Part shown: positions 1 to 43,447 of the stretch, one piece after another
Numbering within the stretch: position 1 is the stretch's first letter
How the letters are laid out: each line of letters begins with the position of its first letter
DNA from: Desulfobulbaceae bacterium
GTDB lineage: Bacteria; Desulfobacterota; Desulfobulbia; Desulfobulbales; Desulfobulbaceae
Length of the DNA stretch: 43,447 nucleotides
NCBI GenBank assembly: GCA_011389815.1
Contig: JAABTP010000018.1
Span: 1-43,447 of the forward strand
Reading direction: 5' to 3'
Notes under the pieces: model-generated
Told to the model about the DNA's origin: nothing
The model's input: only the letters and a program-made list of their open reading frames with translations
The model's database searches: none
Made by a program: the position numbers and the translations under genes

Positions 1-192
1 GAGTACAACTATCGTTGTTCTCACTGTAATTGTGAAGTTTGGGTGAACGAAGCCATCATTGATTTCGACTTAGGTTTTGCGGAGTTTGAGGGAAGAAGTC
101 ATGAAGGTTATATGCCGGTTCTTGGTTGTCCGGGGTGCAACCAGGAAACCTTGCATTACACCGGAGTAAAAAGTCCGCCCGAAGGGCGTTAA
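1..192 (+). CDS. C-terminal part of a zinc-ribbon-like protein (start outside window)
   Basis: An open frame runs from the first base to a TAA at 190-192 and gives 63 residues of a protein that begins before the window. Two cysteine pairs are visible, C6-x2-C9 (with a further C11) and C43-x2-C46, spaced as in a small zinc ribbon. The rest is acidic and aromatic with no recognised catalytic motif. It ends 37 bases before the next gene on the same strand. What the protein does cannot be said from this fragment; metal binding is an inference from the cysteine spacing only. Confidence 0.6.
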   Translation, partial: EYNYRCSHCNCEVWVNEAIIDFDLGFAEFEGRSHEGYMPVLGCPGCNQETLHYTGVKSPPEGR

Positions 193-229
193 GTTCTCTA
201 TACTTTGTCTGGAAAGGCGTTAAAATATT

Positions 230-2380
230 ATGAAACAGATTCTACAGAACATGTTTTCCGGTGAAACTCGTCTTGTGACCATTCCTGTTCCTAAAACCCC
301 TAAGACAGGTGTACTCATTAAGTCTTCTTCCAGTCTTATTTCCATCGGCACTGAACGAATGCTTGTAGAGTTCGGCAAGGCCAACATGCTTGACAAGGCC
401 CGTCAGCAGCCGGAAAAGGTCAAGATGGTGCTGGAAAAGGTCAAAACAGACGGGCTGGCAACCACTATTGATGCGGTCAGAAGCAAACTGGATCAGCCCC
501 TGCCGTTGGGATACTGCAATGTTGGGATTGTTCTGGAAACAGGTGCTGAAGTCTACGGCTTGAAAGCAGGAGACAGGGTCGTTTCCAATGGTTCTCATGC
601 CGAGATGGTTGCTGTGTCACAAAATCTCTGCGCACGGATTCCAGATACTGTCAGTGATGAGACTGCCGCCTTTACCGTGCTCGGGTCAATAGGTCTTGAA
701 GGAATCCGTCTTGCCGCACCGACGCTCGGAGAATATTTTGTTGTTACCGGTCTGGGATTGATCGGCCTGCTCACGGTTCAGCTCCTGCGTACCCACGGCT
801 GCCGGGTGCTCGGCATTGATTTTGATCCGGCAAAACTTGAACTGGCCCGCCAGTTCGGGGTGGAGACAGTTGACCTTGCGCAAGGTGAAGATCCGGTTGA
901 AGCCGGAATGGCGTTTTCCAAAGGGCGGGGTGTTGACGGTGTACTGATCACCGCATCAACAAAATCCTCTGATCCGGTCAGTCAGGCCGCCCGTATGAGC
1001 CGTCAACGGGGGCGGATTATCTTGGTCGGGGTAACAGGACTTGAACTGAACCGTGCTGATTTTTACGAGAAAGAATTGAGCTTTCAGGTTTCCTGCTCGT
1101 ATGGTCCGGGACGTTACGACAGCAGTTATGAGGACCAAGGCCGGGATTACCCCTTCGGATATGTCCGCTGGACAGAGCAGCGCAATTTTGAGGCTGTGCT
1201 GGATATGATGGCCGAAGGGCGACTTGATATTCAGCCGCTGATCTCCCATCGTTTCAGCTTTAGCGATGCGGTTGCCGCCTATCAGGTGCTGAGTGATGAC
1301 AGACATGCCTTCGGCATCCTACTGGAGTACCGGAATGTTGAGCAGAAGGGTGATGCGGCGGCCACACGGGTGACTCTCAACAAAAAAGTCAATTTTACGG
1401 CTGAAAGCCCGATATGCGGCTTTATCGGGGCTGGTAATTATGCTTCCCGTATCCTGATTCCCGCTTTTGTCAAGGCAGGTGCCCAACTCCATACCATTGT
1501 TTCCAGCGGTGGAGTGAGTGCAGCCCATCACGGGGAGAAAAACGGTTTTCAACAGGCTGCCACGGATGTGGAGGCGGTGTTTGCGGATCATGAGATCAAC
1601 ACGGTTGTTATTGTCACCCGCCATAACACTCATGCCCGTTATGTCATCAAGGCATTGGAAGCAGGGAAGCATGTCTTTGTCGAGAAGCCTCTGTGTCTTA
1701 CTCTGGAAGAGCTGGATACAATTAAAGAGTGCTTTGTATCTCTCCAAAAGGACTTCGCCTCGCCACCTCAGGTGATGGTGGGATTCAACCGCCGGTTTGC
1801 TCCGCAGATCGTGAAGATAAAAGAGCTGCTTGCTCCGGTGAAACAACCCAAGGTCTTTATCATGACCATGAATGCCGGTGCCATACCCGCAGATACCTGG
1901 ATTCAGGATAAAGCGGTGGGCGGCGGTCGTATTATCGGGGAAGCCTGTCATTATATCGACCTGATGCGCTATTTGGCCGGTTCCGAGATTATCTCGGTAC
2001 AGGCCCGGCGGATGGGGGATCATCCGACTCTTGAAGTAACTGAGGACAAGGCTGCCATCACCCTCGGTTTTGCCGACGGCTCATTCGGCACGATCCATTA
2101 TCTTGCCAACGGCGGCAAGGCATTCCCCAAAGAACGCATCGAAGTCTTTGCTGGAGACGCAGTGCTGCAGCTGGATAATTTTCGCAAGCTGAAAGGATAC
2201 GGCTGGCAAGGATTTAAGAAAATGAACCTGATGTGGCAGGATAAAGGGCAGGGGGCCTGTGCTGCTGCGTTTTTAGAGAGTATTGCACAGGGCACAGCTA
2301 TGCCTATTCCTTTTGAGGAACTGATAGAGGTTGCGCGGGTGAGTATTGAGGCGGATGAACAGTTGAGGCAGCAGGGGTAA
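230..2380 (+). CDS. Bi-domain oxidoreductase: zinc-type alcohol dehydrogenase fused to Gfo/Idh/MocA
   Basis: 716 residues containing two complete dehydrogenase modules. Residues 1-370 look like a medium-chain (zinc-type) dehydrogenase, with the Rossmann motif GLGLIG at 174-179. Residues 395-716 form a Gfo/Idh/MocA oxidoreductase, with a second nucleotide-binding motif GFIGAGNYA at 397-405, the EKPL signature at 485-488 and GEACHYID at 570-577. Such fusions are known next to heparinase-like genes in exopolysaccharide loci, and that is the arrangement here: the heparinase-like gene starts 9 bases after the stop. The likely role is NAD(P)-dependent oxidation or reduction of a sugar or sugar nucleotide; the substrate is unknown. 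The ATG at 230 has a purine-rich GGAAAGG some 12 bases upstream. Confidence 0.88.
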   Translation: MKQILQNMFSGETRLVTIPVPKTPKTGVLIKSSSSLISIGTERMLVEFGKANMLDKARQQPEKVKMVLEKVKTDGLATTIDAVRSKLDQPLPLGYCNVGIVLETGAEVYGLKAGDRVVSNGSHAEMVAVSQNLCARIPDTVSDETAAFTVLGSIGLEGIRLAAPTLGEYFVVTGLGLIGLLTVQLLRTHGCRVLGIDFDPAKLELARQFGVETVDLAQGEDPVEAGMAFSKGRGVDGVLITASTKSSDPVSQAARMSRQRGRIILVGVTGLELNRADFYEKELSFQVSCSYGPGRYDSSYEDQGRDYPFGYVRWTEQRNFEAVLDMMAEGRLDIQPLISHRFSFSDAVAAYQVLSDDRHAFGILLEYRNVEQKGDAAATRVTLNKKVNFTAESPICGFIGAGNYASRILIPAFVKAGAQLHTIVSSGGVSAAHHGEKNGFQQAATDVEAVFADHEINTVVIVTRHNTHARYVIKALEAGKHVFVEKPLCLTLEELDTIKECFVSLQKDFASPPQVMVGFNRRFAPQIVKIKELLAPVKQPKVFIMTMNAGAIPADTWIQDKAVGGGRIIGEACHYIDLMRYLAGSEIISVQARRMGDHPTLEVTEDKAAITLGFADGSFGTIHYLANGGKAFPKERIEVFAGDAVLQLDNFRKLKGYGWQGFKKMNLMWQDKGQGACAAAFLESIAQGTAMPIPFEELIEVARVSIEADEQLRQQG

Positions 2381-2389
2381 GCAGTTATT

Positions 2390-4219
2390 GTGACGAGGAA
2401 ACAGATATATTTGCGCTGGCTCAAACTGAACACATACCTTCGCCTCGGCCTGCCCAATATCGCAACTGTCGCCCTCTATCGCTTGGCAAAACAAGCAGGC
2501 TATTACAAACATCGCCTCCCTGTCGGCCAGCCGATCCAAGGGCCGTTTTTTTCTGATACCGTTGCTGAACCTGAAAATTGTTTCCCGTTCAGCTATTTTT
2601 CTTTTCATACAATTCAAGCTACTTCTCCGCCCGACTGGTTTATCAATCCGTGGAACGGTACTCGTTGCCCGGATTCAGACCGCCATTGGTCTGCGATTCC
2701 TGACTTCATGCCGGAACTCGGTGATATCAAAACGGTGTGGGAGGCCTCCCGGTTTGACTGGCTCCCTTGCATGGCCTGGGCATATCGGAACGGAGACAAG
2801 GAGGCCCTCGCCCGGCTTGAGCTGTGGTTGCGGGATTGGGCTAAACAGAATCCGGTGAACAGCGGTGTCAACTGGAAATGCGGGCAAGAGGCATCGTTGC
2901 GCTGTCTGAATATGCTGGCAGCAGCATTGAGTATTGACAAGTGCTTTGACCACCCGTTTGACGGCTTTCTCCAGTTTCTGTCTACGCATCTGCAGCGGAT
3001 TGTGCCCACGCTCCGCTACGCTATGGCGCAGGACAACAATCATGGCGTGAGCGAAGCGGCTGCTTTATTTGCAGTCGGGCAGTATTTAAGGATACACGGT
3101 ACTCCAGCGCAGCAGAAGAAGGCAGAAAAATGGTCACAACAGGGTCGTTCTTGGCTGGAGAACCGAATAAAAAAACTCATTATGCCGGACGGCAGTTTTT
3201 CCCAGCACTCCGTCACCTACCATCGTTTCACGCTGGATATACTCTCCTTTGTTGAACTGCTCCGGATACGGCTTGAGGCGGAACCGTTTGAAGCCCTTTT
3301 TTATGAGCGTATCAAAGCTGCGGTACGATGGCTGCATACAATGACAGACAGCCGAACAGGCGATGCGCCCAACCTCGGCCCCAATGATGGAGCGTATCTC
3401 TTTAACTTGCAAGGCGGTGAGTATCGTGATTTCAGACCGAGTATTCAGCTGGGAGCGGCAGTTTTTCTCCAGCGAGCTGCATGGCCGAACGAGGTCAATC
3501 ATCCTCTGCTTAAGGTCTTTTCCTGTGACCTTAGTAAGTTTCCCTTGCTGAATGAAGCAGGAAGTTCTATTATGGCACAAGGCGGTTATGCCTGTTTCCG
3601 GGATAACAGCGGCTTTGCCCTCCTGCGCTTGCCAGTATACCGCTTTCGTCCCAGCCATGCCGACGCCTTACATCTTGATTTGTGGCACAACGAAATAAAT
3701 TGGGTGAGAGACGCAGGTTCATATAGCTATAATGCGGACGAGGAGAGTCTGCAATACTTTCCGGGAACAGTGAGCCATAATAGCATCTGCTTTGACAACC
3801 GGGATCAGATGCCCAGACTGGGCAGATTTCTTTTCGGGGCTTGGTTGCAACCCGATGAGGTCAGCGGCGATATGGATGCCGGGATGGTCCGAAGCGGTTA
3901 CACGGATTATTCGGGGGCACAGCATATCCGTGAAGTGCAATACAGGCAGGGCAGATGTTCTGTGACCGATACCTTTGTAGGCTTCACGCAGGAGGCAGTT
4001 ATTCGTTGGCATCTTGCGCCTGCTGACTGGAAATTGGACAACAGGGCACTGTTCTGTGACCAAATGAAACTGCTCGTGGAAGCAGAAAATGATATAACCC
4101 TGTCTCTAACAGAGCTGCCAGAATCCCGTTATTATCTGGACTGGCATAATGTCCTTGTGCTGGAAATCAGAAGTGCTGAAGCCGGGACAGTGAAGACTTC
4201 ATTCATCTTTATTGATTGA
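2390..4219 (+). CDS. Heparinase II/III family protein (alginate-lyase-like fold)
   Basis: 609 residues from a GTG start, preceded by GGGG about 12 bases upstream. An N-terminal alpha-toroid region carries family-type motifs: DIKTVWEASRF at 112-122, NWKCGQEASLR near 161-171, NNHGVSEA at 216-223 and SQHSVTYHR at 271-279. The C-terminal beta-rich half carries HADALHLDLW at 423-432, typical of the heparinase II/III domain. These enzymes cleave uronic-acid-containing polysaccharides by beta-elimination. Many relatives inside biosynthetic loci are of unproven activity and may edit the polymer or control its length. No N-terminal signal peptide is obvious, which argues against a plain secreted lyase. 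It belongs to a string with the fused oxidoreductase upstream and a GT4 downstream. Confidence 0.85.
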   Translation: MTRKQIYLRWLKLNTYLRLGLPNIATVALYRLAKQAGYYKHRLPVGQPIQGPFFSDTVAEPENCFPFSYFSFHTIQATSPPDWFINPWNGTRCPDSDRHWSAIPDFMPELGDIKTVWEASRFDWLPCMAWAYRNGDKEALARLELWLRDWAKQNPVNSGVNWKCGQEASLRCLNMLAAALSIDKCFDHPFDGFLQFLSTHLQRIVPTLRYAMAQDNNHGVSEAAALFAVGQYLRIHGTPAQQKKAEKWSQQGRSWLENRIKKLIMPDGSFSQHSVTYHRFTLDILSFVELLRIRLEAEPFEALFYERIKAAVRWLHTMTDSRTGDAPNLGPNDGAYLFNLQGGEYRDFRPSIQLGAAVFLQRAAWPNEVNHPLLKVFSCDLSKFPLLNEAGSSIMAQGGYACFRDNSGFALLRLPVYRFRPSHADALHLDLWHNEINWVRDAGSYSYNADEESLQYFPGTVSHNSICFDNRDQMPRLGRFLFGAWLQPDEVSGDMDAGMVRSGYTDYSGAQHIREVQYRQGRCSVTDTFVGFTQEAVIRWHLAPADWKLDNRALFCDQMKLLVEAENDITLSLTELPESRYYLDWHNVLVLEIRSAEAGTVKTSFIFID

Positions 4220-4258
4220 TCAGCAGAGCAAAAAGAGACAGCTCCTTTTTCGGTACTT

Positions 4259-5479
4259 ATGCGAATCCTCTACTTCCATCAATATTTTACCACGCCTACA
4301 GGATCAGGAGGAATACGTTCCTATCAAATGGCTCGGCAGTTGATTGCCCGGGGCCATCAGGTAACCATGATTTGTGCCAAAAGTGGCAATGGTGATCTGG
4401 GATTGCCGGGCAAACCAGATGATCCAGTGCGCAAAGGTATTATTGACGATATCCATATGATCCAATTCAATTTGGAATACAGCAACCATATGAGCCTGCC
4501 CAAACGGAGCTGGATCTTTTTGCAGTATGCATTCAACAGCGTGCTTCTGGCACTGCGCATGGATTATGACTTGGTGTTTGCCACCACCACGCCTTTGACA
4601 GCAGGGATTCCTGGGATATTTGCCCGGTACCTGAGAAACAAACCCTTTGTGTTTGAAGTACGTGATCTGTGGCCGGAGTTACCCAAAGCCATGGAGGTGG
4701 TGAAAAATCCCCTGGTGCTGGCAGGGATGTCTGGGCTGGAATGGCTCAGTTATCGGGCCGCTACCGCGTGTATCGCATTGTCTCCGGGAATCCAAAAGGG
4801 CATAGAGCAACGCTCTGTTGCTGGCAAATCTATTGCCATGATCCCCAATGGGTGTGATCTGGATCTGTTTCAACCAGGCAGCCGGAAAGATCTTGATTTA
4901 CCGGGAGTGGGGCCGGAGGATTGTGTGGCCATTTTTACCGGGGCACATGGTATTGCCAATGGTTTGGATGCGGTTCTGGATATGGCCCATGTGCTTCTGA
5001 AGCGGGGACGAAAGGATATTGTGTTGGTGTTTATAGGGGATGGCAAGCTCAAGCCGCTTCTGAAGGAACGTGCCCGGTCCGAAGGACTTAAAAACTGCCG
5101 GTTCCTGGAACCTATGCCCAAAAACCAGCTTAACCGCATGGTTAGCTGCTGTGATATCGGACTTATGATTCTGAGTGATGTACCAGCATTTTATTACGGC
5201 ACCTCGCCCAACAAGTTTTTTGACTATATCAGCTCAGGCCTGCCCGTGGTGAGCAACTACCCCGGCTGGTTGGCAGACATGATCACCGAGCACCAATGCG
5301 GGGAGGCGGTACCGCCCCGAAACCCGAAAGCCTTTGCTGATGCCCTGTGCCAACTGGCCGATGATCCAGAGCTGCGAAAGACCTGTGGCAAAAATGCCCG
5401 TCGTCTGGCGGAAAAGGCATTTTCCCGACAAAAACTCTCCACTGAATTTGTAGATTTCCTGGAAAGGCATAAAAAATGA
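4259..5479 (+). CDS. Glycosyltransferase family 4 (WbuB-like)
   Basis: 406 residues with a GT-B two-domain layout. The N-terminus has the glycine-rich acceptor loop GSGGIRSYQ around residues 16-24. The C-terminal donor domain has the TSPNKFFDYISSGLPVV segment near 315-331, which occupies the place of the usual E-x7-E motif in WbuB-type enzymes that transfer N-acetylated 6-deoxy amino sugars. It overlaps the next gene by ATGA (5476-5479), so translation is probably coupled to the epimerase. It is expected to act on lipid-linked intermediates at the cytoplasmic face of the inner membrane. The donor cannot be determined from sequence. Confidence 0.85.
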   Translation: MRILYFHQYFTTPTGSGGIRSYQMARQLIARGHQVTMICAKSGNGDLGLPGKPDDPVRKGIIDDIHMIQFNLEYSNHMSLPKRSWIFLQYAFNSVLLALRMDYDLVFATTTPLTAGIPGIFARYLRNKPFVFEVRDLWPELPKAMEVVKNPLVLAGMSGLEWLSYRAATACIALSPGIQKGIEQRSVAGKSIAMIPNGCDLDLFQPGSRKDLDLPGVGPEDCVAIFTGAHGIANGLDAVLDMAHVLLKRGRKDIVLVFIGDGKLKPLLKERARSEGLKNCRFLEPMPKNQLNRMVSCCDIGLMILSDVPAFYYGTSPNKFFDYISSGLPVVSNYPGWLADMITEHQCGEAVPPRNPKAFADALCQLADDPELRKTCGKNARRLAEKAFSRQKLSTEFVDFLERHKK

Positions 5480-6636
5480 AAATAATCTCTGTTGTCGGTG
5501 CCCGCCCCAACTTTATGAAAATCGCCCCCTTCATCCATGCCATTAACGCTCACAATGGGGCGGCAGATGGAGAAACCATTGACCATATCCTGGTCCACAC
5601 CGGCCAGCACTATGATGACTGCATGTCCCGCTCTTTTTTTGAGGATCTGAATATCCCGGATGCAGACATCAACTTGGGCATCGGTTCAGGTAGCCATGCC
5701 GAGCAGGTGGGGAATACTATGATCGCCTTTGAAAAGGTACTGCAACAGGAGCGACCGGATTGGGTAGTAGTGGTCGGTGATGTTAATGCTACATGTGCCT
5801 GTTCCATCACCGCTAAAAAAGAACATGTCAAGCTGGCCCATATTGAGGCAGGCCTGCGATCCCGGGACATGACCATGCCCGAGGAGATTAATCGCCTGGT
5901 GACCGACCGATTGGCTGATCTGCTACTGACGCCAGATAGGCTGTCCAGTGAAAATCTGCTGCAGGAAGGGGTACCAGAGGAGAAGATCCGGCTTGTGGGA
6001 AATATCATGATCGATACCCTGGAAGCCCAGCGGTCCAGGGCTGAGGCCCTGGACCCATATGAGATTGTTAGCCAGGCCCTGTTGCCGGGCCAGGCAGATT
6101 TGAGCCCAGAGCAGAAAAGATCTGTTCGGGAAAACCGATTTGCCGCCATGACCATGCACCGGCCATCCAATGTGGATGAGCAAAAGGTGCTGACTGCCAT
6201 ACTGGATTTTTTGATGGATGAAGTAGCCGCAGACATGCCCCTGTTCTGGCCGGTTCATCCCAGGGCACAGAAACAGATGCAGACCTTTGGTATTTGGAAA
6301 AGAGCCTTGGCCTGTGAAAATTTGGTACTCATGAATCCATTGAGCTACCATGAGCTGTTGCGGCTGAACATGGGTGCTCAAATCATGCTCACGGACAGCG
6401 GCGGACTTCAGGAAGAATGCTGTGTGTTGGGTACCCCCTGTCTGACCCTGCGCTGGAATACCGAACGGCCGGTTACGCTTAGAGATCACGGCGGGGCTTC
6501 AGTTTTGGTGGGAAACAAAATAGAAAGTATCCGTAACGCCTACCGAGACAATGTGGCAGCGGACTGCCGTTCTACCCGCCCCGAGTTATGGGATGGTCAT
6601 ACTGCAGAACGTATTGTAACCGAGTTGTTAAAATAA
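5476..6636 (+). CDS. wecB: Non-hydrolysing UDP-N-acetylglucosamine 2-epimerase
   Basis: 386 residues, the usual length for the family. The family motifs are all present: GARPNFMK near the start, HTGQHYD at 41-47, GDVNATCACS at 101-110, HIEAGLRS at 122-129, PEEINR at 135-140 and TDSGGLQEE near 309. The enzyme interconverts UDP-GlcNAc and UDP-ManNAc (or a related UDP-HexNAc) in the cytoplasm. No WecC-type UDP-ManNAc dehydrogenase is recognised in the window, so the product is either used directly or oxidised by an enzyme encoded elsewhere. The gene is translationally coupled (ATGA) to the GT4 upstream and lies 29 bases before the initiating transferase. This is a homology call; a 6-deoxy substrate as in FnlC-like enzymes is possible. 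Confidence 0.92.
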   Translation: MKIISVVGARPNFMKIAPFIHAINAHNGAADGETIDHILVHTGQHYDDCMSRSFFEDLNIPDADINLGIGSGSHAEQVGNTMIAFEKVLQQERPDWVVVVGDVNATCACSITAKKEHVKLAHIEAGLRSRDMTMPEEINRLVTDRLADLLLTPDRLSSENLLQEGVPEEKIRLVGNIMIDTLEAQRSRAEALDPYEIVSQALLPGQADLSPEQKRSVRENRFAAMTMHRPSNVDEQKVLTAILDFLMDEVAADMPLFWPVHPRAQKQMQTFGIWKRALACENLVLMNPLSYHELLRLNMGAQIMLTDSGGLQEECCVLGTPCLTLRWNTERPVTLRDHGGASVLVGNKIESIRNAYRDNVAADCRSTRPELWDGHTAERIVTELLK

Positions 6637-6665
6637 GTTAGCTCTATTTGGGATCAGGAACTGCT

Positions 6666-7277
6666 ATGATGAAGCGCTTATTTGACCTCACCCTCTCTAG
6701 TGCCAGCTTGCTGGTGTTGGCTCCTGTACTTCTGCTTCTGATGTTGTTGGTTCGATGCAAACTTGGCGCACCCGTATTCTTCCGCCAAACCCGTCCGGGT
6801 AAAGGTGGTAAGCCCTTTGAAATGATTAAATTTCGTACCATGCGTGATGCCTATGACAAGGAAGGCAACCCACTACCGGACTCGGAGCGAATCACGCCTT
6901 TTGGTAGTTTTTTGCGTTCATCAAGCCTGGACGAATTGCCTGAATTGATAAATGTCTTGAAAGGTGAGATGAGCTTGGTGGGGCCGCGTCCCCTACTGAT
7001 GGAATATCTGCCGCTCTATTCGTCTGAGCAGGCTCGCCGTCATGAGGTGCGCCCTGGAATTACTGGATGGGCGCAGGTGAACGGGAGAAACGCTCTTTCT
7101 TGGGAAGAGAAGTTCAAGCTGGATGTATGGTATGTGGATAATCGTTCTTTGTGGCTTGATATTAAGATTATCTGGTTGACTATCAGAAAGGTCTTATTTC
7201 GCGAAGGGATTAGCGCAGAAGGCGAGGTAACGATGCAAAAATTTTGCGGCAATGATGTGGGGAGTATCAAGCCATGA
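6666..7277 (+). CDS. Initiating sugar transferase (PglC-type monotopic phosphoglycosyl transferase)
   Basis: 203 residues from ATG 6666, chosen over an in-frame TTG at 6648 because GGATCAGGAA (6651-6660) then acts as ribosome binding site and the protein starts MMKRLFD as in the family. A hydrophobic re-entrant segment occupies about 10-30, followed by FFRQTRPG (38-45), KFRTMRD (55-61), the catalytic Asp-Glu dyad in SLDELPEL (D89, E90), LVGPRPL near 104-110 and RPGITGWAQVNG. The length and single N-terminal hydrophobic segment match the short PglC class rather than the long WcaJ class. It transfers a phospho-sugar, usually an N-acetylated amino sugar, onto undecaprenyl phosphate and so starts the repeat unit. 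Confidence 0.9.
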   Translation: MMKRLFDLTLSSASLLVLAPVLLLLMLLVRCKLGAPVFFRQTRPGKGGKPFEMIKFRTMRDAYDKEGNPLPDSERITPFGSFLRSSSLDELPELINVLKGEMSLVGPRPLLMEYLPLYSSEQARRHEVRPGITGWAQVNGRNALSWEEKFKLDVWYVDNRSLWLDIKIIWLTIRKVLFREGISAEGEVTMQKFCGNDVGSIKP

Positions 7278-7402
7278 GCGGACGTTTGTTGATTCTTGGG
7301 GCCAGCGGTCATGGCAAGGTGGTGGGTGACTGTGCCTGTGAGATTGATGCCTGGAGTGAGTTGGTGTTTTTTGATGACCGCTGGGCTGAGCTGGCTGTAT
7401 AG
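7274..7402 (+). pseudogene. Remnant of a NeuD/PglD-type sugar N-acyltransferase (N-terminus only)
   Basis: An ATG that overlaps the stop of the initiating transferase (ATGA) opens 42 codons ending in TAG at 7400-7402. The peptide contains LLILGASGHGKVV followed by an acidic FFDD segment, the start of the N-terminal nucleotide-binding domain of NeuD/PglD sugar acyltransferases. The hexapeptide-repeat domain (normally about 200 residues in total) is missing. A complete enzyme of the same type begins 77 bases later in lower-GC DNA, so this appears to be the stump of the ancestral gene left when a new cassette recombined in. The peptide is too short to be an active transferase. Confidence 0.6.
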
Positions 7403-7478
7403 TGCTTTCACAAGGCTGGGGCGGCTAGCGGAGAAGTCGCCATGACTAGGTTTAATGGTTAAGAGGAGGAATAACAGA

Positions 7479-8144
7479 ATGAGTAATATCTATGCGGTCT
7501 ATGGTGCTAGTGGTTTTGGCCGAGAAGTAATGCCCTTGGCTAGAAAGATGTTACCAGGTGATAATGATGCGAAGCTTGTTTTTATAGACGATGGCAAGGC
7601 CGGAGAGATTTATAATGGATACGAAGTAATCGGATTTGAAAATTTCCTGCGGTCAGATCAAACTATTAAAAAAGTTTGTCTGGCAATAGCCGACTCATCA
7701 ATACGCAAAGAGTTATTTGATAAGCTAGAAGAGAGTCAGGTTGAACACTGGTCAGTGTTTGCACAAAATGTTGTGATACTTGATGGGTGCCGAATTGGTG
7801 AAAATTCTGTTTTGGCTCCGTTCGTCACTCTTACGTCTAACATTTCTGTCGGTAAATCTTTCCATGCCAATCTCTATAGTTACGTTGGTCACGATTGCGT
7901 GATCGGTGATTTCGTAACATTTGCTCCGGGAGTGAAATGTAACGGCAATGTGAAGATTGAAGATAATGTCTACATTGGTTCTGGAGCAATCATCAAGCAA
8001 GGCAAACCAGGAAAGCCTTTGGTTATAGGCGAAGGCGCTGCGATTAGTATGGGTGCAATTGTCTCAAAAAATGTACCAGCCGGTGCTTTGGTCGTCGCAA
8101 CGCCATCAAAAAAAATGCAAAGAAAGGAGAGGTTAGGAGGATGA
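7479..8144 (+). CDS. PglD/NeuD-type sugar N-acyltransferase (left-handed beta-helix)
   Basis: 221 residues from ATG 7479, preferred to an in-frame ATG at 7455 because GAGGAGG (7463-7469) sits at ideal spacing. The N-terminal domain begins YGASGFGREV (8-17). Residues about 95-205 are hexapeptide repeats of a left-handed beta-helix, with GHDCVIGD containing H138 in the position of the PglD catalytic histidine. Family members transfer an acyl group from an acyl-CoA to the 4-amino group of a UDP-amino sugar. It overlaps the MaoC-like gene by ATGA, and AGGAGG inside its end is the binding site for that gene. The pairing suggests the acyl donor may be a hydroxyacyl-CoA rather than acetyl-CoA (inference). 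Confidence 0.85.
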   Translation: MSNIYAVYGASGFGREVMPLARKMLPGDNDAKLVFIDDGKAGEIYNGYEVIGFENFLRSDQTIKKVCLAIADSSIRKELFDKLEESQVEHWSVFAQNVVILDGCRIGENSVLAPFVTLTSNISVGKSFHANLYSYVGHDCVIGDFVTFAPGVKCNGNVKIEDNVYIGSGAIIKQGKPGKPLVIGEGAAISMGAIVSKNVPAGALVVATPSKKMQRKERLGG

Positions 8145-8575
8145 GCGATTTTTCATGTAAGCCCGTATCACTTGATGAGATCAATGTTGGGATGACGGCC
8201 AGTTATTCTCAAACTATTACAGATCATGACATCAAGAATTTTGCGGGACTTTCCGGCGATTACAATCCTGTGCATGTTAGTGACGAATATATTCAGTCTT
8301 CACGATTCAGAAAGAGGGTAGTGCATGGTCTTATGCCCACGAGCTTTTTTTCTGGGATTTTTGGGATGCGATTACCTGGGCCGGGGTGTCTTTATGTCTC
8401 CCAGGCTATCGAATTCAAAAGGCCAATTTATATTGATGATACTGTAACTGCAAAAGTTGAAGTTATTGAGGTTGACCTAGTGACAAGGCACGTCAAATTC
8501 AGAACAACCTGCAGTGTCAAAAATAAAGTCGTAATCGACGGTTTGGCAGATATTTTTATTCCTAAGGATGTGTAG
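8141..8575 (+). CDS. MaoC-like (R)-specific enoyl-CoA hydratase
   Basis: 144 residues with the single hot-dog domain of MaoC/PhaJ hydratases. The hydratase signature lies in FAGLSGDYNPVH (34-45), where D40 and H45 correspond to the catalytic pair, followed by VVHGLM (60-65). Enzymes of this family hydrate trans-2-enoyl-CoA to (R)-3-hydroxyacyl-CoA. The gene is coupled by ATGA to the acyltransferase upstream, and its TAG directly abuts the GTG of the aminotransferase. In this position it most simply supplies, or helps make, a 3-hydroxyacyl group placed on an amino sugar. That role is inferred from context; the fold and catalytic residues are seen in the sequence. Confidence 0.85.
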   Translation: MSDFSCKPVSLDEINVGMTASYSQTITDHDIKNFAGLSGDYNPVHVSDEYIQSSRFRKRVVHGLMPTSFFSGIFGMRLPGPGCLYVSQAIEFKRPIYIDDTVTAKVEVIEVDLVTRHVKFRTTCSVKNKVVIDGLADIFIPKDV

Positions 8576-9760
8576 GTGCTGAGTACCCCCTTTTCCCCCT
8601 GGCCTTCCTTCACCAAAGAAGAGGCCGATGCCGTCAGCCGTGTTCTGCTTTCCAATAGGGTCAATTATTGGACCGGTAACGAAGGCCGGGAGTTTGAAAA
8701 GGAATTTGCAACTTGGTGCGGAACTGAGTATGCTGTGGCGCTCGCTAACGGCACCTTGGCTTTGGATTTGGCCCTTAAGGTGTTGGGTGTGGGTGCCGGT
8801 GATGAAGTGGTGGTTACGCCTCGCACCTTTATTGCCTCAGCCTCCTGCGTGGTGACAGCCGGGGCAGTACCGGTTTTTGCCGACATTGATGCCGATTCCC
8901 AGAATATTACTGCCGAGACGATCCGAGCCGTGCTCACCCCCCGCACCAAGGCAGTGATCTGCGTCCATCTGGCTGGCTGGCCTTGCGACATGGACGCAAT
9001 CATGGACTTGGCTGCGGAAAATGGTCTGTACGTTATTGAAGATTGCGCCCAGGCCCATGGAGCACGCTATAAAGGTCGGCCGGTGGGTTCCATCGGCCAT
9101 GTAGCAGCTTGGTCTTTTTGTCAGGATAAGATCATGACCACCGGCGGGGAAGGAGGGATGTTGACCACCAACCATCGGGAGTTGTGGGAGAAGGCCTGGG
9201 CGTATAAGGACCATGGTAAGAGTTGGTCAGCGGTATACGAGCGGCAGCATCCACTTGGATTCCGCTGGCTGCACGAATCATTTGGCACCAACTGGCGGCT
9301 TAGCGAGATGCAGGCGGCCATCGGTCGCATTCAACTGCGCCGCATGGCTGATTGGCATGCCCGTCGCAAGGCCAATGCCGAGCGGCTTGCCCAGGTCTTT
9401 TTAACTTTGCCTGCGCTGCGGATGCCGTTACCGCCGGTGGGTATGGAGCATGGTTGGTATAAGTTCTATGCCTTTGTTCAGCCCGAAGCGCTCCCTTACG
9501 GTTGGAGTCGTGATCGCATCATGGCCAAGATTAATGCTGCCGGGGTGCCCTGTTTTTCGGGATCTTGTTCAGAGGTGTATCTGGAGAAGGCCTTTGACGG
9601 TACAGGCTGGCGCCCTCTGGAACGTTTGCCCGTTGCCAGGGCCCTGGGGGAGACCAGTTTAATGTTTCTGGTTCATCCTGCGTTGACGGATGATGAAATC
9701 AAGAAGACTTGCAGGGTAGTGGCTGCGGTGATGAGCGGAATTGCCAACGAGGTCAAATAA
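8576..9760 (+). CDS. DegT/DnrJ/EryC1 family PLP-dependent sugar aminotransferase
   Basis: 394 residues from a GTG directly after the previous stop, ending near 9760. The fold-type I aminotransferase signatures are present: ALANGTLALDLAL (55-67), EDCAQAHGA (155-163, aspartate binding the PLP ring nitrogen) and SFCQDKIMTTGGEGG starting at 180, where K185 is the expected PLP lysine. It converts a keto sugar nucleotide to the amino sugar using glutamate. With PglC and PglD it forms the order seen in bacillosamine-like pathways. The matching 4,6-dehydratase (PglF/FlaA1 type) is not in the window. Its GC content is clearly higher than that of the acyltransferase/hydratase pair just upstream. Confidence 0.9.
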   Translation: MLSTPFSPWPSFTKEEADAVSRVLLSNRVNYWTGNEGREFEKEFATWCGTEYAVALANGTLALDLALKVLGVGAGDEVVVTPRTFIASASCVVTAGAVPVFADIDADSQNITAETIRAVLTPRTKAVICVHLAGWPCDMDAIMDLAAENGLYVIEDCAQAHGARYKGRPVGSIGHVAAWSFCQDKIMTTGGEGGMLTTNHRELWEKAWAYKDHGKSWSAVYERQHPLGFRWLHESFGTNWRLSEMQAAIGRIQLRRMADWHARRKANAERLAQVFLTLPALRMPLPPVGMEHGWYKFYAFVQPEALPYGWSRDRIMAKINAAGVPCFSGSCSEVYLEKAFDGTGWRPLERLPVARALGETSLMFLVHPALTDDEIKKTCRVVAAVMSGIANEVK

Positions 9761-9834
9761 TGCAGGGAGTAGTTATTGGGCATTGAAGAAGGAGTCACGC
9801 TTGAAGATATTTTGAAATTAAAAGGGGTTAATGG

Positions 9835-9993
9835 TTGAACCAAGTGGAACCAGTGTCGCCTGAGATAATCGAATGGGTCGAACATGTAGTCCGTTTTTTC
9901 ATTAATAATTTTAAAAGGTTGTTTAAGAAAATAATTTTTATGTTTATATTTGTTGACAATAAAAAAAAAATATGCTTTTATACTATATATTAA
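9835..9993 (+). CDS. Possible 52-residue basic amphipathic peptide
   Basis: TTG 9835 to TAA 9993, with GGGG at 9823-9826 as a possible ribosome binding site. The peptide starts with an acidic, amphipathic stretch (EPVSPEIIEWVEHVVRFF) and continues into a Lys/Phe/Ile-rich segment that could insert in a membrane. The AT-richness of the region makes such composition easy to obtain by chance, and the start codon is weak. No family is recognised. It is listed because spacing, overlap with the preceding micro-ORF and binding site all fit, but it may not be translated. Confidence 0.2.
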   Translation: MNQVEPVSPEIIEWVEHVVRFFINNFKRLFKKIIFMFIFVDNKKKICFYTIY

Positions 9994-10060
9994 AGTTGTA
10001 TAATAGAATGAATATATAATATAATTCATCCGATTTTTTCTTCATCATTAAGGAGGTACA

Positions 10061-10099
10061 GTGTTGGGGAAAAGCATAATTAAGGATGTATTTTTGTGA
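10061..10099 (+). promoter_or_regulatory. Perfect Shine-Dalgarno with a 12-codon ORF (leader-peptide-like)
   Basis: TAAGGAGGT at 10049-10057 is a full complement of the 16S anti-Shine-Dalgarno, followed after three bases by GTG at 10061 and a 12-codon frame ending in TGA at 10097-10099. No regulatory hairpin was recognised and the peptide has no run of one amino acid, so classical attenuation is not supported. It could be a leader, the relic of a deleted gene start, or chance. Confidence 0.25.
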
Positions 10100-10168
10100 T
10101 TATTCTCCATGCTCTACAGGTTGAACGGATTTTTAAACAAAGATAATATCATTTGAAGAGGAGGTAAC

Positions 10169-10513
10169 ATGAAAAAACTACACATAACGATTTTTTGGGC
10201 AAGCTTAATATCCCTTTTTTTTCTCTTTAGCACCAGTACAGTTTACGCAGAAGAATGTGCGAAGGCCATTATCAAGAAAGTGGGGGTTTCGCCTACTGAA
10301 ACAGTAGACGCAACCCCATATTTAGTCCGTTTAGACTGTGAGGATCAGGACGAAGCTTGGTCTGGGGTAATTCCTTTTTATATAGGCACTGACCTTGGTG
10401 ATTCAGGTTTAGCTACACTTCTAACATCCTATTCGTTGGGTAAATCCCTATGGGTTGAAGTTGGGGGTATAACACCTGGTTCATTAGTCACCGTTCTTTT
10501 TGTTAATGAGTGA
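10169..10513 (+). CDS. Small secreted protein of unknown function
   Basis: 114 residues with GAGGAGG ideally placed before the ATG. Residues 1-27 are a clear Sec signal peptide (KK, a long hydrophobic core, then VYA before EEC). The mature protein of about 87 residues has two cysteines (one at its second or third position, one in RLDCEDQ), so a disulfide is possible, and the rest is predicted beta-rich. No family is recognised. The stop overlaps the start of the downstream gene by 8 bases (10506-10513), so the two are probably co-translated and functionally paired. AT-rich composition sets this pair apart from the polysaccharide genes on the left. Confidence 0.75.
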   Translation: MKKLHITIFWASLISLFFLFSTSTVYAEECAKAIIKKVGVSPTETVDATPYLVRLDCEDQDEAWSGVIPFYIGTDLGDSGLATLLTSYSLGKSLWVEVGGITPGSLVTVLFVNE

Positions 10514-11492
10514 TCTAATCCGAAAATGCGCCTCATCTGTTTTTTTTAGAGGAGGCGCAAATATATTTTTCAAAGGAATTTTTTGTACGCTCATTACCGT
10601 TAGCCTATTGACTATTGGCCCCCTTTTTGAGGCTTTAGCTGAAGAAAAAGCTGACGTGGGATTACATTCAAGTGAGTCGTGGTTTGAACAAAAAATGAAC
10701 CTTGATTGTAATGGTCGTGCCGTTGAAGAGGTTTTGAAGGAAGTTGCATCCTTTTTTAAAACCAAAATTATTTACCAGAGCAGAATGGCTAAGGTGCCAA
10801 TTCATTGCAGCTACTTGAGTGTAACAGTGGAGGAAATTTTAAGGAGGCTATTCAAAGATCAAAATAACACCATACTACTTGGGCATGCCCCAGAGCGAAA
10901 GATCATTGTCCAAGTGTTTGGAGAGACAAAGTATAATATTGTTTCTAGTGATGGTTCTACAGGAACAGAAATTATTCCTTTTTTACCAAATATGACCAAT
11001 GAAGATCTGGCTAGGTTGCATAAAGAACAGCTCAGGTTATACAAAAAGGAACTGGCTAATCCCGATGCGATAATTCCAGGTGTTGGAATTACAAGACAAG
11101 ATCTCGCTACATTGCATAAAGAACAGCTCAGGTTATACAAAAAGGAACTGGCTAATCCTGAAGCGATAATTCCAGGAGTTGGAATTACAAGAGAAGAGCT
11201 GCGGGTTTTGCATCAAAATCAAATTCAGCAATATGAAATGCTAAAAAATGATCCTGATCAAATAATTCCAGGAACAAATATAACTCGACAACAACTACAG
11301 GAACTTCACCAAAAACAGTTAAAACTTTACGAGCAGAGCAAAAATGATCAAGATGAGCTGGATCCTTTTACGGGTTTAACTCGATCAGAACTCAAGAAGT
11401 TACACGAACAGCAAATTAGACGCTCTGATGACAGTGCGGACGGAAGAAGAGTAACGGGGCAAAAAAACGAATCTGCAAACATGTCGGAATAA
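10506..11492 (+). CDS. Secreted/anchored protein with STN-like domain and 32-residue tandem repeats
   Basis: 328 residues from ATG 10506, preferred over TTG 10500. A basic N-terminus and hydrophobic stretch at about 22-45 form a long signal peptide or signal anchor. Residues ~55-140 resemble the short N-terminal domain (STN) of secretins and TonB receptors: an AVEEVL helix, then SVTVEEILRRLF, then a strand ending in IIVQVFG. From residue 163 a 32-residue unit repeats, beginning (I/M)T(R/N)..L..LH and carrying IIPG; four full copies and one partial copy are present. The C-terminus is hydrophilic. An STN domain suggests a periplasmic site next to an outer-membrane or cell-wall structure, but no secretin or receptor barrel is encoded here. 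No known family fits the whole protein. Confidence 0.7.
   Translation: MSDLIRKCASSVFFRGGANIFFKGIFCTLITVSLLTIGPLFEALAEEKADVGLHSSESWFEQKMNLDCNGRAVEEVLKEVASFFKTKIIYQSRMAKVPIHCSYLSVTVEEILRRLFKDQNNTILLGHAPERKIIVQVFGETKYNIVSSDGSTGTEIIPFLPNMTNEDLARLHKEQLRLYKKELANPDAIIPGVGITRQDLATLHKEQLRLYKKELANPEAIIPGVGITREELRVLHQNQIQQYEMLKNDPDQIIPGTNITRQQLQELHQKQLKLYEQSKNDQDELDPFTGLTRSELKKLHEQQIRRSDDSADGRRVTGQKNESANMSE
10992..11440 (+). repeat. 96-bp in-frame tandem repeat (32-residue protein repeat), about 4.7 copies
   Basis: Units start at 10992, 11088, 11184, 11280 and 11376, exactly 96 bases apart. Units 1 and 2 are almost identical at the DNA level (for example the block reading HKEQLRLYKKELANP is conserved), while units 3-5 have diverged. 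This gradient indicates a recent duplication at the 5' end of an older array. Confidence 0.85.
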
Positions 11493-12048
11493 ATTGTAAA
11501 ACGTCACTTAACGTGAAGTCGGCAAAACACATTACGCATGTTTCTTGTGACTACTTCAACTTACCCTGAGTAACCTCTCTAAGCTACCGTTAATTATTAT
11601 TCCTTTCGTCAAATTCAACCTAAAAGGCGTAGCGATCATACCGTAAGGTTATCGCTTTGTAAGCACAGCCTTACTTTTGTAGACTTTTCTCCGTTGCTCA
11701 CCAATAGCTAGAAATCTATCCTTTCCCAACTGTCCTTTCAAACAATTTATTGCTCTTCAAGTTTTTACCCAACATGGCTACCAACTTAAGGTGAGTCATC
11801 CTGCGAAATTAAGCAATTGCGTAGGTCGTTGCGCCCCCTGCTCATAGCGGGTTTTTGTCAAATTCAGAGTCCCTGAACCCAAAATTTTGTCCCGGTTTAA
11901 GTTGGTAGCCCAATTGTGCAACCTACCGCTACTATGGCTCCTGACGTTTCTTTATTATTAAATCATTAAATTTCATTATCCTTTTGCTTTAATTGAGAAA
12001 AAATAAAGACTCTGCCTCAAAAAACTAACAACAAAGAACGAATAACTA
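11493..12048. other. 556-bp intergenic region; no gene recognised
   Basis: No convincing coding frame is visible on either strand. The stretch holds a pair of 14-bp inverted repeats (11776-11789 and 11897-11910) and, between them, a weak terminator-like hairpin (CCCTGC / GCGGG with a bulge, 11836-11851) followed by TTTTT at 11852-11856. The last 110 bases are A/T-rich. No Shine-Dalgarno precedes the next gene at 12049. The composition looks like decayed mobile DNA. Confidence 0.5.
11776..11910. repeat. 135-bp segment bounded by 14-bp perfect inverted repeats
   Basis: GGCTACCAACTTAA at 11776-11789 is matched by its exact reverse complement at 11897-11910, separated by 107 bases. A close variant of the end (CCTTAAGTTGATAGC) occurs at 21940-21954 in another intergenic region. 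The size and paired ends suggest a non-autonomous insertion-element remnant. No flanking target duplication could be assigned by eye. Confidence 0.4.
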
Positions 12049-13359
12049 ATGTTGAACATAACTGCAAATTTTCAAGCAGCTAAAGATAGAAACACCATAC
12101 GGTGGTATCTCATGGAATTGGCCGAGACTCAACCGGTCAACATTATGATAATAACATTGTTCATGTTGGGATTACAGATCACAGCATTAAGTATGTTTAC
12201 GTTCGGAGTAGCTGTTGTGCTATTGGTCGATTACAAGAAGATACTCTCAAGAACTTCAATTTTATTGTTCTTCTTTTTGATATATTTTCTTGGGGAAACA
12301 TATCACAATAACATAATTACTTTTCCTGAATTTATAAAATATTTCATCTATTATTTTCTGTCTTATCAGTTAGGGGCCGCATCAATAATATTCAATACCG
12401 ACAATAAGATATCAAATAAACAATTATTCTGCTTACTGTACGGTTTTTTTGTAGGATTTGTGGTTTATTTGATCATTAATGTATCATTTGTTGACCAATC
12501 TGATATAAGTTCAAATTTAGTGCGCATTTGTACCCCATCTTTTGGCATAATGAGAAGGACAGCAACCACATATTATTTGTCTCCGCTAATTGTTCTTATT
12601 CCAGTATCAATCTATTATTATGCGAATATTTTTCGTCATGTAAGAAAATATTTTTTTGAATTTGTAGTATTGGCAACTATAACAAGTGCATCGTTATATT
12701 TAACAATAATAATGGATAGAGTTGAGCCATTAGCGATGTTATTACTAGTATCAATAATCTTTGTAATCAGCTTTATATTAAATCGTAAATGGTCAAATGT
12801 CGTTGTGTCACGGGTATATAAAATGGCAATTATATTAGTTTCAGTAGGTGGAATATATTGGTTGATTTTTAATACAGATATAATCACCAAAATTGTTGAC
12901 GGTGTTACTAATAGCATTCGGTTTAATTTATGGTGTGCTGGTATTGATTCTTTAATTAAGTACCCGTTAGGAGGTTGTAATAATTGCCTGATTCGTGAGT
13001 ATGGACAAACTAGCATATATGCCCATAATATGTGGCTGGACGTTGGAAGGAATGGAGGAATTATTTCAATTTTATTACTATTATTTTTTCAAATAGCGCA
13101 TATTAAATATGTCTGGAAAATAATTAATTATCCAGAGATCAGTGAGTTTTTAAAAAGTTCGCTTTTGATTTTAATTTTCACCTTAATGATGAATTATTTT
13201 GTAGATCCAATCTTTGAGGAAGCCCCAATTTTTTCAGGAGCTTCTGGTTTTGCCAAGTCTTCTTTTGTTTATATTATGTACGGTTTTTTTCTTTCAGGGT
13301 TGTTAAAGAATTTTGCATTAGCAATTTCTGATGGAACAAAGCATGCTGAAAAAGTGTAA
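12049..13359 (+). CDS. O-antigen polymerase/ligase-like membrane protein (Wzy/WaaL superfamily), copy 1
   Basis: 436 residues, very hydrophobic, with about ten to twelve probable transmembrane segments. A larger hydrophilic loop in the C-terminal half contains GGCNNCLIREYG and then YAHNMWLDVGRNGG (H326, N327), the His-Asn-x-x-L pattern of the Wzy_C/O-antigen ligase family. Such proteins polymerise lipid-linked repeat units or join glycans to an acceptor in the periplasm. The downstream gene is a clear paralog in tandem, 20 bases away. Codon use is strongly AT-biased compared with the first 9.7 kb. No Shine-Dalgarno precedes ATG 12049, so the true start could be another nearby codon. Polymerase and ligase cannot be told apart from this sequence. 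Confidence 0.75.
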   Translation: MLNITANFQAAKDRNTIRWYLMELAETQPVNIMIITLFMLGLQITALSMFTFGVAVVLLVDYKKILSRTSILLFFFLIYFLGETYHNNIITFPEFIKYFIYYFLSYQLGAASIIFNTDNKISNKQLFCLLYGFFVGFVVYLIINVSFVDQSDISSNLVRICTPSFGIMRRTATTYYLSPLIVLIPVSIYYYANIFRHVRKYFFEFVVLATITSASLYLTIIMDRVEPLAMLLLVSIIFVISFILNRKWSNVVVSRVYKMAIILVSVGGIYWLIFNTDIITKIVDGVTNSIRFNLWCAGIDSLIKYPLGGCNNCLIREYGQTSIYAHNMWLDVGRNGGIISILLLLFFQIAHIKYVWKIINYPEISEFLKSSLLILIFTLMMNYFVDPIFEEAPIFSGASGFAKSSFVYIMYGFFLSGLLKNFALAISDGTKHAEKV

Positions 13360-13379
13360 TTTTTTTTCTAAATAAAAAC

Positions 13380-14645
13380 ATGAATATGTCAAGTGATAAT
13401 CAAGATAGATCCACCACCAACACGTTGTTTTTTTACTTGTTTAAGTTTGCCGAGACGAAACCTGTCTGCTTTTTAACACTTACTTTATTCGTCCTTGGCC
13501 TGCAATTAGGACACTTAAGTATGTTTTTATTTGGAATAGCCGTTCTGCTATTGGTTGATTATAAAAAAATAATTACGACCACCTCAGTGCTGTTATTTTT
13601 GTTTTTGGTATGTTTTCTTTCGACGAGATGTTTTCACGGTGAGGTTAATTTTTCTCACATGGTAGAAAGTCTTTTCTATTACTTTTTTGCTTACCAATTA
13701 GGAGCAGCTTCATTAATATTTAACACTGAGCATGCTGTTTCAAATAGGAAAATTTTCTATCTTATATATGCTTTCTTTCTGGGTTCATTGGTTTATGTCG
13801 TGCTCAATTTTATATTTTTTGATCAATATGGTTTGGATCCGAACCTCTTACATGTTGCATGGCCACGTAAAGAACTTATTCCAACAACCGAGGTGTCTGA
13901 TTTATTGTCACCGTTATTAGCCTTGGTACCAATGACACTCTATCATTACAAAGACATTTTTATTAAAAGAAAAATATCCTTTCCTGAATGCATTTTATTT
14001 GTAGTTGTTATTGGTACAGCATGCCTTTTAGTAGTGGAGATGGAACGTCGCGGACCTATAGTCGTGTTCCTCGTTATTTTTATCTTGTTTTTGGCAAAAA
14101 TTATATGGGAAACAGCAAGGTTAAATAATGGAGTCAATCTCACCAAAGCTCTCGTTTTGTTGTTAATTGTCGGTTTAGTTGTATATATTTTGGTTAATAT
14201 TCCTACATTCGATAGATTTATTAATAAGGGAATAGAAAACAGTCCACGCTTTAAATTATGGCATGCCGGTAGTCTGAGTTTATTTGAATATCCTTTTGGT
14301 GGTTGTAATGATTGTTTGATAACTGAATACAATCAGTGTAGTATGTACGCTCATAATATGTGGTTGGACGTTGGAAGAGAAGGTGGAATTATTTCGTTAG
14401 CATTGCTATTGTTGTTCCAGGTATCTCACCTAAAATATGTTCGTATAATTTATAACTACTCTGCCTTCAGTGGTTTACTGAAAAATTCAATAATTGTTTT
14501 GGTCTTAGTGTTTATAATGCAATGTTTTTATGAGCCAATTTTTAATTATAGATACGCTTATAATTCGTATATTTTTTTGTTTCTTGGGATCCTCAAGAAC
14601 CTGGCAGATTCTATCCTGAAAAAATCAAACGAAGGGTTAGTATGA
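13380..14645 (+). CDS. O-antigen polymerase/ligase-like membrane protein (Wzy/WaaL superfamily), copy 2
   Basis: 421 residues and a tandem paralog of the preceding protein, similar from end to end. Shared landmarks include ETKPV/ETQPV near the start, the LLVDYKKI segment, YYF.AYQLGAAS.IFNT, GGCN.CLI.EY and YAHNMWLDVGREGG (H325, N326). The same multi-spanning topology is expected. ATG 13386 is an alternative start six bases downstream. No ribosome binding site is obvious, and the gene probably relies on readthrough from copy 1. Both copies keep the His-Asn loop, so both may be active, perhaps with different acceptors or linkages. Confidence 0.75.
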   Translation: MNMSSDNQDRSTTNTLFFYLFKFAETKPVCFLTLTLFVLGLQLGHLSMFLFGIAVLLLVDYKKIITTTSVLLFLFLVCFLSTRCFHGEVNFSHMVESLFYYFFAYQLGAASLIFNTEHAVSNRKIFYLIYAFFLGSLVYVVLNFIFFDQYGLDPNLLHVAWPRKELIPTTEVSDLLSPLLALVPMTLYHYKDIFIKRKISFPECILFVVVIGTACLLVVEMERRGPIVVFLVIFILFLAKIIWETARLNNGVNLTKALVLLLIVGLVVYILVNIPTFDRFINKGIENSPRFKLWHAGSLSLFEYPFGGCNDCLITEYNQCSMYAHNMWLDVGREGGIISLALLLLFQVSHLKYVRIIYNYSAFSGLLKNSIIVLVLVFIMQCFYEPIFNYRYAYNSYIFLFLGILKNLADSILKKSNEGLV

Positions 14646-15124
14646 TAGCCTTTTTCTCAAAAAAATTGTGCAACCAATACCTGTGTTAGAAACTTTAAAC
14701 AAAATATTAAAGGTGCAACTATTTGAAAGCAAAAATATTTCAGTGCCTGATTTCTGAACTTTTGTAATCAATTAGCTATTTTTCAAATAAAAAGAAAAGA
14801 CTTGCAAAGTTAACTGTGTTGTGTATTTTTATAAAATTGTAAAAGTTCAAAAAACAGTGACCGAACCTCTCAGGACTTGTGAGCAGGGAGAGTAGTAGAG
14901 CAAAGCATCGTTTTTATGTGTTTTCAGGAAAACGAGTGCTCGCTAGAGTTCATTGATGACTAGTGATTTTTTTTTACTCAAGCACAAGAAAAGTGTGTTG
15001 AAACGAACCTGATATAAGGACGATAAATTAAGTATTTAATGGTTTTCTGGCGAAAACGTATCTCTTTGATTTATCGTCAAGAACAGCACTTCGTTTCAAT
15101 ACCCTTAAGAAATACAGAAAGACC
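14646..15124. other. Intergenic region containing a MITE-like repeat and the probable promoter of the ABC exporter genes
   Basis: 479 bases without a gene. TTGCAA at 14812-14817 with TATTTT 16 bases downstream, and TATAAA overlapping that region, is promoter-like. A 20-base pattern here (TGTTGTGT at 14817-14824 directly followed by ATTTTTATAAAA) recurs before the wzt gene at 16016-16037. The last part is the ~115-bp palindromic repeat at 14991-15106, which ends only 18 bases before the wzm ATG. Confidence 0.45.
14991..15106. repeat. MITE-like palindromic repeat, copy 1
   Basis: Ends are near-perfect inverted repeats: TTGAAACGAA at 14998-15007 against TTCGTTTCAA at 15090-15099, extended outward with two mismatches. 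A second nested pair, GACGATAAAT (15019-15028) and ATTTATCGTC (15069-15078), and a small GTTTTC/GAAAAC hairpin in the centre make the whole unit foldable into one long stem. A second copy lies at 20068-20182. No ORF is inside. This fits a non-autonomous element moved by a transposase encoded elsewhere. Confidence 0.7.
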
Positions 15125-15997
15125 ATGGCGAGTGAAACTACAGTGACAAAAGCTTCAGATGAAAAGTGGGATTTAATCCTCAAACCGAAAACCGGGTGGT
15201 TTGATATTGATCTTGAGGAGCTGTGGCGATACCGTGATCTAATTGGCATGTTTGTAAAACGGGATTTTGTTACGCTCTATAAGCAGACAATCCTCGGCCC
15301 ACTCTGGTATATAATCCAGCCGCTGTTCACAACGTTGGTCTTCACCATTATTTTTGGAAGGGTTGCCAAAATTCCGACGGACTCGCTTCCTCCTTTTCTC
15401 TTCTATATGGCTGGAAACGTCATGTGGGGCTATTTTTCACAATGTTTAACAACTACATCCAATACCTTTAACACCAATGCGACGATATTTGGAAAAGTAT
15501 ATTTTCCGAGACTTACCGTGCCATTGGCAACCGTCATTGTGAATTTCCTGCAGTTTGCCATACAGCTGCTTCTTTTTCTGGGATTTTATTTCTATTTTAT
15601 GGTGAAGGGGGTGCCAATCCAACCGACGTGGTGGATTTGTGCTTTGCCTATACTCCTCTGTCAAATGGCACTGCTAAGCTTTGGCCTGGGAATTTTACTG
15701 TCATCAATGACGACTAAATACAAAGATCTTAAGTTTGCCATGGCTTTTCTGGTACAGCTCTGGATGTATGCAACACCTATCGTATATCCTTTAAGCCAAA
15801 TTCCAGACTGGCTGCTACCATACTATATACTTAATCCAATGGTAGCTCTTGTGGAGAGTTTTCGATTCATGTTTTTTGGCACAAGCGCAATTCAGCTGAG
15901 CCAAATAGCGGTCAGCTGGTCGGTAACCTTGCTTATTGTTTTTGCGGGTGTGGTACTTTTCAGCCGTATTGAGAAAACCTTTATGGATACCGTTTGA
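15125..15997 (+). CDS. wzm: ABC transporter permease for polysaccharide export (Wzm/TagG type)
   Basis: 290 residues with an ABC-2 permease layout: a cytoplasmic N-terminus with WRYRDLIGMFVKRDF, the conserved LGPLWYIIQPL segment, then six hydrophobic segments with an amphipathic interface helix. FGKVYFPRL, in the loop after the second membrane segment, is typical of polysaccharide exporters. It pairs with the ATPase 82 bases downstream to move an undecaprenyl-linked glycan across the inner membrane. The start codon follows closely after the MITE-like repeat, so that element may have brought or displaced promoter sequence. Confidence 0.92.
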   Translation: MASETTVTKASDEKWDLILKPKTGWFDIDLEELWRYRDLIGMFVKRDFVTLYKQTILGPLWYIIQPLFTTLVFTIIFGRVAKIPTDSLPPFLFYMAGNVMWGYFSQCLTTTSNTFNTNATIFGKVYFPRLTVPLATVIVNFLQFAIQLLLFLGFYFYFMVKGVPIQPTWWICALPILLCQMALLSFGLGILLSSMTTKYKDLKFAMAFLVQLWMYATPIVYPLSQIPDWLLPYYILNPMVALVESFRFMFFGTSAIQLSQIAVSWSVTLLIVFAGVVLFSRIEKTFMDTV

Positions 15998-16079
15998 TTT
16001 TACTGAGTCATCAATTGTTGTGTGAATTTTTATAAAACTTACAAGATATCATTATTATACAATCTTTAATCCCTGAACC

Positions 16080-17366
16080 ATGCCTGTCATTAAAATAGAA
16101 AACCTCTGGAAAGAGTATCGCCTTGGTGTCATAGGCCATGGAACATTAACTCATGATCTGCAGTCCTGGTGGGCTAAGGTGCGTGGAAAGGAAGATCCAA
16201 ATTCTAAAATCACCCCCATGCTGGCTGGGCAGGAAAAACAGATTGAGGGAGATCGGTTTTGGGCATTGCGTGATATCAACCTAGAGGTAAAGCAAGGTGA
16301 AATACTAGGTATTATCGGAAAGAATGGGGCTGGCAAATCAACGCTATTAAAAATTCTCTCCCGTGTGACTGCTCCTACCAAAGGGAATGTAAAAGTAAAA
16401 GGCAGGATTGCAAGCCTTCTGGAGGTTGGTACTGGTTTTCACCCTGAACTTACAGGGCGGGAAAATATTTTCATGAATGGCGCTATCCTTGGTATGTCAA
16501 AACAGGAAATTAAGGCTAAGCTTAATGAAATAGTTGATTTTTCAGGAGTTGAGGATTTTATAGATACACCGGTGAAACGGTACTCATCAGGAATGCATGT
16601 GCGTCTTGCTTTTGCTATTGCAGCGCATCTTGATCCCGAGATTTTGATTATCGATGAGGTGCTGGCGGTAGGTGATGCTGAATTTCAAAAGAAATGCTTG
16701 GGAAAAATGCAAGATGTCAGTAAGACAGGTCGAACAATATTGTTTGTGAGTCATCATATGGCAGCGATTGAAAAACTGTGCTCAAGATGCTTGGTAACAG
16801 CTTATGGCACAACTAGCTTTGATGGTGATGTTAAAGAGGCGATTAGCTTTTATCTCCGCTCAGCAGAACGGATATTTAATAGTAGAGTCTTGCCAGAAAA
16901 TATTAAACGTACCGGCAATAAAGAAATTGTCTTTACAGGTTGTGCTGTGGAGGATGAAAAAGGAAATCAGTTGGAAGCAGTTGCTTCAGGCAAATCAGTT
17001 ATACTTGCTTTTGATTATAAAATTAATAGCAACAAGCCTTCTTTAAAGAATGTTTGTTTAGGCTTCTCTATTCACGGAAGCCTCGGAGAGACACTCTCTA
17101 TCTTATACAGTGACTTTTCTGGTGTTACTTTTTCGGATATTCCTAAAAAAGGAACCTTTCGATGTCGTATTGAAGATTTTCCTTTTTCAGAGGGGAAATA
17201 CATGGTTGGAGCACGCTTGATGGTTGGAAGGATAGAGGCTGATTGGCCACATGAGCCGATTGGAAGTATAAATGTGCAGGCCGGAGATTTCTATGGTACG
17301 GGCAATGTACCTCATAGTGGTGTCGGTCCAGTATTACTTCGAGGAAGCTGGGAAAATTTAGCTTGA
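16080..17366 (+). CDS. wzt: ABC transporter ATP-binding protein with C-terminal glycan-binding domain (Wzt)
   Basis: 428 residues. The nucleotide-binding domain has Walker A GKNGAGKST (80-88), signature YSSGM (168-172), Walker B ILIIDE (188-193) and H-loop H225. Residues ~270-428 form an extra beta-sandwich like the Wzt C-terminal domain, which in Escherichia coli O8/O9a recognises the modification capping the non-reducing end of the O-antigen. That implies an exported glycan ending in a specific cap and suggests one of the methyltransferases or glycosyltransferases just downstream makes it (inference). The spacer before the gene repeats a 20-base AT-rich pattern found upstream of wzm. Confidence 0.93.
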   Translation: MPVIKIENLWKEYRLGVIGHGTLTHDLQSWWAKVRGKEDPNSKITPMLAGQEKQIEGDRFWALRDINLEVKQGEILGIIGKNGAGKSTLLKILSRVTAPTKGNVKVKGRIASLLEVGTGFHPELTGRENIFMNGAILGMSKQEIKAKLNEIVDFSGVEDFIDTPVKRYSSGMHVRLAFAIAAHLDPEILIIDEVLAVGDAEFQKKCLGKMQDVSKTGRTILFVSHHMAAIEKLCSRCLVTAYGTTSFDGDVKEAISFYLRSAERIFNSRVLPENIKRTGNKEIVFTGCAVEDEKGNQLEAVASGKSVILAFDYKINSNKPSLKNVCLGFSIHGSLGETLSILYSDFSGVTFSDIPKKGTFRCRIEDFPFSEGKYMVGARLMVGRIEADWPHEPIGSINVQAGDFYGTGNVPHSGVGPVLLRGSWENLA

Positions 17367-17379
17367 AAAGTTGAGATCC

Positions 17380-18150
17380 ATGATGAAATCATTAAGTATT
17401 GATAGGTTTATATCCCGTATCAAGAAAGCTGTGGCTATTTTCCTGTTTCCAAATAATTACCGTATTTATGATAAAAAAATATTTGGTTATCATAATTTGT
17501 CCTTTTCTCAGGAAGGGGAGGATATGATTCTTTCTCGACTCTTTGAAGGAAAAAATAAGGAAGGGTTTTACGTTGATGTCGGTGCACATCACCCGCAGAG
17601 GTTTTCGAATACGTATTATTTCTATCTGAGAGGGTGGCGGGGTATAAATATTGATCCTCTACCTGGAAGCATGAAGAAATTTAAAGATATAAGACCATTT
17701 GATATCAACATTGAATGTGCAATATATGAAAACGAAGAAGAATTAATATATTACCAGTTCAATGAACCGGCACTGAATACTTTCACAAAGGAGTTAGCAG
17801 ATCAAAGGGGCACTATGGAGCAATATCATGTAGTAGATCAAAAAAAGGTATTGTGTCGTCGTTTAGAGGATATTTTAGATGAGTATATGCCTCAGGGGCA
17901 ATATATTGATTTTTTAAGTGTGGATGTTGAGGGATTTGATTTAGGAGTACTTCGTTCTAATAATTGGGATAAATATAGACCTTATGTAATATTAGTTGAA
18001 GATCTAGAGGAAAGAGTAATTAATAAACAACTAGATTCTCCTGTTAATAGTTACTTGCAAATTCAAGGCTATGATTTGTATGCCAAAGCCCTGAATACAC
18101 TTTTTTTCGTTATGAAGGATGAGCAACTGTTAAAAGGACAAAAGAATTGA
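17380..18150 (+). CDS. FkbM-family SAM-dependent methyltransferase
   Basis: 256 residues from ATG 17380 (TTG 17371 and ATG 17383 are possible too). FSQEGEDMILSRLF (42-55) and the SAM-binding stretch GFYVDVGAHHPQRFSNT (62-78) are typical FkbM/Methyltransf_21 features, and SVDVEGFDLGVL is the later acidic motif. FkbM enzymes O-methylate hydroxyls of sugars or polyketides. Its place directly after wzt makes it a good candidate for the terminal cap that the Wzt C-terminal domain would bind. The stop overlaps the next start (TTGA, 18147-18150). AT-rich codon use. Confidence 0.85.
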   Translation: MMKSLSIDRFISRIKKAVAIFLFPNNYRIYDKKIFGYHNLSFSQEGEDMILSRLFEGKNKEGFYVDVGAHHPQRFSNTYYFYLRGWRGINIDPLPGSMKKFKDIRPFDINIECAIYENEEELIYYQFNEPALNTFTKELADQRGTMEQYHVVDQKKVLCRRLEDILDEYMPQGQYIDFLSVDVEGFDLGVLRSNNWDKYRPYVILVEDLEERVINKQLDSPVNSYLQIQGYDLYAKALNTLFFVMKDEQLLKGQKN

Positions 18151-19082
18151 ATTCTCCATTGCTTTTTTTAGTATTTAACCGACCAGGCACAACAAAACGA
18201 GTTTTTGAAGCAATACGACAAGTCCAGCCTTCAAGGCTGTATATTGCTGCAGACGGTGCTCGCCCTGAGAAAGCAGGGGAAGACGCAAGAGTTCAGGAAG
18301 TACGCTCTATTGTAACTAATATTGATTGGGACTGTGAGGTGAAAACCCTTTTTCGCGATAAAAACCTAGGCTGTAAGATGGCTGTCAGCAGTGCGATAAC
18401 TTGGTTTTTTGAACATGAGGAAGAAGGAATAATACTTGAGGATGATTGTGTACCTGACCCTAGTTTTTTTCCTTTTTGTCAGGAACTGTTAGAGAAGTAT
18501 CGATATGACACTAGGATCATGATGATATCAGGAAATAATTTTCAGGGTGGTCAAAAGAGGACTGGTGAAAGTTATTATTTTTCACGTTTTCCACATGTTT
18601 GGGGCTGGGCTACATGGAAAAGGGCTTGGAAATACTGGGATGGAGATCTTGGAAAATGGCCAGCAATAAAAGCAAAGGGATATTTGACCGATATTTTTGG
18701 CGGTGATATAAATGTCGTTCAGTTCTGGCATGGTATATTTGAACGAATGCATAATAAAGAAATTGATACTTGGGATTTTCCCTGGGTTTTTGCTTGTTTA
18801 ACCCAGAGTGGGTTTACAATCCTACCAAGTACAAATCTTGTTTCAAATATTGGTTTTGGGGATGGTGCTACGCATACTAAAAATGATAAAGATTCTGCAT
18901 CATGTATTAATCAGTCTAAGATTGAGTTTCCCTTAAAGCATCCTGAAATCGTAATCCGAGATCAAATCGCTGATAAATATACAGAGGCTAATCACTTCAA
19001 TATCCCGACTGAAAGCATATTGAGTTTGGTCAGAAAATTAGGCGTTATTCTAATAAATCGAATTCTTAAGAAAAATTGTTAA
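18147..19082 (+). CDS. GT-A fold glycosyltransferase (HlpA-like)
   Basis: 311 residues from a TTG start coupled to the preceding stop. The N-terminus LLFLVFNRPGTTKRVFEAI and the acidic EDD motif (98-100, within IILEDDCVPDP) define a GT-A nucleotide-sugar transferase; HVWGWATWKRAWKYWD near 150 is typical of the group often annotated hemolytic-protein HlpA-like. It transfers a sugar from a nucleotide donor to the growing glycan in the cytoplasm. The donor is unknown. AAAGGA about 10 bases before the TTG supports this start. Confidence 0.75.
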   Translation: MNSPLLFLVFNRPGTTKRVFEAIRQVQPSRLYIAADGARPEKAGEDARVQEVRSIVTNIDWDCEVKTLFRDKNLGCKMAVSSAITWFFEHEEEGIILEDDCVPDPSFFPFCQELLEKYRYDTRIMMISGNNFQGGQKRTGESYYFSRFPHVWGWATWKRAWKYWDGDLGKWPAIKAKGYLTDIFGGDINVVQFWHGIFERMHNKEIDTWDFPWVFACLTQSGFTILPSTNLVSNIGFGDGATHTKNDKDSASCINQSKIEFPLKHPEIVIRDQIADKYTEANHFNIPTESILSLVRKLGVILINRILKKNC

Positions 19083-19159
19083 AAAAGTGACGAGTTTTGG
19101 GTTGACATTTCGAGCTTATCCCAACGCTGTGGATTCTCCAATTCCAGCTTAAACATTAT

Positions 19160-19182
19160 ATTTCAATAACAAATATTGAAAT
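19160..19182. promoter_or_regulatory. Perfect 9-bp inverted repeat before a methyltransferase gene
   Basis: ATTTCAATA (19160-19168), loop ACAAA, then TATTGAAAT (19174-19182). It ends 15 bases before ATG 19198, where it could act as an operator or as an mRNA hairpin next to the ribosome binding region. No T-run follows, so it is not a standard terminator. Confidence 0.4.
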
Positions 19183-19197
19183 TCATGGGTGAGATAG

Positions 19198-20055
19198 ATG
19201 GGGAGAGACTGTCTGATTTGCAATTGTAAGCAAGAGATGCTTTTTAGAACAAAAGTTCTTAATAAATACACTATATCATATTATAAATGTAATAATTGTA
19301 AATTTATTAATACTGAAGAACCTTTTTGGCTTGAGGAAGCCTATGGCGATGCTATTGCTTCTCTAGATATTGGGCTAGTGAGTCGTAATCGCAAGCTAGA
19401 GCCTATTGTTACTGATATAATATATCGATATTTTAATAAAAATGGTATATTTCTTGACTATGCTGGTGGATACGGTCTGTTTGTCAGAATTATGCGTGAT
19501 AATGGATTTGATTTTTTTCGGCATGATGTTTTTTGTCAGAATTTGTTCGCTCAATTTTTTGATATTGAGAATTTTATGCAAGATTCAAAATTTGAGTTGA
19601 TTACCGCCTTTGAGTTTCTTGAACATTGTAAGGATCCCTTATCTGAAATGACCAGACTATTGTCAATGTCTGATTCAGTACTTTTTTCTACGTCACTTCA
19701 TAAAAAAAACATAACTTCAGTAAACGATTGGTGGTATTTTGTGCCTGAAACCGGGCAACATATCTCATTCTTTTCTATAGAAACCCTGGAGAATATGGCA
19801 CGGAGTTTAGCCGTACAATTTTATACAAATGGGCATGATCTACATCTGTTTACAAGACAAAAGTATTATAATTTCTGTTTTCAAAAGAAATACAGAATAC
19901 TTGATGTCATAATAGAAAAAATTGTTTCTTATCTTGGGAAAAGGACCAAAAAAAACAGGCTAGAGCAGCAAAAATACTTTATTGGGAAAGATTATCAATA
20001 TGTCAAAAAAATACTTGGTAACCAAAAAAGTAAAAATTCTTCCAATGAAAAGTGA
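19198..20055 (+). CDS. Zinc-finger class I SAM-dependent methyltransferase
   Basis: 285 residues. The N-terminus has two cysteine pairs, C5-x2-C8 and C31-x2-C34, forming a probable zinc finger as in many sugar C- or O-methyltransferases. A SAM-binding loop follows (IFLDYAGGYGLFVRIM near residue 84), then ITAFEFLEHCKDP, the post-loop acidic motif of class I enzymes. The C-terminal tail is Lys-rich. A role in methylating a glycan sugar is inferred from location. The gene ends 12 bases before the second MITE-like repeat, so that element lies at the edge of the exporter module. Confidence 0.75.
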   Translation: MGRDCLICNCKQEMLFRTKVLNKYTISYYKCNNCKFINTEEPFWLEEAYGDAIASLDIGLVSRNRKLEPIVTDIIYRYFNKNGIFLDYAGGYGLFVRIMRDNGFDFFRHDVFCQNLFAQFFDIENFMQDSKFELITAFEFLEHCKDPLSEMTRLLSMSDSVLFSTSLHKKNITSVNDWWYFVPETGQHISFFSIETLENMARSLAVQFYTNGHDLHLFTRQKYYNFCFQKKYRILDVIIEKIVSYLGKRTKKNRLEQQKYFIGKDYQYVKKILGNQKSKNSSNEK

Positions 20056-20067
20056 ATTAAAACCTAT

Positions 20068-20182
20068 AAAGGGTGTTGAAACGATAGTAATATAATAACG
20101 ATAAATCAATTAGTGGTTTTTAAGTGAAGTGCTTATACTGTTGATCTTTCGTTTGAAATAACACTTCGTTTCAGCATCCTTT
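20068..20182. repeat. MITE-like palindromic repeat, copy 2
   Basis: Begins AAAGGGTGTTGAAACGA and ends TCGTTTCAGCATCCTTT, 17-bp inverted ends with two mismatches, matching the ends of the copy at 14991-15106. The interior also folds (ACGATAAATCAA against TTGATCTTTCGT, imperfect) but has diverged from copy 1. The two copies bracket the wzm-wzt-methyltransferase module in the same orientation of the landmark ACGATAAAT motif. Confidence 0.7.
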
Positions 20183-20235
20183 AAAACAAAGTATTAGTGG
20201 GTGAGCACCAGAATTTGTTTATTTCATCGTAGAAA

Positions 20236-20555
20236 ACCACCCCCTCTGGGGGTGGTCAGAGTTCAACGGCTCTGCCGGTTGAACAGCCATTTTTGGCAAA
20301 GGTGCCGGTTATGATAGAAAATACATTTTTATTAACCGATCAATCTTGAGTGTATCCCGTGGTATGTCGGCGAGATAGATGCCTCAGTTATGCATGGTGC
20401 GTAAAGCTGTTTGCAGGCTCAAGGTCCTATACGGCAACGGTTCAAGATGGTTAAGTTTCCTGATGCTAATTTTGTCAGTGTGGGTGTTCTGAAAACGGGA
20501 GCAAAGTAGACAAATGCCCTCTGGGCTTAACCAATACCACCCCCTCTGGGGGTGG
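20236..20555. repeat. Segment bounded by two identical 20-base hairpins (possible IS200/IS605-like remnant)
   Basis: ACCACCCCC-TCT-GGGGGTGG occurs at 20236-20255 (one further T at 20256 extends the stem) and again at 20536-20555, exactly 300 bases apart. Just inside the left copy is a further hairpin, GTTCAAC-GGC-TCT-GCC-GGTTGAAC (20260-20284). Subterminal hairpins at both ends are a feature of IS200/IS605-type elements and their non-autonomous derivatives, but no TnpA or TnpB coding sequence remains. Paired terminators or a structured RNA are alternatives. Confidence 0.4.
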
Positions 20556-20662
20556 ATTCTTTATTTCAATCTAAATTTTGTTTTTTTTACCATGGGCAGG
20601 CATTGCAAAATATTATCTATAAAAATCGCTGATGAAGTCACAAAAATAGTGATAGGAAAGTT

Positions 20663-21808
20663 ATGAATATTCTGTACGATCATCAAATCTTTATGCTGCA
20701 AAGATTTGGGGGGATCTCAAGATATTACTTTGAACTTCTGCAAGCTGCGGATAAGTTATATCGTCCATCTGTTGAAGTAAGGTATCACATCAATCATTAT
20801 ATTGAGGATATCAAAAAATCAGAGAGTTATCCCTGGAATTGTGAAGAATCATTTGGTGGAAGATCTTTTACGGGAAAAGGAATATTTTGTCGTTTTTTAG
20901 AGAGATTTACTGGGGGTACTGATCCATGGAAAGAAAATTGTTTACAAATTAAAAAGGCGTTACATAATGAGAAGATTCATGTTTTTCATCCAACTTATTA
21001 TAATGATTACTATTTTAACTGGATAGGTGAGATTCCATCTGTTATAACAGTTTATGATATGATCCATGAACTGTTTCCAGATAATTTCATGGATGATTTC
21101 TCAACAGTAGAATTAAAAAAGAGAGCAATATTTAAAGCAAAACATATAATTGCTATTTCGGAAAATACAAAAAAAGATATTGTTGAGATTTATGGAATAC
21201 CAGAAGAAAAAATTTCTGTAATTCATCTGGCCAGCAACTTAAATTGTTATCAATCAGGTAAACCACCAGCCCCTGTTGCTGAACGTTATATTCTTTATGT
21301 GGGGATGAGGTCAGGGTATAAAAATTTTTATTTCTTTTTACGTGCTGTTGCAGACTTGTTGAAAACTGATGAATCGTTGCACTTGGTTTGCACTGGGAAC
21401 CCATTTGATAAAAAAGAGATGTGGTTTATAGATTCGTTGGGTATTAGACGTGAACAAATTTTACAATTATTTGTAAGTGATGACGATCTTGCATATCTGT
21501 ATAAAAATGCTTTGTTATTTGCTTTTCCATCTTTATATGAAGGTTTTGGGCTACCAGTACTTGAAGCTTTTCAATATGGATGCCCAACTGTTTTAAGCAG
21601 AACTGGATCATTACCCGAAGTTGGTGGCGATGCTGCATTGTATTATGATCCAAAAAGCATAGGTGAGATTAGAGAAACGGTTAAAAATGTTATTTATAAT
21701 GAACAGTTGAGAAATAGCTACATTCAAAAAGGATACTCCCGGTTGAAGGCTTTTTCATGGGATAAAACCCGAAAGAAAACTGCGGAAGTATACGAAAAAA
21801 TTTTGTGA
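20663..21808 (+). CDS. Glycosyltransferase family 4
   Basis: 381 residues with a GT-B layout. RFGGISRYYFEL (14-24) is the acceptor-side glycine loop, ILYVGMRSGYKNF starts the donor domain, and EGFGLPVLE at 293-301 is the E-x7-E motif that binds the nucleotide sugar. Relatives are frequently mannosyl- or rhamnosyltransferases, but the donor cannot be assigned. It is preceded by 600 bases of repeats and followed by 282 bases without a gene, so it may be a single-gene unit. AT-rich codon use matches the neighbours on its left. Confidence 0.85.
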   Translation: MNILYDHQIFMLQRFGGISRYYFELLQAADKLYRPSVEVRYHINHYIEDIKKSESYPWNCEESFGGRSFTGKGIFCRFLERFTGGTDPWKENCLQIKKALHNEKIHVFHPTYYNDYYFNWIGEIPSVITVYDMIHELFPDNFMDDFSTVELKKRAIFKAKHIIAISENTKKDIVEIYGIPEEKISVIHLASNLNCYQSGKPPAPVAERYILYVGMRSGYKNFYFFLRAVADLLKTDESLHLVCTGNPFDKKEMWFIDSLGIRREQILQLFVSDDDLAYLYKNALLFAFPSLYEGFGLPVLEAFQYGCPTVLSRTGSLPEVGGDAALYYDPKSIGEIRETVKNVIYNEQLRNSYIQKGYSRLKAFSWDKTRKKTAEVYEKIL

Positions 21809-22090
21809 TAAATGGTGTGTGTACAGTGGGTAAATAGGCCTGCCAGTGTAAGCCGGAAAAAAGTTCGGATTTGAGGTCACTGAATTCGGAAAAAGCCCGC
21901 GATAGCCTGTGCAATTACCTGATGTTGCAGTTTGTCTTGCCTTAAGTTGATAGCTCTTTTTACGAAACCGTCATAAATGTGTTGAGAGGATTTTTTAGAA
22001 CGGCTTATTTTCTGGCATGAATTATTTTCTGTGTAGGGCCAAGATCAAATTTTAATGTTGATATTTCATTAAGAGAAAGGATGCAATTGA

Positions 22091-22840
22091 ATGAAAAGAC
22101 AGGTTTTTCTAATATTAGATAGGTTGCTTCGGGCTCGTGGCATGAAAATTGTTTCTCGTGATGAGCCAAGTAAATGGTCTATGAGGCAGGCATTGATTCG
22201 TGCTTCTCAGCTTAAAAAACCTATATCGACGGTTGTTGATATCGGAGCATCTAATGGGAAATGGACCCAGATGGCCATGGAGGCAATTCCAGCGCAGTGT
22301 TTTTTTGCCATCGAACCATTAGAAGAGCGCAAGGTTGAGCTTGAATTGCTTAAGCAGCGCGATGCACGTTTTGGCTACGCTTTATGTGTTGCCGGGGCTG
22401 CCAGGGGCGAGGTTGAAATGACGGTGACGGAAGATCTGGATGGAAGTACAGTTGGCGGCGACCGTGGGACGGTCAGGCGAGTAGCTGTGCAGACGCTGGA
22501 TCAGTTGATTGCTGAACAAAAATGCCCGGCTCCCTATTTGTTGAAATTTGATACGCACGGCTATGAGGTATCGATTTTAGAGGGGGCTTCCAAAACACTG
22601 GCAAACACGAATGTGATTGTTATGGAGACATATAATTATAATCTTACAGAAGATACCCTGCGTTTTCACGAGATGTGTGCGTATTTGGAAGAATTGGGCT
22701 TTCGGTGCTATGACATGGCTGAGCCGAGGCTCCGCAAATACGACTCCACTTTATGGCAGATGGATTTGTTTTTTGCGAAGGTTGATTCCGGATTATTTGA
22801 ATATACTGGATATGCACCCGCTATGGACAAGGAGTGCTGA
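22091..22840 (+). CDS. FkbM-family SAM-dependent methyltransferase
   Basis: 249 residues. TVVDIGASNGKWTQMAME (47-64) is the SAM-binding region and LLKFDTHGYEVSILEGA near 155-170 is the conserved FkbM segment with catalytic-site acidic and histidine residues. It is the second FkbM-type gene in the window but is not close to the one after wzt, and its GC content is higher. O-methylation of a sugar hydroxyl is the likely reaction. A 40-codon fragment follows after two bases. Confidence 0.85.
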   Translation: MKRQVFLILDRLLRARGMKIVSRDEPSKWSMRQALIRASQLKKPISTVVDIGASNGKWTQMAMEAIPAQCFFAIEPLEERKVELELLKQRDARFGYALCVAGAARGEVEMTVTEDLDGSTVGGDRGTVRRVAVQTLDQLIAEQKCPAPYLLKFDTHGYEVSILEGASKTLANTNVIVMETYNYNLTEDTLRFHEMCAYLEELGFRCYDMAEPRLRKYDSTLWQMDLFFAKVDSGLFEYTGYAPAMDKEC

Positions 22841-22842
22841 TA

Positions 22843-22965
22843 TTGAAAAACAAGGTTTCAAACAATGATTTTGTGGCGATGAATCGTGAGAACTTGCTGG
22901 AGCAGCTTCGTGATCTTCATCCTTGGCCGAAAAAACGTCCAACGCTTAAGCCTATCGGTGAGTAG
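22843..22965 (+). pseudogene. 40-codon ORF, probable remnant of a truncated gene
   Basis: TTG 22843 to TAG 22965 encodes a peptide with FVAMNRENLLEQLRDLHPWP, a charged amphipathic stretch that looks like a genuine protein N-terminus. It starts two bases after the methyltransferase stop, as co-transcribed genes do, but ends abruptly; the following 79 bases have no clear continuation. A degraded glycan-modifying gene is the simplest reading. No family is recognised. Confidence 0.3.
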
Positions 22966-23044
22966 TGGGGGTGAAGATGCCTGCCGCCATGGTCGAGTTG
23001 TGGGGTATAAAAATGCTGTTCGGAAAAGATAATGCAGGCTAAAT

Positions 23045-23923
23045 ATGTTTAATGCACCTCTCATAAGCATTGTTACACCATCTTTTAATCAGGGCCAATG
23101 GCTTGATTATGCTATGTGTTCGCTTCTTGACCAAGAGTATCCAAACCTTGAATATATTGTTATTGATGGTGGTTCTGCTGATGAAAGCAAAGACGTAATA
23201 CGTAGACATGCTTCGCGATTGGCATATTGGTGCAGCGAGCAGGATAAAGGACAATATGACGCTGTTGAAAAAGGTTTCCGGCATTCTACCGGAGAAATCA
23301 TGGCTTGGCTGAATGCAGACGACATGTATTTCCCGTGGACTCTTCAGGTTGTCGGAGAGGTTTTTGCGTTGTTTCCTGAAGTGGAGTGGTTAATCAGTCT
23401 TAATCCGGGAAGCTTTAACGAGCGCGGTGTGCTAAGCGGTTCGAATGCTCGTATGGGGTATTGTAAGGATCTTTTTAAGCGTGGCTTCTATCTGCGACTT
23501 GACAGCAATTCTGCAGGTCGTTTTATTCAACAGGAATCTGTTTTCTGGAGGCGCAGTCTCTGGGAGCGTAGCGGGGCCCATTTGTCTCGACGCTATGAGC
23601 TTGCGGGAGATTTCGAGCTTTGGGCGCGTTTTTTTCAACATGCACAACCATGGGGCATCAAGGCCATGCTTGCAGGTTTCCGAAGGCACAGTGAACAACG
23701 CTCCCAGCAACAGAGAACCCAATATTTGGCTGAAGTTTTCAAAATATTGTCAGAGTATGGTGGAACCGTAGAGCCCAGATGGATTTCGATGTTGCGAAAA
23801 AATTCTATTGTTCAGAGATTTCCTTTCGCCGAACAGCTTGGTTTGTCCTTTAAGGCTGCAAACATTAAGTGGTCCGCAGAGGAAAAGACATGGGTACAGC
23901 AACGTAGATATATATGTCAGTGA
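23045..23923 (+). CDS. Glycosyltransferase family 2
   Basis: 292 residues. SIVTPSFNQGQWL (8-20) is the GT-A N-terminal strand, DGGSADES (41-48) follows, and NADD (90-93) carries the DxD-like metal and nucleotide site. EQDKGQYDAVEKGF is typical of GT2 enzymes of O-antigen loci, with a tryptophan-rich C-terminal half. It overlaps the next GT2 gene by 10 bases, so the two probably act in sequence on the same intermediate. Confidence 0.88.
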   Translation: MFNAPLISIVTPSFNQGQWLDYAMCSLLDQEYPNLEYIVIDGGSADESKDVIRRHASRLAYWCSEQDKGQYDAVEKGFRHSTGEIMAWLNADDMYFPWTLQVVGEVFALFPEVEWLISLNPGSFNERGVLSGSNARMGYCKDLFKRGFYLRLDSNSAGRFIQQESVFWRRSLWERSGAHLSRRYELAGDFELWARFFQHAQPWGIKAMLAGFRRHSEQRSQQQRTQYLAEVFKILSEYGGTVEPRWISMLRKNSIVQRFPFAEQLGLSFKAANIKWSAEEKTWVQQRRYICQ

Positions 23924-24756
23924 AGATTTGGGCGTTGACAACTTGCTTCAATCGGCGTGTTATAACGCTTCGGTGTCTAAAATCACTATATGCAGCAGCG
24001 GACAAAGCCCAGTGCCAGCTTTCTGTTTGTTTGGTCGATGACGGTTCTACCGATGGTACAACGGACGCAGTTCAAAATGAATATCCAGAGATTACAGTAC
24101 TTAGGGGTGACGGATCTTTATTTTGGGCAGGTGGAATGCGATTCGGATGGAATGAATTTGTGAAACATCAATTTGTTGATCAATTACTGGTTTTTAACGA
24201 TGATATTTGCTTTTTTGATCAAGCACTCTTGCAGTTGATTCAGACAACAAAAGATCTTCGGAACGCAGGAATAACCTGTACAGCTATAGCGGGCGCATTC
24301 CGTGACCCTGTGACTGGGACGACGACCTATGGTGCGGTAAAGCGAATCCACCTTTGGAAGTCTTTTAAGTTTGAACGGCTTGACCCCAAAGACAAAGTAG
24401 TCGCCGCTGACACTTTGAACATGAACCTGGCGCTAATATCAAAGGAAGCATTGCAGAAAATCGGCTTTTTGTCGCCCCATTATGTTCATAGCAAAGCGGA
24501 CTTTGATTTTGGTTTCCGCTTAAAAGCGGCAGGTGGCAAGGTGCTATTGGCTCCAGGCCATATGGGGGAATGCCGTCGCAATTCAAAAAGTGGAAGATCA
24601 ACCGAAGCTGGGCTCTCCATACGTCAACGTGCAAAAAGATTATTTTCAATAAAAGAACACCCTTTTATTGAAACATTTTATTACTATCGAAAATATGCAG
24701 GTCCACTATGGGCTGTTCTCCTGGCAAAAAAATACTTCAACAGGCTTTTTAGGTAA
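23914..24756 (+). CDS. Glycosyltransferase family 2 (rhamnosyltransferase-like)
   Basis: 280 residues. ALTTCFNRRVITLRCL opens the GT-A domain, VDDGSTDGT is at 41-49 and FNDD (94-97) is the metal-binding motif. GSLFWAGGMRFGW resembles dTDP-rhamnose-type GT2 enzymes. The C-terminus ends with a basic RQRAKRLF and hydrophobic tail that may bind the membrane. It overlaps the upstream GT2. The rhamnosyl donor is an analogy; no dTDP-rhamnose (rml) genes are in this window. Confidence 0.82.
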   Translation: MSVKIWALTTCFNRRVITLRCLKSLYAAADKAQCQLSVCLVDDGSTDGTTDAVQNEYPEITVLRGDGSLFWAGGMRFGWNEFVKHQFVDQLLVFNDDICFFDQALLQLIQTTKDLRNAGITCTAIAGAFRDPVTGTTTYGAVKRIHLWKSFKFERLDPKDKVVAADTLNMNLALISKEALQKIGFLSPHYVHSKADFDFGFRLKAAGGKVLLAPGHMGECRRNSKSGRSTEAGLSIRQRAKRLFSIKEHPFIETFYYYRKYAGPLWAVLLAKKYFNRLFR

Positions 24757-24843
24757 GTTTTACCTTGTAGTACTGTTACTCAATAATTAATCAAGCCGAA
24801 TAAATGTTGGGCTGATTGGTTTGGGTAAGGAGTTTATGACATA

Positions 24844-26010
24844 ATGAGTACATCAAAAAGTTTGTCTGCAAAACCATGTGTTCTTTTAATCCGGTCCTAT
24901 GAACACATTTTTTTTCAGGCGTACTTATCCCGTGCATTGTCACAGAGCGACACCTGTGAGTTTCGACAGTATCCCAGAATACCTCATGATCAGGGAAAGA
25001 GCTTGAAGAAGCTTTTCTTCTCGGAAGAGGCTTGGGATAATTTGCACAATAATGTGATTGAGACAAGAAAAGAGTTTATTGAGTTACTTCAGCAGGGATA
25101 TTTTGACATTATCTTGCTGTCAGACTGCGATGCATCGTTTTTTATCAAGCCTCATTCGATCAGGCGAAAAATTCGCGCAATAGCTGATTTTATTTATCGA
25201 TTTTTTCATTTTGGTGTTAACTTGTCACGCAAACATTATGCCTATGAGCATTGCATGCCGTATACGTTGTCGGAATTGCGTAAATTCGCACCAGTAGCGG
25301 CAATTGATCTGAGTGAGCCAGCTTGTTTGTCTCAATCTGGTCGAAGGGTGTTTGAGGAATCTACGTTGTTTTTCAAACGAGAACTTCCGTATGACCGTTA
25401 CTTTATGTATTACCCTGATCGGCCTGCTCCCTGGAAAGAGTGGCGGAAAAAACTGTTACCTTTCTTTGACAAGGTTTATGGTATACCCTTGGGCATTGAA
25501 GATGATAAGTATTTTGCATTGAAGCGACTCCGTCACGCTGAAAAAGATATAGATGTATTTATTTCTGGTGCTGTAAGCAATACGCAGCGTAAAACTGCTA
25601 TTGCATTGCTGGATGAAATTCGGGCCGAGAAAGAATGGAATATTGTAATGCTTGACCATGTGTCATTTGATGAATACTGCGAGTTGGTTGCTCGCAGTAA
25701 GGTTACGATATCAATTGGCGGTTCAAGATGGGAGTGTTTCCGGCACTATGAGGCTGTTGCGCTAGGTAGTGTGCCTTTAATGAATCGCCCGAATATTGAT
25801 GCTGTGTGGTGGAATGACCTTCCAGAAGCCATTTTCTTTGAAAATAATTTTTCAAATTTCTGTTTGCGCATAGATGAATTATTGACAAAAAGCGAGTTGA
25901 GAGAAGAGTGCTTCACTCAGCTTGAAAAGCGCATAGAGGGTGATATGCTGCACTCTACAGTTCTTGATTACGTTGTATCCAAAATGATTAACTTTAAAAA
26001 GTTCAAATGA
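24844..26010 (+). CDS. GT-B-like glycosyltransferase, family uncertain
   Basis: 388 residues. The C-terminal region has IDVFISGAVSNTQRKTAI and SIGGSRWECFRHYEAVALGSVPLMNRP (near residue 292), which resembles the donor-domain glutamate region of exostosin- or GT1-like transferases. The N-terminal half is atypical, rich in Phe/Arg/Tyr, and lacks the glycine loop of GT4 enzymes. A GGAG precedes the ATG by about 14 bases. Between two GT2 genes and the nonulosonic-acid module, it could transfer the nonulosonic acid or an adjoining sugar, but nothing in the sequence proves this. Confidence 0.6.
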   Translation: MSTSKSLSAKPCVLLIRSYEHIFFQAYLSRALSQSDTCEFRQYPRIPHDQGKSLKKLFFSEEAWDNLHNNVIETRKEFIELLQQGYFDIILLSDCDASFFIKPHSIRRKIRAIADFIYRFFHFGVNLSRKHYAYEHCMPYTLSELRKFAPVAAIDLSEPACLSQSGRRVFEESTLFFKRELPYDRYFMYYPDRPAPWKEWRKKLLPFFDKVYGIPLGIEDDKYFALKRLRHAEKDIDVFISGAVSNTQRKTAIALLDEIRAEKEWNIVMLDHVSFDEYCELVARSKVTISIGGSRWECFRHYEAVALGSVPLMNRPNIDAVWWNDLPEAIFFENNFSNFCLRIDELLTKSELREECFTQLEKRIEGDMLHSTVLDYVVSKMINFKKFK

Positions 26011-26127
26011 GATCATCAATCTTGGATTTTATTAATAATGATGGTCCGGTAAAAAGTCAGAAATCAGTAAATCGCTAAGGATAAGTCAACGAGTTACAAT
26101 TTTGGAGTCAAATCAAGGAGCAGTGGA

Positions 26128-27201
26128 ATGTTGAAAAATGAAAATTCTGTTGAAGTTGTGATTTACGGTGCCGGGTCCATAGGTAACCATATGGCACATG
26201 CTTGCCGTAACAAGGATTGGCATGTGACCATGGTGGACCCAGATTCGGTTGCACTTGAAAGAACCCGCAGGGAGATATATCCATCTCGGTACGGTCAGTG
26301 GGACGAGAGTATAGACCTGGTATTTCCTGATGATGTGGATGGTACAGCCGATCTGGTGATCATTGGCACGCCGCCTGATTTGCATATGGAAATTGCAAGC
26401 GCGGTTTTACGGGGGCAGCCACCACAGGTGATGTTGATAGAAAAGCCTTTGTGTACGCCCGATCTAGACGGATATGAGGAGGTCGCTGCGCTCGTAAAAA
26501 AAACGGGTACAATTGTTTTGACTGGTTATAATCATGTTGTGACCAAAAACACAAAGAAAGCAGAACAAATCTTGACTTCACATGATTTTGGAAAGCCACA
26601 AACGATCATGGTTCGTTGGCTTGAGCACTGGGGTGGGATTTTTGGGGCTCATCCCTGGCTGAGTGGACCGTCAGATAGCTATCTCGGATACTCCGTGCGG
26701 GGCGGTGGTGCTTGCGGAGAACATTCTCACGGCATCAATCTATTTCAGCATTTTGCACGTTTTTTAGGGCAAGGAGATATTAAAAAGGTATCGTGCATGA
26801 TGAGTGAGGTAGAAGATGGTGCTGCGCAATACGACAGGGTCAGCTCGTTGAATGTGCAAACGGACAGTGGCATGACTGGATTGGTTGTTCAGGATGTGGT
26901 GACCGAACCAGCAGTTAAGATGCTACGCATTCAGTTTGAAAAAGGGTACTTGGAATGGTATGCGAGCTATGACGCTGACCACGACGCAGTGCTTTGGCAA
27001 TGTGAGGGAAAACAGGCTGAAGCATATTTAATTCCTCGTGAGCGTCCCGATGATTTCGTGGGGGAAATTGATGAAGTCGAGCGGATACTACAAGGAAGCA
27101 GGACAGGCGGTGCCATTTCCCTTGAAGCTGGATATCAGACCATGAGAGTGATTGGGGCGGCATATTCCTCGCACCGTTCCGGTCAGACCGTCGAACTATA
27201 A
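26128..27201 (+). CDS. Gfo/Idh/MocA family oxidoreductase
   Basis: 357 residues. The Rossmann motif IYGAGSIGNHMA lies at 12-23, EKPL at 105-108 and a GGACGEHSHGIN segment near 192 carries the catalytic-type histidines. AAGGAGCAGTGGA stands directly before the ATG. It precedes the NeuB-type synthase by 35 bases, and similar oxidoreductases occur beside legionaminic/pseudaminic-type genes (PtmF-like), so it may act on a nonulosonate precursor. The reaction is inferred from location. It is unrelated in layout to the fused oxidoreductase at the start of the window. Confidence 0.85.
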   Translation: MLKNENSVEVVIYGAGSIGNHMAHACRNKDWHVTMVDPDSVALERTRREIYPSRYGQWDESIDLVFPDDVDGTADLVIIGTPPDLHMEIASAVLRGQPPQVMLIEKPLCTPDLDGYEEVAALVKKTGTIVLTGYNHVVTKNTKKAEQILTSHDFGKPQTIMVRWLEHWGGIFGAHPWLSGPSDSYLGYSVRGGGACGEHSHGINLFQHFARFLGQGDIKKVSCMMSEVEDGAAQYDRVSSLNVQTDSGMTGLVVQDVVTEPAVKMLRIQFEKGYLEWYASYDADHDAVLWQCEGKQAEAYLIPRERPDDFVGEIDEVERILQGSRTGGAISLEAGYQTMRVIGAAYSSHRSGQTVEL

Positions 27202-27236
27202 AAATCTGTTGCAAAAAAAGGAGAAACAAAGCCAAA

Positions 27237-28751
27237 ATGAAGAATTTTGATTTTAACAACCTTTATATTCTTGATCTTGCTAATAATCATCAAGGGGATG
27301 TTTTGCATGGGCTGAATATTATTGAGGGATGTGCCGGAGCGGTAAAGTCCTGTGGTGTGCGTGCGACGGTGAAATTTCAGTTTCGCCAGCTTGAAACCTT
27401 CATCCATCCTGATTTCCAGTCTCGGAAAGATTTGCCCCATATTCCGCGTTTCATGGAAACAGCACTTAGCAAGGAACAGTTTTCCAAAATGGCTGTTGCG
27501 GTGAAAGATGGGGGAATGATTACCATGGCGACCCCCTTTGACGAGGAGTCAGTTGATGTCATTGAGGAATTGGAACTTGATGTGATTAAGATTGCCAGTT
27601 GTTCCGCTACAGATTATCCGTTACTGAAACGGGTGGTTCGTGCGCGGCGGCCGATAGTCGCTTCTACGGCCGGACTAAGTATCGGAAAAATTGATCGACT
27701 GATCAATTTTCTTGAAACACATGAGGCTGAGTTTGCCATCATGCACTGTGTAGCTCTTTACCCTACAGCCAATGATCGCTTAAATTTGAATCAGATTTCA
27801 TATCTTCGCCAACGATACCAAGGGGTTCCTGTAGGTTTTTCCACGCATGAGGAACCTGAAAATATGAATGCCGTGCAGATAGCGGCGGCAAAAGGTGCGC
27901 TATTGTTTGAGCGTCATGTGGGACTAAATACCGATAAATATAAGCTCAACGCCTATTCTTCAACTCCAGACCAAATCAAACGATGGATACAGGCATCTCT
28001 TGAGGCGCAGACAATTTGCGGGGGAGAGGGAAGGGGACCAGCCTCACCCGCAGAGAATGTGTCGCTTCGTTCTCTTATGCGAGGGGTTTACGCAAAGGAT
28101 TCCCTAAAAGCAGGAGATGTAATCAGCCGTGAGAATGTATTTTTTGCAATGCCGTTGCAGGACAATCAGATGACTTCTGGTGATTGGCACTCAGGAATGA
28201 CGGCTGATAGAGATTACCTATCAGGTGAGGCTTTGCAAGAACAGATATCCACCTTCCGCCCGACGCCTGAAAGTATGATTTTTCAGATTATGCTGCAAGT
28301 AAAAGGTATGCTGCGTGAAGCGCAGGTACCTGTAGGGCAAGGAATGCCCGTAGAATTATCGCATCATTATGGTCTTGATCGTTTCCGTGAATTCGGCTGC
28401 ACGATTGTTGATTGCGTGAACCGCTCTTATTGTAAAAAATTGCTAGTAATGCTTCCGCGACAAAAACATCCCTATCACTACCATGCAAAAAAAGAAGAAA
28501 CATTCCAGTTATTGCATGGAGACTTAGAAATTTGTCTTGATGGGCATGTAAAGAAGCTGGAATTGGGCGAGACCGTTTTGGTGGAACCGGGAATGTGGCA
28601 TAAATTTCACACACTGGATGGTGCTATCATGGAAGAAATTTCCTCGACCCACTACAATGATGACTCGTTTTATGATGATGAACTGATTGCTAAAATATCT
28701 AGGGAACACAGAAAAACCGTCCTAGAAATGCAACTGATTAATAGTTGGTGA
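27237..28751 (+). CDS. NeuB-type nonulosonate synthase with SAF domain and fused C-terminal cupin
   Basis: 504 residues in three parts. Residues 1-260 are the NeuB TIM barrel, with LANNHQGD (14-21), IKIAS near 117-121, MHCVALYPT, FSTHEEP (201-207) and FERHVGL (224-230). Residues ~278-342 are the SAF (antifreeze-like) domain with LKAGDVISRENV. Residues ~370-490 are an added cupin, with HYH at 414-416, E421 and PGMWH ending at H455, matching a metal-binding site; it resembles D-lyxose-isomerase-like cupins. NeuB enzymes condense PEP with a mannose- or ManNAc-type sugar to give a nine-carbon keto acid. The ordinary family length is about 340-350, so the cupin is an extension. GGAGAAA is the ribosome binding site. 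Confidence 0.88.
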   Translation: MKNFDFNNLYILDLANNHQGDVLHGLNIIEGCAGAVKSCGVRATVKFQFRQLETFIHPDFQSRKDLPHIPRFMETALSKEQFSKMAVAVKDGGMITMATPFDEESVDVIEELELDVIKIASCSATDYPLLKRVVRARRPIVASTAGLSIGKIDRLINFLETHEAEFAIMHCVALYPTANDRLNLNQISYLRQRYQGVPVGFSTHEEPENMNAVQIAAAKGALLFERHVGLNTDKYKLNAYSSTPDQIKRWIQASLEAQTICGGEGRGPASPAENVSLRSLMRGVYAKDSLKAGDVISRENVFFAMPLQDNQMTSGDWHSGMTADRDYLSGEALQEQISTFRPTPESMIFQIMLQVKGMLREAQVPVGQGMPVELSHHYGLDRFREFGCTIVDCVNRSYCKKLLVMLPRQKHPYHYHAKKEETFQLLHGDLEICLDGHVKKLELGETVLVEPGMWHKFHTLDGAIMEEISSTHYNDDSFYDDELIAKISREHRKTVLEMQLINSW

Positions 28752-28756
28752 TTGCA

Positions 28757-29362
28757 ATGCGTTATCGTGTTGTGGTGTTTGATTATGACGGTACGCTGGT
28801 GATGTCTAATGACATCAAGCGTGATGCTTATTTTCGTGCTATACCAGAGTATGGAAATATTTTAGACACGGTTTTGCGAATGAATCCAGGGGACACGAGG
28901 CGAGAGATAATTCGTAAAGTGCTGCTATCCATAGACCCCGATTGGGCAATGGGCGAAGAATTATCATCTCGTATTGAGGAAGTTGCTGAAAGATATGATA
29001 TTATTGCGACCAAAGGGGCTTCTGAGTGTCCAGAACGATCAGGCGCAACAGCTTGTTTGAAGCGGCTGTCAGAACATGTGCCCTTGTATTTGTTGTCTGC
29101 AACACAGCAAGATAGTTTGGAAAGAATTGTTGATTACAGGGAATGGCGCAGTTTTTTTCAACGAGTCGTTGGTGTTACTGTCTCCGAAAAAGCAGGCATG
29201 TTGAAATCGTTTGCAGTTGAGCAGTATGTTCATATGGATGATATTCTGATGGTTGGTGATAGTGATTTTGATCGGGACGCAGCATGCAGTGCAGGTGCAG
29301 CCTATTTCCATATGGCATCTGGTAACACCATGCAGGATCTCATCCGTTTCCTGAATTCTTAG
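28757..29362 (+). CDS. HAD-superfamily phosphatase
   Basis: 201 residues from ATG 28757; in-frame TTG 28745 and GTG 28748 overlap the upstream stop and are possible starts. FDYDGTL (8-14) provides the nucleophile D9 and acid D11, LSAT is motif II, and ILMVGDSDFDRDAA is the C-terminal metal-binding motif. The cap is small and helical. Between NeuB and NeuA it is the right kind of enzyme to remove the 9-phosphate of a nonulosonic acid 9-phosphate, as in Kdn or mammalian-type sialic acid synthesis. This suggests a phosphorylated six-carbon substrate for the synthase (inference). Confidence 0.85.
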   Translation: MRYRVVVFDYDGTLVMSNDIKRDAYFRAIPEYGNILDTVLRMNPGDTRREIIRKVLLSIDPDWAMGEELSSRIEEVAERYDIIATKGASECPERSGATACLKRLSEHVPLYLLSATQQDSLERIVDYREWRSFFQRVVGVTVSEKAGMLKSFAVEQYVHMDDILMVGDSDFDRDAACSAGAAYFHMASGNTMQDLIRFLNS

Positions 29363-29384
29363 CGAGAGAAATAGATAAAGTAGG

Positions 29385-29534
29385 ATGACAGATTACCCGA
29401 TTTGCGTAGAGGTTCAATTCCATATTTTCGACAAATGGACTGCAATCATGTGGCGTTTGGATGCCAATACGAAAAAAAACTTACAAATCTTGCACATCAA
29501 CTTGTTTGGTTATGATAATGACGGAGATTCCTAA
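29385..29534 (+). CDS. Possible 49-residue small protein
   Basis: ATG 29385 to TAA 29534 fills nearly the whole gap between the phosphatase and the CMP-sugar synthetase. The peptide has mixed hydrophobic and charged content (IFDKWTAIMWRLD) and no recognisable motif. The ribosome binding site is poor (AGG directly before ATG). The fit to the gap is the only support; it may be chance. Confidence 0.2.
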   Translation: MTDYPICVEVQFHIFDKWTAIMWRLDANTKKNLQILHINLFGYDNDGDS

Positions 29535-29536
29535 AT

Positions 29537-30265
29537 ATGTATCATGATAAACGCATTTTAGCCGTTGTGCCTGCCCGCGGTGGTAGTAAGGGCATTCCGT
29601 TGAAGAATATTCATCTACTGGCAGGTAAACCATTAATTGCCTATACTGGTGATGTTTTAAAACATCTGCCAGAAGTGGATCGCGCCGTTGTGTCAACGGA
29701 TCATGATGGTATTGCTGATTTGGCAGAGCAAAACGGGATTCCAGCACCGTTTCGACGACCACCAGATCTGAGTGGAGATCGCGTTGCTGACTGGGATGTT
29801 TTGTTGCATGCTCTGCAAGCCATGGAGGCAATTGACAGTTGTATCTACGACATTGTTCTGATGCTGCAACCTACCTGCCCGCTTAGGACGGCGGAGCATG
29901 TGCGGAAGACTTTTGAAAAGCTTATTGAAGGACACTTCGATTCTGTTTGGACGTTAAGCCCGACGGACAGCAAGGCTCATCCTCTTAAACAGTTAATTCT
30001 TCAAGATGGGAACATTGATTTCTATGATGCGCGCGGGCGAAATATTATTTCGCGTCAACAGTTGGAGCCTGTATACCATCGGAATGGCGCTTCATATGCA
30101 ATCACACGATCCTGTATTTTAGAACAGCGCTCAATAATGGGGCAAAATTGTGGTTTTGTGGTCATCTACGATGCTCTTGCCAATATCGACACGCTGGATG
30201 ATATTCGCTACGCAGAATTCATAATGATAAGTGAACATCACGATCAGAGTAGTAATGCGTGCTGA
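29537..30265 (+). CDS. neuA: CMP-nonulosonate (acylneuraminate) cytidylyltransferase
   Basis: 242 residues. VPARGGSKGIPLKN (11-24) is the CTP-binding signature, MLQPTCPLR and YHRNGASYAITR are the further family motifs, and NIDTLDDI near the C-terminus carries the metal-binding aspartates. It activates the keto sugar acid as its CMP derivative for transfer by a glycosyltransferase. It completes the synthase, phosphatase, activation series begun at 27237. Whether the substrate is sialic acid, Kdn or a legionaminic-type sugar is not decided. The gene overlaps the next one by 11 bases. Confidence 0.92.
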   Translation: MYHDKRILAVVPARGGSKGIPLKNIHLLAGKPLIAYTGDVLKHLPEVDRAVVSTDHDGIADLAEQNGIPAPFRRPPDLSGDRVADWDVLLHALQAMEAIDSCIYDIVLMLQPTCPLRTAEHVRKTFEKLIEGHFDSVWTLSPTDSKAHPLKQLILQDGNIDFYDARGRNIISRQQLEPVYHRNGASYAITRSCILEQRSIMGQNCGFVVIYDALANIDTLDDIRYAEFIMISEHHDQSSNAC

Positions 30266-31610
30266 TATGGATTTGATAGTTCCTATAGAGACCAAGGTGC
30301 GCGAGTTTCACGCCAAGGCATATTTAGCGACAGTTGCAGCAGAGCGTGGGTTCAAGGTTTGCATTGGAGATGCTCGTTCGATAAGGCGGCGTCTTGGCTG
30401 GTTGCCTGTTGGTGCGTATTTTCTGGACAAGTCTGTGGTTCCGAACCGAACTGATCTTTTTCGTTACTATCGTGCGCTTGGACTAAGAGTCGTGGCGTGG
30501 TGTGAAGAAGGTTTTTCATTAGTTGATAAGGATGCCTATCTCCGGCATCGAATTAACCCAGATGCACTGTCTCAGACCGAGTCGTTCTTTACATGGGGTC
30601 CATACCAATCCTCAATAATCAAAAACCGTTATCCAGAATTAGCAGGGCGAATTGCAGATACAGGTAATCCTCGAATCGACATTCTTCATTTACCGGCAAG
30701 GAGCGTCTTTAATGAGCAGGCAAAGCTGCTGCGGCAACAATATCCACATATGATCCTGATAAACACGAACTTTTCTATGTGTAATCATAAGAAAGGACGC
30801 ATGGGATACATAGAACTGCTCAAAAGTGGAGGCAAGATCTCGACAACGGAAGATGAGGAATTTGCAAAAGGGTGGATGAAGCATAAAGAAAATCTTTTTA
30901 TAGCTTTTAAAAAGCTTGTATTCACATTGAGTCAGGAATTTGGTGACCGGAAAATTATAATTAGGCCTCATCCGTCAGAAAATCACGATGTATATCGTGA
31001 TTTATATAAAGATGTAATAAACGTTGATGTCATACACGAAGGCAATGTCATTCCGTGGCTTATGGCAGCCGACATTGTGATTCATAATGGCTGCACCACT
31101 GCGGTTGAGGCTTGTTTGCTTGATCGCCCTGTGCTTGCTTATCGTCCATTTGTCTCGGATCGATTCGATATTGATTTCCCTAACCAAGTGAGTGTTGATG
31201 TATCAACAGAGGAAGATGTCGTCTCATGCATTCATTCAAACAGCCAAATTGAGCGTGCTGAGCGTGATGTAACGCTCCAAAGATATATCCATAAGGTCAA
31301 AGACAGTCATGCAGATGCAATTGTTGATCTTCTGTATCAAAAGTGGGAAAGCGGCACTGAATTCTCTATGCCCCTGCGTTTGTTGATGGAGATGAGACGA
31401 CTTGCCTTTCGACTTCGCATGTGGCGAGCATGTTCTTACGATTCAGAGTCAATTTATGAAAAACAGAAGTTTGGAAAATTGGAACGAAAGGAGTTGTTAG
31501 AAGTGGTGAACCATTTTTCTTCAAATCGCAAACCAAAACATTCTTATGATGTGCATCAGATTTGGAAAAATTGCTTTGTCGTGAAAAAGGCAACCGAATA
31601 TGAGTCTTAA
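30255..31610 (+). CDS. Surface carbohydrate biosynthesis protein (GT-B-like)
   Basis: 451 residues from ATG 30255; GTG 30231 and ATG 30267 are alternatives, and none has a strong ribosome binding site. Characteristic segments are IVPIETKVREFHAK at the N-terminus, GNPRIDIL near 136, IIIRPHPSEN near 234 and HNGCTTAVEA near 277. These match the surf_polysacc-type proteins found next to NeuA/NeuB genes. The fold resembles CDP-glycerol glycerophosphotransferase/GT-B enzymes, so it may transfer the CMP-activated nonulosonic acid; that is an inference from family location. Overlaps the next gene by 11 bases. Confidence 0.78.
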   Translation: MRADMDLIVPIETKVREFHAKAYLATVAAERGFKVCIGDARSIRRRLGWLPVGAYFLDKSVVPNRTDLFRYYRALGLRVVAWCEEGFSLVDKDAYLRHRINPDALSQTESFFTWGPYQSSIIKNRYPELAGRIADTGNPRIDILHLPARSVFNEQAKLLRQQYPHMILINTNFSMCNHKKGRMGYIELLKSGGKISTTEDEEFAKGWMKHKENLFIAFKKLVFTLSQEFGDRKIIIRPHPSENHDVYRDLYKDVINVDVIHEGNVIPWLMAADIVIHNGCTTAVEACLLDRPVLAYRPFVSDRFDIDFPNQVSVDVSTEEDVVSCIHSNSQIERAERDVTLQRYIHKVKDSHADAIVDLLYQKWESGTEFSMPLRLLMEMRRLAFRLRMWRACSYDSESIYEKQKFGKLERKELLEVVNHFSSNRKPKHSYDVHQIWKNCFVVKKATEYES

Positions 31611-32874
31611 TAAATCTGATTATATATGCATGCTAATCTATCACTATTGGCCAGATAAGGTTGGTGGAGCAGAGCAATCTTGTCGACGACTAGCTGCGGG
31701 CCTAGCGGAGCATGGATATAAATGCATAGTCCTGACTGCACGAACTAACTTGCTCTATTCCCGTATAGAAAAAGATGGCAATGTTACTATCAGGCGTTTT
31801 TTTGTTCCTGAGGCTTGGGTTGCCGTGTTGAGAAGTATTGTCGGGTTCTTTCAAAGCTCAAAAACGCAAAGCAACGACCATTCAAATTCACCTTCGCGTC
31901 CAAAGGAACCTCTCAGGAAAACAATTGGGTTGGATGTGATCCTGTCTCGGTTGCTGAAATATTGGAACAGCCTATTTTTCATGTCAGGGGTTTCTATGTG
32001 GTGTTTCTGGCACCGAAAGCGTATAAGTATTTTGCATGTGCATACTTCAGATTGGATTGCGGGGGTAGCTGGTTGGCTTTGTCATTGGCATGGTATCCAT
32101 GCGCTGTGCAAGGAATCGACCTTTCCCGCTTTGCCGGAATATACTCAAGGCATTCCGTTTCGGAGTGCCTTGAATATGTGGCGCAAACGATTGCCGTTTA
32201 TTGCACAAAACCCGAACGTTAAAGAAGACCTGGTGGCGAAGGGCATTAGACAGGATTGTGTTTTTGTTATCCCTAACCCAATTCCTATTTGTGGTATTGA
32301 ACGACATGAGCATCAAAGTCCCTTCGTGTTATGGATTGGCAATGCATCGCAAGGAATTGACACGAAAGGATTGGATGTACTGGCGAGTTCGTGGGAAAGA
32401 ATCAAGCATGAATGCCCGTCGGCAACATTGGCCTTACTTGGAGCTGGGGTAGACGACAAGGTTCACTCTCTTTTTGATTCCCAAAATTCAAATGGTGTTG
32501 AATTTTTTGGTTATGTTGATGATGTCAATATCTGGATTAAGCGAGCTTGGGTTGTTGTTTTACCATCGCGACGAGAAGGAATGTCGAATGCGCTTTTAGA
32601 GTCGATGGCGTTAGGAGTTCCTGTTGTTGCATCCAATATTCCCGGCAACAAGTATATTGTTAAGCATGACATAACAGGCCGGCTTTTTTCATCTGAAGAC
32701 TCTTCTTCATTGACTCAGGAAGTTTTAAAACTCATAGATAGCCCAGATGAGCGTAAAAGGTTAGGAGATTCTGCTCAACAATATGTAGTGGACCATTACG
32801 ATAAGAGTTCTGTAGTATTGAAAACCATCGCATGTTATGAATCCCTGCATAAAGGAAGTATTCCTGGTTGTTGA
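31600..32874 (+). CDS. Glycosyltransferase family 4
   Basis: 424 residues, GT-B. IYHYWPDKVGGAEQSCRRLA is the N-terminal acceptor-side motif, and PSRREGMSNALLESMALGVPVV near 322-343 contains the E-x7-E donor motif. It resembles the GT4 encoded at 34068 in many landmarks (HYWPDK.GGAE / KYYPVF.GGAE, IAGV/IAGAVAW, CKE.TFP/CKEADFP), so the two are probably paralogs separated by the sulfotransferase gene. Translation is coupled to the upstream gene by an 11-base overlap. Confidence 0.88.
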   Translation: MSLNKSDYICMLIYHYWPDKVGGAEQSCRRLAAGLAEHGYKCIVLTARTNLLYSRIEKDGNVTIRRFFVPEAWVAVLRSIVGFFQSSKTQSNDHSNSPSRPKEPLRKTIGLDVILSRLLKYWNSLFFMSGVSMWCFWHRKRISILHVHTSDWIAGVAGWLCHWHGIHALCKESTFPALPEYTQGIPFRSALNMWRKRLPFIAQNPNVKEDLVAKGIRQDCVFVIPNPIPICGIERHEHQSPFVLWIGNASQGIDTKGLDVLASSWERIKHECPSATLALLGAGVDDKVHSLFDSQNSNGVEFFGYVDDVNIWIKRAWVVVLPSRREGMSNALLESMALGVPVVASNIPGNKYIVKHDITGRLFSSEDSSSLTQEVLKLIDSPDERKRLGDSAQQYVVDHYDKSSVVLKTIACYESLHKGSIPGC

Positions 32875-33004
32875 AATCATCGTAGAGTAGCGATTATATA
32901 GATCGCATTTCGTAATTATTAAGTCTAAGATTTACTTTACTGAGCTTGATAGATCGTCTTGGTTTCGTGTCAGTGCTCATGTCGATTACGCAGATAGGAA
33001 GAAC

Positions 33005-34000
33005 ATGCTGAATTTTGATGCAGATGAAAATCAGCCGCCTCAAGTTGTTTTTTTAACATATATAAGCCGTTCCGGTTCGACTTTTTTAGCTCAGATCCTT
33101 GATTCCTTGCATGAGGTTTGTGTCGGTTTAGAAACCAGGCTGGATGATGGTTGGATTCGTGGTGAACATGTTTGTTTGCATTCAGAATCAGAGATTCGTG
33201 CTTATCTGAACCAGATGGAGAAAGATGCCAAGTTTCGCCAATGGGGCGTGTCTTCTGATGAGATATGGCAGAGACTTTCTATGCATCCTCCACCAATATA
33301 TTTTGGGGATATACTGCAAGCAGCGTTACTTGAATATGCAGGAAAAACATCTCCGAAGGTGTTGGTCCATAAGTGTGGTCATTATATTTCTTGCGTTTCC
33401 AAAATCAGGCAGGAAATTCCGAGGGCAAAATTTATATTTGTCGATAGAGACCCGAGAGCCATATATTGTTCACAAAAACGAAGTATTGACAGTTTAACCC
33501 GACAACCCATGCAGAGTGATATTGTAGATTTTGCACTAGAATACAAGAAACTTCAGCGGTCTTTGCAATCTGTCAGTCAAGACCCGTATGTCATGGTTGT
33601 TCAGTATGAAGAAATTATCGCAAGCGATCCGAGAGCAATACAACAAAAGTTTGCCCAATTTCTTGAAGTAGATTCATTCTCTGTCAATACATCCAATTAC
33701 TATTCCACCATACCTGAAGCGCAGAAACATTTGCATCGGCGAGTTGAATCGGGAGTTCCTGACAGGACGAGAGTGTCGGCATGGAAGAATGAGTTGCCCG
33801 TCAGTGAGATTCTTTTTCTTGGCTGGGCGTTGCGTAACTGGTTGAAAGCAAAAAAGTATGAAAATTGTAAAATACCCATTGATAAGATTAAGCTCACAGA
33901 GTTGTTTGCTCTTTTTAGACACCTTTCGCGATATATTTATGAAGCACATTTCGGTAGGCATTTTAGAAATAAGATGAGAGATTGCCTATGGAAAAGGTGA
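33005..34000 (+). CDS. Sulfotransferase family protein
   Basis: 331 residues. SRSGSTF (21-27) matches the 5'-phosphosulfate-binding loop and VDRDPRAIYCSQKRS (146-160) the 3'-phosphate-binding segment, with Arg and Ser in the expected places, of PAPS-dependent sulfotransferases. It would move sulfate from PAPS to a hydroxyl or amino group of a glycan in the cytoplasm. AGGAAG before the ATG. Its location between two GT4 genes in a glycan locus makes a sulfated polysaccharide or lipid-linked intermediate plausible (inference). No PAPS synthesis gene is present, but those are usually elsewhere. Confidence 0.78.
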   Translation: MLNFDADENQPPQVVFLTYISRSGSTFLAQILDSLHEVCVGLETRLDDGWIRGEHVCLHSESEIRAYLNQMEKDAKFRQWGVSSDEIWQRLSMHPPPIYFGDILQAALLEYAGKTSPKVLVHKCGHYISCVSKIRQEIPRAKFIFVDRDPRAIYCSQKRSIDSLTRQPMQSDIVDFALEYKKLQRSLQSVSQDPYVMVVQYEEIIASDPRAIQQKFAQFLEVDSFSVNTSNYYSTIPEAQKHLHRRVESGVPDRTRVSAWKNELPVSEILFLGWALRNWLKAKKYENCKIPIDKIKLTELFALFRHLSRYIYEAHFGRHFRNKMRDCLWKR

Positions 34001-34067
34001 CTCAAAGAGTGTATGCGCAATATTGCAAGCTAGTATCGTTCGCATCAGCCAGAAGGCATTAGAAAAG

Positions 34068-35315
34068 ATGAAGGCTAAACCATTAAAAGTTGTGATGGTT
34101 ATCTGGAAGTATTATCCAGTTTTTGAAGGAGGAGCTGAAAGGCAATGCAGAAAAATAGTGACTGAGCTGTCAGCAAAAGGTGTGGAGTGTACGGTACTGA
34201 CTGCGAGGGTGGAACGTAGCCTTCCTCTGGAAGAAATGATACCGGGAGGAGGCAGGATTGTAAGAATTGGTTCATTAGCGTTCTTGGATTCTCTTTATAG
34301 GCGCATTTTCCGATATATCAGAAAATGTTTTGGCAAACAAAAGGAAGACAAACAAAATGATTCTTTGGAATTTTGGTGTGTTCTTCCTTTTGTCTGGGTT
34401 GCCCGTTTGTCATTTCTGGTACAACTGAAAAGGTATTTGCGTCGTAATCATGCAGATATTGACGTACTGCACGTCCACGAGGCGCACTGGATTGCAGGCG
34501 CAGTGGCATGGGCAAGTTCCGGTCTTACTATTCCCATTGTATGTAAAGAGGCTGATTTTCCTGTGTCACAGCAGATCAGCTATGATACTCCCATGAGGGG
34601 CGCACTCGCTGAACGTCGCCAACATGTCAAATTTATAGCGATGACCAATGAAATATTCGAAGGATTGCTTGAGACAGGTATAAAAAAAACGCAAATATTT
34701 TGCATTCCAAATGGAGTGGCTGTTCCAAATGGCACAGCAGAATTTGCTTTATCGCAGGACATAGTTTATATAGGCAACCTGACCCAGGGTACAAAACGGA
34801 AAGCTTTTGATATATTATTTGAATCCTGGGTGAAAGTGGTTAAAAAAAATACTTCCGCACGGTTGGTTGTTCTTGGTGCCGGTGATCCGTCAGTTTGGAT
34901 AGAATATTTAAAAGATAATAAATGTTTATATAGTGTAACGTTCAAGGGGACGGTACCTGATGTTTCCTTATATTTGAAAAATGCAAGAGGTTTTGTTTTA
35001 CCATCAAGGGTTGAAGGTCTATCCAATGCATTGCTTGAGGCAATGAGCTGGGGAGTGCCCGTGGTTATTTCAGACATTCCAGCCCATCGTTCAGTTATCC
35101 AGCATGAAGAAAATGGGTTGGTAGTGCCTGTTGACAATAGCGAATTACTTGCACAAGCTATGCTAAGACTTCTTGATGACGAAACACTTTGCGAAGAACT
35201 CTCAAGCAATGCCCGTGAGACTATTAAAGAAAAATACTCAATGGAGGTCGTGTCGGCATCCTTGATTACATTATATTCCAAACTTGCCAGTCACAATGAA
35301 ACAGTAGAAGTATAG
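34068..35315 (+). CDS. Glycosyltransferase family 4
   Basis: 415 residues from ATG 34068; an in-frame TTG at 34023 would add 15 residues, but AGAAGG upstream and the usual family N-terminus (PLKVVMVIWKYYPVFEGGAE) favour the ATG. LPSRVEGLSNALLEAMSWGVPVV near 311-333 carries the E-x7-E donor site. End-to-end similarity to the GT4 at 31600 suggests duplication. The donor is unknown. Confidence 0.88.
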   Translation: MKAKPLKVVMVIWKYYPVFEGGAERQCRKIVTELSAKGVECTVLTARVERSLPLEEMIPGGGRIVRIGSLAFLDSLYRRIFRYIRKCFGKQKEDKQNDSLEFWCVLPFVWVARLSFLVQLKRYLRRNHADIDVLHVHEAHWIAGAVAWASSGLTIPIVCKEADFPVSQQISYDTPMRGALAERRQHVKFIAMTNEIFEGLLETGIKKTQIFCIPNGVAVPNGTAEFALSQDIVYIGNLTQGTKRKAFDILFESWVKVVKKNTSARLVVLGAGDPSVWIEYLKDNKCLYSVTFKGTVPDVSLYLKNARGFVLPSRVEGLSNALLEAMSWGVPVVISDIPAHRSVIQHEENGLVVPVDNSELLAQAMLRLLDDETLCEELSSNARETIKEKYSMEVVSASLITLYSKLASHNETVEV

Positions 35316-35426
35316 TGTTATATGGTTTTATTTGTGATACATGATATTCAAAAAGAAATCTCGGCAAATCGTCTATTTGGCAATAACTAGCTGATTAAAT
35401 ATATAAAAAACAGTTGAGGCACTTTT

Positions 35427-36602
35427 TTGTCTTTGAAAAAGAAAGAAGATCATTGGAAAGTAGTTATTTACACCGATGCGGTTGTTTTTGGTGGACACGA
35501 AGTCACGTTGCTTGAAGCTGTGAAAGGTTTACTCAAGGAACCCCGGCTTGAAGTGTGTTTCATGGTTCCAGAGAAAAACGACCGCCTTCTAAAGAAGCTC
35601 TCTTTCTTAACTGGGCAACTAAAGATTGTTAAACATTCCTTTTCCACTGCAGCCGGGGATGTCTTCCGTGTGCTCTGCAGATCTACAAAAGTCCGAAAAT
35701 TACAAAGAATAATACAAGCTCACAATCCTGATCTGGTGATTGTCTCTCAGGGGGCAATAGCATTGTCCGCATGTGGGTTAGGCGCTGCTTCTTTGGCAGG
35801 TATTCCAGTGATGAGCTTTCTTCCAATGGCTCACCCTGTAGCTCTAGCCAGAGGAAAACAATCTCTGTCGGTTAGATTTCAAGAGTTTTTGTATCGTTAT
35901 CTTTATGAGTTACCGAGTTTCTTTTTCACGATGTGTCAGACGACAAAGAAACAACTTGAGCATTTGCATGGCGTTTGTGGAGAACAAATTTTTATCAGCT
36001 ATTATGGCTTTGATCTACCTCAATCCTCAAGGCCCGCATTGTCTTGGTCAGGTAAAGGAGACGAGGAGGAAAAACATATAGCTTTGGTGGGAAGAATAGA
36101 GTTTCACCAAAAACAGCAGGATTTTTTTGTTCAACAACTTGCCACATGTAAGAATGAGATTTCTTCACTAACAGTACATATTATTGGAGATGGCCCTGAC
36201 AAGGAACCACTCAATAGGCTTGTCCACAAGTTAGGTCTTGGGGAAAATGTTATCTTTGAAGGCTGGGTGGAGGATATGAAGCCTTGGTATTCAATACTTG
36301 ATGCCATCGTTCTTCCGTCTCGTTTTGAAGGCTTTCCTTTGGTTATGGTTGAAGCAATGTATCATGGGGTACCGGTTGTTGCGAGTAAGGTTGATGGTAT
36401 GGAGGAAATTCTGCCAGTTCAATGGCTTTTCCCCATGAATGATGGAGAGGAAATGATGCGTTGTCTGCGCTATGTCTTCACTATAGATCAATATGACCAT
36501 TTAGCGAGAAACCAGCGTATTGTTGTTGATGAAATGACTGCCGAGTCATATCAGAAAGATTTTAAGAATGCAGTGCTCTACTGTCTGGAAAGTAGAAAAT
36601 AA
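35427..36602 (+). CDS. Glycosyltransferase family 4
   Basis: 391 residues from TTG 35427, supported by GAGG at 35415-35418 eight bases upstream. The N-terminus VVIYTDAVVFGGHEVTLLEA is a variant acceptor loop (GGHE instead of GGAE), and PSRFEGFPLVMVEAMYHGVPVV near 297-318 is the donor E-x7-E region. It sits 97 bases before galE, so it may use UDP-galactose or UDP-GalNAc, though nothing in the sequence fixes this. Confidence 0.85.
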   Translation: MSLKKKEDHWKVVIYTDAVVFGGHEVTLLEAVKGLLKEPRLEVCFMVPEKNDRLLKKLSFLTGQLKIVKHSFSTAAGDVFRVLCRSTKVRKLQRIIQAHNPDLVIVSQGAIALSACGLGAASLAGIPVMSFLPMAHPVALARGKQSLSVRFQEFLYRYLYELPSFFFTMCQTTKKQLEHLHGVCGEQIFISYYGFDLPQSSRPALSWSGKGDEEEKHIALVGRIEFHQKQQDFFVQQLATCKNEISSLTVHIIGDGPDKEPLNRLVHKLGLGENVIFEGWVEDMKPWYSILDAIVLPSRFEGFPLVMVEAMYHGVPVVASKVDGMEEILPVQWLFPMNDGEEMMRCLRYVFTIDQYDHLARNQRIVVDEMTAESYQKDFKNAVLYCLESRK

Positions 36603-36698
36603 TTATGCGATGGCTGAGTCTGCTTTCGTATTGTCCTTTCTATCTGATAAAAAACAAGAGTAAGGTACATTCTAGTTGAATATACGGAGCACAGGCTG

Positions 36699-37700
36699 AT
36701 GTCGGAAATTTTGGTTGTCGGAGGAGCTGGATATATCGGATCTCACATGTGTAAGTATCTCCATGCTAAAGGGTTGAAGCCTGTTGTGCTTGACAATCTG
36801 AGTCTTGGACATGAAGAATCGGTAAAGTGGGGATCGTTTTATAAAGCTGAACTTGATGATCAAAAGGTACTGGCTGAAGTTTTTGATAAGCATGATATTT
36901 TGGCAGTCATGCATTTTGCGGCCTTTTGTTATGTGGGAGAATCAGTGACAGCACCCTTGAAATATTATCAAAATAATATTGCTGCAACACTTGGGCTGCT
37001 TCGCGCAATGTTGCAACATGGTGTGAATAAGATCATTTTTTCTTCATCCTGTGCAACCTATGGCGAGTCTGTGTGTTTACCCATAACTGAAGAGCAGCCG
37101 CAACAGCCCATTAATCCCTATGGGCGCACTAAGCTGATGATGGAAAATATTCTGGATGATCTGGATAGAGCAAATGGATTAAAATCGGTATGTCTTAGGT
37201 ATTTTAATGCGGCAGGTGCCGACCCTGAGGGAGAACTTGGTGAAGCCCATGAGCCTGAAACACATCTTATCCCTCTTGTACTGTATGCTGCACTTGGTCG
37301 CCTAAAAAATCTCACGGTTTTTGGCAAGGATTATTCTACCAAGGACGGAACCTGCATCAGAGACTATATTCATGTCAATGATCTTGCTCAGGCGCATTAT
37401 CTTGCGTTACTCCATCTGTTGGATGGCGGTACAAGCAAAAAATATAATCTTGGAAACGAAAATGGATATTCCATACTGGATGTGATTAAAACTGCCAGCC
37501 AAGTCAGCGGTAAGGAGATTGTTTATACATTTGCCGAACGAAGAGTAGGAGATCCTGCCGTACTGATTGGCTCTGCCGAGAAAGCTATTTGTGAGTTGCA
37601 TTGGAAACCTGAATTTACTCGTCTTGAAAAGATTATCCAGACTGCCTGGGATTGGCTTTCTAATAATCCCAAAGGTTATGAAACGACCAGGATCATATGA
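36699..37700 (+). CDS. galE: UDP-glucose 4-epimerase
   Basis: 333 residues, normal length. GGAGYIG (8-14) is the NAD-binding motif, SSSCATYG near 114-121 supplies the catalytic serine/threonine region and YGRTK gives Y141 and K145 of the SDR active site. NPYGRTK and YFNAAGADP are GalE-like. It interconverts UDP-glucose/UDP-galactose (or the N-acetyl forms), supplying galactose-type donors to neighbouring transferases. GGAG upstream of the ATG. Epimerisation of UDP-GlcNAc instead of, or as well as, UDP-Glc cannot be excluded. Confidence 0.93.
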   Translation: MSEILVVGGAGYIGSHMCKYLHAKGLKPVVLDNLSLGHEESVKWGSFYKAELDDQKVLAEVFDKHDILAVMHFAAFCYVGESVTAPLKYYQNNIAATLGLLRAMLQHGVNKIIFSSSCATYGESVCLPITEEQPQQPINPYGRTKLMMENILDDLDRANGLKSVCLRYFNAAGADPEGELGEAHEPETHLIPLVLYAALGRLKNLTVFGKDYSTKDGTCIRDYIHVNDLAQAHYLALLHLLDGGTSKKYNLGNENGYSILDVIKTASQVSGKEIVYTFAERRVGDPAVLIGSAEKAICELHWKPEFTRLEKIIQTAWDWLSNNPKGYETTRII

Positions 37701-37702
37701 CT

Positions 37703-37789
37703 ATGCCGTCATTGAACACAACGCCGTTGGCCGAGTTTATTGTCGAAGTGAGTATAGTGCTTAAGTGTCTGGAGCGTGAAAATCAATGA
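37703..37789 (+). pseudogene. Degraded N-terminus of a GT2 glycosyltransferase
   Basis: ATG 37703 to a TGA at 37787-37789 gives 28 residues. The second half, FIVEVSIVLKCLERENQ, closely resembles the N-terminal strand and loop of DPM1/polyisoprenyl-phosphate-type GT2 enzymes (EVSIVLPCLNEEE), with P replaced by K and the acidic cluster altered. It then stops and overlaps the start of the next gene by ATGA. A truncated GT2 gene left by recombination is the best reading; the short match keeps confidence low. Confidence 0.35.
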
Positions 37790-38880
37790 AGTCTGTAGCC
37801 CTTGTCCCTTATTGTCCATTTCCCGCCGACAGTGGCGGCAAGGTGGAAATGTGGAAACATCTTGAGGTTTTGCGTTCGTTAGGGCAATGTACCATTGCCT
37901 CTGCAGCAACCCGCCCTGTGGGCATGGGCTGGCAGGTTTCAGCAAAAAAGGATATTGCACAATGCGGTTATACAGTCAGCTTGCGTGAGGAGTTTTTTCC
38001 CAAGCGAAACTGGAAGCAGCTTTTCGGGCTTGCGTATGGAGCCATCTGCAAGGGACTGCATCTGGAGCGGGCCTTTGGCCATACCAATCCGTACCATCGT
38101 CATGCCTTTCCAGACGATTTCCTCTTGCAATGCTCCAACAGGGCTGATCTGGCATTGATTAACTACAGTTATTGGGCCAGGCTCCCGACATCTTGTCCAA
38201 AGGTTATTGTTCTACTGGATTTATGGTCCAATACAATGTGGGGCGGAATAGAACCGGAGACCAGGGAGCTGGCGACAGCGGATTTGCTCGTTGTCATCTC
38301 CAAGGATGAAGAAGCGCAGTTGCGTGCCCGTGGGCTGAAGAATATTCTCTGGAGTCCTCCTTTAGCAGAGCCTTCGTATTTTCCACTGACAGAGCAGGTC
38401 GGACTGATCGGATCTGCAAACAAGTTTAATAGAGAAGGTATTTCCTGGCTCAGCAAAGCCAAGAAACCTGCTGTCCCTTTAACCGTCTACGGTGCCCTGT
38501 CGGCCTTTGCCAAGTGGCCGGATGCAGATACGGTGAGAAGCTATGCAGATACTCATACACCCTATTGCGACTGCGGGGTTGTCCTGCTGCCCACGGCCTT
38601 AGGTATGGGGGTGCAGATCAAGACCGTGGAAGCATTGGCTGCTGGCCGGGCCATCGTTGCCCGAACCGGAGCTATGCGTGGGCTGCCTCCGGGAAAAGGT
38701 GCTTGGATTGAGGTTGAGACACCGGAAGCCATGTGGGGACATGCTGCTTTACTCAGTCGTAACGCTGACCTGCGGGAAGAACAGGGGACTAAGGCGCGAG
38801 CCTATTATCAGGAGCATTTGGACTCCCGGAAGATTCTCGCTGAGCTTCGTACAGCCTACTCCACCTTGGTACAGGGCTGA
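37786..38880 (+). CDS. GT-B glycosyltransferase (GT4/GT1-like)
   Basis: 364 residues. The N-terminus (YCPFPADSGGKVEMWKHLEVLRSLG) is the usual PFP..GG.. acceptor loop seen in Glyco_trans_1_4-type enzymes, and GMGVQIKTVEALAAGRAIVA near residue 273-292 is the donor-site helix. The first glutamate of a classical E-x7-E is absent, as is common in this subgroup. It begins by ATGA overlap with a degraded GT2 fragment. GC content rises again from here towards the right flank. Donor unknown. Confidence 0.8.
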   Translation: MKSVALVPYCPFPADSGGKVEMWKHLEVLRSLGQCTIASAATRPVGMGWQVSAKKDIAQCGYTVSLREEFFPKRNWKQLFGLAYGAICKGLHLERAFGHTNPYHRHAFPDDFLLQCSNRADLALINYSYWARLPTSCPKVIVLLDLWSNTMWGGIEPETRELATADLLVVISKDEEAQLRARGLKNILWSPPLAEPSYFPLTEQVGLIGSANKFNREGISWLSKAKKPAVPLTVYGALSAFAKWPDADTVRSYADTHTPYCDCGVVLLPTALGMGVQIKTVEALAAGRAIVARTGAMRGLPPGKGAWIEVETPEAMWGHAALLSRNADLREEQGTKARAYYQEHLDSRKILAELRTAYSTLVQG

Positions 38881-38988
38881 TTATCACTCTCACCCTATGA
38901 GCAACACCTCCAATTATTAAAAGATGTTTTGATCTGTTCCATTTGCAAGAAAATGCAACCCACTCAACTCTTTTCCAGGAGATGAACA

Positions 38989-40053
38989 ATGGCAAATTCT
39001 CTTACCGGCTCAGTCGGTGAAAGCGGTAAAAACCAACCCGATGATGTTCGTGCAGTCTATGCATTGTTTAACAAGATCCTTTCGGTGCAGCTGGAAGTGA
39101 GTGATGTCTGCTCTGTTGAGCTGATTCGGGCAATCAGAGAGTTTCAGCAGGGATTCATGTCCCGTCCTGATGGCAGAATAGATGTGGGTGGACGAACCTG
39201 GAAAAAGCTCACCGCTACTGCTGAGGCACCGGAAACAGCAATTAGTGGATCAGTAGGGGAGGGCGGCCAGAATCGCTCCCGTGATGTCCGTATTATCTAT
39301 GCCCTGTTTAATGCAATACTCTCCAGGCCCCTGGATGTCAGCGATCAATGCACAGACGAGTTAATTCAGGCGATTAAGGATCTGCAAAAGGGCTTTATGT
39401 CCCGTCCTGACGGCAGGATTGATGTGGGCGGGCGCACCTGGAGACGGCTGACCACGCCAGCCGGAGGAGCCGGCCAATCTGTGCTCCTGAGCTTTGATGA
39501 TGGTCCGGCCCCAACAAAGGCCTTATTCTCCATTCTGGATATCCTGGATCGTTATGCTATCAAGGCGGAATTCTATGTTCTTGGTCAGGAAGTGGATAGC
39601 CAGCCAGCAGCAGCAAAGGAAATCGCAGAGCGAGGTCATAAAGTTCAAAACCATACCTATACCCACCCTAATCTGGCTCAGGCCAGCAAGAGCACTGTTC
39701 GCAGGGAACTGAGCAAAACCCAGGAGAGCATTAAAAAAGCCACCGGCTCCACGCCTACCAAAATTCGCCCTCCTTACGGTGCAGGCGGCTGGCGACCATA
39801 CGATTGGGAGCTTATTACCGTGGCAAACGAACTTTCCCTGACCATTCAGAACTGGGATATTGATACAGAAGACTGGAAATCTCCCCAGGGAGTCGGTCCC
39901 AGCAAACGATCTATGATTGAACGTCAGCTTGCCCGCAGGCAGAATCAGACCGAGCTCAATGTGCTCATGCATGTCTTACCAGGAACAGCTGACGACCTGG
40001 GAGATTTTATTGAGCAGCTTAAACAATGGGGATTCAGCTTTGCCAGGCCGTAA
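38989..40053 (+). CDS. Polysaccharide deacetylase (CE4/NodB) with duplicated N-terminal domain
   Basis: 354 residues. Residues 7-73 and 87-153 are two copies of one domain offset by exactly 80 residues, resembling peptidoglycan-binding modules (AIREFQQGFMSRPDGRIDVGG). Residues ~165-354 are a CE4 domain with all five motifs: SFDDG (D170, D171), HTYTH (H222, H226), RPPYG near 260-264, DIDTEDW (290-296) and LMH (326-328). CE4 enzymes remove N-acetyl groups from glycans with a divalent metal. There is no signal peptide, which is odd for a wall-binding deacetylase. AGGAGA precedes the ATG. Confidence 0.9.
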   Translation: MANSLTGSVGESGKNQPDDVRAVYALFNKILSVQLEVSDVCSVELIRAIREFQQGFMSRPDGRIDVGGRTWKKLTATAEAPETAISGSVGEGGQNRSRDVRIIYALFNAILSRPLDVSDQCTDELIQAIKDLQKGFMSRPDGRIDVGGRTWRRLTTPAGGAGQSVLLSFDDGPAPTKALFSILDILDRYAIKAEFYVLGQEVDSQPAAAKEIAERGHKVQNHTYTHPNLAQASKSTVRRELSKTQESIKKATGSTPTKIRPPYGAGGWRPYDWELITVANELSLTIQNWDIDTEDWKSPQGVGPSKRSMIERQLARRQNQTELNVLMHVLPGTADDLGDFIEQLKQWGFSFARP

Positions 40054-40063
40054 TATACGTAAC

Positions 40064-40435
40064 ATGTTGCTGCCGTATCACTATTTCCTGTTCTTCTGTC
40101 TTAGTCTGCTGCTGACTGGCTGCAACAGTCAGGCTGACGAGCTGGACCAGGCGAGCCGCAGTTACAAGGCGCATCGGGATTATGCTAGTCTTGAAGTGAT
40201 CAACGGGCATCTGCGCAAAGGTATGGCGCAGAGCAAGGTGGAAGACCTGCTTGGTGAGGCCGACTACTCGCCCATTGCGGGACAATATTATTATTCCTCG
40301 GATCGCTCGGAAGTGGCAGGCAGCGGGAAAGAGCGGATGAATGTCACGGTCGGGCTGGTTGTGGAATACCGTGATGACCAAGGCCAGCTGACTGAGCAGT
40401 TGCAGAGCTTTTGGCTGGGGCGTATCCGGGAATAG
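40064..40435 (+). CDS. Small lipoprotein with BamE/OmlA-like motif
   Basis: 123 residues from ATG 40064. A signal peptide ends in LLTGC with the lipid-modified C20. The mature part contains LRKGMAQSKVEDLLGEADYS, the helix-turn pattern of SmpA/OmlA (BamE-like) domains, followed by YYYSSDRSE and a beta-rich C-terminus ending in SFWLGRIRE. It would sit in the outer or inner membrane facing the periplasm. It starts 10 bases after the deacetylase stop and is probably co-transcribed with it. The role is unknown; it is too divergent to call it BamE itself. Confidence 0.7.
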   Translation: MLLPYHYFLFFCLSLLLTGCNSQADELDQASRSYKAHRDYASLEVINGHLRKGMAQSKVEDLLGEADYSPIAGQYYYSSDRSEVAGSGKERMNVTVGLVVEYRDDQGQLTEQLQSFWLGRIRE

Positions 40436-40454
40436 ACTCTGTTATGCAACAGGT

Positions 40455-40925
40455 ATGGCAATGATTTATCCCGGGAGAATGACCGCAGCTGTTGAGGAAG
40501 ATTTTGTCGTATTCCTTATCGGAATGCGCATCAATAAATTCTGGAAGGTGCATAAATGGCTGCCTGTGGCCCGATCCATGCTCAGGATGCTTGATGAACT
40601 GTATGAACATCCTGAGCTTGGTCTTCTTGGCCACGAACAGTGGATTGGCAGGACCACTGTTATGATGCAATATTGGAAATCCTTTGAGCACCTGGAAAAT
40701 TTCGCAAAGGATACAACATCATCACATGTATCGACGTGGACACGCTTTAACAAACAGATCAATACAAGCGGAGATGTGGGTATCTGGCATGAAACATACC
40801 TGTCCGGGAAAGGGCGGTACGAGTGCGTATACAACAACATGCCTCAATTTGGGCTGGCAAAGGTTGGAAATCATATAAAAGCACAGGGAAATTACCTGTC
40901 TGCCCGGTCCCGAATAAATGCCTAA
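40455..40925 (+). CDS. DUF4188-like protein (monooxygenase-like fold)
   Basis: 156 residues. IYPGRMTA near the start, DFVVFLIGMRINKFWKVHKWLPVARSM and the later TTVMMQYWKSFEHLENFAKD, then VGIWHETY, match the pattern of DUF4188-type proteins, whose fold resembles heme-degrading or antibiotic monooxygenases. No catalytic role is established for the family. ATG 40461 is a second possible start. It lies 19 bases after the lipoprotein gene and converges on the minus-strand gene, leaving only 27 bases between them. Confidence 0.7.
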   Translation: MAMIYPGRMTAAVEEDFVVFLIGMRINKFWKVHKWLPVARSMLRMLDELYEHPELGLLGHEQWIGRTTVMMQYWKSFEHLENFAKDTTSSHVSTWTRFNKQINTSGDVGIWHETYLSGKGRYECVYNNMPQFGLAKVGNHIKAQGNYLSARSRINA

Positions 40926-40952
40926 TATTTCTCTCCTCCCCTGCCGGATATT

Positions 40953-41999
40953 CTATACCCCGATGTTCGCAAGATCACAGACCTCCAGCATGTATCGTCC
41001 ATAGGAAAGCAGGCTGGCAACGAACAGATCGTAGGACCCGCCATCAAGGAAATTCACCGTCACATCCTCATCCAGGCCGGTCAGCACCATATCACTTCCT
41101 GTCGGAGAAAGAATCACCTCCGGGCCGAGATCTCCTGCAACAGGGCCAACAGCAAGGGTAATCTGACCGTCTGTCCGATAGACCGCCTCAAACCTGCACA
41201 TCACCTGATCGCCAAGGTAGTTGCTTACCTTCAGCGGCCCGTCCACAGCATCGCCGACAACGAACAGCTTGGGCTGCGCTTGCGTGACAACATTGGTGGA
41301 GCGCAGGTGGTTGGCATACTCACCTGTGCGCAGTTGTCCATTCTTGCTGTATCGTGACCGCACCGTAATAGTTTTCTCAACATTGGGAGGAGTTGCTGAC
41401 TCCCCTCCAAAATCAGGCGTGATGATGATTTTTGAGGGATTGTTGAGGCTGATGTTATCCTGCTGCACGATGTGGCCGTCAGCATCGGTCAGGAACACGC
41501 CCTGAGTCGGGTCTGCTTCGTCAAAGCCGATGTTGGAGCCATCCAGACGGAACCCGTAGTCCGCGCGAATCCAGTTCTGAAGCTTAGTATTTGTGTCATA
41601 CGCCCCGCCGATATCAGGAGACTTTTCCGAATACGGAAGCCGCTCGTATTCCGCCTTCTGTGCTACGTCCTGCTTCAGTACCACGGAAGGCCTTGCTTTA
41701 ACGTCAACACAGTCAGGCGGCAGGTCGTCAGTGGGCAGATCCAGGCGAACAGGCAGGGTGGTGACAAAAGAGACAAACCCGGACAGATTGATGGTGTTGC
41801 CGTCAGCAAGCTGGCGGATCACCTCTTCCCTGAATGCCTCAAGAACCGCTTTGGCAGTATCTACTGGGATGGTCGGGTTATGCAGATGGATTTGCTTTGC
41901 CAGAGCATCATAGTCCAGAGTCTTGCGGGCAATCGGTCGTGCAGTGGATGACGGGGGATTTGTCAGGTAGTTCTGGATAATCTTGTATTGGATCGGCAT
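40953..41999 (-). CDS. HU-like DNA-binding domain protein with C-terminal beta domain
   Basis: 348 residues on the minus strand, with AGGAGCAC before the ATG. Residues ~28-105 resemble an HU/IHF-type domain: an ALAKQI helix, VDTAKAVLEAFREEVIRQLADGNTINLSGFVSF, and a basic strand. The rest is predicted beta-rich and ends with segments reminiscent of Ig-like repeats in HU-DNA_bdg/DUF4469-type proteins. Such proteins are thought to bind DNA; targets are unknown. It is the only clear minus-strand gene in the window, and an inverted-repeat and palindrome-rich region lies directly upstream of its start. Confidence 0.65.
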   Translation of the reverse strand: MPIQYKIIQNYLTNPPSSTARPIARKTLDYDALAKQIHLHNPTIPVDTAKAVLEAFREEVIRQLADGNTINLSGFVSFVTTLPVRLDLPTDDLPPDCVDVKARPSVVLKQDVAQKAEYERLPYSEKSPDIGGAYDTNTKLQNWIRADYGFRLDGSNIGFDEADPTQGVFLTDADGHIVQQDNISLNNPSKIIITPDFGGESATPPNVEKTITVRSRYSKNGQLRTGEYANHLRSTNVVTQAQPKLFVVGDAVDGPLKVSNYLGDQVMCRFEAVYRTDGQITLAVGPVAGDLGPEVILSPTGSDMVLTGLDEDVTVNFLDGGSYDLFVASLLSYGRYMLEVCDLANIGV

Positions 42000-42095
42000 A
42001 ACGTGCTCCTTGTGTTGAAGGGATATTTTTTATACCGGCTTATCGGTACAGACTGTTTTCAAAGTAAAACTTCCGAACAGATAGCGCAACAGGTA

Positions 42096-42119
42096 ATATC
42101 GGATTATCCCGACCGATAT
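42096..42119. promoter_or_regulatory. 7-bp inverted repeat (ATATCGG / CCGATAT), operator-like
   Basis: ATATCGG at 42096-42102 and CCGATAT at 42113-42119 are exact reverse complements separated by 10 bases, the half-site spacing of many dimeric regulators. They lie 97-120 bases upstream of the minus-strand HU-domain gene start. A further short hairpin with the same CGG core is at 42033-42048. Confidence 0.3.
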
Positions 42120-42156
42120 GTCCGGCTGATCAAATGCATAGTCGCGTGCCTCTCCT

Positions 42157-42235
42157 GAGCATGGTCACCCTTTGGTTCCGAGCATGGTCATCGTCCAACC
42201 CTGAGCATGCTCACCGTTTGACTCCGAGCATGCTC
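42157..42235. repeat. Four GAGCATG(G/C)TC units at exact 23-bp intervals
   Basis: Units start at 42157, 42180, 42203 and 42226. The last two are perfect 10-bp palindromes (GAGCATGCTC) and the first two differ at one base (GAGCATGGTC). The spacers alternate in similarity: units 1 and 3 are preceded by CCT, units 2 and 4 by TCC, so the larger repeat may be 46 bp. An in-frame translation gives repetitive peptide, but no gene is supported. Confidence 0.75.
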
Positions 42236-42401
42236 GTAGATGTTACGAATGCGGGGGTTCGTGTGCAGGGGAGGCGGTGGGACGGAGGAGCTTTGCTCCC
42301 TCAGACTTACCATATTTTACAAGCCTGTTTTTTTCTTGTTTTATGGGCAGTATTTGAGATAAAATTTATTAATTATCAATTATTCAAAAAGAGAGAGATT
42401 T

Positions 42402-43088
42402 ATGATTCAAAGCAAATGGTTTTTCAGACAAATAGTTCCTCTACTCTTTCTTCTCATTCTCCTCAGTACCACCGGATGCACAGTAATACCTCATAAACTT
42501 GGGCCGTTTCCAGAAAAGCAACTCATTGTTACTGATGGAAAAGGAGACATGTTAAAACCTTTCGGAAATATATCCCGAGAGAAAAACCTTTACAGCTCCA
42601 TCCTTGAGCTAAAACATCCCATTCGCTGTAGTCAGGATAAAAAAGATTATCTGAAGAAATCTGCTGAAGAAATCGCCAAGCAATTAGGAGCAGGAAAAGA
42701 CGTTGTCATCTATCTCCACGGAGGAATGAACGTTCAGGTCAAGGCATTGAAACGAGCCCAAGATTTATTAAACTATACGAAGGAGCATAAACAAGATGCC
42801 CCTTATTTTGTTTTTATCAATTGGCAGAGTTCATTATATAGTAGTTACCGAGACCGGTTATTTGCTATCCGCGAAGGCAAGGACTACCGAACTTACGATG
42901 GTACCACCTCTCTTCTCAAGGAATTGCCCAACGACCTTGCCGGACTTTTTTTCTACCTCCCAGCAGACCTCCTTACTGGGGTCGCAAGAAGCCCACTTTC
43001 TCTGGAGAGGGCCTTTGTTAACACCCACTGGTTCAGCTTGGATAATGAGATTAACTGTTATGCAGCGCCGGACAACAATCCTCTTTAG
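42402..43088 (+). CDS. Lipoprotein with alpha/beta-hydrolase-like N-terminal part, probably truncated
   Basis: 228 residues. A signal peptide ends STTGC with the lipid-modified C26. VVIYLHGGMNVQVKALKRAQDLL near 100-120 looks like an alpha/beta-hydrolase strand with the oxyanion HGG turn, and FVFINWQSSLYSSYRDRLFAIREG follows. No nucleophile elbow (GxSxG) or catalytic His appears before the stop, so the hydrolase core is incomplete. Either a frameshift or early stop near 43020-43088 has truncated it, or the family is different from a hydrolase. The ribosome binding site is GAGAGAG. Confidence 0.6.
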   Translation: MIQSKWFFRQIVPLLFLLILLSTTGCTVIPHKLGPFPEKQLIVTDGKGDMLKPFGNISREKNLYSSILELKHPIRCSQDKKDYLKKSAEEIAKQLGAGKDVVIYLHGGMNVQVKALKRAQDLLNYTKEHKQDAPYFVFINWQSSLYSSYRDRLFAIREGKDYRTYDGTTSLLKELPNDLAGLFFYLPADLLTGVARSPLSLERAFVNTHWFSLDNEINCYAAPDNNPL

Positions 43089-43447
43089 CCGGGACAATAA
43101 TGCTGATACTGATAATTTCCTATCTGACATATCCCTCTGGTACCACTTAAATAGCTGGAACACCTGGATGAAAATGCTCTTCTATTAACTCCCTTAAGTC
43201 CTTTTCTCTCCTTATTTTACGCATAATCTGAACAAGAGATAATTTTGAATATTCCCTTCGGGATTTGAGCCGCACTGCAAGCAAGTAGGAAAATATCTTT
43301 ACGAGAAGCCCGACATAAATCCCGTCACCCTGAAGTCGCATTGATTTTATTTTAAATACAGATTTCAGTGTAATGGCACGACTTTAAGGCTTGGCCTTTA
43401 TGAACGAGTTGTATTTATTGAGAATTCAGAAAATTAATTTAGCCACA
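43089..43447. other. Right-end region without a clear + strand gene
   Basis: 359 bases at the window end. A minus-strand frame is open over 43147-43341 (described separately). On the + strand, another frame stays open to about 43188 past the stop of the lipoprotein and may be its shifted continuation. Nothing else is recognised up to the end. Confidence 0.35.
43147..43341 (-). CDS. Minus-strand 64-codon ORF, possible transposase fragment
   Basis: The frame has a basic, helical content: VGLLVKIFSYLLAVRLKSR then KLSLVQIMRKIRREKDLRELIEEHF. The hydrophobic-basic pattern followed by a long charged helix resembles the C-terminal tail of DDE transposases, and the frame continues open 14 codons upstream of the ATG, up to a stop near 43384-43386. 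No catalytic residues are included and no terminal repeats are seen. It may be an insertion-sequence scar or a chance frame. Confidence 0.25.
   Translation of the reverse strand: MRLQGDGIYVGLLVKIFSYLLAVRLKSRREYSKLSLVQIMRKIRREKDLRELIEEHFHPGVPAI

Follow-up and report, generated by a model that had tools for sequence, protein, structure and literature searches.

A NeuB-type synthase fused to a D-lyxose isomerase-like cupin: a putative isomerase-fed synthase for a KDN-like acid in bacteria and viral contigs

The stretch of DNA analyzed here (the window) comprises 43,447 nucleotides of contig JAABTP010000018.1, from a Desulfobulbaceae bacterium. It contains a gene in which a NeuB-type synthase runs on, in the same frame, into a cupin domain. 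The window shows a full cassette of dehydrogenase, fusion, HAD-type hydrolase and CTP transferase:

26128..27201, plus strand: Gfo/Idh/MocA-type dehydrogenase (PF01408, 43.9 bits), 35 bases upstream of the fusion gene
27237..28751, plus strand: NeuB-SAF-cupin fusion gene (ATG start, 504 aa and stop)
27261..28022, plus strand: NeuB TIM barrel, about residues 9-262 (PF03102 over residues 37-262 and alignment to Neisseria meningitidis NeuB)
28083..28238, plus strand: SAF domain, about residues 283-334 (weak PF08666, alignment to N. meningitidis NeuB, fold match to 3g8r)
28269..28748, plus strand: C-terminal cupin of the D-lyxose isomerase type, residues 345-504 (PF07385, model, match to 7nzo)
28467..28505, plus strand: metal motif 1, residues 411-423, with H414, H416, K419 and E421 (conservation in 90 fusions)
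28587..28601, plus strand: metal motif 2, residues 451-455 (PGMWH), with H455 (90/90 fusions)
28745..29362, plus strand: HAD-type hydrolase, a probable phosphatase (PF13419, 46.3 bits), overlapping the fusion by 7 bases if the TTG start is taken
29537..30265, plus strand: CTP transferase of the CMP-sialic acid synthetase kind (PF02348, 69.5 bits)
30231..31610, plus strand: TIGR04396 surface carbohydrate biosynthesis protein (345.4 bits, over the cut-off of 125)

A first-pass annotation, made from the letters alone, had described a TIM barrel and SAF domain followed by an extra cupin, and that description stands. The NeuB family PF03102 matches residues 37-262 with 141.8 bits (gathering score 22.1; E 3e-41), and the cupin begins at about residue 345. 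The SAF domain is weak by sequence (PF08666, 14.2 bits, below the cut-off of 21); its region is covered by a confident full-length model of the fusion (mean pLDDT 93.0, predicted from an alignment of 90 family members) and by the solved relative 3g8r. Ordinary NeuBs do lack the cupin, as the annotation had also held: the second NeuB of the same genome has only 348 aa, and others lack it as judged by length or Pfam.

A scan of 84,980 species genomes with an alignment query revealed at least 568 loci that encode relatives; a single-sequence query of genome contigs, unlike the alignment query, found none. The best 80 of these (at least 568) loci were kept, a choice that under-samples distant members, and they match over nearly full length. 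Together with the window and 15 loci from a further genome search, they make a set of 96 bacterial loci. The full fusion is open in one frame in 95 of the 96, the sole miss (L043) being cut by a contig end; a chance or artefactual frame is therefore ruled out. Removal of five copies identical over the last 300 residues gave the 90 non-redundant fusions used below. Viral contigs carry it too, with the full fusion in 57 of 62 loci. The viral label of those contigs is that of the source collection; one flanking protein matches a phage late sigma factor family.

Among the matches listed, the titles of the records point to Alpha-, Gamma- and Deltaproteobacteria, Nitrospirae, Verrucomicrobia, Planctomycetota, Bacteroidetes, Marinimicrobia, Uhrbacteria and others; an individual name may be mistaken, because most records are metagenome bins. 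Cultured carriers include Desulfofustis glycolicus (L076) and Niveispirillum irakense (L107). The fusion is a conserved family of many bacterial groups and of viral contigs, not a peculiarity of the Desulfobulbaceae genome. Its cupin is conserved no less than its TIM barrel (mean pairwise identity 0.59 versus 0.56). At E 1e-8 the cupin was matched in 13 of 395 same-phylum genomes (the window's genome included; 14 places, all in fusion-size frames) and in 5 of 289 genomes of Niveispirillum's class (5 places). All of these 14 and 5 places lie in open frames of 502-559 aa, and no standalone cupin of the fusion type was found at E 1e-8 in either set. One locus (L004) resembled a standalone cupin, but its frame runs to the contig end. 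One short PF07385 relative was seen in a 175-aa frame (L169) among 148 same-phylum genomes searched. A close NeuB (E 1e-40) occurs in 6 of 369 genomes of the class of genome G441, four fused and two cupin-less. Searches of plasmid and phage records returned NeuB matches only, covering at most 66% of the query.

The first-pass annotation likened the cupin to D-lyxose/mannose-type isomerases, and proposed a profile search of residues 345-504 and a structural overlay as checks. Both bear the likeness out. Residues 345-504 alone match Cupin_2 (39.8 bits) and, over the gathering score of 20.8, the D-lyxose isomerase family PF07385 (34.6 bits alone, 30.3 bits in the whole protein); the best solved relatives by sequence in a PDB search are the D-lyxose isomerases 7nzo and 2y0o. 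The predicted cupin (mean pLDDT 92.7, with 90 family members as alignment) again fits D-lyxose isomerases best, ranked first by both Foldseek and VIA-align: VIA-align Z is 19.3 for 7nzo (1.6 A over 143 residues), 18.6 for 2y0o, 17.3 for the E. coli D-lyxose isomerase, 15.7 for L-ribose isomerases and 14.7 for cupin phosphomannose isomerase. The match begins at the helix before the barrel, which makes this a whole isomerase domain rather than a generic cupin barrel alone. The metal ligands agree, as does most of the sugar pocket; neither a missing metal site nor a match confined to a non-catalytic sensor family, the outcomes that the annotation had named as speaking against its proposal, appeared. 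Two profile results speak against the isomerase reading: the NCBIfam D-lyxose/D-mannose isomerase equivalog NF051472 gives the cupin alone 20.1 bits, far below the cut-off of 350, and a six-frame PF07385 genome search at E 0.001 missed the window's own copy, matching six other fusions at only 2e-4 to 8e-4. The PF01261 barrel has no match in the window protein up to E 0.1; its C-terminal domain is a cupin.

The residues read as a metal site in the first pass (H414, Y415, H416, E421 and H455) are all present, and the pattern holds across the 90 bacterial fusions: H416, E421 and H455 never vary, and position 414 is H in 87 and Q in 3. The Thermofilum D-lyxose isomerase contacts its sugar through K62, H75, H77, K86, E88, H143, E156 and D163 (PMC8378251). 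In the PDB sequence alignment (chain position minus 24) the first seven correspond to K401, H414, H416, K419, E421, H455 and E467, and apart from H414 all seven are invariant in the 90 bacterial fusions. The viral fusions (47 distinct rows) are nearly as uniform, the exceptions being K401 (46/47) and H414 (34 H, 13 Q). Among the contacts, K86, E156 and D163 are essential residues; K86 and E156 are matched by the invariant K419 and E467. The eighth contact is less clear. The counterpart of D163 is essential in the E. coli enzyme, its loss abolishing activity (PMC8378251); in the fusions D163 aligns ungapped to N474, a position with D in just 12 of 90, and reaches the invariant D476 if a gap is allowed. 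We would guess that D476 may replace it. Taken as a whole, the cupin very probably carries an active site of the isomerase type.

In the synthase half, alignment to N. meningitidis NeuB shows the phosphoenolpyruvate (PEP) and metal residues kept (K46, Q48, K118, S121, H204 and H227, invariant in 90 rows). Residues near the sugar are changed: in the 90 fusions E134 becomes S or A, D247 becomes N, and N184 becomes A, S or G. The place of R314 is taken by M305 in the window protein, and across the 90 by M (76), I (9) or F (5). In the N. meningitidis enzyme R314 lies in the SAF-like domain, a cap over the partner subunit; there it interacts with ManNAc and probably positions the N-acetyl group. 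R314A is inactive and R314K active (PMC6795526). Equivalog models for N-acetylneuraminate synthase (TIGR03569, 138.1 bits, cut-off 399.65) and pseudaminic acid synthase (TIGR03586, 115.5 bits, cut-off 340.25) both score the fusion below cut-off. To judge from these residues, the synthase half differs from the usual ManNAc-using enzymes.

The absence of this arginine accompanies fused isomerase domains of another fold as well. In a first set of NeuBs, six others with long frames (626-779 aa) all have PF01261 after the SAF domain, and all six have S or G at the R314 place; the 23 unfused full-length members have R (22) or K (1), two partial NeuBs (L092_7 and L115_5) being left out of the count. 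A second set comprised 46 NeuBs from G441's class (30 loci taken by highest score and 16 chosen regions, nine for long frames and seven ordinary). At the R314 place three of these carry S, A or T; the remaining 43 carry R (41) or K (2). When the eight longest were then run through Pfam, PF01261 turned up in precisely the three without R and in none of the five with it. Pooled, R or K stands at this place in 0 of 9 NeuBs with PF01261 and in 66 of 66 without (R 63, K 3), as counted in untrimmed sets, the trimmed alignment being gapped at 305 in 7 of the 66 unfused and 4 of the 9 PF01261 rows; Pfam was run on the six long NeuBs of the first set and the eight longest of the second, the rest being taken as too short for an extra domain. 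Other columns sort similarly. R50 is present in 90 of 90 cupin fusions, in 9 of 9 PF01261 fusions and in 0 of 66 NeuBs without an isomerase domain; E205, beside a metal ligand, in 90 of 90 and 7 of 9, with T or S in 62 of the 66 others. Position 123 sorts differently: the 90 cupin fusions have S or A there and the viral fusions S or C, and an acidic residue stands in PF01261 fusions, in three cupin-less relatives and in 64 of the 66 others (the partial L092_7 has S).

Shared ancestry may explain the association between a missing R314 arginine and isomerase fusion. At the R314 place the three cupin-less relatives (L155, L156 and L227) carry I, with R50 and E205 retained, so the marks follow lineage and need no isomerase domain in the same protein. 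In a tree of 88 rows (quick method, midpoint root), these three, the bacterial NeuB-cupin fusions and the viral fusions group together with strong support on a long branch; within this group the cupin-less relatives are nested, so the cupin was probably lost there. PF01261 fusions sit with classical NeuBs. A single branch separates off all 34 unfused NeuBs, so one event may account for the change in the arginine and in the marker columns; as a marker the correlation is then strong, as a tally of independent events weak.

The cassette of the window recurs elsewhere. Flanks of 4 kb or more on either side are available for 52 of the 90 loci. Among these 52, tblastn finds within 4 kb of the fusion a Gfo/Idh dehydrogenase in 44, a CTP transferase in 39, a HAD gene in 37 and TIGR04396 in 17; the first three occur together in 29, and two or more of them in 44. 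The window's CTP transferase matches PseF with 129.9 bits (below the cut-off of 205.7) and the Kdo-type KdsB family with 44.9 bits, and its solved relatives in the PDB are CMP-Neu5Ac synthetases. A PDB sequence search at E 1e-4 gave no match for the Gfo/Idh and HAD neighbors. A NeuC-like epimerase lies within 4 kb in none of the 52 loci and further away in 8, the NeuC probes having been drawn from one cluster of five neighbors, with PseG-type supply genes outside the probe set; the window's own genome has three NeuC-family matches, none over cut-off.

A second kind of neighborhood is less common. A ThDP enzyme lies within 4 kb in 4 of the 52 bacterial loci; these four (L051, L052, L054 and L056), and L158 besides, have an acetolactate-synthase-like ThDP enzyme close by and no Gfo/Idh or CTP transferase. 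In L056, RfbF, RfbG and RfbH are also encoded, all scoring over NCBIfam cut-offs; L054 has a KdsC-type phosphatase over cut-off, and in L051 an NT5C-type gene over cut-off adjoins the fusion. Of the 62 viral loci, 23 have a ThDP enzyme, and a CTP transferase is seen in 25, in many of them by a weak match; a small HAD-like protein, with weak family matches, occurs in 34, at most 100 bases from the fusion in 14.

One way to understand this arrangement is that the protein prepares its own substrate. The best reading of the fusion, to which we give somewhat better than even chances, is an isomerase-fed synthase for a non-acetylated, KDN-like acid. The domain make-up, the fold, the conservation of both active sites and the cassette are shown by the sequences and models; the catalysis, the sugar and the order of steps are inferred. 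The cupin would be a metal-dependent aldose-ketose isomerase of the D-lyxose/D-mannose isomerase type, converting a fructose-like ketose to an aldose with the mannose configuration at C2, probably via a cis-enediol; the NeuB domain would condense that aldose with PEP to give a 3-deoxy-2-ulosonic acid that bears no N-acetyl group, in the simplest case KDN or something closely related; the neighboring HAD enzyme would take off a phosphate, before or after condensation; and the neighboring cytidylyltransferase would make the CMP sugar that goes into a surface polysaccharide. In this way the customary route through a UDP-sugar 2-epimerase (NeuC) would be bypassed. That the cupin feeds the NeuB domain, by whatever hand-over between the two sites, seems probable; that KDN itself is the product is a tentative proposal, somewhat short of an even chance. 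The Gfo/Idh dehydrogenase, so often at hand, has no place in a plain KDN route, which suggests a modified sugar.

The sugar may be free or phosphorylated. Characterized D-lyxose isomerases act on free sugars. The HAD neighbor and the known KDN routes suggest phosphorylated sugars instead: those routes go through Man-6-P, and known KDN-9-P synthases use Man-6-P (PMC6200933). About one chance in three may be given to a scheme in which the cupin turns Fru-6-P into Man-6-P, NeuB makes KDN-9-P and the HAD enzyme dephosphorylates it. HAD genes near the fusion in 37 of 52 loci fit such a scheme, and other HAD-type genes accompany the fusion elsewhere (the KdsC type of L054, the NT5C type of L051, the small viral HAD-like protein); such genes of different families argue for dephosphorylation somewhere. 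R50, invariant in 90 fusions and absent from 66 NeuBs without an isomerase domain, could bind a phosphate. The scheme sits less well with the fold of the cupin, which resembles D-lyxose isomerases more than it does cupin phosphomannose isomerases (Z 19.3 versus 14.7), and no phosphate pocket was identified.

A less likely alternative keeps the cupin catalytic and moves it elsewhere in the pathway, for example as an epimerase or isomerase acting on the ulosonic acid or on the Gfo/Idh product. In its favor speak the dehydrogenase, which otherwise lacks explanation, and H376, K400, R396 and E466, invariant or nearly so in the fusions and different in the isomerases compared. The sugar-binding residues are nevertheless those of aldose-ketose isomerases, and fusion to a PEP-condensing enzyme points to a step before or at condensation.

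Rather unlikely is an eight-carbon product, made if the cupin converted xylulose (or its phosphate) to a pentose such as D-lyxose and NeuB made from it a Kdo-like octulosonic acid. D-lyxose is the best substrate of the closest characterized relative (PMC8378251), the CTP transferase also matches the KdsB family, and one locus has a KdsC-type phosphatase; but the CTP transferase is nearer the nonulosonic types (PseF and the CMP-Neu5Ac synthetases), and the fused precedent in Serratia yields a nine-carbon sugar (PMC9000132).

In the ThDP-type clusters the fusion is present without a CTP transferase, an observation that runs against the CMP-sugar account. A long shot is that the family as a whole provides a self-supplying route to keto-deoxy sugar acids without a nucleotide-sugar intermediate, the cupin handing an open-chain aldose to NeuB, and that in the bacterial and viral ThDP-type clusters the acid would serve as an acyl donor instead of being CMP-activated. 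The ThDP enzyme would, on this speculation, decarboxylate the acid and join the remainder to the CDP-4-keto-3,6-dideoxyhexose made by RfbF, RfbG and RfbH; the product would conceivably be a branched long-chain sugar, from an undescribed route that is also virus-borne. Finally, many cupins are not isomerases and three relatives do without theirs, but the notion of a non-catalytic metal or sugar sensor or oligomerization domain is a weak rival and very improbable, because the catalytic residues are almost invariant in 137 sequences and the best matches, by fold as well, are isomerase enzymes.

The NeuB-cupin design is widespread and apparently unstudied: among the open-literature matches listed, no title or abstract opening concerned such a fusion, though domain databases may show the architecture, and one paper names neuB and a cupin protein as separate genes (PMC9684190). 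If the proposed reading is true, a fused isomerase, the missing R314 arginine, R50 and E205 would together be a genome-readable sign of synthases for non-acetylated sugars, and KDN makers might be told from the genome. This would matter in practice. In granular sludges KDN ranked second in abundance among nonulosonic acids, though low in one of the four studied, and the authors of that work could not distinguish Neu5Ac from KDN synthases by annotation (PMC10483923). Two unrelated isomerase folds would have been joined to NeuB, with viral contigs carrying one of the two designs.

Among known systems, the nearest relatives of the cupin are the D-lyxose isomerases of Bacillus subtilis (2y0o), Thermofilum (7nzo, 7nzp and 7nzq) and E. 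coli (z5688; 3kmh and 3mpb). Common to them and the cupin are the whole-domain fold, the set of four metal ligands and residues equivalent to K401, K419 and E467. They differ in being free-standing, in having D-F/Y-G where the fusion has SHHYG in the segment before the barrel, and in the D163 residue, whose counterpart in the fusion is unsure. The synthase half shares its PEP and metal residues with N. meningitidis NeuB (1xuu and relatives), at about 22% identity by structure; the latter lacks a cupin, and its R314, E134, N184 and D247 are replaced in the fusion. Closest among solved NeuB halves is 3g8r of Chromobacterium violaceum (TM-score 0.95 by its own length, 42% identity), whose alignment with the fusion of L052 (E 5e-121) reaches residue 335 of 350. 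A cupin is absent from the solved chain, although the native protein may be longer. The title of that entry, 'probable spore coat polysaccharide biosynthesis protein E', states no function.

A NeuB with a fused isomerase has one published case, of another fold. Serratia marcescens encodes, beside neuA, a NeuB to which a COG1082 sugar phosphate isomerase/epimerase domain is fused, and which it needs for full production of sialic acid; neuB mutants have four-fold less sialic acid, which complementation restores; and the capsule contains KDN and Neu5Ac at about 20:1, both absent after deletion of the capsule region (PMC9000132). This mainly non-acetylated product is a precedent in favor of the reading proposed here. 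The Serratia protein, known here by its description, and the NeuB-PF01261 fusions resemble the cupin fusion in their C-terminal isomerase-like domain, and the PF01261 fusions do so further in lacking the R314 arginine and having R50. They are unlike it in the TIM-barrel fold of the isomerase, and the PF01261 fusions also in their place in the NeuB tree and in the acidic residue kept at position 123.

The NeuB-cupin fusion also occurs on contigs called viral by IMG/VR, where it is present in full in 57 of 62 loci (L173-L230 among L173-L234), surrounded by larger sugar-gene clusters, and on the NeuB tree the bacterial and viral copies are interleaved. Other extensions of NeuB were seen as well. 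Four of the fusions with a C-terminal xylose-isomerase-like barrel, NeuB-PF01261, carry an extra N-terminal CBS domain (L005, L006, L019 and L265); in L266 (1066-2913) a C-terminal CTP_transf_3 domain joins CMP transferase and synthase in a single protein, and the SAF arginine (R314, N. meningitidis NeuB numbering) is retained.

Three further genes of the window were picked out by eye:
33005-34000, sulfotransferase-like, in the same surface-sugar region as the fusion
10500-11492, protein with an imperfect repeat in its second half (LHKEQLRLYKKELANP..IIPGVGITR and variants)
38989-40053, polysaccharide-deacetylase-like domain preceded by two similar N-terminal repeats

A second setting of the fusion is marked by a nearby acetolactate-synthase-like ThDP enzyme, found in L051, L052, L054, L056 and L158 and in 23 of the 62 viral loci; the L056 cluster adds RfbF/G/H and a C-methyltransferase. 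A ThDP enzyme also lies near each of three relatives that lack the cupin and fall inside the fusion clade on the tree, one of which (L156) is also accompanied by a 3-dehydroquinate-synthase-like gene:
L155, 5535-6644, cupin-less relative
L156, 1014-2156, cupin-less relative
L227, 5989-7074, cupin-less relative

The first metal-ligand histidine of the cupin, position 414, is replaced by glutamine in bacterial fusions L052, L053 and L056 and in 13 of 47 viral fusions; all 13 of the latter have a ThDP enzyme in the vicinity, as do L052 and L056; the flank of L053 is too short to judge. Glutamine is a known metal ligand in phosphomannose isomerase.
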